64,000 nucleotides of DNA, taken from positions 1,243,208 to 1,307,207 of the forward strand of contig NC_082619.1 of assembly GCF_030936135.1 (NCBI RefSeq), given 5' to 3'. Made by a program: the position numbers and the translations under genes. Position 1 is the stretch's first letter. The number at the start of each line of letters is the position of its first letter. Origin of the DNA: Gavia stellata. Taxonomy: Eukaryota; Chordata; Aves; Gaviiformes; Gaviidae. The notes under the pieces are model-generated. The model searched no databases, was not told the origin of the DNA, and was given only the letters and a program-made list of their open reading frames with translations. Positions 1-64,000 of this stretch are shown piece after piece.

Positions 1-388
1 TACTGAGGGAGCACTCGATCCTCTCGTCCAGATCGTTGATAAATATATTAAACATGACCGGCCCCGGTACCGAACCCTGGGGAACACCGCTTGTGACCGG
101 CCGCCAGCCGGATTTAGCTCCATTCACCCCAACCCTTTGGGCCCGGCCAGCCAGCCAGTTTTTCACCCAGCAAAGAGTGTGCCCGTCCAAGCCATAAGCA
201 GTCGGTTTCTCTAGGAGAATGCTGTGGGAGTCGGTGTCAAAGGCTTTACTAAAGTCTAGGGAGACTATATCCACAGCCTTTCCCTCGTCCGCTAAGCGGG
301 TCACCTTGTCATAGAAGGAGATCAGGTTAGGCAAGCAGGACCTGCCTTTCATAAACCCATGCTGACTGGGCCTGATTTAGCCGTGTCC
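1..388 (-). mobile_element. CR1 non-LTR retrotransposon fragment (reverse transcriptase part)
   Basis: Read on the minus strand, this segment encodes a continuous reverse-transcriptase stretch typical of CR1. It shows HGFMKGRSC, then LDFSKAFD, then [20 protein letters not shown] (positions about 250-160), then [11 protein letters not shown] and [17 protein letters not shown] near position 1. These are the palm-domain blocks just before the catalytic YADD block, which would lie beyond the left edge. Similarity stops at about 380-390, so the copy is 5'-truncated as usual for CR1, and its 3' end is outside the window. It lies in sequence upstream of the first CEP164 coding exon, probably the first intron. 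It is an inactive relic: the piece is partial and PQGSVLGP has become PQGSVPGP. Confidence 0.93.
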
Positions 389-592
389 TCCTGCCTTTAC
401 CAGAATCCATCTGTTCTGGCTGCCTTCGCTCTCTGCCCTTCCCGTCGGCACCCACGCTCGGCAGCCCCGGCGCCGAGTTTCCTGCGGGGCTCTGCCACGC
501 GCTGTGTGATGAAAAAGCTTTATTTCTACCTGAGTGTGTTTGATCATTGTGATTTGCTGTTGCTTCCCTCATGCCGCCGGGTGCAGAGAGCC

Positions 593-674
593 ATGGCAGG
601 AGCTATGGTGCGCATTGGTGACCAGCTCATCCTGGAAGAAGATTACGATGAGACGTACATTCCCAGCGAGCAAG
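593..674 (+). CDS. CEP164: CEP164 coding exon 1 (start codon)
   Basis: Starts [20 protein letters not shown] and ends in the first base of a Glu codon at a gtaacc donor (phase 1). This is the conserved N-terminus just before the WW module. The exon probably begins at 587 after the acceptor gtgcag, so only six bases of 5' UTR are visible. Confidence 0.94.
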
Positions 675-3600
675 GTAACCCATGCCAGTCCTCCCAGAAA
701 CTGCGATAAGGGATTCAAGCATGCAAGTCGCTTCTAGGTGTCTTAAGAAAACGGGAATCGGGGAGAGCAAGGGTGGGGAGGGTAGAATAAAAGGGATTTC
801 ATAGAAGGCAGAGCTGAAAAAGTAGCTTTTTGGCTGCAAAGATAAACGCCGTTTTTCAGTCTGTCCCCCTGCTTTACCAGCCTGGTAGGACGTGCTGACT
901 GACAGAGGGCCACGTCAGCAGCTTTGAGCAGCTTCGTTTCGGGATCGGGATTTCCCAGTGTGCCCATTGCTTTAGCTGAGGAGGTTGGCTTTGTTGTGTA
1001 GTACCTGGCGTAGACCGTCTCCTCAGGTTCCTCTTCTGTTTTCCTAGAAATCCAGGACTTTGCACGGGAGATCGGGATTGACCCTGAGAAGGAGCCAGAG
1101 CTGATATGGCTGGCCAGGGAAGGCATCGTGGCCCCGTTACCACCCGAGTGGAAGCCCTGGTGAGAGCTCTGTCAGCAGCTGTCTCGTTAGATTCCTGGCC
1201 TCTCCTGCCCTTCCCCTGCTGCGTGCTGCCCACCTAGCTGGCAGAGCAGGGTACCGGCTGGCGAGGAGGGTGATGCACAACAGATGTGCTGCTGTGGATG
1301 GGGACGTACGGTTTTCACTTCTCGTGCCGTTTTTTGCCATGCAGCCAGGATATCACTGGTGATATCTACTACTTCAACTTTGCTAACGGCCAGTCCACGT
1401 GGGACCACCCCTGCGATGATCGCTACAGAGAGCTTGTCATTCAGGAGCGAGAGAAGCTGCTGGCACGTGGCAGCTTGAAAAAGAAAGAGAAGAAGAAGAA
1501 GAAAGAAAAGAAAGAGAAGAAAGACAAGAAGGAGAAGCAGTCACTGAAGCGACCCACCGTGAGTAGGCTCTGCTGCTTGCAGTGCTTCTGGGGAGGAGCA
1601 AGAGGGCTGGGCGGAGGATGAACGAGTGGCTGTGAATTAGAGGGTGATCCTCTGCTGTTGCCGCTTTGGGATCGGAACAGCGATCCCCTGACAAAGGATC
1701 CTGTCCAGCAGGGTTGTGAATTTGATGGAAGTCCAACAGAAGCGGGGTCACAAACCCACAAAAGGCAGGAAGTCTTGGTTTGGAAGGACACACCTGGAGT
1801 GGGGGTGCCACAGGCCTGTGATGCCATTGCTGGGAAGGGTATGGCAGCAGCCAAGGATGCTGGTGCTATTCTTAGCAGCAGATATTTGGCGTGCTGGAAA
1901 GATTTCCTTCCTTGGAGAGGACAACAAATGGTGTTTATGCAGTGTCCGTGCATGTGTTGCTATGATATACAGGCGGTGAATGCAGGTTTAGACGTCTGAG
2001 GTTCGTCTGCTTTGCTGTTGGTATCTGCAAGCATAACCAAATTCCCTTTATATCCCAAGTGACAGCAAATCGTCCCTACCTTCCATTTGCCGGTAATGAG
2101 ATAAATCTCCAAGGGGAAAGATGGTGCCTTGTGTTGTCGCTCAAGGCATAGACCTCTTCAACTCAGAAAGCCTCAAGCCTTCAATTTGAGCATTTTCTTT
2201 TATATGTATACATGTAACTTCAAATGCTCAAAAACTTGCACACCTATTTACAAATTTTGTATTAAATAAGTATGTATCTCTACTTTAGATAGATAAAGGC
2301 ATATATAGTGATATGTGATACATTTTAGTTATTTGCTAATATTTATCTACTTAGGAAATGCAGCCAGGGATTCTTCCTTCAACATCCTTTTGTCAAATGC
2401 CCTCTGCCATTCTGCCCCCCGGGCAGGAGAGTCCCGAGCCAGATCCAGATAGCCAGATTAGAGACAAAGGCAAAGGGAGACCGTCAGCCATAAGTGACTC
2501 AAGGAGACTGTTTGCAGGCACGTGGCCAAACAAACTGCATCCCCTGCTTGTTTCAAAGCTCAGCAGACCATGCCAGACCTTACCTGATGTGGAGAAAATT
2601 TTAGAAAAGGGCCCCTCTTTTAGCAGCTTTGATGTAGACATCCACCAGGACCAAGACGCACCTTTAGAAATGCGAGAAAAGCTTTGTCTTGACTCCTCTG
2701 ACTCACAGTCTGACGATGTAGAGGTTATGCCACCAGTGCGACCTTTGTGTGCGTCAAAGAAATCCTATTCACGAGACTTCAAGAATGTCAGAACTCTACT
2801 AGAGGCCCTCGAAGACAAGATCCTACTCTCTGAGGATGAAGAGCTGAAAGAAAAGTGGAAGATGAAAGACCTGATGGGTGAGTCTGATCATCACTTCTCA
2901 GTCAGAGAGAAATCTACAGGACTGCATGGACACGTGGAAAGAAGTCCAGGTATACTGCAAGCCAGAGAAAAAGAAAGCTTTTACTGGAGGAACAATGACG
3001 TGACTCTTTTTGATGCCAGTCCCACAGATGGCTGGAGTTTGCAGGAGACAGTTGGTGTTCCATACGCTCAAGAAGAGCTGAGATCCTACAGCCAGGTATC
3101 TGAGAGTAGAAGTAAGAGAAGAGTTCGAGACGAGGCTTTGGGTCAAGCCATCGGTCTATACAAGAGTAACACGACCATCAGCAGACCTGAGAGAAAAGGT
3201 TTAAAGCAGGTGGAGCCGAGGGAAGTAGGAGCAGATATAGAAGTAGACAGTAGCGATGGTATGCTAGAGAGCCACTCCACAATCTCTCAAGACATCACAG
3301 ATATATTACCCTGCTTCCAAGGAGTAGATGCAAAGAGAGGAATCAATGTGGATCTTCATTCTGCAGTGCACCCTACATCAAAACGTGTTTTTTCATCAGC
3401 TGAAGATGGCTGGAGAAACAACGAAGGAAGTGGTTTGATATCAGAGCACGATAGCAGCGATTCAGCCAGTTCTCCTAACGATAGTGCACCCTGGGTGCTG
3501 GGAGTGAACCATTGCTTCTCTCCACGCCACAAGTCTGGGAGACAGAAGGATGTGCGCTCCATTGGAGAAGAGCCTCTGCTGCCTCATCCCCTCCTGGGGT

Positions 3601-6600
3601 CATCCCTCGCTCAGACACTAAGTCCTGCCCAGGCGTCAGAGAGTGAGCGTAGCTCCGAGGGTACGAAATCGTGCCACAGGTCTCAGGGATGTGAGAAGGG
3701 GCCCAGCCCAGCACCTGAACACTTTAGTCTTGTGGTGGATTTTTTAGGAAAACACACTGCCCAGAAGTCTAATGGTGCTGGAGTACAAAGAGAAGTGAAG
3801 AGAGGAAATGGAAGGACAGATCAAGCTCTTGGAGCGTGGGGAGAGAAAGTCGCAGCAGACTGGCAGGTTGCGTGCCAGGGGAGCGACTGTCTCCGTCAGC
3901 ACAGGAAAGTGGAGATGACCCAAACCAGAGAAACTGCAGGGAGTTACAGCAAAATAGAGGTTGGTGAAGGAGCAGGCGGGAATGAGGTAGGAATCAGTCT
4001 TTTGTGATGACCCTTCCACCGTAAACATTTCTGGAGAACTGAGAGTGTGAAATTTTGCTTCCAAGCTAATTTTCAGGAGAAAACAGGCAAAAACATCCCA
4101 TTGGAGGTCACATAAGGAGATGTGGCATTAGTTTTAGTGGTTTTCCGAAAGCTCAGGAGATAGCTTGAAAAAGCCTTTGCTTGTGGCCTTCCTTGCACGG
4201 CAAACGCTGCACAACTCGCACCTTGTTTTAGTTTTGTAAGGACACGAAGTGCCTTCTGAACTCAAAAACAGGTGATGGGCAGTAAGTCAAGTGGGATGGC
4301 AACATCGAATACAAAATCATCTTTAATTTTGGCTCTAAGACTCTTTGCAGTAAGCACGCTACAAAGTCAGTCTTTTCCCTGGAGATCCCGCAATCTAAAT
4401 TGAGGGGGAGTAGCTTGTTCAGCTATTTTTACCCTAATTTTGCTGGCTGAATCTCAACTCCCAGAGCAATTGAGTTGGTTAAGGTGATATAAGAAACCGT
4501 AAGTCGCAGCCAGCTCTCCTGCATCCATGGCCAGTACCTTGAGAAATGGACTCTCTTCCCTCCTAAATGAAAGAAAAAGGGGAAGACACTTGAATTGGCT
4601 TTCTCAAACAAGAGGAGAGTTCCCAGTGGTTACAGGCCATTGTTTTGCTGGGGGGTGCAGCACCGACTTGCCTGAGCACAGTTTAGTCCTTGGGCGGCTG
4701 CTGCTGTGGTCTGAGGACACCAAGATGGCTTACAGGTGTGCTGCGGCCCATCTAGACGTGTGATTTTCTCCTTTTTCCTCTGTGAATAGCTGGACCATTT
4801 TGCTCTGTGTTGTCCAAACTTCTTCCCTCTGTTGCCTATAGCAGGACCCTGCCCTTCACTGGGAAGAACGTTCCAGGTTGTGTTGTCTTTGTCCATAAGT
4901 AATTGCCTCGATTTAATAAGAACTTACCAAATCTCCTGTTCTGAAAAAAAAAATGAACGGAAAGGTCACCGCGTGTAATGTTAATGAATTGCTTTGCTCT
5001 ACTGTTGCTGGTACCCAGCTGCGGCTCCACCAAATCACTAGCTCAGGTTTCTAATTACCAGCATGTGGCAGCGCTCAGTTAGCTGATAAGAACTATGACT
5101 ATAAATATCAGATAAACTGCAGATTATCCTGGAAGTTTTAATTAGCCTGATGGAAGTGAGTTTATCTTTGCTGAAGGACAGCTAACATCCTCTGCTCCCT
5201 ACAAGTAGTTAATGGCCATCTGTAGAAAATAATTAGTGAAGCCCAGAATGTGTGATTTATTCTGTTGCCACTGCTGTGGCAGTGACTTGGTGGAAGAAGG
5301 GTCGCTGCATATTCATCTCCCTCTCCCCGTCCCTCAGTGTGTGAGTGATTTAACTCTGTTTTCAGTTTGTGATCTTGTACAGACACAGAGTACAGGAACT
5401 GTGGTTTCTGAATACACATGCGCTCCGCTGAAGCAACAGCACTTGGCTGTACCAGCGTGCTACAGAGAGAATCCTGGCATAGTTTGCGTCTAGCTCAACC
5501 TGTGCGGTGTATCACAGGGCGAGACCACTGGGGTGGGGAATTCCACAAAGTCAAACAGAACGGTCGCATTTCTGGGTGAAAATAACTTGAGATGTCAAGC
5601 GTGTGTTGCTCAGAGGTGAGGATGCTGGATGGCTCCCAGGGCTCTTGCTGTGCTTTGAAAGGGAGAGGTGTATTCGGGAGCTTCTTACAGACGTGCAGCA
5701 GCAGAGCTGCTTTCCGCTGCCCGTAACTTTTCCACTGGTGTAAGGTGAGGAAGCAGCCTGGATTTCGGTCTAAAAGAGGTGGTAATTGCAGCTTGTGGAG
5801 AGCAGGAGGCTTCTTGCCATCAGAGTGGTTTCTACTTCACGCGTTTCACGCTGCGCAGAGTAGCAGAGCAAGCAGAGCAAGCAGAGCAAGCAGAGGCGAA
5901 GCTGCCCAGTTTGCCTCGGGTGTGTGATGTCGGGTAGGAGCCTATCCTACAGGGTGCTGTGTGTGGGTGCGTGCCGATGTGTGAGCTACTCTGGCTGTTG
6001 TTGGCCCCTCGCTTTGGTTCTGGAGTAATGCCCATTGATTTTTCCGAATTCCCTCGCTGCTGTAAAGTAAATCACCATATTCAGATGGCTCTTTGGAAGG
6101 CAGAGTGTGTGAGTAAATCAAACCACTATTCCTTACACATCTCACGTGCTGGTGATTGCCATGGGGGGGGGTGTCAGAAGCAGTTTTTCAGTGGTGGTGG
6201 GTTCAGCATCAGCAGCCAGTGTTTGCACAGGGGAGCACTTTCTCCCTTTCTGAAATAAGGGGTGTAAGCTGTGCACCCGTGCTCCCCCATCAGTGAGTCC
6301 CTTCTGTCCGCTCCAGTCCTCAGGCACCCTGCTAGCACCCGTCCAGGCGCCCCTGGGGAACCTCGCTCCGCTGCGTGGCCTTGCGGCGTCTCCGGCCAGC
6401 ATCCTTCGCGGGTCGCTGACCTCGGACGCGGGGAGCTCGGTGGACTCCAGCCTCGTGGCCAGAGGAGGAACACAGGTAAGGCTCCAACTCCTCTGTGATC
6501 GTGCCCTGGAAAGCACACTCTGCAAAAGGTCCCAGGCGTGGTGGTACTTAGAAGCTTAAATGACAGTATTTGTGGTCTCTCGTCAGTTTGAAATACTTTT

Positions 6601-9600
6601 GTCTGTTAAAAACCCACTTCCCTACTCTGTCTTTCACTATATTTCTTTTCTTTTGCTATTTCTGGGGAGCCCAGTGCTAAATTTGTGGCGAGCTTTCTTC
6701 TGCTATGTCCAGCAGATTTAAAGAAATGCTTCAATTCCTGTTGGGGGAAAAAAGTCCGTTAAGTTCATTTTAGTAGAACTTTGATTTGTATCCAAATGAA
6801 GCATGACATACAGTACAGATAATGTGATCTAATAAATAATATTTTCACTCAACTAGTTGCTGAGAATTGAAAAAATTAAACAATTTTCTGGATGAATGTA
6901 AGATTTACAATCGTGTGGAATGATTGTTTATAGAATGTGACCTTTGGGTCAACAAAACAAACGTGTTAAGTGGTAACAAATTGGTCTTTTAAAGGAAAAC
7001 AAAACAACATGTGTGCAAAACATTATACAAATCCACACCTGCACTGAAGGTTTTCTTCTTGCTGCGTTAAGTCTTGTCACTGGTGATTTCAAACATTTTG
7101 TTTTATTGTGGTCTTGGCTGAATCAGTGTTTTGAGGCACAGGCAGGTTTGGCAGATGTGCTTCTATAGGACAGGAGCTTCTCTGGTGCAAGGGAGAGTGT
7201 GGCCTCATAAAGAATATATCATCTCCCAGCTGGACGTGGCTCTAGCAGAACAAGGGTAGCAGCGTAATCCTGAGCACCTTCTCGGAATTCAGCAGCTTCC
7301 CTGCTGCCGGCCGGTGTCTCAGTGGGTTTGTATCTCCCCTTTCTCTTCGGCTCTCCTCTTGCTTCCCTTTCTTTTTGTCTTCACAGCCTGCAGAGACCTG
7401 TAAGCCCACCAGCCAGACCAAGAAGTTGCTGGGCTTGGTCTGTGAAGAGGAGGGCTCCTTGAACACAGCAGCTCTAGATAAAGGGAGGAATGAAGAGGAG
7501 GAAAGCGAGAATGAGGTAGTCTGTGTGCCTTGGCTCGTAACGCGTGTCGGTAACCATAGCGCACAAAGCCTCAAGGAATGAAAAACTGTGATGCTCCCCT
7601 GGTAAAAGCTGATTGACCGTGGCTGTTCCATTCGACTCTGGGCCTTAATTTGTGCTGCGGTTCCTCTGTGTGTTGTTTGGTCACCAAGAAGTACCTAATC
7701 CTGTTTTCTCCTTGTACTCCCTATAAATCAGCATCTGCCACGATGTATTTCCAAAATGAATTGGCTGTAGGCTTATTGCCTTGGTGGATTGCTGTGGCTC
7801 TGCTGCCTTATTTCGCTGATTAGGACCCCCCAGTTCCTCTTGTGGGATTGCAGAGGTCAGAACTCAATGTTGCCATCTCCTTTTTTTAATACCTTTAGAG
7901 CCTCCATGGGACAGCAAGAATGTTCAAGAACCTGCACATGGATGTCAGCGCCCTGGGAGGCAGCTTTGACTCGGAGGTAAGAATGCGGGTGATGCGAGAC
8001 GGGCAGGAGAAACTGCCCAGGCGGGAGAGGAGCTGTGGCACTGCCCAGCCAGCTCCTGGGCTGGGGAGTGAGAGCACAGAAGTGCCCGAGGGATGAGTTT
8101 TGTGTGTCATTTATGAGCAGGAACAGCCTGGAGCAGGGCTGAGGCGAGCGTGAGGGGAGTGCATGAGAAGCCGGACGCGGTCTACCGGGGCCAGTGGTGG
8201 GGTTATCGAAAGCAGGTTTGTGCTTGAAAGGAGAATGCCTGCGGTTTGGTAGATGGGACCTGAGGAGACAGCATCTTTACACAGCGTGGAGCTTTGTTTC
8301 TTTCTGAATGAAGAAAGAGAGAAACTTAAAGCCATATAGCTGCGATGGGCAAGCTGAAAATCAGCTCTTCCAAGGAACAGCAGAAAGGAGAGGGTCTCGG
8401 ATCCAAGAGGTGCCACTGCGCTTGCTGTAGGAGGAAGGCTTTGTTGAGGGAGAGGCAGGGTTTGCTTCCTCATCGCTTTTTTAGTGCATGTAGAAAGAAG
8501 GCTTATTCTCAGCGGAAGTTGCAATGGTGGCACTGGGGAGAGGTGAGGGAAATGCACGCTGGAAACACCATTCTTGCACTGTCACTCAGTTCCACAAGAA
8601 TCTCTTAGAAGCTTCCACGCGGACTGCACGCGGCCACTTTTCTGTGGCAACCTAAACCCTGTCTTCTTTCTTCTTGCACTGCTGATAAATTCCATGGCTC
8701 AGACACAGCGTCAGCAACGAGTTCCTTACGTGCGTGGCCTTGTGCAGACATTTTGCTTTCCCTGTGGGTGCGCGCTCTCTGCCTGCACTTTCTTAGCGGT
8801 GATCAGGCTTAAGATGACAAGGGCACAATGGGAAGTGCGTTGCAAGCAGCTCTGGTGTTGTGGTCTGACTGTTTGCGCTGACATTAATCCTTTCCCTCAG
8901 CTTTGAAAATTCTGTTCCAGTATCTGAAAGGCAAATTAATTTCTTTTAAAGTGTTTTACAGTATTTCCCTTATCCTTCTCACAGCATACGAAAATTAAGC
9001 TGTAAAGTACTTTGCTTGAGAACCCATTCACAGTGCTGGGCAGAAACTGCAAAGGCTTATACTAAAGTGGATTTGAAAAAGAAAGGCCTGACTCTCTTGT
9101 CTCCAAACAACAAGCAGCCTGTCGGGGCCCAATTCGTCACTGAAATGTTAATGTGTCCAAGAACAAAGAGCTGTCTTGGCATTTCAGTGCCGCGGCAGGG
9201 CTTCAGGAATCCATTATGAAATGGCAATTGCCGCCCAACAGCCAGGCTCTGTTAACCCAGATGGGTGATATCTTACTCCTGATAAGATATTAGTGCCCCA
9301 CTGGAAAATATAATTCACTTGTAGTTCCATGAGATGGCAGCAGAAAGGCATTCCTATGAACAAGCCTCAGCCTGCAGCCCGAGCCATTCCCCGGCTTCCT
9401 TATGAAATGGAGAGAAGGAAGGGATTCGTATAACAATAGTATGGGGCGAAGTGATGAAAAAGCTGGCTTCTTGTAGCCTGTGGGTCAGGGTTGAGTACCT
9501 ATATTCAAAGAAAATAAGCATGTGGTTTTAGTGACTTGCTGAGATGCAGGGACGTTGGGTGAGACTGGAGGCTGCATCGAAGATGGCATGAGCGTCTGGG

Positions 9601-12600
9601 AGAGAGGGAGGAGAGATGGAAGGAAATGCAGCCCCCCTCAGTGGGCTTTTCTGGAGCAAGGAGTAAGTTAACTGGGGAAGAGGCACTGAAAACGAAACCC
9701 GAGTCAGATGCTGGAGAACTTGAGGTGTGAGGCTTATGTGTAGTGGTTAGAACGTACTCTTGGAAAGAGGGCCTCTTCTAGGCAGCCTGGTTTGCTTGGC
9801 TGCTCGTGGGGTTAGCTCTCCCTCGAACCCAGCTTTCTTGCCTCCTGAATTCCTGTGATGGAATAGTTGCTGCAGACATGCAAGACCTGCTCTAAAATAC
9901 AGAGGGGCTTTGAGATACTGCTGGAAGGGGCAAGAGGAGGAGAAGGTCCGGAAGCATCTCTGGGTGTCTGGGGAGAGGGTCCCATGGCAGCGGAAGGGAT
10001 CCCCTGATGCAGTGCTTGCAGCTTGGCGGGTTCAGTATTCTGCCTTCTGTACAGGTCAATCTCTGGGTAAACGCCGGGAGTCAAGGGGGTCCTTTGTGCG
10101 GTGGGAAATCACCACCTGAGGCTTCTTTACCAGATGGAGACGTGTGAAAGGGAGCTGTCTCCGTAAATAAACGTTGCGCAATACAGTTTGTGTGGTACTG
10201 CAGAGATGTATGTGCAGGAAGCAGTGCTGCTGGTTCCCAGGAAACGAAGATGTCCATAAAATACCAGCGCAGGGATGACTAGTGAAAGGGGGGGAATGGC
10301 TGCTGTGTTCACAGCCTTGCTCTCTCCCGTGCTGGGGGAGCGTGGCTGCGAACTGCTGTAGTGAGCCATGGCTCGTGGGGAGTCCTGAGCTGGGAAGGGT
10401 CTGGAAGAACAGCGAGTTCGCCAAGCTGGCCAGCAGGAAAAGCAGTGGCAGTAAAGCACGCAGAGCATAAACAGTGTGATGGTTGGGAACCTGGGCCTGC
10501 GAGCTCCCGAGCAGGGACTGGAAAGCTGTTCAGCGGGAGAGCTTTCCGCTTCGGGGGCGCAGGCGGTGGGTGATGTGCAGCGCAGTGACCCGTCACAGGC
10601 GGGTGACCAGCTCGGAAAGGTGGCGTGAGGACTTTTGCTAGCGGATGTGTTACCCCACCCACTAGGAGAACAGCAAAGCAGAGGAGGAAAACTGTGGCAG
10701 CCGCTTAGCTGATGGCGCTGAAGCTGGTCTCCAGCACCAAAGGAGTCCCGCAGAGGAAGCTGGCAGCCTGAGAGAGGTGACGAGTGGCTCTCTGACATCA
10801 CGGTCCTGCTTGCATGATGTCACTGAAGCTTTGCATGCAGTAGGCAGCTTCTAGTGTTGTGGTGTGGATCTGATAGTTGCTCGGTTTGTTTCTTTTGCTG
10901 GTTAAAGTATTACATGCATGGGGGGAGGTATAAACTTAAAAACCGAGGGCAAATGCTAGCCGGATGAGTTCTGGCAAAGCTAACCCCCTCTCTGTACTTC
11001 TGTGCCCCAGAACAGCCTGAAATCAGGGAGCAAGAGGGGAGCACATCGCCTTTCAAAGGCATTCTTTATGCAGCATGAGATTTTTTTTCCTCTTTTTTCC
11101 TTTTAAAGGCAGAAAGAATGTGAATTTTTTTGTTGTAATCTCTCACGTTCAACATGTTAAAGCCCAAAGAGGTGGCATAGTCATCCTGTTTCCCAAGATG
11201 AGTAGGATTCAGTGTTGGTGGCTGCTGTTCGTCCTGATGGTTCATCTCTGGATCACAGGCCTTTGCGAAACCTGGTCCTGTTGGTATCGATGTGCTTTTC
11301 TCCAGACTTACGCCGATCACTGGGAGTAATGATTCGATAGGCAGAAATGTCACTTCAGTTAGTGTCACTCAGCTGCGGGTAAAATGTGTTACAGCTTGTG
11401 AAAAGATCAGCTAAAGCCAATTATAACCCGACTGACTTGTCCCAGCTCTGAAATCCATAGAAAATCCATAGTCTGTTTTTGCATGAGGAAAACCTCCCTC
11501 CTCCTCCGCCTGTGTGTCTGATTGGCGTAGTTCCCCCTTCTGGAGAGTTGCATTTGTGGTCACTAAGGTGTAATCTTAACAAAAGTTTTGTCTGTATCTG
11601 TCCTTAAAATAGGATTCTGCCAGGTAAAGAAATTATTCTGGGATGTTCTAGTAACTGAGGTAAACTTGCCTAGAGAGAAGTCTTTTTGTGTGCACAGTGT
11701 CATCGGATATATCGGTATTTTCTGTTGTGGTGTGTTGTGATCCCTCGAAGGGAAGTATCTGTGTGCTGTTTTTAAGCATAAGAATCCCGACTGGTCTCAC
11801 TTGGCATATCTGTTCTTGGGTGCTGTCAGATGTCCTGGAGAGAGGTTCTCAGGACAACTCTAAAGGAAGCCCGTCCAAAAGTGAGCACAACTTCCCAGAC
11901 GCCCTAATCCCCAGGTAGAAGGAAGCGTAACGAGGACTCCTCCACTGGAGTAACACTAAAGATACGCCATTTGCACACGTTTTCCTGGGTTCTGGAATAA
12001 AGATGTTATCAAGGCCTTTGCAGAGCCTTGTGTGGCTGGCTGGTGATTCAGTGTTTGCGAACCTCTGCTAACCAGCCACCCAGCTGGAAAGGGGCCATAG
12101 CTTTCGTTTATTACTCAGCGAATTGCAGGTGAGGCTCTGAACTGTGGGTTTTGTGGAAAGTACCTCGTGATTTGATTTCTCTGTCCTCCTCTCTAGTTTG
12201 ATGGATGGCGCGCTCAGCCCTGAGAAGGTCTCTCAGATAAATGACGTGCTGGAAGACGTTCTTTCAGTTTGCTGCAGCTCCGGGTTTACAGCTGACAGTG
12301 TTCCAGTTGCACTTTGATAAAAATACAGCGTTAAAATATGCGGTCTGTGTATGGTACACGCTGTACACAAGATGCAGCTAATGTTTGACAAGACACCACA
12401 GCATTAATCAAACAGCGAGAAAGTAGGACGTGCTAGCAGTTTTGTTTGCATACTGATGAGGGAACCTTTTCCTGCTTCTTCCTGGCTATCGCACTTTTTA
12501 TTGCGAGTTTTGTGGGCCTCCCTGCTGCTGGGAGAGGCAGTCAAACCTTTGGGTGACTAAGCTTTAATTTGGGATTGTTTTTTCGCAAGGCCAGTGGGTT

Positions 12601-15600
12601 CTGCCATTTCTTGGTCTAGTATGTTAGCTAGTCACGGCCTGGTTCGGAGCTCAGAGCGGTGGCTTCAATCAGTGCCTGCCCTCAAGTTTGTCCCGCTGGA
12701 AGGTGGGGTGATTGCAGCCTGCCTACTCTTGGGTTATAATTTCAGGCAGAAGTTAAATGTCCAGGAATAATCTTCTGCAAATTTCCATCTCTCATGGAGC
12801 AGATTCAATGTGGAAGCATAAATGGGTCTGCTGCAGAGTACGTAGGGTGCTCCCAGGGGCTGATGGGTGCTGCAGCAGGCACTGCTAACTCTTCTCCGCT
12901 GAGACCCTGTGAACAGCAAAGCAACAGATTAAAAAAGTCGTCTGAGCCCAAGGAATGAGTGTGTTTATCTTAATGAAGTTCCTTCCCTTTGAAAGGGACT
13001 GGATGAAAAGAAATTAAACTGGTCTCGAAGTCACCCAAAGCTTTGCGATTTTGCTTCGTGCTGTAGGAACCCATGCTATTTCTGACCCCTGCATCCTCCC
13101 AGAGAGGGGGTAACGAATGTTGTAGCTATAATTGTGTTTGACTTACTGCCTAGAAGGAGTCTTTAAAATCAAGACACGCTGAAGAAGGGCGAGAGTCTTC
13201 CTTGGATTCTGACGCAGCGTGCCCTCCGACTCCAGTTCAAGTCCTTCCTGGAGATGCTGACAGTAGCCTGTCTGGCCAGAACAAGGAGTCCGATGGGAAA
13301 CTCAGTGGGAATGAACCACTGGGCAAGCAAGATGCTGAGGTGGAAGGTGACATCTCTGCAGCTGACGAGCTGCCACAGTCTCTGGGGGAAAGGAGCGCAG
13401 CAGGGACAGATGTGCCCAGCGGTCCTGGGCAACCTGGAGTTGCATCTCCAGCTGCTGAAGCTGCTGAGGCAGATCATCTGGCAAGCCTGGCTGCCACCGT
13501 CGACACCGTGTCTGTTGGTGAAAAGATAGTGAATGAAATCAGGGAAGAAGCAGCAGCTGATCTGAAAACAGACAGCAGGCTGGATGCTGGCAAAGTAAGA
13601 GACCTGCCTGCATGGGTTGGGTTTGGTGTGGAAGCTGCTTTGGCTGTACCCGTTGCTTTGTAAGGCCCTGATTCAGGAAAGCTCTTCGAGCACTTACTCG
13701 TTTTCTGTTAAGTCAGCGTAAGTGCTTTCCTAGTCAGCGGGGTGTTCCTGGGGGGGGGCATGAGTGCTCTGAACTCCCAGATCGGCTTCTTTAGTGTGGA
13801 GCTAGGAAATCATTCTTTTATGTGTACACAAAGTGCTGTCCAAAGCAACCGACAGGCAAAACCCCTGAACTGTGACGCATGTTTTGAGTCTTGGAGGAGA
13901 AGTAAGTCTCAGCTTTCAGTGCTGCCATCTGTACGAAGCAAGCAGGTTTTATAATGAAGTTCACACCAAGCCCAGCTGTCCGCGCTGCTTTGTTTCTCTC
14001 CTTCTGTTGTTTCTCTCAGCTTATGCAGAGATGGGGCAAAAGTGTAAAGCGAGCTGCCAGCTGCGATATTCGCAGCTCTGCGGAAGGATGCGACAGGGAG
14101 GTGCGAGGTCAGAGTGGGGAAGGACGGTACCTCGGGGCTGGCTCCAGAGCTGTAGCTCGAGTCCATCGAGCGTAGTACCTTCCAGTCAGCCCAGTGCTTT
14201 TCTAGCTCTCTCTGGGAGGAGAACTGGCAAACAGCCGCCTGCAGTCAGCTGAACCAGGGTGTCTGTGCAGCCTCTGGCAGGAGAGGAACCATTAAGGTGC
14301 AGATGCGTTCATGGCCTGGCCCCTGCAACTGGGGTGCCAGACAGACGCACGCTGTCCACTCTTGTTCGGTGTCATCCAGAAACGTTAGAATATGAGATCT
14401 GAAAAACTCTCTCTTTACAATCTAGCTTCCTTCCTGCTGATTTTGAGGATTTTTCTGGTTCCATTGACGTGTAATGTCTTTAAGAAACGATAAGCTATAA
14501 AACTGAGCCTGGAAAACGTGCTCTGTCCTGAAGAGCTTCAAGTTGAAAGCTTTGCTTTTACGAACACTTACCTGCACGCTTGCTTTATGCATCTGGGTAG
14601 TTCTGCTGAAGTCAGCAGGGCTACATGGGTGTTCACATTGAACGGTTACGTATTGTTTCACGATGGCTGAGAGCATAGGAGTCCTCGCTGTGGTGGGGCA
14701 TGGCAAGGTGTACTCCCAAAGTCCTTTTAAGACCATGGTACTGTTCTGTATGGCTTTACCCATTTGTGTGGTGGGCTGGGGAGTTCTCAGAGCTGCAGAA
14801 GGAACAGAGGACAGTAAGCAAGTGCCCTTTATCAGGGATATTTGAAGAGCACTTTGCCCTCCCCAGTCCCATCTCCTGTCCTCCTTCCCCGGTCCTTCAT
14901 CTCTGTGAAGTGGTGTTTTGTGCTTGTCTTGTGGGTCACACCCTTGGTGTCTTTCCTGTGATATTCAATCACCTTTTCTTCCCTACGCTAGAGAGGCCAG
15001 ATTTGTCTTCCTGGTATCAGTTGTCATCTTGTTGGAAATGCCTAGGTGAAGCTGCAGGGGTAAGACATGTGCAGGCTGTAATGCATATCTCCTCTCAGCT
15101 ATCGAAGGCATCCGAGACCAGCGACTGTGGGGAGGACTTGCAAGTTTCTAACCGCTCAGACCGTGAGCTGATTCAGCCTATGGTGAGTCACTAAAAGCTC
15201 TGCGTCCCTTGGGTGTGGGCTTCATGTTCCTCTGGGAATGCGCAGCCAGTTCATGCTATCTTGCAGTCCAGCTGCCCGACTCCTTAACTGCTAAGCAATG
15301 ACCTTACAGCTGTGGCACAGGCCAGCAACATCATCCTGTGCTTAGCAGGTTCTGTCTGTGGGTGAGGTAATATCCCTGGAAAAGTAGGTCACTTAGAGCT
15401 GGGACTGTACTCAGATAATTGCAAAAAGGAAAATAATAAGCAGTGTCAAAATTATGCTTTAAGGGACTGCAGCTTTTTCTAAGGGGAGTCGGTATGGCTG
15501 GGAGACCTGGCTCCTGAAGGTCCCAGAGGGAGAACATGCAGGAGGGTAGCCCTGAGATGGGGGGGAGATGCCCATCAGCATCTCTTCATCTCCACAGGAA

Positions 15601-18600
15601 AATGCCATTGCCATCTGCCAGTGGGAGCAGAGGCAGCATGGCCAGCAAATGGCTGAGAATATCATTATTTATCGGTGTTAGTACAAGCCTGTGTGTTGGC
15701 AAGTGGCTGCCGCCTCAAACAATTACCTTTTGTAGTGCTCGCTTGTGGGCATGTGTGCGCACAGACACACACACTCCGTGTGTGCAGCCAAGTGCGAGGA
15801 CCCCCAGAGACTCCGCCAGGAGGGAGGGTTATCTTGGAGAGTGAATAGCTTGTGGGCAACTTGCAGAAGCTGACTTTTAGGGCAGATCTCAGGAAATCTG
15901 CAGCAGTATCAGAAATGAGAGCAGTAGAGGCTGGGGGGAGATCTGCTGCTTGCTGTGGATGTACCATGTGTCACCCCCGCCTGCTGCAGTCGGTGGCATG
16001 GACGCGTGCACCGGTAGCGTGACAGAGCTCACCGCCCTGCAATCCCACGGTGTCCTCCCTGTGTGGCATTGCAGTCCCCTGGCCTCACAGGGAGAGTTTC
16101 CTTGGGGACCATCAGTGAAGGGAGCCTCTGCGCTGCACGCTCCTGGTGGCCAAGCCCAAAGGGAACCCTGATTTACTGAGTGCCCCTGTCTGCCATCGTC
16201 CCAGCAGGTAGCTCTGCATAAACCACCTTGCCTGCCTGTGCCTCTGCGCCTTGGGAAAGAGAAAACCCAACTCGCTGCTGGTCGAGCCGTGAGCAGAGCC
16301 ATCTGTCTGCCTGCAGTGCAGATATGCCCTCCGCTTGGATGCGGGCCTGAGTCTTGGTGTAACCATCCTGTGTCCTGTAAACCTTTCTAATTGTTCAAAT
16401 ATCTAGTGCTACAAAAGACTTGCTGTCAGTGGGATGGTGAGTGTGGATTCCAAGCTGTGTTAGGATTTTGGTCTAGTCTCAGGCTCTCTGGCAAAACCTG
16501 CGCATGCTCATCAGACGCTGATCCTTTTCTGCTTTCTTCTTTAGGACTTCGGCTTCCAGAGTCGGCTTTCTGAGCAGGTACTGGACGTGGGGATTCTGTC
16601 TCCCGCATTGGACAGCCCCACGTGCAAGGTAAGTGCTATATATGTGATCAGGGACTGATCTGTGAATAGACAGGGTAAAATACTGTACTGTGGTGCGCTA
16701 ATAACAGGATGGTGCTGTCGGCATAGAAGCTTTGCAGAGGAAAACAGAGGTGATGTGTTAAGCAACAGGGATTAGAGCAGCGCTACTAGAGCATTGTTTT
16801 TTCTCCAGAGATGAGTTGCAGGTAGCTGCTCAAAGAACATAGTCTTTGAGTAGAGGTGGCTCGCGAGGGGTGCGTGCATGCAAGCTCACACGTGTGCTTT
16901 CCCTGCCCCAGTACAAGTGTAAAGAAATGGCTTTCCTGGGGAATGGTGGGAAGCAGAGTCTCTTTTACTTTTTTCTTTTGTGAGTATATTTGTCCTTTTC
17001 TTTCTCTTAAGCGGATGGAAAGGATTTGTGTAACAGAATACAATAGCGTAAATGGGAAGAAAAGGAGGTTAACGCCCTCTGACAGATTTTGGTATAGGGA
17101 AGCCTATTTTTAAGCATTCGGTTGACTTGCCTGCTTTCATGTAGGGGGAAAAATAGGCTCCTTTCAGTCAGTCTGTGGCATGTGAAGGAGTGTACATAAG
17201 CACGCGCCTGTCTGTGCTTCCTATATCACGGTAGCCCGGGATGCAGCTATGATCGGACAGTTCTGACTGAAGAAGATTGCTGTGCATCTTGAGGTTTTAT
17301 CCTTGTCTTCTCAGCATGTCACTGAGTTGGCTTCCTCAGCCCCACGTTCCTATTGAGCCCTCTCAGCTACCCCTCTGCTGCGCCATCTCGGCTCATCAGT
17401 GTGTTGGCTGGAAGAGCGTGCCGTGCAGCGAGGCGGAGGGTCAGGCTCCAGCTGGGGTTGCTCAGCCTTGCTCTGATTGTAAGTGAGTTGATCAGCTGCA
17501 CTGGAGGAGACCCTGAGCGGCACACTCACCACCTGTCCAGCAGAGAGGAGCAATCCAGTTTGTAAGGTTGTGTCTGGAGAATACACCTGTCCTCTTGTGC
17601 CTAATAATGAGCGTAATCAGATGTGAAGGGAAAACAAAACATATGCCTGCTGTGTTCTCCCCCTCTCCCTCTCGCTGCAGCACAGTCACTGTGCATACAA
17701 ATGTCCTGTTGGAGCAGCCACATTTGGAGTTTGTTACAGCCCTGTCTTGACGAGAGAGGTGGGTTTGAGATGGTGCTCCCTGCAGAACTGCAGCTGCTGC
17801 TCTGTGTCTGTAGACAGAAGGTAGTCTGAAATGACTCTGGGTTGTAGGAATGTGCTTACTTCCACGTAATGGGCTTGCCTTGCTTTGAATATATTGGCAA
17901 AATATTCTTTTTTAAAAAAGGACCACCTCGGTCAGCTCCATGAGCACGGTATTGGAGCGTTTTGGTCAGCGTGTTTTGGCAGGACCTGTGGTAGCTTGCA
18001 GGGGCTGTGTGGGCTGCTTCCTGCTAGACCTGGCTTCTCTGCTGGCAGTGGGGAGGCTGCTCCTTTCACCCTTCACTTAACAGGCATTTAAAGTGCTGGC
18101 ATCCTGCTTTGCTGGCCCTGCTGCCGCACTGAGGGTGACGGTGGTGAGGGGCTGGAAGCAGGCGTGCGATCTAAGCTGATGTGTGCTGGAGACTGTGGAG
18201 ATCCTCCTGCTGAGGTCCCTTGGGAACTGTGCTGTGCAGAGGGAGGAGACAGCCTGTTCTCTGTCATCCTGCTTTCCTGTGTCCACAAGACCGGCTTTGT
18301 ATCGTGAGCGATGTCCTCTGTGGGACGCAGCCTGGCATTTGAGCAGGGCAGAAAACCAAGCTGCTTGCAGTACTGGGACTGCTGGGGATGCTGAGGCAAC
18401 AGGAGGGGCAAGGCGCTCTGGCAGTTTCACAGCCCTTGTTCCCTGCAGGCAGGTGCTGGCTTCGCCTTCTCAAATGTGTCCAGAGATTCCTGCAGCCCGT
18501 GAATTCTGGGGAGGGACTGCTCTCCTGGGAAGGCATGCTGGGCAGGGGTGCAGCAGTGGCCCCACGCGTGGGCTCAGCAGCGTTACTCTGACTGGTTATC

Positions 18601-21600
18601 CCTATTCTCAGGAAGATCTCTTTCTCTATTTGTCTGGCTTCTTTCCTTTCACCGGCAGCAGTGACAGAGCCCGTTTTGAGCCAGGAAACATTTGCTGAGC
18701 TCCTCGGTTCTCGGGAATTGAAGTCATTATTTACACCGGGGCAGGAGGGAGGCTGGGAGGGGGAGCTGCCTGGGAGAGCTCTGACCAGGCTGATGTGATG
18801 GAAGGCGACAGCACTTGCAGGGAATCCTTCTGCTGTTTGCTCTGCTGAACATTTGCATAAATTACTGCTGGTTTAATTCTGTGTTATTTTGGCCCTGCTC
18901 CACAGTACACTCCTGCGTGGCAAGGGCTGAGCTCACCTGCTGTGTCTGTGGTCCCCAAGAATTTATGAATGGGCTACTCTTCTGGGGACCAGAAACCTCA
19001 GCAGGGAGGATGGGCCCTTACTGCTTTCTCATGTGGGGCTGACAGCTTGAAGAGGGAAGTTCTCCCCCTCCCCAGGTGAACTGCACAGTGCGTGTTTGTG
19101 TGTGCCTGCTGCGGGGACAGAGGTGCCTGGTAGCTGGCAGGTGGGAGAAGGAGCAGCTGACTATTTCATATTCAAATATTTGCTATTCCTGTTTCGAGTA
19201 TTTACTATGTCATAAATAAGCCAACAGAAGTTGCTCGGAGTGTGTTACTGAGGGGGCTGGCTTCCTTAGCAGCACCCAAACTGATGCGTTCTGGAGCGAG
19301 TAGTCAGAAATCCCTGGGTAGGTGAGACTGTGTGTGTGCTGCCTATCACAACTTGCCTGAGAACCGGGATGCGAAGCAGGACTGAGTCCTATTGTGATTC
19401 TGGTCACAGCCAAGATATCGATTTGCTTTATGGCCACAGCACATTATTTTACTTTCGTGTGTGTGACGTTCCTCTTCTAGGAGGTTTTTTTCCTACACTT
19501 TTCAGGGAGTTTAGGGTTGCTTGGATATGTAAGAAGACCTTCAGGAAAAAAACAAACCTGTGTCCAAAGTGCTTAGCGCTGGCAGGGAGTTCATATTCCA
19601 TACTGAAAAAGCAACCCCCAGACCATAACCTAACACAACCTGGAGAGCTGCGCTCTCAGGCCTCTCAGCTGTGCTGCCAGAACCGTTCCTGCAAGGCGTT
19701 CCTGTGATGTTTTGAGACCTTGGTTACCTGCAGGAGAGGAGGGTGGCACATCCAGCTGGGCGTTCTGGAGCAGCCTGTGGATGTTGTTTGGTCCTTGGGC
19801 TCAGCGCTGATGCGCTGGACCAGAGCGGTGCTGCCCTTCAGCAGAACCGCTGTAAGGTCCTGAGAGGCTTTGATGGTGAAGGAGCCAGCAAACTCCACAC
19901 TGTTTGCTTTTACCTGCAGGCCCAGGAGCTGGGAGAAGAGGAAAAAGACCAAAGCAAAGCCAGTATAGAGGAAGAGCAAAGCCAAAGAACAAAAGCTGCT
20001 GAGAGGTATGGTACAAACAGTCAGAGCAGCAAAGGAGGCGTGGACAGCTCTAGCTCTGGATGACTTGCCTGTCTTGTCCGCCCCTGCTCTACTCTGGTCA
20101 CTCTAACCTGCACAGGTGTCCCCTGTAGAACACCCCGAGATGCTGCAGCTTCTCCCAGGGTCTTTCCCGCTAAACCTCTCGCTTCTCCTGCCACCTCCTT
20201 AGCACTGTCTCAGCAGATTTCGGCTTTGTTGCAGCTTCTGGCTGGGTAGGCAGCAAAACTGCCTGTCTTTCATTTCCTTGTGTCTGCCCCAGATGTGGAG
20301 CTGCTTCTGTTTCCATAACAGCTATCTGACTTTTCTCCAAGGCTGCGAAAGTCGCGCTTTTTGCCAAGATGGTCTGAACCTGTTAACATTGTGTGTTGTG
20401 CCCTGTGGCGTTTAGCCATGGAAGACTTAGCCACTGGCCATTGTCCCATGACAGCCCCCAGTCTCGGTCAGCGCCGGTCCTGCTGGGCTGCCAGCTCTTC
20501 ACTGGGCAGAGCCCGTAGCTGAAGGCTCCCAGGGCCAGCCTGGTGCCCCTTACTGGTGGCAGGGAGTCCAGCTGCAATGTGAACGGTTCTCTTCCACTTC
20601 CTCCCATAGAGGTGGCCTAGAGCAAGTCGCTGGTTGAGCAGGTGTGAGCATTAAGCTATTTTATACCCTGGTATGTGGACAACTCGCTCTAGAGTGCACC
20701 AGCTTTTACACCAAGAGCAATGCCGGCTTCCAGACCCTTGGTTACTGCAAGGACTCCCCCTGTCTAGGGGAGCTGTTTTCAGCCTGTTTGTGGCGACTTG
20801 TTTCAAACAGTTGAAATACTGTGCTGAGCAGTGAGCTCCGTGCTCTCTCGAGCCCCTCCCTTCCCCCTTTGAGAACTGCAGCGTGAGGCATTTATAGATG
20901 AATCGTGTCAAAACTCTTAGCCTCCGCGCAGAGTTACATATACTCTGGGGCACTGGGAACCAAGAAGCTGTTGCCTGTGCCAGGAAAACTTGTGAACAGA
21001 AGAAGCTGCAGTCCATCTTAATGACTGGCTGTGTGCGCTTGGGATTTGCAGCCTTGTTCTTAGAGGAGCTGTTCATGTGAAGGTCCCCGAAAATGTGTTC
21101 TGCCCGCAGGAATTGTCTCCTCATCACTTGGTACCTGCTTGCCAGCTGTGCATCCTCTCTTTCTCTCTGCCTGTAAAGCTAGCTAGTGCTTGCCTTGTCT
21201 CTCTTCTCTGTACTTCCAAGATGAAGTAGCACTGTAGATGTAAACGTGCCTGCCAATATTTCCGTCTGTAACTTGGACAACAGGGAGAGTATTGCTAATA
21301 GGGCTGACTTCTCTTGGGAAAATTCTCTAAGGACCTGGAAAGAGAGGGAGATAATCCAGGGAAGGGATTCAGCGTTTCGAGACCGACACCCGTTAAATCC
21401 TCAGCTGCCTGTTAGTCCGGCAGGGCTTGAGGTGGTGGAATGGTTTGGAGCCCTTCCGTGCCTTTGGCAGCCCCATGTTGGACAAACGGGTCCCGTTGGC
21501 AGGCATGGCTTGGTGCCCATCTAAGTCAGCTGCACGTCCCATCCTCCCCCTGTGTTGTCTACCTGCAGCAGCCACTAGACTCCAATCTGTACTAATCTGG

Positions 21601-24600
21601 TCTTCTGTTACCTCTCTTGTGCTGCAAAGTGAGAGGGATCAAAGTGGTTGTGAAACACCAGAAGAGAAGTGTTTTGCTTTAGAAAATCCCAATCAGGAGG
21701 AGGCCGTGGCCCAGGAGCCGGAGGAGGGATCGCTGGATAGCCTAATCAATCTGGAGGAGCTTGCTGCCCCGCGGAAAGCGTAAGGGCTTCGTTTAAGTCC
21801 CTGGTGTTGTAAGCATAACAGCTTTTGTCCTTTTGTTCCCCTTTGTGGTGTTTTAAGTTCGTGTGTGAAGTCAGCACGCTAGGAGATGCGGTTTGGTGGG
21901 CACAGCAGAGCTCGAACATCTCCGTATGCAAATCCAAGCAGCTGTTTGGCTGGCAAGAGTGCCAAGTGAACAGTCTGTACCGGGGAGGGTGAGAACAGCA
22001 GCTCAGCCCTTGGGGTCTGTGGCACAGGACTCTGTGGGAGGGAGAAAGAGCTGTTTGCTTTGTGCTCGGAAAAGCCTCCTTCTTACCAGTGTTGCTAACA
22101 AGGCTGTAAGCATTCACCCTCTTTTGATAAATGCTTTTGCACAGGCTCCTGAGTTCACTTGCTGAGCGGTGCCGAGATGGGGGGGAATGACAAAAACCCA
22201 ACAAATCACCCCACTTTCACAGTCACTGGGAACATCGGTTGCTTTGAGATAATAAGGTCAGAGCGCGGGATGGCTGAGCTCGGGCTCCCTGCAAAAGCCA
22301 GCGGTCTATTGCTGTACTAAATCGATGGTCTCTGCAGATATGTACCTGCAGTTCCACTGCGATAGAAGATCTCAGTAGAAGTGATTGTGCTGACTTTGCT
22401 TTCTCTGTCAAATGACGGATCAGCAGATGCAATTGGAAAAAATAGGCAGTGCGTCTCTCGGGACAAAGTGGTGGAGAAGCAATCTTTGATGTGGAGACCA
22501 GCACAGTAGCTCCCTCTTTTTCTATTAGGAATTGTGTTGGGTTGTGGCAATGTGTGTGTGTTGGCTGGATCACTTTTTAAGCAAGAACTGGGGCAAAAGG
22601 ACGAACGTGATAAAAAGGTGGAAGTGGCTCAATTGCTTTGCAGAGCAGCCTGATAAATGACACCTTCTGCAGGCATCTCTGCAGTTGGCGCAGAGCACGC
22701 AGCATTATGGGGGAGCACTAGTGAAGCGGGATTTTTCCAGAACCCAACTACTCTTTCCTCTGTCTTGTTCTTTTTGCTAATGGCTGTGTAAGCGACCTTT
22801 TCTCTTTTGACTCAAGGCTATATTACTGGGGCTGTTATTTCCCTGATTCCTGGCAAAACAGAAGTCCCTCCGCCTTTACGCTAGCAGTCTCAGAGCACGA
22901 TGAGACCTTGCTGCTCCAGCTTTCACTAGCAAAGAATAAAAATCTTGTTCCTAGACTAATCTTCACTTTCCCCTCCTTCCCCTTCAGCCTCTCTCAGACC
23001 TTATAATTTTGCTGCTCTCTGTCTGAAAAAAACTTAATTAGAAACAGATTGGGTTTGAATTTTTGGAGCGCTTAAGGCTTCCTGTTGTCTGGAGCTGGCA
23101 AACTCCCAGCACACTTTAGACTGCAATTGCAGAAAAAATACCTGGTCCATCAGAAGTGCACTGCCAATCGCTGGGCCGAAAACAGGTACTGATTGCATCT
23201 GCTTTTGTGCCTGGCAACCCTAGCCAGGCTTTCGTAGCTACTAGATCCTTCACGAAGTGAGACCGTGTCGCCCTCGCAAGGTGAGCTCTGGAGGGCCAAA
23301 ATAAGAGTTGTTCAGGACCTGAGTGCTGCCAGGGCTGGGTTTAATAATTTATCAGTCAGAGTTTCTCTGCGAGTCAACGAGAGGGCCCACCAGCGGTGCG
23401 TGGGGGCAGCCCCAAGCTGTTACCTGAGACAACGTGCTGTTCAAAACCTTGAGCATGTGCTGCGTGTTCCCCAACAGCCTTGTAAAGAGTGCTTTCCTGC
23501 AGCAAGCTTATCTTCAGCCTCTGTGCCCTCCACCCGCCTGCACTGCTGTTCCTCACCTCCCGTGAGCTAAAGAGCAAGGGCTCCGCAGCAGCCTGCAGTG
23601 GCTGCAGTCTAGAGAGGATTCTGCATGTCCTTTCCCTTTGTCGACAGTGAAGCTTCTAGAGTAGGTGGCTTTGAGATTTTTGGTTTGGAGTTGATAACTG
23701 TTTGGCGCAATGTTGCTGTCCCTTTCCTGTTACTTGGTTTTCTGTCACCCTTTTGCCAAAGGAGCTTTGTCTTTTTGGTAGGCAACCTGAGAAGGAAATT
23801 GAGCACGAGCAGTCCTTGAACCAGCCTAGTGAAGAATCCCTGGAGGGAATAGCCAAGGAGCTGGAGCTGGAGCTTGAGCAAGAGAAAATGCATTTATTAC
23901 AAGCAAAGAAGGAGAAAATTCAGCAGTTCCAGGAGGAGATGAGGCAGCAGGAGGAGGAGGAAGCGCAGAAGCTTCATCAGCAAAAGGAAAAATCCCTCAG
24001 GTACTTTCCTCTTTTACTCCATCTCCCCGCTATTTCTCCTGTGAGCCTTTCCTAGCCGCAATTTTATTGCCGGTGGCCGCAGGCTTGTGCTGTTACAGGC
24101 CACCACCGGGAAAGCGGTGCTGCTTTGCAGAGTTGTGGGCAAAGGAGGCAAGAACAAGGCTTTTGGGGAGGGGGAGTAGGGGACTCTTTGCCTGGCGCAG
24201 ACAGTCCTGTGTGGGAGGATCTGCACATCCTGAAAAGAATAGAGGTCTGCTGTCAGTGCTGTAAATGCTTAAAGCAGATGTGTAGAGAGCACGGCCTGCC
24301 TCAGGAAAGCGCTCTCCAATACACCAAGGGAGCATCTTCCCATGTCCTGCAAGACGAGCTCTGATTCGATACACATGCAGCTTTCAGAGCTCTGAACCTG
24401 TCTTTTATGGTTAACCTGGGAAAAGTTTCCAGTTCAGTGCGTGGAGCTTTACCGCCTGGCAGACGTTCAAATCCTGGGCTAAATGGTAGTAACAGGACTG
24501 GAAACTGGAGCATTAGAGGAGATGAGCTTACCCCAGAGGAACTGTCTGAAACGCTGGTACTGTAAGTTTTACAGAGGGACTTCCAAACAAGACTTTAAGG

Positions 24601-27600
24601 AATAGGGCCTGGATGTCTGTGTGAAACCCAGCCAGTGCATGAGGATCTAATAGCGATCCAGGGAGCAGAACAGCACTGGGAGCTGTGTCCTCTCCCTGGC
24701 AGGATTTTTCTCTCAAGGCTTGTATTTTATTTCAGGTGGCCTTGATACTTATGTTCTTAGCACACTGAGCCTGCCAGAAACAGTACCTTGACGTGAAATG
24801 TCATGGGAATGCCGTCTTGGGTGCGAAGGAAGACACAGAAATCGCACCTGAAGGGAAAAATGTTTATGCAGTAATAAAGCAGTCTATGCCGTAAAAAGAG
24901 TGTCATGCAAAAATACGAAGCTTACAGTTGTACTAATGCATCCAGGTACCTTGGCTGGGAGCTTGCTTTCATTTAATAGGAGTTGATTTCATTTACCTGG
25001 AAAAAAAAACCCCAAACAAGTGCCACCTGTGATGATATAGCGCATTTTAAAAACGCACCGCAGAAGTATGATGCTCAGGGGGCTGCGTCTCCCATGTCAG
25101 CAGCCAGGTTCTGAAGGTATGGAGGAGAATTAACGGTCTGGAGCCCTGGAAATGCATCACTCAGACAGGCACAGCTAGTGGGAGCAGCACCTGATCTGTA
25201 GGCCTTGGGGAGGCGGTTTGAAGATATTAAAGCCTCCTGAACCTATCTTTTTTTTTTCCTATGGCTGCTCATCTCTCAGGTCTCTAAAAGAAGATTTGGC
25301 AAAGGTTTCTGAGGAGGAAGAGTTGCGTGTCAGAAAGGAAGAAACTGAGAGACTCTCAAAGCTGCGAGCCAAAATCACCTCGGAGACCGAGGCCGAGAAG
25401 GAGAAGATAAGGTGAAAAGCTTTGCTGCCATCCCTAGGGAAGTAAACTCTGCTGCTTTGGGAGGGAATCATCTTGCATGCCACCGGCAACCATGCAAAGT
25501 GGAGGTCCTGGCCCTCCTGAGCCTCCCACAGCTGGTACCCTGCCTTGGCAGCAAGTACGAGGCCCTGGCTATGATGCTGTATGTGCTGGGGAGCCGTGTG
25601 TCCGTAGAAGGTGAAGCAGATGGACCTTAATGGTAACAGCTCTGCCGCCTTGGAGCTGACGAAGTTTTGCTAAACAGACATACAGTACGTAAGTGTCCTG
25701 AAGAGAGGTGTTGCTGTAATGTTGGACCAGGCACAGCTCCTGTGAAAACAATTGGAGGAGGCAGAGAAGGCAGGCACTGGAAAACTTACATTTTGCTATT
25801 TGTTTTTTACTTGGTTGACAGATACATCTCCCGCTGATCGCTTTACTTTTTATTTCCAAGGCCTTAGTTGATGCATTTGTGAATCTGCGTGCTGGGGTTC
25901 TTGGTTTCTTCTGGCTTGCGTGTCCTATCCTATAGCAGCGTCTTCTCTCGGCTCTGGTTCCCAAATGGAGCCCAGTGGTAAAGTATCAAATTCTGACTTG
26001 CTTCTGTCTGTGTTCTTGTTGCAAACCTACCAGGGCAGAGCAAGAGGTCGCACTGCAGAAACTAAGAGAAGAGTGGGAATCCCAGCAGGCAATGGAGAAG
26101 GAGAGCCTGGAGAGGAAGCAGCAGCTTGTTTTGCAGAAAATGAAGCTGGAAATGGAGGAAGCTCAGCAGAAAGAGATGATTCGTCTGGAACAAGAGAAGG
26201 AACAATTCCTGAGTGAGCTCAAGGAGAGGTTAGACAGGGAAAAGAAGGAGGTGAGATCTTCATCGGCGGCTAGGGTCAGACTGATGCTGTTCCCGCTGAC
26301 CTGGCTTGCATTGCAATGCTAAAGTGTTGAGATTAAATAATACCTGCATGTGCTTTAATAATGACTCGCTGAAATGTAAAGGAAAGATGCTAGGCATGCT
26401 GTCGGAGGCATAATTGAGGTGAGGGGGAGTACTCCCCCAATTTTTATTACAATGATGATTAAATAACAATTATTTAAACGGCCACATTGCATCTGAAGAA
26501 GAGAAGGATCGCTGTGTGTCTCTGCCAAGCCAAGCCAAGCCATTTTATCAGATGAGAATATCTCTTTGGCTGCTGCTTTAGTCCTCCAGAGAGCCTGGGG
26601 AGTTGTTGAATGGAGGCAGTTCGTAGTCCTTCCAGCACAGCATGATTGAGATCTGTTGAGATCTCCTGGAAAGGAAATCACATAGAGGGTAAAGGCACCT
26701 TGTATGTAATCCAGTTTGAAAGGGGTTTACCGTCGTGCTTTTTTGATGCTTATGGATAGACGTTAATTGCAACTGCATCTTGCCCAGCATGTCCCCACAC
26801 GTAGAGGTTTTCCAGCAGACTGTCTTGCTCATGTTCCTGTAGGCAGCAGAAGAGCTAGAGAAAGAGTTTACAACTGAACTCCAGCAGCTGAAGTCTGCAG
26901 CAGAAGAGAAGCACCATAAGGTAAAAGATGGTGTCCTTAAAATGTAAATCGTGTTTTTTCCCACACTGTCACCAAAGGTGGCCAGGGAGAGTGGCATTGA
27001 TTTTTTTTCCACTTCCTAAATGTGGTTCTGGGCTCAACATTTGGACACGCTCCATGTCGGGGGTGGTGAGACTGCACACACTGGTCTTTGCCTTGCTGCT
27101 TGCTCTCTGTAGGAGGGCACTAAATGGATCTTGTCAGAAGGGTGACAAGTGTCTGTGGGTGGCTTTTGTGGCAGGTCATTTCCAGCCTGCAAACCCAGAT
27201 AGCAGAGGCACAGAGGAGCGAGGAGGCTCGGCTGCGCGACGACTTGCAGAGAGCAGAACAGAAAGTGCAGCAAAAAGCCTATCGAGTAACAGAATATGAA
27301 TGCGAGGCAAGTATTCGTCTTGGATTGCTGAAGGTTCTCTACCCTCTCTCTTTGGATGCATGGTGAGGTCTGAGAGGCCCCGTCCCCTGCCCAGGGGTGA
27401 CAGTGGTGCCTTAGGGGAAAGGACACCCCTGCAGCATCTCGCCTCACCAGGGTGCTTGCCTTGTACTACCCAGGCCACAGCCTGACCCCGCTTGCAAGGT
27501 ACCCTGAATTTCAGTCCTGCTGCTCGTGTGAGAGGCTGCTGTCTTGGGGGGGCACTGTAGTGCACTGCTGTAGTTCAGAGAAACATCCTCCCGTGTCACC

Positions 27601-30600
27601 CCTGCAGCTCAGCGAGCTTATGAGAGAGAAACGCCAAGAAGTGGAAAAAGACCACGAGAGGAAGATGGAGAGGATGAAAGAGGAGCACCAGGAGGCCCTA
27701 GCACGGATTCAGGATCAGTATGAGGAGGAGGTACTGCGGGGGGAGAGCAGTGAATTTGAGAGGTGACTGTAGTGGCTCGCTCGGTTGGGCTGTACCTGCG
27801 CTGGCACTGCTGCTTGCCAGACCTGCCTGTCTCCGCCACTCCTAGAACTGGAAATCTCCCTTCTTCTAGGAGAACTCGGCATTGTTGCCATGATGCAAAG
27901 TGAATTTAGGCTGGGGTTAAAAGGATAAGCTGTCAAAATATTCTTTGTGCAGGCAACTTCCGCATGCATTTGTGGACTTCTGTACGAGAGAAGGTTGTTC
28001 ACATTTTTGCAGGTGCCCGTTCTGGAAAGCCTTCTGCCTCCCATTTTTGACTATACCGTCAGCAGCGTGCCACAAAACCTTAGTCTCATGGGTTACTCCT
28101 CCTTTCTTGAGCCATTCTCTTAATGTTGTCCCTATAAGCAAAAGGCTTTAATCTGCCAAATTTGGTGTTTGCTCAGGACCTGCTGTGTGATGGGCTGGCT
28201 TTCCAGAGGGTGTGTCCCATGTGTTCACGTTGGCTTGCTGGAGAACCCGGTGCTTCACTCGGCTGCTTTTCTCGTTTGTGTTTTGCAACAAACAGGAGAG
28301 AAAGCAAAGAGCCGAGCTGTTTGAAGGCCTGCGGAGTGAGATGGTGCGCCTCCGACAGCTTCATGAAGCGGAGGTGAAAGCTCTGCAGGCAGAGCTGGAT
28401 GAGCGGCTTACTGCATTGCAGCACAGGCACAGGGAGAAGGTGAGGAGAACGCTTTGCCTAGCAGTTTGCTGTGACTTGCCTGCTTGGGGACGGGCTGGGT
28501 ATCGTGACACCTCGGCGCCCTGCCACCCTCTACACAAGTGGCAGTTTTCCCAGTTTTCGTTGTTCTTCCCGGTGGCAGAGCTCTGCCTGGTGAGTGAGGA
28601 ACTTGCGCCATTCTGTCTTTAACTCAGCATCTCTGTGCAGGAAAGAAAACTCCAGGATTCGGAAAACGAGCTTGAAACGCGTGCGAAGAATGTCAAAGCC
28701 AGATCGGTGCAGCTCCTTAGCCAGGTGAGTCAGCCCTGTTGGGCTCGCAGAGGTTTCCTAGCCCATGCTGCTCCTCTAGCTGCTTCCTCGCGGGGGACCT
28801 TTCAGAGGAGCTCAGCCAGGGCTTTTGCCGCCATCCAAGTTACAGGTAAAGCTTCCATCACAAGTCGGAGCCGGGCTAAGCATTCCTAGTGGTACAGCCT
28901 CGTGGCTGGTGTTTGCGGTGAAAGTCAGTGCTCTGGGTTTGCTCAGTGCTTTGGGTTTGCTCAGTGCTTTGGGAGACAGTGAATGGCTGTAAGTGACAGA
29001 GGGTTCGAGGCAGCATGCTCTGCTCAGCATCACTTCACATTTTAGTCAATCCCTTCCTGACTTACCTCCTCTTCTCCCTGCTGCCATGGAAAGGGAACGA
29101 GTGTTTCTGGATCTTGGGCAGCAGAGTGGGAGAGGGAAGCACTCCAAATGCTCCTGTGGAGCTGGCAAAAATCACTGGCTGATGCTCTTGCCTGCCAGAT
29201 CACTCGAGTCCTGGCCCGTGCCGAGGGCTGTAGATAACCTTGCTTCTGTCAGCCCTTCCTTTCCAAGCAGCACTGGAGTGAGGAAGTAAAAAGGTAGAGA
29301 AATACCGGAGGCAACCAGAGGCTTCACAAAAGCAAGATCCTGCAGAAACGGCCATGTGCCTTGAATACTCTCGCAGCTGAGTAGGAAGGGGTGTTCTTCC
29401 CACAGGAATGCAAATATTCTCAGCTTCTCCCTTGAAGTCAAATAAAGGCAGGGGATCTTGAGAGTGTGTAGGGGGGAATACAGCAAAAGTGACAACAATC
29501 CTCAGGTGTTTTGAAATGGTTTTGAGACTTAGGCCTGACCTCTGTACTTCAAGTGCTGCTCAGCGTCAGCAGTCTCCTCACTCACCTACTTTCTCATCTG
29601 TATATAGGAGGAGTCTCTGAGAAAGAAAAGGCAGCAGCTGCTGGATGAAGACAGACGGACCGAGCTAGAAAGAGACGTACGTACGTTTTAGCTCTGGAGA
29701 GATGCTGTGCTGCTTTTCTTTTGGGGGTGAGGGCAGCACACTAGAAATATGGCTTTAAAAAAGCAAACTGTTGCTTCTAAATTGTGAGTCTGAAAATCCC
29801 TCCCTGCCTCAGCCTGGAGTGCCATCCTGCTGGGAGTTTGATTAGCTCTGAGCTGTTTCCCAAAAAGAAGAGACAGTCCTGTTCTTCCAGGATTGGTGTG
29901 TGGTGTGTGCATTTGTAGCTCTGGGACCTCCTGTGAACTGTGCAGGTAGCAAGCTCTTGCAGGTTGCGTGCCTTTTATTTTGGTCTTGCAGAAATGGCTG
30001 TGAGGGATTTTTTGGTTTTCTTCTAGGAAGCTGCTTTAGCTTCTCAAGTCCGCCTAGAGGAGAGTAGGAAGGAGCATACCAGCCTCCTTGAGTCCATCCG
30101 GCAGCTGCGTAGGTCTCTTGAAGAGCTCCAGGACCAGAAAGCTGAGCTGGAGGCCCAGGTGGACTTGTTGCAGACCCGAAGCCAGAGGCTGCAGAAGCAC
30201 ATCAGGTGTGTGCATGAGAAATTTCCTCTGATGCAAAAAAATCTACCCTGTGCCCCTAACAGAAGCCTCTCTAACCTAACCTGCACCTCTCCCTTACCTC
30301 TGAGCTTCTTGTATGTTGGGCCGTATTCCTTCAGAATCCGAATGGTGGTTTTACTGCACGTCGAGGGCATGGAGGTCCTGGATTCTCTTTCCAGGTCTAT
30401 TAATAACTTGTCGTGTAAATTTGTCCCCATGCCTCTGCTTGTCAGTTCATTTGTTTGTCTCCTCCACATCTGTTTTGAGAGGGGCAGTGACAAGAGATTT
30501 TTTTTCTTTTTTTTTTTTTCTTCCCCTAAGATAGCTGAGCTTCTGGGTAAGGGCTTGCTCAACACGGGTGTGAAGCACTGTTTCCCTGCCCAGCCAGGGG

Positions 30601-33600
30601 TTATGTTTGATGTCACACCACAGCCCAGACACTGGTGTTGCCTTGCTCATCCGTGGCCCTTTCCCTCCTGGAAACTGGAGGTCTCTCTGGGCACCATTGC
30701 GGATAGATTACTGGGCTAGATGGACCTGCAGTCTAATCAAGTGCCGTCACTGTTGCCTTTTCTTGGGGCAGTGAGCTGGAGGCAGCTGTCAGGAGCAAAC
30801 AGGAGACTTTGAAAGAACTGGAGGCAGAAGAAAGTGTGGAATGTCCAAGAAAGAAAGCTGAACTCCATGTTGAAGACCTGAGAGAAACTATTCAAGCTGT
30901 GAGTAAAGCAGACTGTAAAGGTGTTTGCCTTGTGAGATCTGAGGCTGTAACTCCCTTGAAAACCCCGGCTTTGGCTCCTTCTGTGTGACTGTGTGAACTC
31001 ATTTGAGATGCAGTGATGCATTTTTCTTTGCCAGAGGACATCAATATGTTTTGTAATCTTCATTGATTTCTGTTTACTATTACTGGGGGCAAAGGAGTGT
31101 GGGAGACTTGAGTGCCTTTGGAGTCAAAAGCAGGGCCTGAGTCAGGGATAGAGAAGTCTTTTACTTTTTAAAAGGTCATGTACAGAACATCCCTGGCACT
31201 GGTGTTGGAACTGGGCAATACCGTGGTGATGTCATTCCAAATTTTTGCTCCTAATTGGATTCTTACGGTGGCCTGCGGTTCTGTTTCCCATGCGTATTTC
31301 TTAGTTTTTGAAACGTTTCAACTCCTCAGCACTCGTCCCGAGAGCCTGCTTCCCCACCCTCTCAAAGCCATGAGGACAGCGACTTCCAATTTGATCAGTG
31401 AGTATCTGTATGCCAGCTGCTTCTGGAAAATCTTTTTGCTTCGGTTTTACAAGGAGATGTTTTGGTTGGGTTTACACGCATTGCACTGACAATCCGTTTT
31501 TGGGGAGGGTGTTGCGTGAGGCTTGCAGGATGGCACAGCCAGTGCAGAAAGCCAGGAGCATGCCTGTCTCTTTCGTGTAGTGTCAGGAGCTACATCTCTG
31601 CGGAAGGGATCTCCATCAGGAATGCCAAGGAGTTCCTGGTGCGCCAGACCCGCTCCATGAGGAAGAGGCACACGGCACTGAAAGCTGCAAAGCAGCAGTG
31701 GCGCCAAGATATGCAGAAAGCACAGGAGGTGGTGCAGGACCCCGACAGCTCCCAGCTCCTGGAGGGTGTGCGCAAGAACCTGGAGGAGGTGAGCCCCTGA
31801 GCGCTGCCTGTCTTCAGGTGTCAGGCATCGTGGCTGCACAAACGAGTCCACAGCCCTGGGATCGATTCCTGGCTCTGCAGCTGCAGTAACAGGCAGCTGT
31901 GGGTGTTCAGTCCTCCTGGAAAGCAGATCTTGCCTGTCTTTTATGATAGATACACAGCGTTCGTCCCTGCTTGTGTCTTCCTCATCATAACACAGGGGTT
32001 AGAGTCCTTGCCCATCTGAGGCTGGCTGTAGATTACTTCAGGAAGGCCAAGAGAGCTGTTCAGGAATGCGGTGCAAAAGCAGTGTCTGAGGAACAGGCTT
32101 AATGAGAACCTGACTTAGGCTTTGGATCACAGTGATGTTACTGTGCATCAGCTGAGTGACTGAAAGGGCCTGTGTGTGCATGCATAGCCCACAGCTAACC
32201 GAGCAGTGCATGGCCCAATAGTTCCAGTTCTGTTTCGTTGTGTGTGCTTTGGACTAGAAAGGCTCTATGAAGCAGTCGCTGCAGTGCAGCCAGCGCTCAG
32301 TAGCTTGCTAGATTGCAGGAACTTGATCGTTAGTTGGAGCTCTTGGGACCTTAAAGATGGTGAAAGCATTTGGGAGGGAAAGAGGAATTCCTGTGTCATG
32401 CAAATCCCGTAACATTTTCTCCTCGTAGCAAAGGAAGTGACAGGTATCCGTCCCATCACTAGGTACAAGTTTATGGTTGTAGCTCTACAGTGATTTCACC
32501 CGTGCTTGGAAAGGAGTTCTCGAGTACTCGTCAGCTCTGCTGATATGCCAACCAAAGACAGGGAAGGTCATAATTTCCTTCACTGATTATAGAGAGCATT
32601 CGTGTTTGCAGAACCAAAGCTGTTGACCCTGTTGGATGCAGGGTTTGGAAGTGAAACCTCCTTTTCCTTAGTGTAACCTTGCTTTGAGGCATGTGCTCTG
32701 CCCGCTGTACACTCCACTTCCCATACTCTCAAAGACTGGGGAGCAATTTTACTCCAGCAGCATGATTTTTCCTGTGCTGAGTAGAAGTGAGATAATGAAA
32801 GTCACCCTAACCACTAATGTAGATTATTTCCTGTCATTATTGTTTAATTTTCCTCCTTGGCTTGGCTGTTGATCCACGGCAGGAAGCAAAGCAGTTGGAC
32901 AAGATGAAGTCGGCTATGCGGAAAGGACAGGTGCTGCTGAAAAAGAAAGAAGAGAAACTAAGCCAGCTGGAGTCCTCGCTGCTGGAGGAGGTAACCACCA
33001 GCATCACTGTTGCTTGGGCTGGCCCTGACGCACTCCCACCCTGCTCAGAGCTCTCGGCCTCCTCCCCTAGGCTGGAGTCTCTGCAGGGCTTTTGGTCCCC
33101 GTGAGGGCTGTCTAGCTGGTGGCCAAAGACTGGCGTTTGCCAGCAGAGCTGGATTTTGGACACACGTTCTCTGAGAGCAGAATCGTGTATCCGTCTGAAG
33201 ATGGTGGGAGAGAAGGCTGGTCACAAAGTTGGAGAGAACGACAAACCTAACTGGACTCTGACCCCTGTGATTCTCTGGGTCTGCAGCCGACAGGAGAAAC
33301 GTGGGCTGGGGTTTGGATGGAGACTTTCTTCCGTGGTGGCACCTTGCCAGGCAGGGCTGCTGGCAGCAGGGATGGACCTGGGTGGAGAAAACCTGCTGAG
33401 CGCACTGGCTCGTGAGAAGCTTGTTTGTAGGGTCAGAAACGAATCAGTGTTAGCAGCCATATGCTGAAGCGTCCTACAATATAAATTAAAACCTCACATC
33501 AGAATGGTTAGGTGTCTTACTAACTGTCTGTATCTTGGTCAAGATGGCAAATACTGTGCCTTCCCTCCGCTGATGACAGCATGCGGCTGCAGAGTGGATA

Positions 33601-36600
33601 CAGAAAGCAGCCTGAACAAGACGCGTGATTTGAGCCGAGAGAAAACAAGGGCAGGTCACCTCGTGTGAGCTAGGATCGAGTCTGCTTTCCTGACCAAGGC
33701 ATGCCTTGGAATCTGTCCAGCTCTGCCTGCGACCACGTGGCCTTAGGCCGGGCAGCAGCAGATGCGAGAGCACGAGCCCTTTGATGGTCAAGCATTTGTC
33801 CTTGGTTCAGTGAGAGAACCCAGCCCATGCAAGAGTTTTCAGGCTTATTTAAAGCACAAAACACTTTGACTTCTGCCTAGAAGGGCCCATTCACGTGGCT
33901 GTTTGGCCCCTAGTGCACGCACGTGCTTCTTCCAGAGACCAAGCAGTCTCTTGACTTTCAGATTTTGCTGTCAGGGACTGAGGATGAGTCTGCCTTCACT
34001 TGACCTCTGCCTGTCACTGCAGTCCAGCCTGCGTAGGCTAGCTGTAGGCAGTATTCCAGTGGCTTTTATGTTTCAGGGACAGAACAGCCGGTTTTATTTG
34101 CATTGTTTTCCTTCTTTTGACCAGCTTTCAGATGAAGATACGCTGAAGAGTGCTGCATGCAAGAAGATGGTGACTTTTGATCTCAGCAACTCTGAGGACA
34201 CAAACAGCACATCCAGTGTAAATCTACATCAGCCTAAATGTAAGTGCCTGACTGGCTTGATATGCTGTGCCCAGTGTACAGTGCTTCAGACCTAGTTCTG
34301 GCTTTCCCTCTCACCTCTCTGATGTACCTTCTGTTGCTCTCACTTGCACTCATTAGCGTCTAAGGCAGGCCTACTATCTGGGACTGCTCTGTATGTAGCA
34401 TTTGATTTGAAAAACTTATTTCCTGCCTGTAGTGGCAGATGACAGGGACGGAATCTGTGCGTGAACTTGCCTTTTGCATCTCTACCTTTGTTTTTTAGAG
34501 CAGATTATAAAATTTGGCTTCAGCTCTTCCCTCTCTGCTGTTGCAGAGCCGTATTGCTCTTCTGCAGGTGTCCAGGCTTCCTCTTCCTCACATCTCTGGC
34601 AGGAGAGGCTGCTGCAATTCCCTCTGTCTGCTGCTTGTGCTTTTTTGTTTGCCTTTAGTTGCCTGTAACTGGAGTTGTGCAGGTGGGAAGAAGGGCTCCC
34701 GTAAACAGCCAGGACGGCAGGAGGGTTGTGTTGCTTGCAGAAAGGCTGGCAAGGCTGAAGCTTAAAGAAAATTTGGAAAACTTCCCTACGGCAACCGACC
34801 GACAAGCTGTCCAGTCTGGGATTGTCTCTCTGACCCTGACTGGTAAAATATCTGCAGGCACATGCGAAGTTTAAGGGTTTTCTCTACCATAAGATGAGAG
34901 CCCTTGTATCAGCACAGTCCTATCGGTCCGACCTCCAGCCTGGCTGGTGGCCTAGGGAGCTTCGCTTTTTATGAGCGTGAGAAAGGCCACCAATCTGTTC
35001 TGCCTCCCGCTCAGTTTGCGTGCGGTGAGACCGTTGAAGTAAAGCATGATTGCCTGTGCCAGGGTCTCGTCTGAGAGGCAGGGTGCAGTACTGGGGGTTT
35101 TGGCATGGGGGGTGCAGCTCTTGAAAGGGCTTGCCACTTGCAAGGGAATCACTGCTATGTTAATGGCTGCACGGTACAGGCTACAGTAGGACTCAGAGGG
35201 ATGGAGCAGGGAGACGAAACACACGCACTAATGCATATCCAGCCGTGTCCTGCAGGCCCCATTCTTGCAGCATTGCAAGATCTTGTCCTTGCCATCATGT
35301 TTCCCCTCCACTTTGTACCCAAGCAGCCTCCGAGGCACAAATCCTCGTTGTTGGCCTCTATCTCCTCTGTTGGCTGCAAAGCCAGGTTTTTGCCTCTGTA
35401 TCCCACTTAGCACGCACTGATCAGACTCAGCTCTGAGTGCAACACACAGTGGCAAGCGAGCCTCCTGCCAGGGAGGCAGCATCCCCCTTGCCTTCCCAGT
35501 GATGCCTTTTTTCCCCTCTCTTCTGCCAGTTGATTTGAGAACCGATTTACGGCCTGCCCCCCAGCTGGACAAGATCCAGTACTTGACAGACTCCCTGCAG
35601 CGTATCACTAGTGAACTGAATGGGGTCCTCGGCGTCTTGGGCTCTCTGAACAATCGCCAGTCTCCACTCTTCACCTCGACGCCCTGCGATGGCGTCCCTC
35701 TTTCTACGTATGCCTCCTTGGCAGGACTTCAGGCAGGTGGCTCCCTTCTGCCCCCCGCCGGGGTGTCTCTGGTGGACCCGTGGGCCTGGAGCACTGGGCT
35801 GAGCTCTAGCCGCTCTTTCGCAGCTGGACAGTCAGTGGACAGCATCCTGGCAGAGAAGTGGCGCAAGTATTTCCCAGGTAAGTCTCCTGTTAATCCATCT
35901 GCTTGCTTGCCTGTGGCTTTTGACCTCACAGCCCTGCAGGTTCTAACCAGCCACCCTTCCGATGCTGGTAAGGCCAGATCCACTGGTGCTGCTGATAGGA
36001 AGGGTGCTAATGAGATGAGGAATGAGAAGCTTGTTCCAGGAAGCGCAGCGTATGGCTGATCTTGTCCTCCTGCTTCTGGAGCAGTTCAGCCTCTGATACA
36101 CACCCAAGAAAGCCGTTGTTACTAAAGCAGGGAGTGAAAGAGGAGCCAGCCCTGCTTCACTGGAAACCTGTGAATTGCAGATTGGGTTCACCGTCTCGGT
36201 TTCCTTAACGCTGCTATGTCCTCGGCAGGTGGCTCAGCTTGTAGGGACGGTGTATCCGAAGTACCAGAAAGCAAATGCACCCGGATGTAAAGACTGTTGT
36301 TTTTGAGGGGCCTGTATTTAATGTCTGCTTTCCAGGTGGGTTCCCGTTGCTCAGTGGAAGCTCCAAGCCTCTGGACAGCAAGCTGGGATACGTACCTGCA
36401 GAGTAAGGGTCTTCTTCCTCGAGTTGTTTTTTCATTGTGCTTTTACTGCCCTTTGCTTTTATTTCTCTGGAATGATTTATAGGTCACATTTCATGTAACA
36501 AGTAACAAAATGATAAGTTAGATACTTATTACTTGTTACGTAGACAAGTTGGCTGCTATCGGTTATTCACTGCCGCATGCTCAGCACTGCCTTGTAGCTT

Positions 36601-38146
36601 CTACAGTGAAGCTGCCGTCACAGTTGAGCTGATAACCCTCATTCCAGCACCAGGGTCCACGGGTGCCGACACCGGGCCACGCCGGCTCTGCCGCGGCAGG
36701 CCGTGCCGCTTGGGTGGATGGAGTGGAGGCTGCCACCCGAACCTTTCAGGTGCTATACAGATGAAAAAGAGCAGGGCAGCCTGATAGCGGGTGGCTGCTG
36801 CAGCTTTTCCCTACGATATGGTCGGGCAGAGGGCTTCGAGGCAAGAGGAGGCTGCTTTTTGTTAACTATGGCTCTTTCTGTAGCAGCCCATCATCTTCTT
36901 TCTCATCTCTGGGATCGTTTCTGCCTAGACCTCTCTTTCCCACTTGCGCTGTCTCTTTCTCTCTCATGTGCAACAGTGAGCAAATACGGCTGTTGCAGCA
37001 CTCCCAGTTCCAGAGCCGCGAGTCAGACAAGATGAGTATTCAAGGAATGATTGAGACCAACAAGAAATGGCTAGAAGACTTCAAGAGGGACTCAAAAGTG
37101 TATCCTTTGCCTGGGTCTGGTCTGTAATTGCACTCCAGCTTCCTGCAGCAGGAGGAGACAGCAGGAGGTGAGCGAATTGGGAGCACTGAAGCACTGAACA
37201 GCCGTTTCAAAGCCTTAGCCTCTATTTTAGTGTCCAGTTCTGCAAAGGAGTACAGTGTTTAGCAGTTAGAGCCTGAGTGACCTGTTTGCTCTTCTTTGAG
37301 CTGTGCTTGACCAAGAAAGTCTCTTCCCTTTCCCCAGTTGTGCCGTGATGCTCTTTAGGGCCGCTGCTCTGCTGTCATACGCAGCAGTTGCGGGTGGTAA
37401 TGTGAGAATTTAAAAAAATTAACCAAAGAGTGCAGAATGGAGGGGGCAGCAGGGAAGTAGGTGGCCTAGCCTTGCAGGCCTGCTTTTGGTGCCACTGATA
37501 CAGCCCCAGCGCATCGGGGACTTTGCTATGGGCAGTCCCGGCTGAGCAGCCCGGGATGAGGGAGCAGCGTCTCTGCGAGGCGAGGGTGCCTGGAGACGCG
37601 TGGACCTGGCACGTGGGGTGGCCGCGTGGCTGGGCGGGGAGGGCTGGGGCTCACTGGCGGAGCTCTCCCTCCAAGCTCAGTTTGAGGCACGTCAGAGCAT
37701 GCAGTTGGATCAAATGAGCGAGACCTCTTGGTGCTATTAGCAGGGATGTTTTCAGGTTTGTGTTGTAACAGCATTATGCTGGGACTGTCAGTATCTCCTC
37801 TGCAGTGTACGCCGATATTAGCAGCAAATCCCTCAGGCCTCCGCTAGCGCACGCTGTCCTGAGCACAGTGCTCCTTAGAATTCCCTAATCCCCCTTTAAT
37901 TCCATTTGACTTGGATGCAGCAGGCTAAATACAGCACGTGTGCGCAAGGCTGGCTCCTGCCCCTCAGTACCTGTCCTGTCTGCTGGCTGTGCTCATGCCT
38001 GCTAATCCCTCCCGTAAGCCAGGCTTTTCCTTCACCCAGCTGCCAGACCTCTCTTCCCAGGTGCGCAGAAGCCGCCTGCCAGCAGCCCCAGCCTGCTCCA
38101 GCTAGGACTGGACGAAAACAGACAAATTAAAGTGTACCATTACTGA
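593..38146 (+). CDS. CEP164: CEP164, centrosomal protein of 164 kDa (gene-level entry; 31 coding exons)
   Basis: CEP164 sits on the distal appendages of the mother centriole, recruits TTBK2 through its WW domain and allows membrane docking and cilium assembly (known for the family). The exons listed separately join in phase to 5892 nt, or 1963 residues; without the 544-codon exon 4 the protein would be 1419, close to the 1460 of the human protein. Layout: WW domain at residues about 56-89 (W62, W84, P87), a lysine-rich block at about 107-131, an acidic/serine-rich region up to about 1085, a coiled coil at about 1095-1715, and a conserved C-terminal tail ending in [17 protein letters not shown]. 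The start is the ATG at 593 in a good context (gagagccATGG), and the N-terminus matches the family ([21 protein letters not shown]-like). Exon 1 probably begins at 587 after an acceptor at 585-586, so a non-coding first exon lies upstream. Splice oddities are a GC-AG intron at 27307-27607 and a U12-type intron at 37100-38046. Confidence 0.95.
1048..1159 (+). CDS. CEP164: CEP164 coding exon 2 (leads into WW domain)
   Basis: Encodes [20 protein letters not shown] and continues to PPEWKPC. It carries the first WW-domain tryptophan (W62). Acceptor ttttcctag and donor tggtgaga are clear, and the phases 1 in and 2 out fit both neighbours. Confidence 0.95.
1345..1558 (+). CDS. CEP164: CEP164 coding exon 3 (WW domain and Lys-rich segment)
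   Basis: Encodes [20 protein letters not shown], completing the WW domain (second Trp W84, then HP), followed by [12 protein letters not shown] and a run of KKEKK repeats coded by an A/G-rich tract at 1479-1545. In the known protein this WW module binds TTBK2. The donor is ACC-gtgagt, phase 0. Confidence 0.95.
2355..3986 (+). CDS. CEP164: CEP164 coding exon 4: giant 544-codon phase 0-0 exon
   Basis: An uninterrupted frame of 1632 nt runs between an acceptor (atctacttag) and a donor (gag-gtagga), in the same frame as exons 3 and 5. Its length makes chance openness very unlikely. The product is polar, acidic and serine-rich ([26 protein letters not shown]), with one short helical, charged piece near the first third ([20 protein letters not shown]). 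It has no domain I recognise. The human protein as I know it passes directly from the Lys-rich segment to the next exon, so this exon is either lineage-specific, lost in mammals, or an alternative cassette. Its symmetrical phase lets it be skipped without a frameshift. I am fairly sure it is coding, less sure it is always included. Confidence 0.75.
5030..5240. promoter_or_regulatory. Candidate enhancer-like island in CEP164 intron 4
   Basis: The stretch concentrates homeodomain-type cores (taatta near 5054, ttaatta near 5137), GATA-type sites (gataag near 5085, agataa near 5110) and an E-box-like catgtg. This is motif reading only; conservation has not been tested. Confidence 0.25.
5855..5895. 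repeat. Short tandem repeat of a 9-bp unit
   Basis: About four imperfect copies of agcagagca follow one another inside CEP164 intron 4. It is a simple minisatellite without evident function. Confidence 0.8.
6317..6475 (+). CDS. CEP164: CEP164 coding exon 5
   Basis: Fifty-three codons reading [20 protein letters not shown], then [13 protein letters not shown] and [14 protein letters not shown]. This matches the LAPVHVPLGGLAPLRGL region of the family and anchors the frame after the giant exon. Acceptor ccgctccag, donor acag-gtaagg, phase 0 at both ends. Confidence 0.93.
7387..7515 (+). CDS. CEP164: CEP164 coding exon 6
   Basis: Forty-three codons ([20 protein letters not shown] to NEEEESENE). 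Similar to the KGLLGSIYEDK to TNEEDEEESDNQ part of the family. Acceptor cttcacag, donor gag-gtagtc, phase 0-0. Confidence 0.92.
7899..7976 (+). CDS. CEP164: CEP164 coding exon 7
   Basis: Twenty-six codons containing [18 protein letters not shown], matching the family block RNLHLDIGALGGDFEYE. Acceptor acctttag, donor gag-gtaaga, phase 0-0. Confidence 0.94.
9264..9294. repeat. Inverted repeat with paired GATA cores
   Basis: The arms gatatctta and taagatatt flank a 6-7-bp loop in the middle of an AT-moderate, motif-rich stretch (about 9140-9420) of CEP164 intron 7. It could be a protein-binding site or simply a fortuitous hairpin. Confidence 0.5.
10666..10776 (+). CDS. CEP164: Candidate extra CEP164 cassette exon (37 codons)
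   Basis: An open 111-nt segment sits between a pyrimidine-rich acceptor (taccccacccactag) and a donor (gag-gtgacg), phase 0 at both ends and in frame with exons 7 and 8. It would encode [20 protein letters not shown] and on to EEAGSLRE, an acidic polar peptide like the neighbouring exons. The human protein has nothing here that I can align, so this may be an alternative exon or a chance ORF. Including it would raise the protein to 2000 residues. Confidence 0.4.
13154..13594 (+). CDS. CEP164: CEP164 coding exon 8
   Basis: One hundred forty-seven codons. The start [12 protein letters not shown] and then [12 protein letters not shown] and [10 protein letters not shown] align with family ESLRTSQPEE, SLDSDAAGPPTP and PGADSSLSS. 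The rest is low-complexity Ala/Glu/Ser sequence ending DSRLDAGK. Acceptor ctgcctag, donor aaa-gtaaga, phase 0-0. Confidence 0.93.
15099..15182 (+). CDS. CEP164: CEP164 coding exon 9
   Basis: Twenty-eight codons, [20 protein letters not shown] and on to ELIQPM, positioned like the family segment with SSDASQELEISEHMKEPQ. Acceptor tcctctcag, donor atg-gtgagt, phase 0-0. Confidence 0.85.
16545..16628 (+). CDS. CEP164: CEP164 coding exon 10
   Basis: Twenty-eight codons, [20 protein letters not shown] then ALDSPTCK. A strong match to family [22 protein letters not shown]. Acceptor cttctttag, donor aag-gtaagt, phase 0-0. Confidence 0.95.
16629..19919 (+). other. CEP164 intron 10
   Basis: A 3.3-kb intron corresponding to the fast-evolving Glu/Pro-rich region of the family. 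One exon-like segment at 17681-17758 was considered and rejected. A small fast-evolving exon could have been missed here. Confidence 0.5.
19920..20005 (+). CDS. CEP164: CEP164 coding exon 11
   Basis: Encodes [20 protein letters not shown] and SQRTKAAE, ending in two bases of the next codon. Acceptor tttacctgcag, donor gagag-gtatgg, phase 0 in and 2 out, fitting exon 12. Composition fits the acidic stretch before the coiled coil. Confidence 0.82.
21630..21779 (+). CDS. CEP164: CEP164 coding exon 12
   Basis: Encodes (S)[20 protein letters not shown], then [20 protein letters not shown] and EELAAPRK. Acceptor gctgcaaag, donor aaagc-gtaagg, phase 2 at both ends. It is the last acidic exon before the continuous coiled coil. 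Confidence 0.85.
21780..23781 (+). other. CEP164 intron 12
   Basis: A 2.0-kb intron with no supported exon or repeat. Confidence 0.6.
23782..24000 (+). CDS. CEP164: CEP164 coding exon 13 (coiled coil begins)
   Basis: Encodes [12 protein letters not shown], then [20 protein letters not shown], a run of QEEEE and LHQQKEKSL. Aligns with family [20 protein letters not shown] and LRLHQQKEQSLS. Acceptor tttggtag, donor ctcag-gtactt, phase 2-2. Confidence 0.95.
25280..25411 (+). CDS. CEP164: CEP164 coding exon 14 (coiled coil)
   Basis: Encodes [20 protein letters not shown] and [17 protein letters not shown]. Aligns with family [20 protein letters not shown]. Acceptor catctctcag, donor ataag-gtgaaa, phase 2-2. 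Confidence 0.95.
26034..26250 (+). CDS. CEP164: CEP164 coding exon 15 (coiled coil)
   Basis: Starts [20 protein letters not shown], a near match to family [20 protein letters not shown], and continues as an unbroken charged helix ending [11 protein letters not shown]. Acceptor cctaccag, donor gag-gtgaga, phase 2 in and 0 out. Confidence 0.96.
26843..26920 (+). CDS. CEP164: CEP164 coding exon 16 (coiled coil)
   Basis: Twenty-six codons, [20 protein letters not shown] then EEKHHK, matching family [20 protein letters not shown]. Acceptor ttcctgtag, donor aag-gtaaaa, phase 0-0. Confidence 0.94.
27175..27306 (+). CDS. CEP164: CEP164 coding exon 17 (coiled coil; GC donor)
   Basis: Forty-four codons, [20 protein letters not shown] then [20 protein letters not shown], matching family [20 protein letters not shown]. 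The exon ends gag followed by gcaagt, a GC instead of GT donor with otherwise consensus flanks. The next exon continues in phase 0, so the GC donor is needed by the reading. Confidence 0.95.
27608..27730 (+). CDS. CEP164: CEP164 coding exon 18 (coiled coil)
   Basis: Forty-one codons, [20 protein letters not shown] then [19 protein letters not shown], matching family [20 protein letters not shown]. Acceptor ccctgcag, donor gag-gtactg, phase 0-0. Confidence 0.96.
28296..28439 (+). CDS. CEP164: CEP164 coding exon 19 (coiled coil)
   Basis: Forty-eight codons, [20 protein letters not shown] and on to [11 protein letters not shown], matching family [20 protein letters not shown]. Acceptor aacaaacag, donor aag-gtgagg, phase 0-0. 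Confidence 0.96.
28641..28724 (+). CDS. CEP164: CEP164 coding exon 20 (coiled coil)
   Basis: Twenty-eight codons, [20 protein letters not shown] then RSVQLLSQ, matching family [20 protein letters not shown]. Acceptor tctgtgcag, donor cag-gtgagt, phase 0-0. Confidence 0.96.
28925..28972. repeat. 18-bp tandem repeat, about 2.7 copies
   Basis: The unit tcagtgctttgggtttgc is repeated head to tail with one mismatch in the intron after CEP164 exon 20. Confidence 0.85.
29608..29676 (+). CDS. CEP164: CEP164 coding exon 21 (coiled coil)
   Basis: Twenty-three codons, [20 protein letters not shown] then ERD, aligning with family [20 protein letters not shown]. Acceptor gtatatag, donor gac-gtacgt, phase 0-0. 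Confidence 0.93.
30027..30205 (+). CDS. CEP164: CEP164 coding exon 22 (coiled coil)
   Basis: Encodes [20 protein letters not shown], then [20 protein letters not shown] and [13 protein letters not shown], matching family LEEAQKEHTHLLQ and [20 protein letters not shown]. Acceptor ttcttctag, donor atcag-gtgtgt, phase 0 in and 2 out. Confidence 0.96.
30690..30750 (+). mobile_element. Old CR1 3'-end-like remnant
   Basis: The segment around ttactgggctagatggacc resembles the 3'-terminal sequence of CR1 elements and CR1-derived SINEs of sauropsids. It is short and diverged, and lies about 20-80 bases upstream of the acceptor of CEP164 exon 23. Confidence 0.45.
30772..30898 (+). CDS. CEP164: CEP164 coding exon 23 (coiled coil)
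   Basis: Encodes (S)[20 protein letters not shown], then [16 protein letters not shown]. Aligns with family [20 protein letters not shown] and LHIEDLRKSLG. Acceptor cttggggcag, donor gct-gtgagt, phase 2 in and 0 out. Confidence 0.93.
31330..31397 (+). CDS. CEP164: CEP164 coding exon 24
   Basis: Encodes [20 protein letters not shown] and FD plus two bases. It is a Ser/Pro-rich break in the coiled coil where the family has SSSLSQSKEDLYLDSLSS. Acceptor aactcctcag, donor gatca-gtgagt, phase 0 in and 2 out. Confidence 0.88.
31581..31788 (+). CDS. CEP164: CEP164 coding exon 25
   Basis: Encodes [20 protein letters not shown], then [20 protein letters not shown] and [17 protein letters not shown]. 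Strong match to family [20 protein letters not shown]. Acceptor tttcgtgtag, donor gag-gtgagc, phase 2 in and 0 out. Confidence 0.97.
32883..32990 (+). CDS. CEP164: CEP164 coding exon 26
   Basis: Thirty-six codons, [20 protein letters not shown] then [16 protein letters not shown], matching family [20 protein letters not shown]. Acceptor atccacggcag, donor gag-gtaacc, phase 0-0. End of the coiled coil. Confidence 0.97.
34125..34239 (+). CDS. CEP164: CEP164 coding exon 27
   Basis: Encodes [20 protein letters not shown] then [18 protein letters not shown], matching the family KKAVTFDLSDMDS block. Acceptor ttttgaccag, donor aaat-gtaagt, phase 0 in and 1 out. Confidence 0.94.
35530..35877 (+). 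CDS. CEP164: CEP164 coding exon 28
   Basis: One hundred sixteen codons with [20 protein letters not shown], then a Ser/Gly/Pro stretch, then [20 protein letters not shown] and [12 protein letters not shown]. Matches family LRQISSQLSSVLSILDSLN and [10 protein letters not shown]. Acceptor cttctgccag, donor cccag-gtaagt, phase 1-1. Confidence 0.96.
36336..36402 (+). CDS. CEP164: CEP164 coding exon 29
   Basis: Encodes (G)[20 protein letters not shown] then A and two bases, matching family [20 protein letters not shown]. Acceptor gctttccag, donor gcaga-gtaagg, phase 1 in and 2 out. Confidence 0.94.
36977..37099 (+). CDS. CEP164: CEP164 coding exon 30 (U12-type donor)
   Basis: Encodes [20 protein letters not shown], then [20 protein letters not shown] plus two bases GT. 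Family counterpart is EQLRLLQHSHSQ and FQGIIEANRRWLERVKND. The reading frame into exon 31 requires the exon to end at 37099, just before gtatccttt, a U12-type 5' splice site; the upstream gt at 37098 would break the frame. Confidence 0.94.
37100..38046 (+). other. U12-type (minor spliceosome) intron, last CEP164 intron
   Basis: The 5' splice site is gtatccttt, a perfect minor-class consensus. An ttccttcac box, one base off the U12 branch consensus ttccttaac, has its adenosine 12-13 bases before the acceptor ctgccag at 38045-38046, and no long polypyrimidine tract intervenes. It is the only frame-preserving choice between exons 30 and 31. Confidence 0.88.
38047..38146 (+). CDS. CEP164: CEP164 coding exon 31 (stop codon)
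   Basis: Encodes [20 protein letters not shown] then [12 protein letters not shown] and stop TGA at 38144-38146. The family tail is [18 protein letters not shown]. Phase 2 in. Confidence 0.97.
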
Positions 38147-38268
38147 AAGATGGGACTTGGCTCCGGAGAGACGGTGGCTGGGGCCCGTGCGGTCTTCCTA
38201 ACGATACGATATGTTGGGTTTCAGTGACGCCTAGCCACCTCCGCTGTGTCTTTGTGCTGTGCCCTTGA

Positions 38269-38274
38269 AATAAA
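38269..38274 (+). other. CEP164: CEP164 polyadenylation signal
   Basis: AATAAA lies 123 bases after the CEP164 stop, predicting a very short 3' UTR ending near 38290. A second AATAAA at 38398-38403 could be an alternative. Confidence 0.75.
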
Positions 38275-38289
38275 GTCTCTTTACAAGAG

Positions 38290-41200
38290 AGCGGAGGCAG
38301 GAGGAAGTGAACTTCCCAGGTGGATTCTTCTAATCCTGTAAAGTGTCCAAATATACTTTATAGACTGTTTAATCCAGTGGTGAAATATCAGGGCTTCAAT
38401 AAATCAACAGTTCTCTCATCAGTATTCTAGCGATCGTGAATCAGAGCTGTGAATCACGGAGGACTTTGAGTAACTGGTCAAGGGGGAGGGTGTGAATCCA
38501 GCTGAGACTCTGCTAGAGGAGACGTGTCGGGAAATGAGCCCACGCCGATGCCCGGCAAATGCTTAATTGCAGGTGGGCCAAGTCATCTGGCCCCTGGCAC
38601 GTGCATGAGCAGGAGAGAACGAACAGCAAAACGGCTGTAGCATCTGGGCACGGAATCAGGGAATGGCAGATTTCTGACCCTCGGGAAATGTTCCTCTCTT
38701 CTGGGGTGGAGGCAATAGGAACTAAACCAGGAGTGGCTTTTCATGGCAGATCTGGAAAAGCGCTCCCCACTTCCTCCTTTCTGCCACGCCGGCTGGAGCT
38801 GCACAGCATGGCTGTGCTACGGGAGCTCTTCTCCCACACTACAAACGTGCCGACGGCAACGTGGAGCAGGGATGGCAAGAGAGCGTGGGGCGGCGTCTGC
38901 CGGTGCAGGCGCTGTTAAGGAAGGCAGCCTGGTGTGAGTGTTGAGACAAAGCCCCACCTGCGTCCTTCCGTGCCCTGGGGAGAGGGATCCGGGGCTCAGC
39001 GCAGCAGCTGGGGTCTCCTTCCCCACAGCAGGGCCGGGGAGGCAGCCCCCAGCCCTTGGTGCCCAGCCTGGAGCCTGCCCTTGCTGCTCCTGCAGCAGCG
39101 CTGCTGGGCTCCTGGGAGAGCGGGTCCCACGCGACTGCGAAAGGGGCTCTGCGTGGCTGGAAACCTGGCTGAGGTGTTGGGATGCACAGCTTTCAGACCT
39201 CAGCTGCGAGATGGTGGCTCGTTGCTTTGCTCCCCGGGTGGCTGTGGTGGTGTTCCTCCGGAGAGGCCGCATCCAGAACACGTCACCAGCCCGCTGGGAT
39301 GCGCGGAGCTGGGAGGGGGCAGATGGTGCTGCTCTAACCCACGGGGAGAAGTTGGGCGAGGTTTTCGTACTGCAGAGTGGGAAATGTGGTATTTGGTTGT
39401 CTTTGTCGGTGTTTCCTCCAAGCTGACTTTAAATATTTAATGCTTTAAAAAACACTGAACCCCTTGCCATTTTGTCTGATGAAGAAGTCTGCGTTACAAG
39501 GGATCCCATCTGTGAGAAACCATCTTCAAAGCCGTTCTCCTTAGAGATGGCTGATGCGGGGGGGGGGGTAAAGCTGCTGCTCTGCACCCTTTCGTGCTGT
39601 TTGTGTTCCTCGGTGTGGCTAATGATGTGCAGCGGAGTAAAGCAGAACCCCCTCCTGCTTTGCTTCCCGGGTGTTGTGTACTGGCACAACACCGCAAAAG
39701 CTCACGCTGTGAGCGTGGCAGGGGAGTGTTTACATGGAAATAGAAATACATTTTTGATGAACATAATTTTGAAACTCTTAAGAAAGTCTGTATGTATTTT
39801 TTGCTGATTTTCTTAGAATCCTTTTTAATTACTTGGCCAGCCTTTTGTCCTAGGACAGCTTGATCCTGTGGTCAGGTCCGTGTTCTCCCACCTCCTGCTT
39901 GCTAACGAAGTGCAGTGTAGTCCTTCTGCAGGCGCTGCCGGTAGAGAACATCCCACTGGTGTCTTGCTGAGGAAATCCTAGCTAGCTCTTACTGGCTCTG
40001 GCCGAATGGGGAGACCTCCGATGCCCGCAGGGAATGGCAGCTGCCTGGAGGAGTCCGTCCGATGCCCGCAGGGAATGGCAGCTGCCCGGAGGAGTCCGTC
40101 CGTAGGAAGGGAAGGATCAAAATGCAGGTTTCCCGTCTGCTGTCGGATTGCACCAATCCCTGTCTGTGGGGGTTTGGCTTTTAGTTTCCTGGCTGCTGGC
40201 GGGAGACATGGCAGTCCTTCCAGTTAGGTGCTTTAGAAGGGATCCTACGGTTCTGGCTTTCTGTAGCACGGGGAGGCTGTCAGCCTCGTGGAGGCTGCGC
40301 CCAAAGGTGCATCGCCAAGTCCAGTCTGTGTATTAGTAGTGCAGAGAAATGCCTGTTTTCTTAGCAGTGACCTGGTTTGAAACGTGCTCCTTTTTCCTCT
40401 TAAAACCTGTGATAGCAGCTGTATCTGCTTTTCTGGGCAAATTGAACAACATGAGCCTGTTCTGTACGACGGTGATGTTTTAGCTCTGGTTTTTTCCTGT
40501 TGAGAGGTTGTGTTGTAGCCCCAGATACCCAGCTTGTACTTACCTTTCACATCTTCCCCTCAATTGTCTCTGGGCTGTTTCGTGTTTTGTCTTGTCAAGG
40601 TCATTTCTGGCAATTTCGAAGGCCACTTCAGTTCTCTGTGGCTTTATTACCAGTATTCTATTGAGTATCTGGCCAGAGTAGCAAATGCAGGGGCAGACAG
40701 AAAGCTAAAAAACGAAACTACAAAAGCCCTTCTTCATGGGGCTTTCACCCAGCCAGACAGCTTTTCATGGGCTCGTGTCCTGCCCTCTTCATAAAAGTGT
40801 CACCCCATCTCGTTAGAACGGTTGTCTCACTCTGGAGCCGTGTGTCCAGCCTGGAGGACGGGCTGTGTGCGGGAACGGGCCAAGGCCGGCTCGGCTGGGC
40901 GCCCGGGGAGAGGCTGCCTGCCGGATGGGTGACCGTGCTCGGGGCTCTGCCGGAGCGGGTGGCGAGTTCTCCCTGGGAAACGGGGAGAAGTGTGCTGCGC
41001 TGGCAGGGAACAGGGCTTCGCTCCAGAGCTGCGCTCCGGCAGCTTGGGATGTGTTAAAACTGTCTGACTCTGCAGATCGCCTGTTGCTGCTGATTTCTCC
41101 CTTTATTTCGGAGCAGCCGTGGCTTTTCCCCAAGCGGTGTTCCAGGCGCTGCCACCGCAGCAGCGTGCTGGCGGAGTCCTGCCGGCGGGACCGCTGAACA

Positions 41201-42400
41201 GTGCTCTCGCCAGAAATCGGGCAGGGTTGGTGATGTGCTGTTCCCTTCCCATGGCTTGTTCCTCTCCCCTTCTCGCCTCCTTCCAGCAGCCCTGGGACAC
41301 CCACAGCAGCCCTTCCAGGCTGCACATGTTTGCTCCTTTGGGATTTTTCCCCTTAAGGTAGCCTCTTATGAAAGACTCAGCTTGTCCTGGGAGCACTGCA
41401 GCGAAGGCTGCCTCTGCCCAAATGGGACGTTGGCGGCGTGTGTCCTGGCTGGGGACCCACCGGTGCTGAGACTGCAGATGAGGAACGCAACCAGCGACAG
41501 CAGTGGTGGGAAGGGGGGAGGTTCAGCACCTGCCCTAATTTTTCCAGCCCTGATTTTTCCACGCAGCGCGTTGCTCGCTGGAAAACCTGGGTTCAGATGG
41601 ATGGGGATGTGGGGACACTGGGTGATCGTAATATGATTTGAGCTACTGGTACAACATGAAAGACAAAGCCAAATGTGGTCGGAGGACATGTGAGGCACAG
41701 GGACGCGGGCAGCGGCTGGGATGCTGCTCTGCACAGCTGTGCTCTGCCTGGGGAGGGGGGGGCTGGAAAGGACGGAGCGCGACTGCTGCTGTACATGCTG
41801 GGGAGAGGAAGGCTGTTGGAGCCGGAGGACTGATGAGGCACGGGAAGAACAACGTGTGGATCAGCTGGTCGTGCAGAAAAGGAGGCTGATAGTTAGAGGC
41901 ATGTCCTTAAAAACAAAACACAAACCACCCCCAGAACCATGAATCGCCCCAGTCCTCGCTGTGCACGATCTGCACTTGCATGTCTTTGTCTGCTGGAGGG
42001 CTGCGGTAAGAACTACTGGAGGAGGTCTCTGATGGCAACACACGTTGTCCAGGTAGGCACTTTTGGGGACAGGTCCCCTGCCCCACCCCTGAGGCAAAGA
42101 GCACAGGGTGGCTCTGAGAAAGCCAAAGTCCCATCTGAACTGTAGGTGCCTTCTGGGTGCGGGAGGCTTTGCCGTAATCCTGCTGGGAAGCAGTCCCGAG
42201 CAGAGGAGGCCTGTCCCGGCTCGTGGGTCTGAGGTGGGGGGGTGTGCACGCGTGTCTGTGCACACTGGCCTGTGTGTGTACGTAGAGAAGAGGATTTGCT
42301 TTTCCTGGAATGCCAGTACTGTATATGTTGGAGAAACTTGGCGATTGGAAGAGCAAAAGGGCAGCGCACGATTACTCTGCCAAGATGAACGCCAGCCGTA
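38290..42400. other. Intergenic region between CEP164 and the IQ-motif gene
   Basis: About 4 kb with patches of high GC (38560-39400, 40860-41300). Open frames here are long only because of GC richness and show no recognisable protein. Apart from the tandem duplication at 40020-40101 I see no supported feature. Confidence 0.55.
40020..40101. repeat. 41-bp tandem duplication (two copies)
   Basis: Two adjacent 41-base copies (40020-40060 and 40061-40101), each starting gatgcccgcagggaatggca, differ by a single base (ctgcctgg versus ctgcccgg). Their near-identity points to a recent duplication. Confidence 0.95.
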
Positions 42401-42533
42401 AGCTCATTAAGGGGCTTGGAGTCTGCCCGCTGGAGAAGGGGCGTTTCAGTCCCTGGCTATTCGGAGACGGCTGCGCGTCGCTCCCAGAGCTTAGACTTCC
42501 CGGAACGGAGGGAGCCCCTCGGAGCCTCCAGCC

Positions 42534-42587
42534 ATGCTGGCGACCCTGATGACAGCACTGTTTTTTGTGGTGAGAGCATTTGGACAG
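42534..42587 (+). CDS. IQ-motif gene exon 1 (start codon)
   Basis: Eighteen codons, MLATLMTALFFVVRAFGQ, from an ATG in the context tccagccATGc to a strong donor cag-gtgagt (phase 0). A second in-frame donor, gtg-gtgaga, lies 18 bases upstream. The preceding 130 bases are GC-rich without a TATA box and could be 5' UTR or promoter. An upstream alternative first exon cannot be excluded. Confidence 0.6.
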
Positions 42588-45500
42588 GTGAGTCTGGGCT
42601 GGCCTGGCAGCAGGTAGGAGTTAACGTTTTCCGTTTTATTTCTGGAGGCGTGTGGGTTGTTATCTTACCAGAGAAGGGGGGGAGCAGTGGGGAATGTGTG
42701 CCATCAAGCCCTGCAGTGGTGCGCAGCCCAGCGCGTCCGCTCATCCTCGGCAAGTTGGCTTGGGAGCGCATTTGAGTTTTTGTCACCGTAGCATTAGCAG
42801 GCGTATCGGCAGCTTTGCAGAGGGCAGCTCCCCGTCGTGCCCGTGCACGCGGGAAGCCGGGGCAGGTGCTTGGGCTTCCCAGGCTGTCCTCTAACCTGCT
42901 GCAAATCCTTTCCACGTCCAGCTCGGGACCAGCCTGTTCCATGAGGAGCCCCTGCCGTACCTGGTGTACCAGCCCCTGCCCTGGCAGATCCAGTGCGTGA
43001 CCCAGAGCCGCCGCACCAGCCGGGACAGCGAGGTGAGGGCCGGTTTCTTTGCGTGCAGCCAGCCGAGGCAGCTGGCAGGGGGAGAGGGCAGCGCCTGGTG
43101 CGGAGAGAGCAGCACGCATGTTTGTTAACCAGACAGGCTGCTCGCAGCAGAGGGCTTGGGCAAGGGAGAGAGGTTCGTCTCCTTCCCGTGAAAGACAGAA
43201 AACAGGGTAATGCCAGGAGGCAGGATGAGCTGAAAAACGTAGGAAAGGTGTTTGTAGACAAACTCGAGCTTCTTTGTAGGAATGAAAATACCCCCTAGCA
43301 GACCTGACAGCCCAGGTGCTGCGGTACCGCGGTAGGTGCTGGAGCTGAGGAAATGAACCCGGCAAGTCTGGTTCCACGCTGACTTGAAACGCAGACCTAG
43401 TGAGGCTGGTGTGCCGATGTACATCCTAAGACGCTACCGGCCCAGTGCGTTGTTGCACAGATCCGGTTTTTTGATACAAACCTCTTTTCTGCTTCTCCTT
43501 GGAGGGCTTCTCACAAATGCGAGTTAATCGATCAGTGCTCTGTAGTGCTCTTTAAGGGAACAACAGTAAGGATTTGCAAGTTTCCCAAAGGGAATGGAGA
43601 GTGGAAAGCTGGGAGCGGCTAGCCGTGTTCTCACCGCCTCTGCCTGATAGGTAACTAACTCTGTTGTACTTTTGTTCTCTACCCATCTAGAGAGGCAGGA
43701 GCTCGCGGCACAACAGCATCTATGCGATTTCTGGAGAGAAAGGTGAGTGCGGAGCAGGCAGGGAGACAGCCCTGCCCAAGTAGTGGGGGAAACCCGTGGT
43801 TGTGACCATGGGACGCCACAGAAGAGCAGGCACTGCAGCACCTGCACCCTTCTTGGCCTCTCCTGCCAAAAAATCTGTCTCTGTGACATTATGAAGGGGC
43901 ATTTGGGAAGTCAGCTCTGCAGGAGGGAAGCCCTCTCGGAAAGCTTTCTCTCCAGCCCAGCCTACGGCTTGCTGGCTGCGCTGTTTTTTCAGTCAGCTCT
44001 CCCCCCGCGGAGGTGCCCTTCTTGCCACCCCCGGGAGGGCATGTGGGTACAGACAGGGTGGCGAGATGCTTGTCAAAGTACCAGCAAGCGAAGGCCCTGG
44101 TGTTGCATGGCTTAATATACCACAGCACACGTGTGTGTGTGTGTGCAAATCCCTGCCTCTCCCTGCCCACGAAACCTGCCCCACTTGGGTCAGGCTGTCC
44201 CCTAGAACAGCCCCCCTTGCTCTTCTCCTTGGCCTGGCAAAACCACCCCGAACTTGCCCCTCTTTCCTCCTCCTTGCTCTTATCTCTAAGGCTCTGCCCC
44301 CTCTGCTGAAGTCAAGCGCTCAGCAAAGAGGATTTGAGCACTTCTATTCTCAGTGCAGCTCGGGCGGCAATCGGATAAAGGCAGGTGACGTGATGCTCCG
44401 GCAGCGCGGGGCTGGGCCGGGTGCTGCCGACTGCCTGCCGTGGCGGAGTGGGCAGGGTGCTGAGCCCTGACGTTCCTCCTCGACGGATCAGTAGCTCTGG
44501 CCAGCCTGGTCCCTGCTCGGGGGGTTTCACTGCCCGGTGAGCGGGTGAAGGTCCCCGGGCTGCCTGGGCTGCCAGCGGCACTCCTGTGGGTGCGGGGGGG
44601 GCGTTATTGACGGCCTGGCCGCGGCCGAGCTCCTTCAGCAGGTGTATTTCTGGCGGAGCTGTCGGCAGCCCGTGCGGCCGAGGGCCCGTTCCTGCAAACG
44701 TACAGCGGTACGTGCCGCGGTGGCTCCCCAGCCGCTGGTGTTTGGTTTGTGCAGCGGGCAGGATTTATGGCTGGCGATGTATCTTGTTAAGCAGGGCAGG
44801 AGGGAGCCAATTCCCAGTGTGGACCCTTTTTATGTATCTTTTTACTTTGCCATTTCTTTTAGGTTGTGAATAAAAATGGGTTCAGGTGACAGTGGTGAGT
44901 TTATACAGCAGCATCTGGCACCAGGATTCCTGATCGCTGCTCGGGGGGTGCTTAGCAGTGACACGCTCGCTTAAAGGAGCGCTGCTGAGTGGCTTTGATT
45001 CAGTTCCCGTTGCATTTCACAATACTTCCCTCATGCCACATTAAGCGTGGGGTGGGGAGGGCTCCCATTTGTCAGCATGAGAGCTTTATTGCTGTACGGT
45101 GCCGGGCTTTTTTTCTAATCTTATTTGTGTGTGTGAAAGTAAGTGAGTATCATACTTGGTGATTAAACGTGGGGAAGCTGAGGTCTTTGGGGAGTAAAGC
45201 TGAGTAAATAGAGGGCTTAGGGCTGCCAGGGAGGCTGGGCTTTTCCATGCCTCCCGTTCCCTGCTCCATCTGCCCCTGCCCTGGAGACGCGCCCCGTGAG
45301 CTGGTGGAGTTGCGGTTTCGTGCTGTGGGCTCCGCAGCCTCTTTCAGCTCCGTGACGGAGCGAAGCCCTCCCGTCCGTGGGTGCTCTGTGGGGAGCCTGA
45401 CCCCACGGCGGGGGACGCCAGAGCCCTGCCCTGCTCGGCGGAGGCTGTTCAGGGCCACCGGCACCGCCTGTGCTGGCTGTGATGCTTGGTCATCATCCTA

Positions 45501-45623
45501 GGCAACGAGACCCCCAACGCCAGCAGCGAGAGCAAGGTCTTCAGCGACCCTTCCGAGAAGGCGGCCCTCACCATCCAGACCCACTTCAGGAGATACCAGC
45601 AGCAGAAGCAGGAGAAGAAGTAG
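42534..45623 (+). CDS. Small IQ-motif protein of the PCP4 type (gene-level, 4 exons, 112 residues)
   Basis: Four exons (42534-42587, 42922-43032, 43691-43742, 45502-45623) with clean splice sites join in phase to 339 nt. The C-terminus reads SDPSEKAALTIQTHFRRYQQ then QKQEKK. It shares the acidic lead, the [ED]-[KR]-A-A step and the IQxxFR-basic-aromatic-Q core of PCP4 (IQSQFRKFQ) and PCP4L1 (IQGKFRRFQ), beyond a generic IQ motif. PCP4 proteins bind calmodulin and speed its calcium exchange (known). The N-terminus (MLATLMTALFFVV) is hydrophobic, unlike PCP4, followed by a Pro/aromatic segment (EEPLPYLVYQPLPWQ) and basic Ser/Thr sites RRTS and RHNS that suit PKA- or CaMK-type kinases. It lies 3' of and convergent with DSCAML1, exactly as PCP4 lies with DSCAM. 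I infer a PCP4 ohnolog; I cannot name the gene. First exon least certain. Confidence 0.8.
42922..43032 (+). CDS. IQ-motif gene exon 2
   Basis: Thirty-seven codons, LGTSLFHEEPLPYLVYQPLP then WQIQCVTQSRRTSRDSE. Acceptor ctttccacgtccag, donor gag-gtgagg, phase 0-0. The antisense strand is also open by chance. Confidence 0.82.
43691..43742 (+). CDS. IQ-motif gene exon 3
   Basis: Encodes RGRSSRHNSIYAISGEK plus one base. Acceptor tctacccatctag, donor aaag-gtgagt, phase 0 in and 1 out. Confidence 0.82.
43743..45501 (+). other. IQ-motif gene intron 3
   Basis: A 1.76-kb intron. It contains an AATAAA at about 44870 that could serve a truncated transcript, and a short tg repeat near 44130. No extra exon is supported. 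Confidence 0.5.
45502..45623 (+). CDS. IQ-motif gene exon 4 (IQ motif and stop)
   Basis: Encodes (G)NETPNASSESKVFSDPSEKA, then ALTIQTHFRRYQQQKQEKK and stop TAG at 45621-45623. Acceptor catcatcctag, phase 1 in. This is the exon with the PCP4-like calmodulin-binding motif. Confidence 0.88.
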
Positions 45624-47490
45624 ACGCGTCGGCCACCCGCGCCCTGCTCGGCCCCCCCTTTTTGTCTGTTCTGTACCACAGAGAGATGCGCGGCCGTGGT
45701 GGCTGTGAGCCTGCTCCCTGATGATATGTAGCTTCTGCTGCGCCCGCAGCTGTAGACGCTCTGCCGTTGGTGTTGGTTGCTGCTCGGAGTGAGCTCTCTT
45801 TCCTGTCAGTCCTTCCCCAGACAGCATTGCCGTGTGGGCCAGGGTACCACCGGCGAGGGGCTGCCCGATGGGACCTCGGCACCCAGGGAGCGAGGCAGCA
45901 CTGACAAGCCTTGCCTCGGCGGCAGCACCCAGTGCTGCGTGCTGGCTGGCCGTGGGGCTGCAGCAAGCGGGAGCAGGGCGGTGTGGGTGGGAGTGGGGCC
46001 CTGCGCAGCTGATGGCGATGTGGCTCGCTGGTGGCTGCCCAGCTGGGGCTCGCTTTGCCCAGCAACAGCCCTCCCCTGTGCCTCCATCTCCATTCTGCCT
46101 CTGGAGCTGGCCTGGAACAACCGCCTTTGTCCCCTGCTCCGGGCGGCCGGCTCGCAGAGCTGCGGAGCGCGGTGCCCGGGAGCCGTTCTGCAGCGGGACG
46201 TCACCGAGGGGGTGTGCTGCAGGCAGCGCAGGGAGCAGGAGCTGAGCCGCATGCTGACCGTGAGCTGATCTTGCTTTTCTTGGGGAGAACTGCTTGGGGG
46301 GCCCTGGTTTCCGAGCGGGGATGGGGCGGGACCCTGTCTCCTGTGGCTGCACGCGCCGAGGCTGAGCCTACTCTGTCACCCAGCCACCCTGTCCTGCTCT
46401 TTGGGTCCAGCAGAGCTGAGCAGAGACCTGCTCCCGGGCTGGCAGGGACAGGACCCCCAGGTTACCTTGGGTTTTAGCACCCGTTTTCGAGCACTGGCTT
46501 TTGGAGGGGGCAGAGCTGTTAGTTGAGAAAGAGGGAATGTGAAAGCACCGAGCTCCGGGCCGGCAGAGAAAGGGGAAGGGGCTGGCTGTGGGCAGGGTGG
46601 GTGGGAGAAGGTGGCGAGGTGGGGCCGTGTGCTGCGGCATGGTGGGTGCTCTGTGGGAAGGAGCAGGGCATGGAGGAGCTGCTGGCCGTCGCCAGCGCTG
46701 CTCTGACAGCCCGAGTGTGTTCTCAGCTGCCGCTTTGCTGGGTCCAGTGCTGTTTTTTCTGTGCAGAGCTGCTGAGCAATGCCCCAACTGCCCTTCCTCT
46801 CCTCCCCGGCTGCAAACAATGCCCTCAGCCCTTCTTAGGAGGGCTCCATCCCCAGGTGCCCTGGCTTATCCTCCGCTTGCAGGTGCTAGCCTTTGGTGTC
46901 TGGCTTCTGCCTGTGCTCACTTGCTGCTTGTGGCTGGCAGCCAGCGCTGCCCGCAGCGCTCCTCTGAAGGTGCATGGGGAGAGGGGGTGGTGATGGTTTG
47001 GTCTGTCGCTCCGCGGTGCCGTGAGCTGCCAGGTTCTGCCTGAGCTGGCTGATGCCTGGAGGGGTGTGTTGCGTGGAGCACGGTGTCGGGGGCTCGGCTG
47101 GAGTCCTGAGCGAGGCAGCTGGTAAAGCAGACTGAAAACCAGCGCCGCTCTCTGGACTTCTGAGCTTGGTGGGTTTTTTGCCTGTTTCCCACTGATGGCA
47201 GAGTTTGGCTAGCGTGCCTTTAACGGGCTGTCTCCCTTCAACTCCCACTCGGTTACTGTGTGTGGCAATGTGGGGAGAGCCTGCTGCCGTGGGGAAGGGC
47301 AGTGGGCTTGCTGGGAGCAGGGGGGTGCTGGGGTCTCATGGTTGAGTGCTGGAACTCTGGGCTGTCGTAACAACCTGTGCAAAGCCAAGGATGGTAACTG
47401 CTGGGGAAGGGAAGGTGGAGAATTCTTGCTAAGATGTAGAAGGCAATCTGTGCTAGCCGATTACAATAAAGACGTATTAATCGGTGTTAA
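45624..47490 (+). other. Probable 3' UTR of the IQ-motif gene
   Basis: GC-rich sequence after the stop with no polyadenylation signal until AATAAA at 47465-47470, which is followed by T- and GT-rich sequence. This gives a 3' UTR of about 1.87 kb. Long open frames on both strands here are GC artefacts. Confidence 0.5.
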
Positions 47491-50464
47491 TCTGTTCTTC
47501 TTCTTATCTTGCTAATCCACTTACTTACTTACTCTCACAGCTGAGAACACGCTTGCCTTTTCTTGTCTCTTCTATTTAAAGAAGTCTGGGATTGGCATTT
47601 CGGAGGTGCTGCATGGTTGCCTAACTGTGACACTGCTTGGGGGGGGCACTTGGCTGGGTTTAAAATCTGTACCATGTCAAGGTTCTGAAGTAAGTCTAAC
47701 GTGCGCTGAATTGGTTTTGAAATCCTTGGAAAAAGGCTTGAGAAATGCTAGTTGGCTTGCCAACACTTTCCACTGATCTCGGGGAGAGACAGAAGGGGCA
47801 GGACTGGTTTCACATGGCTGAAGACAAAGGCTAACCAGTGTAAGAGAGACCCGATTTCGGGATGAGTTGCTGCGGGCTGTGACATGTGGCTGCTGCCACG
47901 TGGACCCACGGGTCCCCGGGGTGGCGAGAGGGTCCTGAGCCCGGCACTGCGCTGCAGCAGCCTGCCCGGGAGGGTCCAAGGGGACCTGCAGCCAGGAGGT
48001 TCCCGGGACTGCGTGGATGATGAGAAAGGCTGAGTGAGTCGCTGGTGAGTGGTTGCTGCGTGTCCCCCAGTCTCCCTCGGTGTTTTCCCTCGACAACTTA
48101 CTTGCTTCAAGGTGAGCTAAGCTCCCTGTCAGAGCTGTGTAGCGAGAGCTCCCGCATTCAGTGGCCTTGCTCATGTCCTGCGTACAAATGTCATACAAAG
48201 TCTGTGCATGCTAAATTGGAAACTCACAGTGGTTTTGTCTCCAAAAACCTGTTAAAAATTGAATGAATGAGAAATTGCATGCATAGAAGTAAATGCTGTC
48301 CCGAGCAGATCTTGTGATTCCTGTTAAAAAAACCCAACCAAACCAAAGTAAGTAAGAGTGTGCTGCAGAGGAAGCCTGACCCGGTTTCGTGCATGGAGTT
48401 GGAAGCTGGCTGATTGCTCTTGACATGAACTCCCAGCGCATCCAAACCGAAGGCTCCAGATGCGGGGCTGTAACCCAGATCCCCTCGCCAAGCGTGTGGG
48501 AAACTGCTGGCAGAGGCAGGGCAGCGAGGGCAGAGGGAATGCGAGGGCCTGGAGCCGTTTGGTTTGCTGGAAGCAAACTCGATCTGTCCCTAAGGCTTTA
48601 CAGGGAAGCAAGGTGTTGATGAGGGGAGGTTCAGTGCAAAAACCCGAGTGGGAAATGCCAACCCTGGCACTTGTGGTATCAGGCTCCCTGATGCCTTTCC
48701 ACCAGCCACCCGGGATGCTCCGCAGCAGAGGGTGGCTCCTGGTGTTACCAGAATAATGGCCAAAACCAATAAAAAAGGGTTACAAAAGACATGGTAACAG
48801 CAGCTTGTTTCCCGAGCCCCAGGAGTGACCAGCTGCCAGGCGCCCGCCCAGGCACTTCCAGCTCGGACGGATTTAAGGAGTTGGTAGGTAGAACCAGATG
48901 GCGAAGGAGGATCTGCTGACCAGTGTGGCAGCACAAGCAGGTAAGGGAACGGCACGCTGGCAGGGGAAATTGCAGGTAATGATGATGTCACCAGTAATGC
49001 CAATCACTTCATTTGTGCATCACTGTTGTGAGTGTGTGTGTGTGGGGGGTGTTGTTTAAAAAAAAGATAAAGCTAAGGAGAGGTACTAAAAAAGAAGTTA
49101 ACTAACTGTGTCGCACTCGCTTACAGCTGATGTGTTAGAAACAGCACTTCTTTCAAGAGGAAAGAAAATGAGAATGGTAACAAGCTATGCAAAGAAAGCA
49201 AGCTGTTACCATGGCCAGCTTAAGCTAAAATGGGAAGCTTAGCTGTTTGTTGTAAGGAAAAAGAAGAGATGGAACCAGCGGGTAGCAAGCCTGGCTGGAG
49301 AAGGAAGGAAGGAAGGAAGTAAAGTAAAAGTAAGTAAGTGATGAAAACATTAGCTTATACACTATCAATCATCAGAAGAAAGGAAAGTGAAGTTAGTTAA
49401 TTAGCCCTCAAATAGCACCAGAACTGCCTCTGGAAGGCGAAGCTCGAGTGTAGGTAACTGAACCAACTGGTAGTAACAAACAGCGTTAGCCGTTGTTGCC
49501 TTCCTGGGGTAGCAGAGCGGGTGCGGAAGGTGGCCGGCCCCGGGCGGGTGCTGCCTTTGCTTTTGCTGTCGGATGAGCATGTGTGAAGGGGGAAGGTGTA
49601 ATCGGTGCTGCTTTGGGGTTAATTGCTCTGGCTGCTGGTAAAAACCGAGAGGAAAACAAGAGCCAGTCAAGGTGGGGGGAGCTGTGCTGCGCTTCACTGG
49701 GCTTTACCGCTGCCCCGCGGTTCACTGTGCCGCGGTGTGCCGCGATACCCCGCGACCCTGGGGAGCTGTGCCGTGTTTTACTGGCCTGTGCCACAATTTG
49801 CTATGATGGGAGGCAGCGACAGCACAATTTGTAGCCCTGTGCTGGCTTCACCCTGTTGCACTTCACCATGACGCACTGTGCCTCACTGCTCCAACACAAG
49901 TCGCCATGCTCGGCCGCACGTGGGGCCAACGGTGCCGTGCTGCACCTCCTGCTCGCGTGTGGCACCCGCGCAGTGCTGCGGAGTGTCCGGGAACAAGAGC
50001 CCAGCTGTGAGCAAGTCGCCGTGCTTCGCCGGATTCATGCATGCTGCCGGAGCCATGCCGTGGCTCAGACAGGTCTGTACGGCAGCTGGCCCCTCCAGCC
50101 GAGCTGGGTTCGCCGTCCTGCCCGCCGGTCCATCCTGCGGGGCAGGAGCTAGGCGGCAGTTTGGCGCGGCTGGGCTGGACTTACCAGGGAGCAGGTGCCG
50201 CTCACCTGGGGCCATGGGTGCTGTGGCACGGGCTGGCAGCTCCCGGGCCCCTGCTCCCATCCCTTTCCCTCCTCCTGCCCCGGGCTCCGCAGGTTGGCAC
50301 GGCTCGGCAGGGAAGCAGGCAGTGCTTTGCGCAGCGTGTCCCAGGCCTTCGGTGGGTACCCGGCATTTGGTCTCCTGGCCGGGTTTGGGCTGCCCCTCAC
50401 CATCCTCCCGTGCTGTCCTGCCCCAGCCCCTGCACCGGCTACAGCCCTGCTCGCTTAACGAACG
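47490..50464. other. Intergenic region between the convergent IQ-motif and DSCAML1 3' ends
   Basis: About 3 kb without supported genes. It contains tact/aagt-type simple stretches (47517-47535, 48345-48355), a tg run at 49026-49045, aagg repeats at 49300-49320, and at about 49680-49900 degenerate repetition of cactgtgcc- and ttcac-like phrases. Confidence 0.55.
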
Positions 50465-53400
50465 CCCAGGTATAAACATAACCTTTATTGCACACAGCGC
50501 TGGGTTTTTTTTCATAGAAAAAGGTATTAACACATAAGCATTTGCAAATTGAAGCAACTCCCGTTGTTTTCAGAACAGTAAAATAGCATGCAATGTCCTT
50601 GAGACGTTCCTTTTTAAAACCACCGACAAGATCAGGGGGGGAAAAAAAAAGTCGCTGAGTCTTTCCTTGTGCCCCTTTCAAAATGATGTGAAATATATAT
50701 ATATGTTTACATATATATTATATTTTTAAATCTGTAACATCAAATTCTTTGTGCCCTGGTTTCTTTTTCTGTTCGGAGAAGAAGAAAATAGCTTCATTTA
50801 TACAAAAGAGTTCGTTATGTACAAGTTTGTTAATTAAATAGAAATGGCGCGGGAAATGAGCAGCGTCCGTGGTGGGCAGTCTCCGCTGGGCACCCTACAC
50901 CAGCGTGTAGGACTTGGAGTAGGCGCCGGCCCCCTGTTTTTGAGCCCTGCCTACACCCGACGTGCTCATTTCTAGGAGCGAGTCCCTGGAGCCCCCCACT
51001 TTGGAGTGCGCCGGCACCCGCGCCTCGGCGGCGGCAGCGGCAGCAGCGGCGGGGGGCTCAGCGGCGGGGGGCACGGGGGCGGTGCTGGCAGCGGGCGCGG
51101 CGGCGGGGCCCGTCGCGCCGGGCATGGGGAGAGTCCTTTGAGGTAAGGTGGTTGCGGCGGAGGCCGGGGGAGGCAGGCCCAGGGGCTTGCTGCCGGGCTC
51201 CAGCGTCATGTGCCGGGCTTGCGCGTGGTACGCCCGGGCGAGGTTGCGGATGGAGGCTTCCCGCGGCGGCACCACCGGGCAGGGCTCGTGGGCGTCGGGC
51301 TTGCGGAAGAAGGCCTCCGACTTGACGTAGAGCGGGAGGTTGCAGTAGTCGCCTGCGAGGGGAAGCAGAGGCGGGTGAGGCTGCGGCGTGAGCCCTGCCC
51401 GCCCCGGGGACCCCGCCCGGCCCCTCCCTCTATACAAGTCAGTGTAAGAGGACATAAATAATACAATCATCCTCTAAGTTGTCATACTCTATGCAACACA
51501 CCCTACTGAGCAGGTCAACCTATAGTAGTCAATAATAGTATTATGTAACATGTCCTATAAAGTGGTATATAATGTGTAATATTAAACGTGCGCTGTAATA
51601 AAACCATCTTCTACAACACTGTAAAGATGTTCTTTCTTTCTTTAATGTACAACATGCCACTTCTTATGTTTTCAGGGTACTACAATATAGTATGTATATG
51701 TAATATGTTGTTTATTCGTGTGCGGTAGAAGGCAGTAGCATCTATGGTGGCATGTATGGCATTCTGTTCTGGAATGGTGTGCTGTAAATACTTGTACTAC
51801 GCTCGTAACATCTCTCCTAGTATACACTACCCCTCGCTGGTACGGCTTATGCTATACCAAACAGTATACTGTCCTAATGTAAATAGCATACGTGCTACAA
51901 TAAGCAATATATTACACTATGTTGTGTTATATAGCATTATCTATAACTAACTGCAGTGCCTTAATTTAAGGATTTATGTGTATGTATACGTAAGACACTG
52001 CATTATTATATTGCCTTATGTATGTGATAGAGCACAAATATAACAAAATAACACTATTGCTTTTAATTGTATATGTTTTGTAATATGTTCTGTAAACTAC
52101 ACGTTTATAACACTATAACAACATACTATATTCTGTCTTATGATATACACGACACTATTTAAAATATATCATGAAAGTATATTGTCTTAATTGGAGAAGA
52201 AGAGTGCATTATACTGTGCATTACATAATATGCTCAGTATATAAAGTAACTATCGATTATCAAACATGTATTTTTAAAACGGGTTTTCTATGTATGTGCT
52301 GTATTTCAAGTTACTACATAGATTGGCTAGGTATGTAGTATTTCCTAGAAATACTTTTATTTTTCCCTACTGTAGCATTATCTGGCTACGCAGCAGAGTC
52401 TGCGGGGTCGCTAAATGTGTGCACCGTAATAGCCCTGTTAGCTGGAAGACACGTCTCGACGGGGTGTGTTGTGCTGCGTGTGCCAGAAAGGTTGTGAAAG
52501 GAAGGGGAAGGAATACTGAGGAATACGAAGGAGGGGGAAGGAATAGAAATGAAGAGGGAAGAAGAGGGGAGAGATGGTAAGAAATGAATAGAAAAGGAGG
52601 AGGGAAGGAATGAAACGTGAAGAAATAGTAACAAAAGGAAAGAAGAGGGAAGACAAGGAAAGAAAGGAAATGAGAGGAGGAAAGTGGAGAGAAGAAAACA
52701 AATGGGAGGAGTGGAGAGGAGCAAAAGGAAGCGAAGAAGACCAAAGCAATATGAAGAGAAGTGAAGAAATGGGAGGAGAGAAAAAGAAAGGAGCAAAGAA
52801 ATGGGAGGAGAGTGAAGAGAAGAGAGTGAAGAGAGGAGAAAAAATGGAACTGTAAGTTAGATTTTGGGTAGGTTCTGGGCGGATCTCTTCCAGGTTGTGG
52901 TGGGATCTAGAGAAGATCTCCTCAACTGGCGGTTCCACGAGAAAGCCTTACAAAAGCTACCCCGGGACCGCACGCAACCAAACCAGCTGCCACTGGAAGA
53001 TCGGTCCTGTGGAGGCTGGACGAGAGCTTCTCCCACCTCCCCTCCCGCCCTTCCCGGGAACCGTCTCTCTCGGTACCTTTACCGTGTTGTGCAACGAGGG
53101 GACAATACAAAACCAAGCAGGCAGCGTACAACTGCAGACAAAGCGGGCGTGTACGTACTCTTGCTGGCACGGTGTGGGATGGGTACGGCCACGCTCTTGC
53201 CCCGCTCGCTGTCCTGGGGTTTGGGCGGGGAAGCTGTGAAGCGACAGATGCCAGGCTCGGAGGGGGTGCTCATGGAGGTCATGCTGTCCGCGTTATCGGT
53301 GGTGCCGGTGGTCATCTGGTCTGAGGAGCTGTCGGAGATGAAGCACTCTGTGATCTCAAACTTGGCGTGTTGCAGCTGCTCCTCCAGCTTCGCGTGCTCG

Positions 53401-56400
53401 TAGGCGCGTGCCAGCTCCTCGTAGGTGGATGAGGCGCTCTCCGTCGACACCATGCTGTTCCGCCCCTTGTCTGCGGGGGAGAGGACGCATCACGTACCCG
53501 GGAATTCTCCCCGGCCTGGGAATGCCCAGGCTGTCCCCGCTGAGCTACACCCGGCCACCTCCAGCTGTCCAATTTATGATACTAGTTGTAACCTTTACTA
53601 GACATTGGAGCCCACAGTTTAACGCTGCCGCTTTCAGGCAAAAGCAAGTGGCTCTTGCAGCAGAAGTCACGGTTCCTCGATCCCACCGACTAACAGTAAA
53701 CTCTACTGCAGTCACCCCGAACTCACGGTTTGGGGTCACCGCCAATGAAGCCATGAACCCCGAACCAACAGATCCCTGCTGGCCACAGCCCCCGGAGCCC
53801 AGGGAGGCCCCGGGGCTGCCGTCGGCGCTGCAGCACGCGCATACCTGTGTCCTGAGAGAGGCTGGCGCTGTAGCTGTCGCTCTCGGTGACCGTGATGCCG
53901 TGCTGGGAGCCCACTGTCCTCCAGTCAGAGGTGAGGGTCCGTGCCGGGGTGGACGCCTGGCACTTGGTGAGGGTCCACTGGCTGGAGTACCGGTTGCGGG
54001 TGCTGTGTGCAGACTTCACGCTCTTCCTTGACACGGGGTCTAAGGCACAAAGGCGACAGAGTCACAGCAGGTGACTCCCAGGCACAGACAGGACACTGGC
54101 CCATCTCCCGGGAGCGCTCCCCGCTCCTACTGCCTTACCAACAGTTGCTTTTAGGCACGGACGGTGCCTATGGGGCAGAAGGAGCACCCCTCTGGAAGGG
54201 GACGTGCAGGGACTGGCCACAGTGTCCCTGCGCTGCCCACATCTGCCTTGTGGCTGTGTCTGCAAGCACCCCGCACTGCTCCCGGCAAACCCACCCCAGC
54301 CACTTACTGGTGCCGGGGCGGATGTCCGACATGTCGATGAGGGGCCCTGTGTTCTGGATCAGAGCGGGGTGATGCAGCGAGACGCCCGTGCAGAAGCTCT
54401 GGGGGTTCACCGCCTGACTGAACTCCGTGTCGGTCACCGGGATCGTGGCTTTGTCGTCGCCTGCGGGAAGAAGCTGGAGCTCAGACCTCTTTATCTAGCC
54501 AGGCATCCGCTGTAGGTGCCTGATAGCCCACACTCAGCACACCCATGGGATCCCCCGGCTTCCCCGCTGCAGGGAGCCCCGCCGGTGCTCCGGGGCACGC
54601 GGGGATGGCAGATTTGCCTGGCTGGTCTCCAGGCAGGGCAGTGGCACAACAGTAACCCCCACCGAGGCAGAGCCCAGCCGAGGCGATTGCTGCGGTGCAA
54701 GGGGAGCCCCTGCGCGCTGCTCTGCCGTAGGGTAGGAAGGGGACAGCCTGGGGACCCGGCGGGCTGGACGGGATGCTGGCCCACGTCCCTTCCTCGCGCA
54801 GGCGCTGCTGTGGCCAGGGTTGGGGCCCCACGCCGCAGGGGGAGCGCGGTGCTCACCCAGCTGTTTGATGCCTTCCTTGTCCTCGATGAGGAGCTGCACC
54901 CGAGGGATGTCGATGTGCAGTCGGGGGCCCTGCGGAGGACCCTTCACCGGCGTGTCAAAGCTGCGGTTATTCTTGCTGCGAGGTAAGAGGGGACGCAGAC
55001 CCGGCCGTTACTGGACAGAGCCCCGGCGGCTCGAGCCTGGCAGGGGCTGGGGCTTGCCACCGGCCAGCCCACCCGGGGCTCAGCTCTCCCCTGGGGCAAG
55101 TGTCAGCGTGGGTGCCAGGACCCGCCTGCTGCACCCCTGCGGCAGGCAGGAGCGGCCAGAAGCACCGGGCTGAAACAGCCTCCCCTGGTCTGAGCCCAAG
55201 AAGGTCTGAACCCGGGCTTCAAAGTATCCAGGACTGCCCCCACCACCCAGCATTCCCCAGCCTGCCCACCCACCGCCAACCACCATGCTCACCTGATCAG
55301 CATTTCAGCCAAACTCTTGGCATCTGTGCAAGAGACACAAAAAACAAGAAGGTTTTTTTTTTTTTTAAAGAGGAGAGCCATTTAGGTCCAGGAAAGCACA
55401 GCTCTGCGGTCCAGCATGCTGTGCCTCTGAGCCCCACCTCGCAGCCTCTTCAGCCGCTTCTCCTTCCTCTTCTTGCGGATGATGAAGAGCAGGGCCACTC
55501 CCAGCGTGGCCAGGATCACGGGGCAGGCGATGGTGAAGAGCTTCTTCACGTCGTCCCCCTCCCCCTGGGCAGACTTGATGGGGGGGATGGTGCCTAGGGC
55601 AGAGCGCGGGCGGGTGGGCGGTCGGTGCTCCCGGGAGCCCCCCACCCCGGCGGTGCAGCCACTGCCCCAGCCCCCCACTCACTGCCGTCGTAGTCCAGCG
55701 TGGCGAACTGCGTGGTCTCGTTGCCGCAGCCGGCGCTGTTGCAGGCCTTCATGCGGAGCTCATACCACGTGGCCTCGCGCAGCTCCGTCAGGAAGACCTC
55801 GCTGGAGCTGTTGGTGCGGAGGCTCTGCCAGACCCAGTTGCCCTTGGGCCGGTACTCCAGGACGATGGCGGTGATGGGGCAGCCCCCGCTGCTCCAGCCC
55901 TGCAGGTTCAGCCTGGCGTGCGTGGAGTTGATGTGGGTGAAGAGGTGCTGGTCCTTGCTGAAGGAGGGCTCTGCGGGAGAGGAGCCATCAGGAGGGCTGC
56001 TGCGGAGAGGGGATGGCAGCGTCCCCCCGCAGGGCAGGGACACGGTGGGGCAGGCTCACCTCTGCCGTGGGTCTTGGCTTCAATGATCTCGCTGATGCGG
56101 CCGGCCCCCACGCTGTTCTTGGCCGCCAGCTTCACCTTGTACCAGGTGCCGCACTTGAGGCTCTCCAGCTTGAAGGAGCGCTCGGAGGAGCTGATGAACA
56201 CGTCCTTCCACTCCTCGCTGTTGTCCACCGAGTACTGGAGCACGAAGCCTGCGGGAGCAAGGACAGGGTCACCACCGGCACGCAGAGCCGGCCGGGGACC
56301 CTGCGCCTGCCTTGCGGACGTCCCGTGGCCAAGTCCACTGCAGCCTTGCAGTGCCAGGGCACCTGTTGCACACCGACTCCTGCCCAACTGCATGCACATG

Positions 56401-59400
56401 GACGGTGACGGAAACGCAGCCCTCTGCTCTGGCTACTGACGCGGGTTATGGTTAGCTCAAAACCATCAGTGGGGCGAGCTGCTGCCCTGCTGGACCCTGC
56501 ACACGGCCTGAACGGAGGTCGCCTCCTCTGCCTGCTCTGCCCATGCCCACCACACAGGCCCAGGCAGGAGCCACGGGCAAGAGGCACGCAGGCACCCCCA
56601 GCCGCTAGCCACCTCCCGAGCACGCTGCCAGAGCGCCCGGGCCGCTCCCCTGTGACCCACCCCCTGCCCGCGCACCGCCTGCCTCCAGCACCACCGGCAC
56701 GGCCCCCGTGGTGTGGTTTCACACAGGAGCACGGGGAGGGCGAAACGTGATTGATCGGTGCAAGGCTATAAAGGGAAAGCCAGAATTAACCGGCTCCCTC
56801 GGGAAGCTGCTAGGAAGTTGCTTCTGTCATTGCATGCTGCCTCCTCTCCCGTGATTAAGAGTATTAGGAAGCACACTGTGTCCTAGACGAACAAACCTGT
56901 TGCCCTGCCGTCAACAAGACGATGGCTCTGCCAGGGTTTGCCGGGGAGAGGCACGTGCACACGCACGGAGCTTTGGGCCAGGGGCACGCTGCCAAGCGCA
57001 TCGGTGCCCCCCAGGGCAGCGCGGCTCTGCTGCCTTGGCTGCTCTGACCTTCTCGGCTCTACAAAAATCCCAAACTTTCGTGGTGCATTGATAGATCTGG
57101 CTATTTTTGCAGGTTATTTTGACGATTCTCAAAGGAAAATAACAGAGAGGAGTTGGCTTTCTGCCTTTGCACGCATGTCACGAGCCACACGACGCAGAGC
57201 TTGCGGGACCGCTGCAGGTGCCGATGCCATCCGGCGATACCAAAGGACCCACGGGAAGGCATGGGTGAGCCTCGCGTCAGCTCTGCAAATGCCCAGCTCC
57301 AGCCCGGGCAGAGCAGTGCCGAAGGAAGTGAGGCTTCTCGCACCTGCCCAGCGCCAAGGCTTCCCTACAGCCAGAGGATGGGGGCACTGGGAGCCTCCCA
57401 GGGCGGCACAGGTCTGCCCGCAGGCACGCGCTTTCCCGGCCATGTCAAAGCCAGCCCCGGCACCCCTGCACCACCTGCGGTCCCTGGCACCCTGGTGCCT
57501 GCCACCGTTTTTTTATTTATTTTGTACATGCAGCATGTTTTTAATATTTCTAATCCAATTATAAGCAAATCTATCAACAGAGTCCGCCGGAGTGAAAGGC
57601 TGCTGGCTGGGGAGATTTGCTTGTAATTACTTTCATGCTTTTAATTAATTGTAAGCGAGGTCTCCTTCCTCGCTCCCCGCTCCGTGTGCAGCTGTTTCAA
57701 CGTATAATTCATGAGATGAATCAGAGCAGAAAGGAGGCTCTGGAAAGCAGGGATGCTCCTGGAGCCCTCCTGAAGCCCCCAGCCTGCCAGGGATGGGGGA
57801 CGAATCCTGCCCGGGGGGGTTCAGAGTCGCACCAATACCAGGAGACACGGAGCAGCCACTGGGGCTGGCCCCGGCCACCAGCATCTGAGCAATTCATAAC
57901 GTGCCCTTCGTTAGCTGCCTCAACTGCTGCATCTCGTCCACACCACCTTACAAGCCCCCTCGTTAGGACGGGCAGCCCTTCTACAAGCTCAGAAGCATCA
58001 ACCTTACCCCGGAGCATTTCCGAGGCATTTCGGAGAGGGGGACACTGAGGCGCACAGACAAAAGCACGTGCGCAGCGTGCAGGGGCGTGCCTGAAAAGAT
58101 GCGCCACGGGCCTTGTCCCCCAGTGCCGGGACCAGAGGCACCCATGGCTCTGGGATGGCAACGGGTGCCGTGGTGCTGGTGCTGGCCCCATCGCTCGCAG
58201 CAGCCATACCTCGTATGGAGCTGCCCCCGTTGTCCCCAGGAATCCAGGCCAGCGTGATGGACGATGCCGAGGTCTTGGAGACGGTCAGGCGGGGCTGGTC
58301 TGGGGGCACTAGGGAGGAGGGAAAAGCCCGTGAGCACCTGCCAGGCACTGGCTGAAAGTGCCCCCAAACCATGCCCCCCAAAAGAGGAAATGCCAGCGAG
58401 ACCTCCTGGCTCAGCCCCGGGCCAGTGAGAGCCCCTCGCGCAGGAAAGACGCTGCGGCACTTCGCCCCACCGAGAGCAGCGCACGAGCAAGAGCGCAGGC
58501 TTGCCGTGCCGTCCGCTGAGATGGAGCGTGTGCGTGCAAGGCACTTGCTCCCAGAGGCAGCCGTGGGACAGCAGACCACCCCCCGCCAGCACCCCCACCT
58601 TGCACGAGCAGGTTGATGATGATGGTGTCGAAGCCCCAGGTGTTGGTGGCGGTGCAGGTGTAGTAGCCGGAGTCCTCCGCCTTCACCGAGCGCAGCACCA
58701 GCGTGCCGTTAGCCTGGATCAGGCGATGGCCGTCCACCGTCACGGGGATGGCAGAGTCCTCGCTGCCGGGAGAGGAGAGGGCAGGGCGCTCAGCCGTGCG
58801 CAACACAGCAAGGGCGATGCGGCTGGCACCGGCCCCCCGGCCCAGGCTGTGGCATGGCCTGCAGACCCCTCCCTACCTGTCCTTGGTCCACTTGATGGCA
58901 GGGACTGGCTCCCCAACAGAATTGCACGGCAGCCTCACGTCCTTCATCCATGGGGTGGTGACGGTGCCTCCGAAGGAGATGATCTTGGCGGGGGCTTGGG
59001 GGTGAGGAGGAGGTCAGCCTGGCGAGCGGGCCCCGTGCATGGACCCCCCGACGTGTGACGAGAGCTGAGACCGCTCGTGCTGTCCCACCTCCGCCCTGGG
59101 CACGAGCCAGCCCAGCTGGCCCTTGCCTCAGGCCAACACACAGCAGCCAAAGCAACCCTAGGGGCGGGGGACAGCAGAGGCAGGGTGCGCGTCCCCCCGC
59201 GAGCCGGCGGCCCCCACTGTACCTTTCCCAGCGGGCTCGATGGTGACTTTCTCGCTGATGTTGCCACGGCCGGCGGAGGTGACGGCGGCCACCCACAGCA
59301 TGTACTGCTGCCCGCGGTTCAGGTGGGCAATGCGGTAGAAGAGCTGGTCGGGGCTGGTCTCGTACTCGCTGGGGGCCTGCGGAGAGGGAGCCGGGAGAAG

Positions 59401-62400
59401 GTCCAGCCTCCGTGAGACCCTCACCCCCACCACCCTCAGCTCGGGCGCCCCAGCAACCGGAGCACCGCCACCAGCCCAGGCGGAGCAGAGGCCGGAGCAG
59501 CGCCTGAGCTGTCCGCAAGGAAAAGCTGCCTCTGGGCCAGCGGCCCCCACCTGGGCATCCCCCCGCCACCCCCAGTACCCCCAGCCCAGGGTGTTCCCAC
59601 CATCCTCGCTCCCGTCCCCGGCCAGCTGCCAAAGGAGGTCCGCGGTCCCCATCGTCCCACCCGGCTCTCCACCAGGAGCCGTTGCTGGGGAGCTCCCTGC
59701 GCTCTCCGAGGACCCATGGCCGCCCCGGTGGCCACCTCCTTGGGGTGCCGTGGGATCGCTCCCGCGCAGCGACTGAGCTCTGCTCGGCGTTTCTCAATGC
59801 CAGCGTGAACCGGCTGGTGTCGTAATTTCTCCAGGGAGCCTGGGCCGGAGCCCGAGGAACAGATGGCTGCGACGGCGTGATTTGTTCCCGGGAAAGGATG
59901 CTTCCCCGGCCGACCACCGAGCTGCAGCAGGGGCCGGGCCGCCAAAAACCCTCTGCGGTGGCAGCGAGCAGCCAGGGGCTCCCCGAAACCCCGCGGGCGT
60001 TCACCTCCCACACGGCCCGCAACGACTGTCCCCGACCCCGCAGGCGGGGGTCTGGCTCGTCGCCTCAAGCGCCGGGGCTGGTGTCCATCGTATCGGGGCC
60101 AAAGCCGCCCTGCCCCAAGCACGCTGCGTGGCGCAGGGCTGTCCTGCACGGCACCCGGCCGCCCTGCCAGGGCTGCCCCGCCGTGCCGGCGCCGGAGAGG
60201 GGACGGGAACTTGACGATCCCTGGTGGGCGTACGGGACGGATGGGGTATTTACGTGCGCAAAGATACACCTGCGCACAGGTATCCGCGCGTTTACCATCT
60301 TCAAACGCGCGCCCTTGTGGGGCCCACAGATGTAAATGCACCCCGCAAGCAGACACCTATATGAAGATTGTACAGTATGCATAATTTTTTTACCCAAATG
60401 ACAGTTTTGACAAGATGCCAAGAAAACAATATCGGATCCCAGCGGTTTTACCAGTTGCTTTGATGAAAAGATTATGTTGCCCTGGAAACCAGAGGCTCCG
60501 ATAGTGAAATGAGTTTGAGAAGGAGCTTTTGATAAGCGCTAGTCTGCAGACCTCCCATCAACCTCTCCCTTGTGAAGAAGGGATGGGGCCAGGTTTGATT
60601 TCTGTTTTACTTTTGGTCAGCTGCTGGCATCTTCCCCCTTCTGGAGTGAGCGCTGAGCAGGGGAGATGCCGGAGGAAGGGAACAGACAGACGATGGGACT
60701 ATGCCCTGATGCAGGGTGCCCACGGGTGCCCTTGCAACTCTGCAGCACACAGACCTGGCCCAAGGGACCTTTGCTGCTGCCGCCGCCTGGCATCAGCCCT
60801 CCCTCCTGCTCCTGCTTAGTCAGCTCAGCGTTCTCCAGCACACCCTGGCAATCCCCCAGCCCCCAGTCCCCCTCCCCATCCCGTACCGGCTGCCCCGAGC
60901 CGGGGCTGGAGCAGAAGATGGTGTACTTCCGAATGATGCCGTTGGGCTTGGCCGGCGGCAGCCAGGACACCACCACGCTGCTGGCAGAAGACGGGACAGC
61001 CTTGATGCCGGCCGGGGGACCTGGAACTGAAGGAGGGAGAGCGTGGCAGAGCCGGTACCAGGAGGTCTCTGCGGCCCCTGCTCAGCCCGGCGAGGCGGCA
61101 GCACCCCGCTGCAGGGCTGGCGTCCGGACCGCGCGTCCGGGAGGAGCTGCAACGGCGTTTCCACGCCGGCATCGGGCAGGCGCAAGTGAGGACAGGTCTG
61201 CAGGCAAGTGGTCACCCCGCCGTCACCCCACTGCCTGCGGGACACCCCTCCACGGGTGGCTCCGGTCCCCTGCCGAGCCGGAGGCAGGAGGGTTAATTGC
61301 AGCCCAGGCTCTGGTTTAGAAACCATGATTGGCTTTTAATGGCTGTCTCCTTAATCCCGGAGCGGCTCAGCCTTACCCTGCCCAGCTGCGCCTCCCCGGC
61401 ATCTGGCGCTTCCCAGGACGGGCGGGCAGCCCACGGGCCCACAAAACGCGCCACTACCGAGTTAATGGCATTAAAGTAGGGCAGGCAGGGGTGTAAATAT
61501 TTAAATATCCGCACTTAAGGAAAAGAAAAAAAGAGAAAGAGAAATACCCTGCCCGTGGCTGTGCACGGGGGTTTCCTGCACATCCCCGCAGCCGCTCCAG
61601 CCCTTCCCTCGCCAGTGGAGCAACACAACGCGCTGTGGCACGAGCAAGCGCTCCCCTCGCCTGGCAGCAGCCGGCTTCGGCACACTGCAACCCTGAGTGA
61701 CGGCAGCAAGACCTGAGCGGGCTGGGGCTGCAAGGGGGGCTGGCTCAGGCTCTGCTACCATGGAGCAGCAGCCGAGGACCGTGCACACGCAGCAGAGCAG
61801 CGCCTGGTGCCTCCCTCCCCTCCCGGCCAGGCGCGGCTCGGGGCGCACGGCAGGCTGCCGGGCACAGGACCTGCCCACAGGTTTGGCAAACCGAGCAGGG
61901 GGAAACGAAAAGGCAGGAGAAGCCCTGCCCAGCCCTGCCTGCCCGCTCCGGGGAGCAGCCGCCTTTCTTTAATCATGGCTGAGGGCTCCTACTCAACGTT
62001 TCACCTTCTTACTTCTAACTACACGCGTTGCTGCGGTTTATCAGCCGGGGTTAGAGGGGAGCGCACCCGCTCCCCCGGGCAGCGCCACTTACTGTCCTCC
62101 TTGGTCTGGATGTAGAGCACGCTGCTGCGGACGCCGTCGCCGGCCTGCGTGTAGGCCAGCACCTGCACGCTGTAGTTGGTGAACTTCTCCATGCCCCGCA
62201 GCTCCACTCGCTCCCGCGTGGTCGTGATGTTCTGCATCTCGCCCCACTCTGCGGGGAGAGGGGGCCCGTCAGCCCCGCGCCGCCAGCCGGCCGGGTCCCC
62301 CGTGTCACCCCCTCTCCGCGAGCACTCACCTCCATCCATGTAGAGGGACCAGAAGATGACCCGGTATCCCTTGAGCACCCCGTTGAGGGTGCTGCGCGGG

Positions 62401-63767
62401 GGCTCCGACCAGGAGATCACGGCCACATCCGACGTGATGGAGATGGCCCGCACGTTCTCGGGGGGCTGGCTGGGAACTGAGGAGGGGACGGACGGGGAGG
62501 GCAGTCAGCAGGAGAATGGAGAGGTGCACGTGCCCATCAGATGCCAGGCTGAAGGAGCCATGTCCCACGGGTCAGCTGCCCCGACTGCACCCGCGTGGGA
62601 CCCCACCGTGCTGCCGCCCCCTCTCCCCCGGCTGCTCGAGCCCCTGGAGCTGGTCCTGCCCGGCACGCGGAGCACCACAGCTGGGTGAACACAGCGGTCT
62701 GCCTCCGACACACAGTTTTGCTCCTCCCGGACCTCCGAGGCAGGTGCAACCCCCATGCTCACGGAGACAGGGAGGCCGCCGTGACACGCTGCGCTTCCCA
62801 GCAAGGGGAGAGCAGGAGAGCCGGCTGGATGCTAGGTAATTAGATCCCATTGCCCCGTAAGAGGTAACTCTAATTTTTATGAGCATTTAAATGATAATAC
62901 ATCACCGTAACGATCCTCTTTGAAAATGATTATTGTTTCGTATTACTTAGGTGCAAAAATATAAGCACCATGTAATTAGGGACAGAGCATAATAAACTAA
63001 TACAGATAGTCCGTTTGAACAAAATGAAGGTAATATAATTATGGAAAAGACGCTGTTGCTAAAACAGGGGCCCTTGAATACCCCAGGAGGAGTGCTAATG
63101 TAGCCAGGAAACGATCATGGTTTGACAGGCTAACGAGAGCCTTAATTAAGTATGAAAAACTGCCGAGCGAACGCACTGCAAAACTTTTTTCTCCTTGTTT
63201 TTAAAACGACTGAGGCCACCAGCGATCTCTCCCAGATGGAAACCTCCCTGGCACCTCGGCAATGTCTAAACCCACCTTGATATCCTTCTAATTGCGCCAG
63301 AAACCCAGCGTCACGGGTGTCCTGGCATCCTCGTGCTCACAACTCCTCCCCAGGGCAGCCGCGAGCGTGCACATGTGTGTGCGCAGCCAAGAGCCAAGTG
63401 CTGCGGGTGGGCAGCTCGGGACGGGGCAGGGAGCGGCTGAGCGTGGAAGGGCTGGGAGTTCCCCGGCTGGGACCTGGCACCAGGGAGAAGGAAAAGCGCC
63501 CGGCCCGGGGACGGGGAGAGCCTCACCGTCCTCCAGCGTGGTGGCGTTGATCTCGCTGGACGAGGGTCCCGTCCCCGCACGGTTGAACGCCTGCACCACC
63601 ACCCCGTACTGGGCAAACTTCTTCAGGTTGTCCAGCGTGTAGACCTCGCTGTCTCCCGTGGCCTTCATCTCCACAATGCTGTACTGCCCGTTGCTGCCCG
63701 GGCTGTTCTCCCGGTACCCAATCTGGTAGCCACGGATTACCCCGTTCTGCAGCTCCTTCTTCGGGGC
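50465..63767 (-). CDS. DSCAML1: DSCAML1, Down syndrome cell adhesion molecule-like 1 (3' half; gene-level, 17 coding exons)
   Basis: DSCAML1 is a single-pass neuronal receptor of the Ig superfamily, acting in homophilic recognition, self-avoidance and synapse formation. The exons here join in phase to 3120 nt: 1039 residues plus stop, roughly the C-terminal half of a protein of about 2050. Order: rest of FN3-2, FN3-3, FN3-4, Ig10 (cysteines in [10 protein letters not shown] and YYTCTATN), FN3-5, FN3-6, a transmembrane helix ([20 protein letters not shown]) with a basic stop-transfer RKKRKEKR, and a tail of about 420 residues ending AYSKSYTLV, a PDZ-ligand-like terminus. Most introns are phase 1. 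The amino-terminal signal peptide, Ig1-9 and FN3-1 lie beyond the right edge. The stop is at 50895-50897 and the 3' UTR runs to about 50465. It is told from DSCAM by the tail blocks [20 protein letters not shown] and MSDIRPGTN. Confidence 0.97.
50484..50489 (-). other. DSCAML1: DSCAML1 polyadenylation signal
   Basis: AATAAA on the minus strand (tttatt on plus), about 405 bases after the stop codon. It predicts a short 3' UTR ending near 50465-50475. Confidence 0.7.
50895..51352 (-). CDS. DSCAML1: DSCAML1 last coding exon (cytoplasmic C-terminus, PDZ ligand)
   Basis: Encodes [20 protein letters not shown], then [20 protein letters not shown], an Ala/Pro-rich stretch with a run of eight or more alanines, and [14 protein letters not shown] to [11 protein letters not shown] stop. 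The Ala/Pro part is GCN-rich and low complexity; both ends are highly conserved in the family. Acceptor ccctcgcag, phase 1 in. Confidence 0.97.
51431..52390. other. AT-rich low-complexity block
   Basis: About 960 bases of AT-rich sequence dominated by tata-, gtat- and tact-like words stand inside a very GC-rich gene end. There are no obvious terminal inverted repeats and no recognisable transposon protein. It could be an expanded, decayed satellite or an unidentified insertion. Confidence 0.7.
52485..52855. repeat. Polypurine/polypyrimidine tract of about 370 bases
   Basis: Almost only A and G on the plus strand, in imperfect gaagg, aagaggga and ggaggaga units with few pyrimidine interruptions. 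It abuts the AT-rich block. Such tracts can form triplex (H-DNA) structures. Confidence 0.85.
53159..53470 (-). CDS. DSCAML1: DSCAML1 cytoplasmic exon
   Basis: Encodes [20 protein letters not shown], then [20 protein letters not shown] and SGICRF-like [20 protein letters not shown]. Phase 1-1. Donor aaga-gtacgt, acceptor cccccgcag. Strongly conserved with DSCAM and DSCAML1 tails. Confidence 0.97.
53845..54039 (-). CDS. DSCAML1: DSCAML1 cytoplasmic exon
   Basis: Encodes [20 protein letters not shown], then [20 protein letters not shown] and [13 protein letters not shown]. Phase 1-1. Acceptor gtgccttag, donor acag-gtatgc. Confidence 0.97.
54308..54460 (-). CDS. DSCAML1: DSCAML1 cytoplasmic exon
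   Basis: Encodes [20 protein letters not shown], then [20 protein letters not shown] and [10 protein letters not shown]. Phase 1-1. This block separates DSCAML1 from DSCAM. Confidence 0.97.
54857..54975 (-). CDS. DSCAML1: DSCAML1 cytoplasmic exon
   Basis: Encodes [20 protein letters not shown] then [19 protein letters not shown]. Phase 2 in and 1 out. Donor ctgg-gtgagc. Confidence 0.96.
55293..55323 (-). CDS. DSCAML1: DSCAML1 31-base microexon
   Basis: Encodes (D)AKSLAEMLI plus two bases of Ser, a block conserved between DSCAM and DSCAML1 just inside the membrane. Acceptor cttgcacag, donor atcag-gtgagc, phase 1 in and 2 out. Confidence 0.94.
55438..55593 (-). CDS. DSCAML1: DSCAML1 transmembrane exon
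   Basis: Encodes [20 protein letters not shown], then the helix [18 protein letters not shown] and [13 protein letters not shown]. Phase 1-1. Acceptor tctgccctag, donor cgag-gtgggg. Confidence 0.97.
55683..55970 (-). CDS. DSCAML1: DSCAML1 exon for FN3 domain 6
   Basis: Encodes [20 protein letters not shown], then [20 protein letters not shown] and [21 protein letters not shown] whole FN3 domain in one phase 1-1 exon. Contains N-glycosylation sequons. Confidence 0.97.
56060..56248 (-). CDS. DSCAML1: DSCAML1 exon for FN3 domain 5, second half
   Basis: Encodes [20 protein letters not shown], then [20 protein letters not shown] and [13 protein letters not shown]. Phase 1-1. Donor agag-gtgagc. 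Confidence 0.97.
56249..58209 (-). other. DSCAML1 intron inside FN3-5
   Basis: About 2 kb. The middle holds two AT-rich islands (57030-57160 and 57505-57735) standing out from GC-rich flanks; the second carries attaatt and taattac cores and is listed as a candidate regulatory element. No exon is supported. Confidence 0.6.
57505..57735. promoter_or_regulatory. Candidate conserved regulatory island (DSCAML1 intron)
   Basis: An AT-rich island with homeodomain-type cores (tgtaattac near 57622, ttttaattaattg near 57637, aattataagc near 57556) and gtataattcatgag near 57700, inside strongly GC-rich intron. This composition is typical of developmental enhancers, but conservation is not tested. Confidence 0.35.
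58210..58308 (-). CDS. DSCAML1: DSCAML1 exon for FN3 domain 5, first half
   Basis: Encodes [20 protein letters not shown] then [12 protein letters not shown]. Phase 1-1. Acceptor tccctag, donor cgag-gtatgg. Confidence 0.97.
58599..58762 (-). CDS. DSCAML1: DSCAML1 exon for Ig domain 10, second half
   Basis: Encodes [20 protein letters not shown], then [20 protein letters not shown] and [10 protein letters not shown]. Carries the second Ig cysteine in the DSGYYTC motif. Phase 2 in and 1 out. Confidence 0.97.
58877..58994 (-). CDS. DSCAML1: DSCAML1 exon for Ig domain 10, first half
   Basis: Encodes [20 protein letters not shown], then [18 protein letters not shown]. Carries the first Ig cysteine and the core tryptophan (KWTKD). 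Phase 1 in and 2 out. Confidence 0.97.
59223..59376 (-). CDS. DSCAML1: DSCAML1 exon for FN3 domain 4, second half
   Basis: Encodes [20 protein letters not shown], then [20 protein letters not shown] and [10 protein letters not shown]. Phase 0 in and 1 out. Acceptor ctctccgcag. Confidence 0.97.
59377..60886 (-). other. DSCAML1 intron inside FN3-4
   Basis: A 1.5-kb intron. Very GC-rich to about 60235, then a less GC-rich island (60236-60535) with ttaccatcttc, gcataatttttt and ttgatgaaaag-like words that may be regulatory. Long open frames here are compositional. Confidence 0.55.
60887..61026 (-). CDS. DSCAML1: DSCAML1 exon for FN3 domain 4, first half
   Basis: Encodes [20 protein letters not shown], then [20 protein letters not shown] and PGSGQP. 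Phase 1 in and 0 out. A second AG six bases inside the exon (ttcag-ttccag) is an alternative in-frame acceptor; the outer one restores the family PGPPAG reading. Confidence 0.95.
61027..62092 (-). other. DSCAML1 intron between FN3-3 and FN3-4
   Basis: A 1.07-kb intron. The stretch 61290-61555 is AT-richer than its flanks, with ggttaatt, gagttaatggcattaaa and aaatatttaaatat. No exon is supported. Confidence 0.6.
62093..62248 (-). CDS. DSCAML1: DSCAML1 exon for FN3 domain 3, second half
   Basis: Encodes [20 protein letters not shown], then [20 protein letters not shown] and [11 protein letters not shown]. Phase 1-1. Confidence 0.97.
62330..62476 (-). CDS. DSCAML1: DSCAML1 exon for FN3 domain 3, first half
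   Basis: Encodes [20 protein letters not shown], then [20 protein letters not shown] and FWSLYMDG. Phase 1-1. Confidence 0.97.
62833..63190. promoter_or_regulatory. Candidate conserved regulatory island (DSCAML1 intron)
   Basis: About 350 AT-rich bases sit inside an otherwise GC-rich intron, with several homeodomain-like cores (ggtaattag near 62836, atgtaattagg near 62970, ataattatgg near 63036, ccttaattaag near 63141). There are no repeats, no microsatellite pattern and no coding signal. The look is that of a vertebrate conserved noncoding element. Confidence 0.4.
63527..63767 (-). CDS. DSCAML1: DSCAML1 exon for FN3 domain 2, second part (first exon inside the window)
   Basis: Encodes [20 protein letters not shown], then [20 protein letters not shown] and [19 protein letters not shown]. 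Phase 0 in and 1 out. Acceptor ccttcctcag. The preceding exon lies beyond the right edge. Confidence 0.96.
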
Positions 63768-64000
63768 CTGAGGAAGGAGGGGTGCGAGACGGAGTGGTGT
63801 CACACAGGGCTACGCTGCCCAGCAAGCACGTCCCGGGGCCGGGAGGCTCGCAGGGCTCCCTCGCCGGGCACCTCTCCCCAGCAGCTCTTCTCACTGCTTT
63901 TAGGTTTCCTCTCCCCACAGCAGCGCTTGGGCGCATGTACGGAGCGGCAGAATAGTGCTAACAGAGGTCCCGCGGGTCCTCGGAGGCCACCAGAGAGGAA

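Follow-up and report, generated by a model that had tools for sequence, protein, structure and literature searches.

A four-exon gene beside DSCAML1 in Gavia stellata codes for a putative membrane-tethered relative of PCP4

Introduction

What is encoded between CEP164 and DSCAML1 in the genome of the bird Gavia stellata, and to which family does the product belong? The window considered here, i.e., the whole analyzed stretch of 64,000 nucleotides, had been proposed in the initial annotation to carry at this place a gene of four exons, joined in phase into 112 residues, with an IQ end of the PCP4 type and an N-terminus unlike that of PCP4. What is known of the calmodulin regulator PCP4 comes mainly from mammals, and PCP4L1 is a family member whose IQ motif binds calmodulin poorly. 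The joint explanation that we favor, and hold to be probable from sequence comparisons, is that the four-exon gene is a PCP4 paralogue, copied along with the ancestor of DSCAM and DSCAML1, which would code for a putative calmodulin binder tethered to a membrane and switched by phosphorylation.

Results

The gene model and its surroundings

The four exons, their in-phase joins and the 112-residue product hold to the base on the forward strand: the frame runs unbroken from the ATG at 42534 to the end of the stop codon at 45623, and all three introns (3/3) are of the gt...ag type, their splicing being predicted from the sequence (Table 1). The Pfam IQ model (PF00612) matches residues 91-110 of the product with 20.9 bits, marginally above the curated cut-off of 20.3. 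The place between CEP164 and DSCAML1 is borne out as well, by the CEP164 match upstream (E=3.5e-28) and by an Fn3 exon, situated further upstream in the downstream DSCAM/DSCAML gene, that matches PF25059 (E=8.3e-23). The stop of the latter gene at 50895 (-) and the end of the four-exon gene at 45623 (+) lie 5.3 kb apart, such that the two are arranged tail-to-tail.

By sequence matches alone, both neighbor genes, the one in the window and the one beside PCP4 (see below), are of the DSCAM/DSCAML type, without telling DSCAM from DSCAML1; the names used here for Gavia stellata rest on the human gene order, which we take to place CEP164 beside DSCAML1 and PCP4 beside DSCAM. Both DSCAM-type genes of the genome end in KSYTLV, which resembles a PDZ ligand (window 50895-50915 on the minus strand; C1 about 99383468-99383485 on the plus strand). 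A long low-complexity stretch with Ser/Phe/Leu-rich frames on the minus strand lies at about 52370-52950, within the DSCAML1 3' region, and at the start of the window (2-376, minus strand) an open frame resembles a fragment of a LINE reverse transcriptase, of the CR1 type by eye.

Table 1. Features of the window and of the PCP4 region in the same genome (positions without a contig name are those of the window)
Feature	Position	Strand	Remarks
CEP164, N-terminal part, start to WW-domain exon	593..1390	+	upstream neighbor; match to solved CEP164
Coding exon 1	42534..42587	+	54 nt, start phase 0; ATG and residues 1-18, hydrophobic N-terminus MLATLMTALFFVVRAFGQ
Coding exon 2	42922..43032	+	111 nt, start phase 0; residues 19-55, EEPLPYLVYQPLPWQ segment and RRTS site (residues 48-51)
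Coding exon 3	43691..43742	+	52 nt, enters in phase 0, leaves in phase 1; sequence poorly conserved
Coding exon 4	45502..45623	+	122 nt, start phase 1; variable linker, IQ motif (residues 91-110), stop codon
AATAAA, candidate polyadenylation signal	47465..47470	+	first such signal past the stop; position only
DSCAML1, 3' part, transmembrane exon to stop codon (...KSYTLV)	50895..55525	-	downstream neighbor; read by eye
PCP4	C1:99420417-99451912	-	separate gene, same genome
DSCAM-type exons	C1:99334801-99363585 (99334801, 99355713, 99363292)	+	same genome; stop near 99383485, KSYTLV end

Conservation along the product

Conservation is concentrated in exons 1 and 2 and in the IQ part of exon 4, and is much lower in exon 3 and the linker. 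The 18 residues of exon 1 are all shared with ibis and with tuatara (18/18 each) and 13/18 of them with the basking shark, while for exon 2 the corresponding values are 37/37, 31/37 and 20/37; the remaining parts are identical to the basking shark at 6/17 positions in exon 3, 9/18 in the linker and 11/18 in the IQ part. In an alignment of 24 sequences the bird models cross the boundary of exons 1 and 2 gap-free, and within exon 2 the records P0016 and P0020 are without three residues and teleosts carry one extra residue. Exon 3 seems shorter in teleosts, as read from models and isoforms. An insert in the linker between exons 3 and 4 distinguishes three teleost records from one another (P0043 of 136 residues, P0045 of 129 and P0066 of 115) and suggests alternative splicing there.

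Motifs were counted over 63 chosen models rather than over all relatives, namely the window product, the 57 members of a profile and five proteins from chondrichthyans; the 57 members had been chosen from 138 records, excluding fragments, models that were doubtful or retained introns, and many teleosts that resemble one another. A start of the form ML-x-[TS]-[LM]-[LM]-T is present in 61/63 models, and the kinase-type site R-[RK]-x-S in all 63/63. The pattern used for the IQ core missed 3/63 models, and core-based counts therefore have n=60; the IQ residues are kept in every one of these (60/60), and the Pfam IQ model is found at E<=0.1 in 53/57 profile members. The NaV1.5-type IQ model PF24609 also matches 12/57 profile members at this threshold.

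The strongest rival to a calmodulin-binding role takes up the other conserved part of the chain: the segment EEPLPYxVxQPLPWQ together with the N-terminus might be the working part, attaching to a partner in the membrane (a channel or an adhesion protein, for instance), and calmodulin binding might be weak or lost, with PCP4L1 as a cautionary case within the family. QPxPW occurs in 63/63 of the chosen models, and exons 1 and 2 are conserved as well as the IQ. Moreover, the place of S48 of PCP4 is taken by Thr in 43/60 models, which counts against calmodulin binding when set beside the reported finding that Q47N with S48T stops PEP-19 binding calmodulin (PMC5122967). However, the IQ core is itself conserved, in all 60 sequences that show the core pattern, and we regard partner binding as the main function of the protein as unlikely, if deserving of attention.

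The N-terminus and a proposed mechanism

That the N-terminus is unlike PCP4 is upheld by the two extra coding exons, with the hydrophobic start and QPxPW. The maximal hydropathy over 15 residues is 1.52-2.25 in 18/18 sequences measured, with moderate amphipathicity; the first charged residue is R14. The putative membrane tethering would fit this hydropathy profile, but a transmembrane helix is usually longer than this stretch, which counts against it. Since no basic residue stands before the hydrophobic stretch and an R or K stands at its end, we favor a cytosolic location for the C-terminus.

The hydrophobic start could also be read differently, with residues 1-18 cleaved off as the signal peptide of a product that is secreted or luminal, and with its IQ-like end serving some other use as a basic helix. 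In addition to the computed hydropathy, several UniRef records of relatives are named 'Secreted protein', apparently by automatic naming. Against this stand the very charge pattern noted above, with no positive residue ahead of the stretch and R or K directly behind it, and the IQ match over the cut-off in the window product. We consider secretion rather improbable, and less likely than partner binding through QPxPW. The 'secreted-side' variant, which had been suggested along with the membrane-tethered one, is unlikely for the further reason that the cytosol is where one expects a conserved motif of the calmodulin type.

Returning to the membrane-tethered calmodulin binder that we prefer, we propose that the N-terminal hydrophobic stretch would lodge in the membrane, leaving the remaining chain cytosolic, and that the C-terminal IQ helix may hold calmodulin there. 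Between this anchor and the IQ lies the R-[RK]-x-S site, which might allow PKA- or CaMK-type kinases to alter the hold on the membrane or the binding of a partner. Such a protein would act more as a local calmodulin store, in the manner of GAP-43, than as a calcium-exchange tuner like PCP4; we propose a store because the acidic element of PCP4, on which PEP-19 depends for tuning the binding of calcium by calmodulin (PMC5122967), is weak in these proteins.

Kinship with PCP4

The PCP4-type nature of the IQ end stood up to three comparisons, namely a profile match, intron phases and gene arrangement. The window product alone reaches PCP4 in the PDB only at E=0.59. With the 57-member profile the match to PCP4 (2n77) covers profile positions 67-112 and has E=3.9e-6, the next IQ protein being IQSEC1 at 0.052. 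Matches to the mitochondrial ribosomal protein uL18m rank between the two in the same search; these are weak, with E values from 0.017 in the N-terminal half, and we do not accept them as homology. A local alignment of residues 56-112 with bird PCP4 scores 56, higher than any of 2000 shuffles, which reach 48 at most. Similarity to PCP4 does not rise above the shuffles outside the IQ core: the score of the linker is reached by 1340/2000 of them. For this reason, and with SGE absent from the fish models examined, the 'SGE' before the last intron was discarded as evidence of kinship with PCP4.

In the genome of Gavia stellata exon 2 of PCP4 has 52 nt, with phase 0 at its start and phase 1 at its end, and is followed by the terminal IQ exon. 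The last two exons of the four-exon gene have the same succession of intron phases, 0 and then 1, and the 52-nt exon is common to both genes. A search for a hidden exon near PCP4 resembling exon 2 of the four-exon gene gave a best match of E=0.33 in C1:99450001-99510000, which was taken as none. PCP4 and a DSCAM-type gene lie tail-to-tail on C1, about 37 kb apart, such that this one genome has two sets of paralogous neighbors in the same orientation, PCP4 with the DSCAM-type gene and the four-exon gene with DSCAML1. The four-exon gene is not simply PCP4 or PCP4L1, both of which lie elsewhere in the genome. A weak match to the IQ of exon 4 is seen at C6:18953171-18953251 on the minus strand (E=4.4), where AAITIQSHYRGYKERK lies in an open frame.

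Taken together, the profile match, the exon structure and the place of the gene indicate a duplication of the PCP4-DSCAM pair. The simplest reading, we infer, is that the four-exon gene is a third paralogue of the PCP4 family that was copied with the ancestor of DSCAM and DSCAML1, probably in the early vertebrate genome duplications (2R); the occurrence of relatives in cartilaginous and bony fishes alike fits such an age, and BACE1 and BACE2 are a candidate further flanking pair for a 2R duplication of PCP4. The alternative that the gene is no PCP4 paralogue, and that an unrelated gene with a similar IQ exon came to lie in the DSCAML1 neighborhood by coincidence, can draw on the lack of PCP4 similarity in the linker, on the commonness of phases 0 and 1, and on exon 3 seeming shorter in the teleost models, as read from isoforms. 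It is nevertheless very improbable in our estimation, given that the PCP4-specific profile match, the structure of the last exons, and the neighbors with their orientation all concur.

One element of the proposed kinship had to be given up. An 'acidic lead' had been listed as part of a common signature; among the 11 residues that end at the first core residue the mean number of acidic ones is 2.55 (60/63 models measured), where PCP4 has 5 and bird PCP4L1 has 4, and the acidic element that precedes the IQ in PCP4 (its residues 30-40) falls short in the new family. As this element is weak, we claim kinship with the PCP4 family and not PCP4's calcium tuning. The product also departs from the family's usual build of 62-68 cytosolic residues with no membrane segment in having 112 residues and a hydrophobic N-terminus.

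Distribution of the relatives

A comparison of the product with 5.8 billion proteins gave 55 matches at E<=1; a source name is attached to 37 of these rows and missing from 18. Many of these homologues in other genomes are full-length, so chance open frames are excluded and an annotation artefact, for which nothing was found to speak, has a negligible probability; the four-exon stretch is, judged by this conservation, a real and old gene. Full-length relatives recovered with the single sequence come from ibis (93% identity), ostrich (86%), seriema, turtles, tuatara, lizards, newt, frog, sturgeon and bichir. A 24-member profile has 262 matches at E<=10, the best 120 of which, with organism names absent in 6, add gar, bowfin, many teleosts and the basking shark. 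With the shark protein as the query there are seven matches, itself counted, and every one is a shark or stingray protein.

The family is hence spread over birds, turtles, tuatara, lizards, amphibians, bony fishes (gar, bowfin, sturgeon, bichir, teleosts) and cartilaginous fishes (sharks, a ray), and its members are nearly all unnamed. An avian orphan gene can be set aside given the relatives in sharks, a ray and bony fishes. The initial annotation was sound as to the gene, its IQ kinship, its place and its N-terminus; it found no support in the acidic lead, and its scope was too narrow, with relatives that are not confined to birds and reach the sharks.

Mammals are not represented among the organism-named rows of the three protein searches, one of these being the best 120 of 262 matches. 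This absence from protein match lists suggests a possible loss in mammals.

Among the matches listed, the relatives are nearly all recorded as 'uncharacterized', 'hypothetical', 'unnamed' or 'Secreted protein', with one toothfish entry as PCP4; several fish and shark records bear numbered isoforms, which hints at transcript support. In the literature, going by titles and the openings of abstracts, with several result lists covered in part, the gene was not found described. It is thus present in databases, yet no description was found in the literature surveyed, and it is best filed within the PCP4 family.

Discussion

Put in its widest form, the claim would be that jawed vertebrates possess a third, membrane-tethered calmodulin regulator of the PCP4 family, with a fixed kinase switch, which was born together with DSCAML1, was lost in mammals and hence lies beyond the reach of work in mouse and human. 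We advance this tentatively, as a serious possibility suggested by the comparisons made here. If true, a paralogue extending from sharks to birds, in which an N-terminus of the membrane type is combined with a fixed kinase-type site, would add a branch of calcium signaling that mammals may lack. The four-exon gene is a possible marker for the DSCAM/DSCAML1 duplication, and it is amenable to study in chick, Xenopus or teleosts.

Comparison with known systems

Among known proteins, PCP4 (PEP-19, Purkinje cell protein 4) shares with the product the IQ core and the FR[KR][FY]Q that follows the IQ in both, and at the level of the gene a short exon with phases 0 and 1, a terminal IQ exon after it, and the tail-to-tail arrangement with a DSCAM-type gene. 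It differs in its length of 62 residues, in being without the hydrophobic and QPxPW exons, and in having the acidic element required for tuning calcium binding (PMC5122967).

PCP4L1 shares the IQ core EKAALAIQGKFRRFQKRK, and its last exon likewise begins in phase 1, by inspection; it differs in its glutamate-rich lead and in its location on contig C33, and no such N-terminal exons were seen in the stretch read.

Acylation provides the anchor of GAP-43, which has its PKC site within the IQ and is regarded as a local calmodulin store. The likeness of the four-exon gene product to GAP-43 and neurogranin concerns the proposed working only, that of a small IQ protein which would store calmodulin near the membrane under the control of a kinase, and no membership in that group is claimed.
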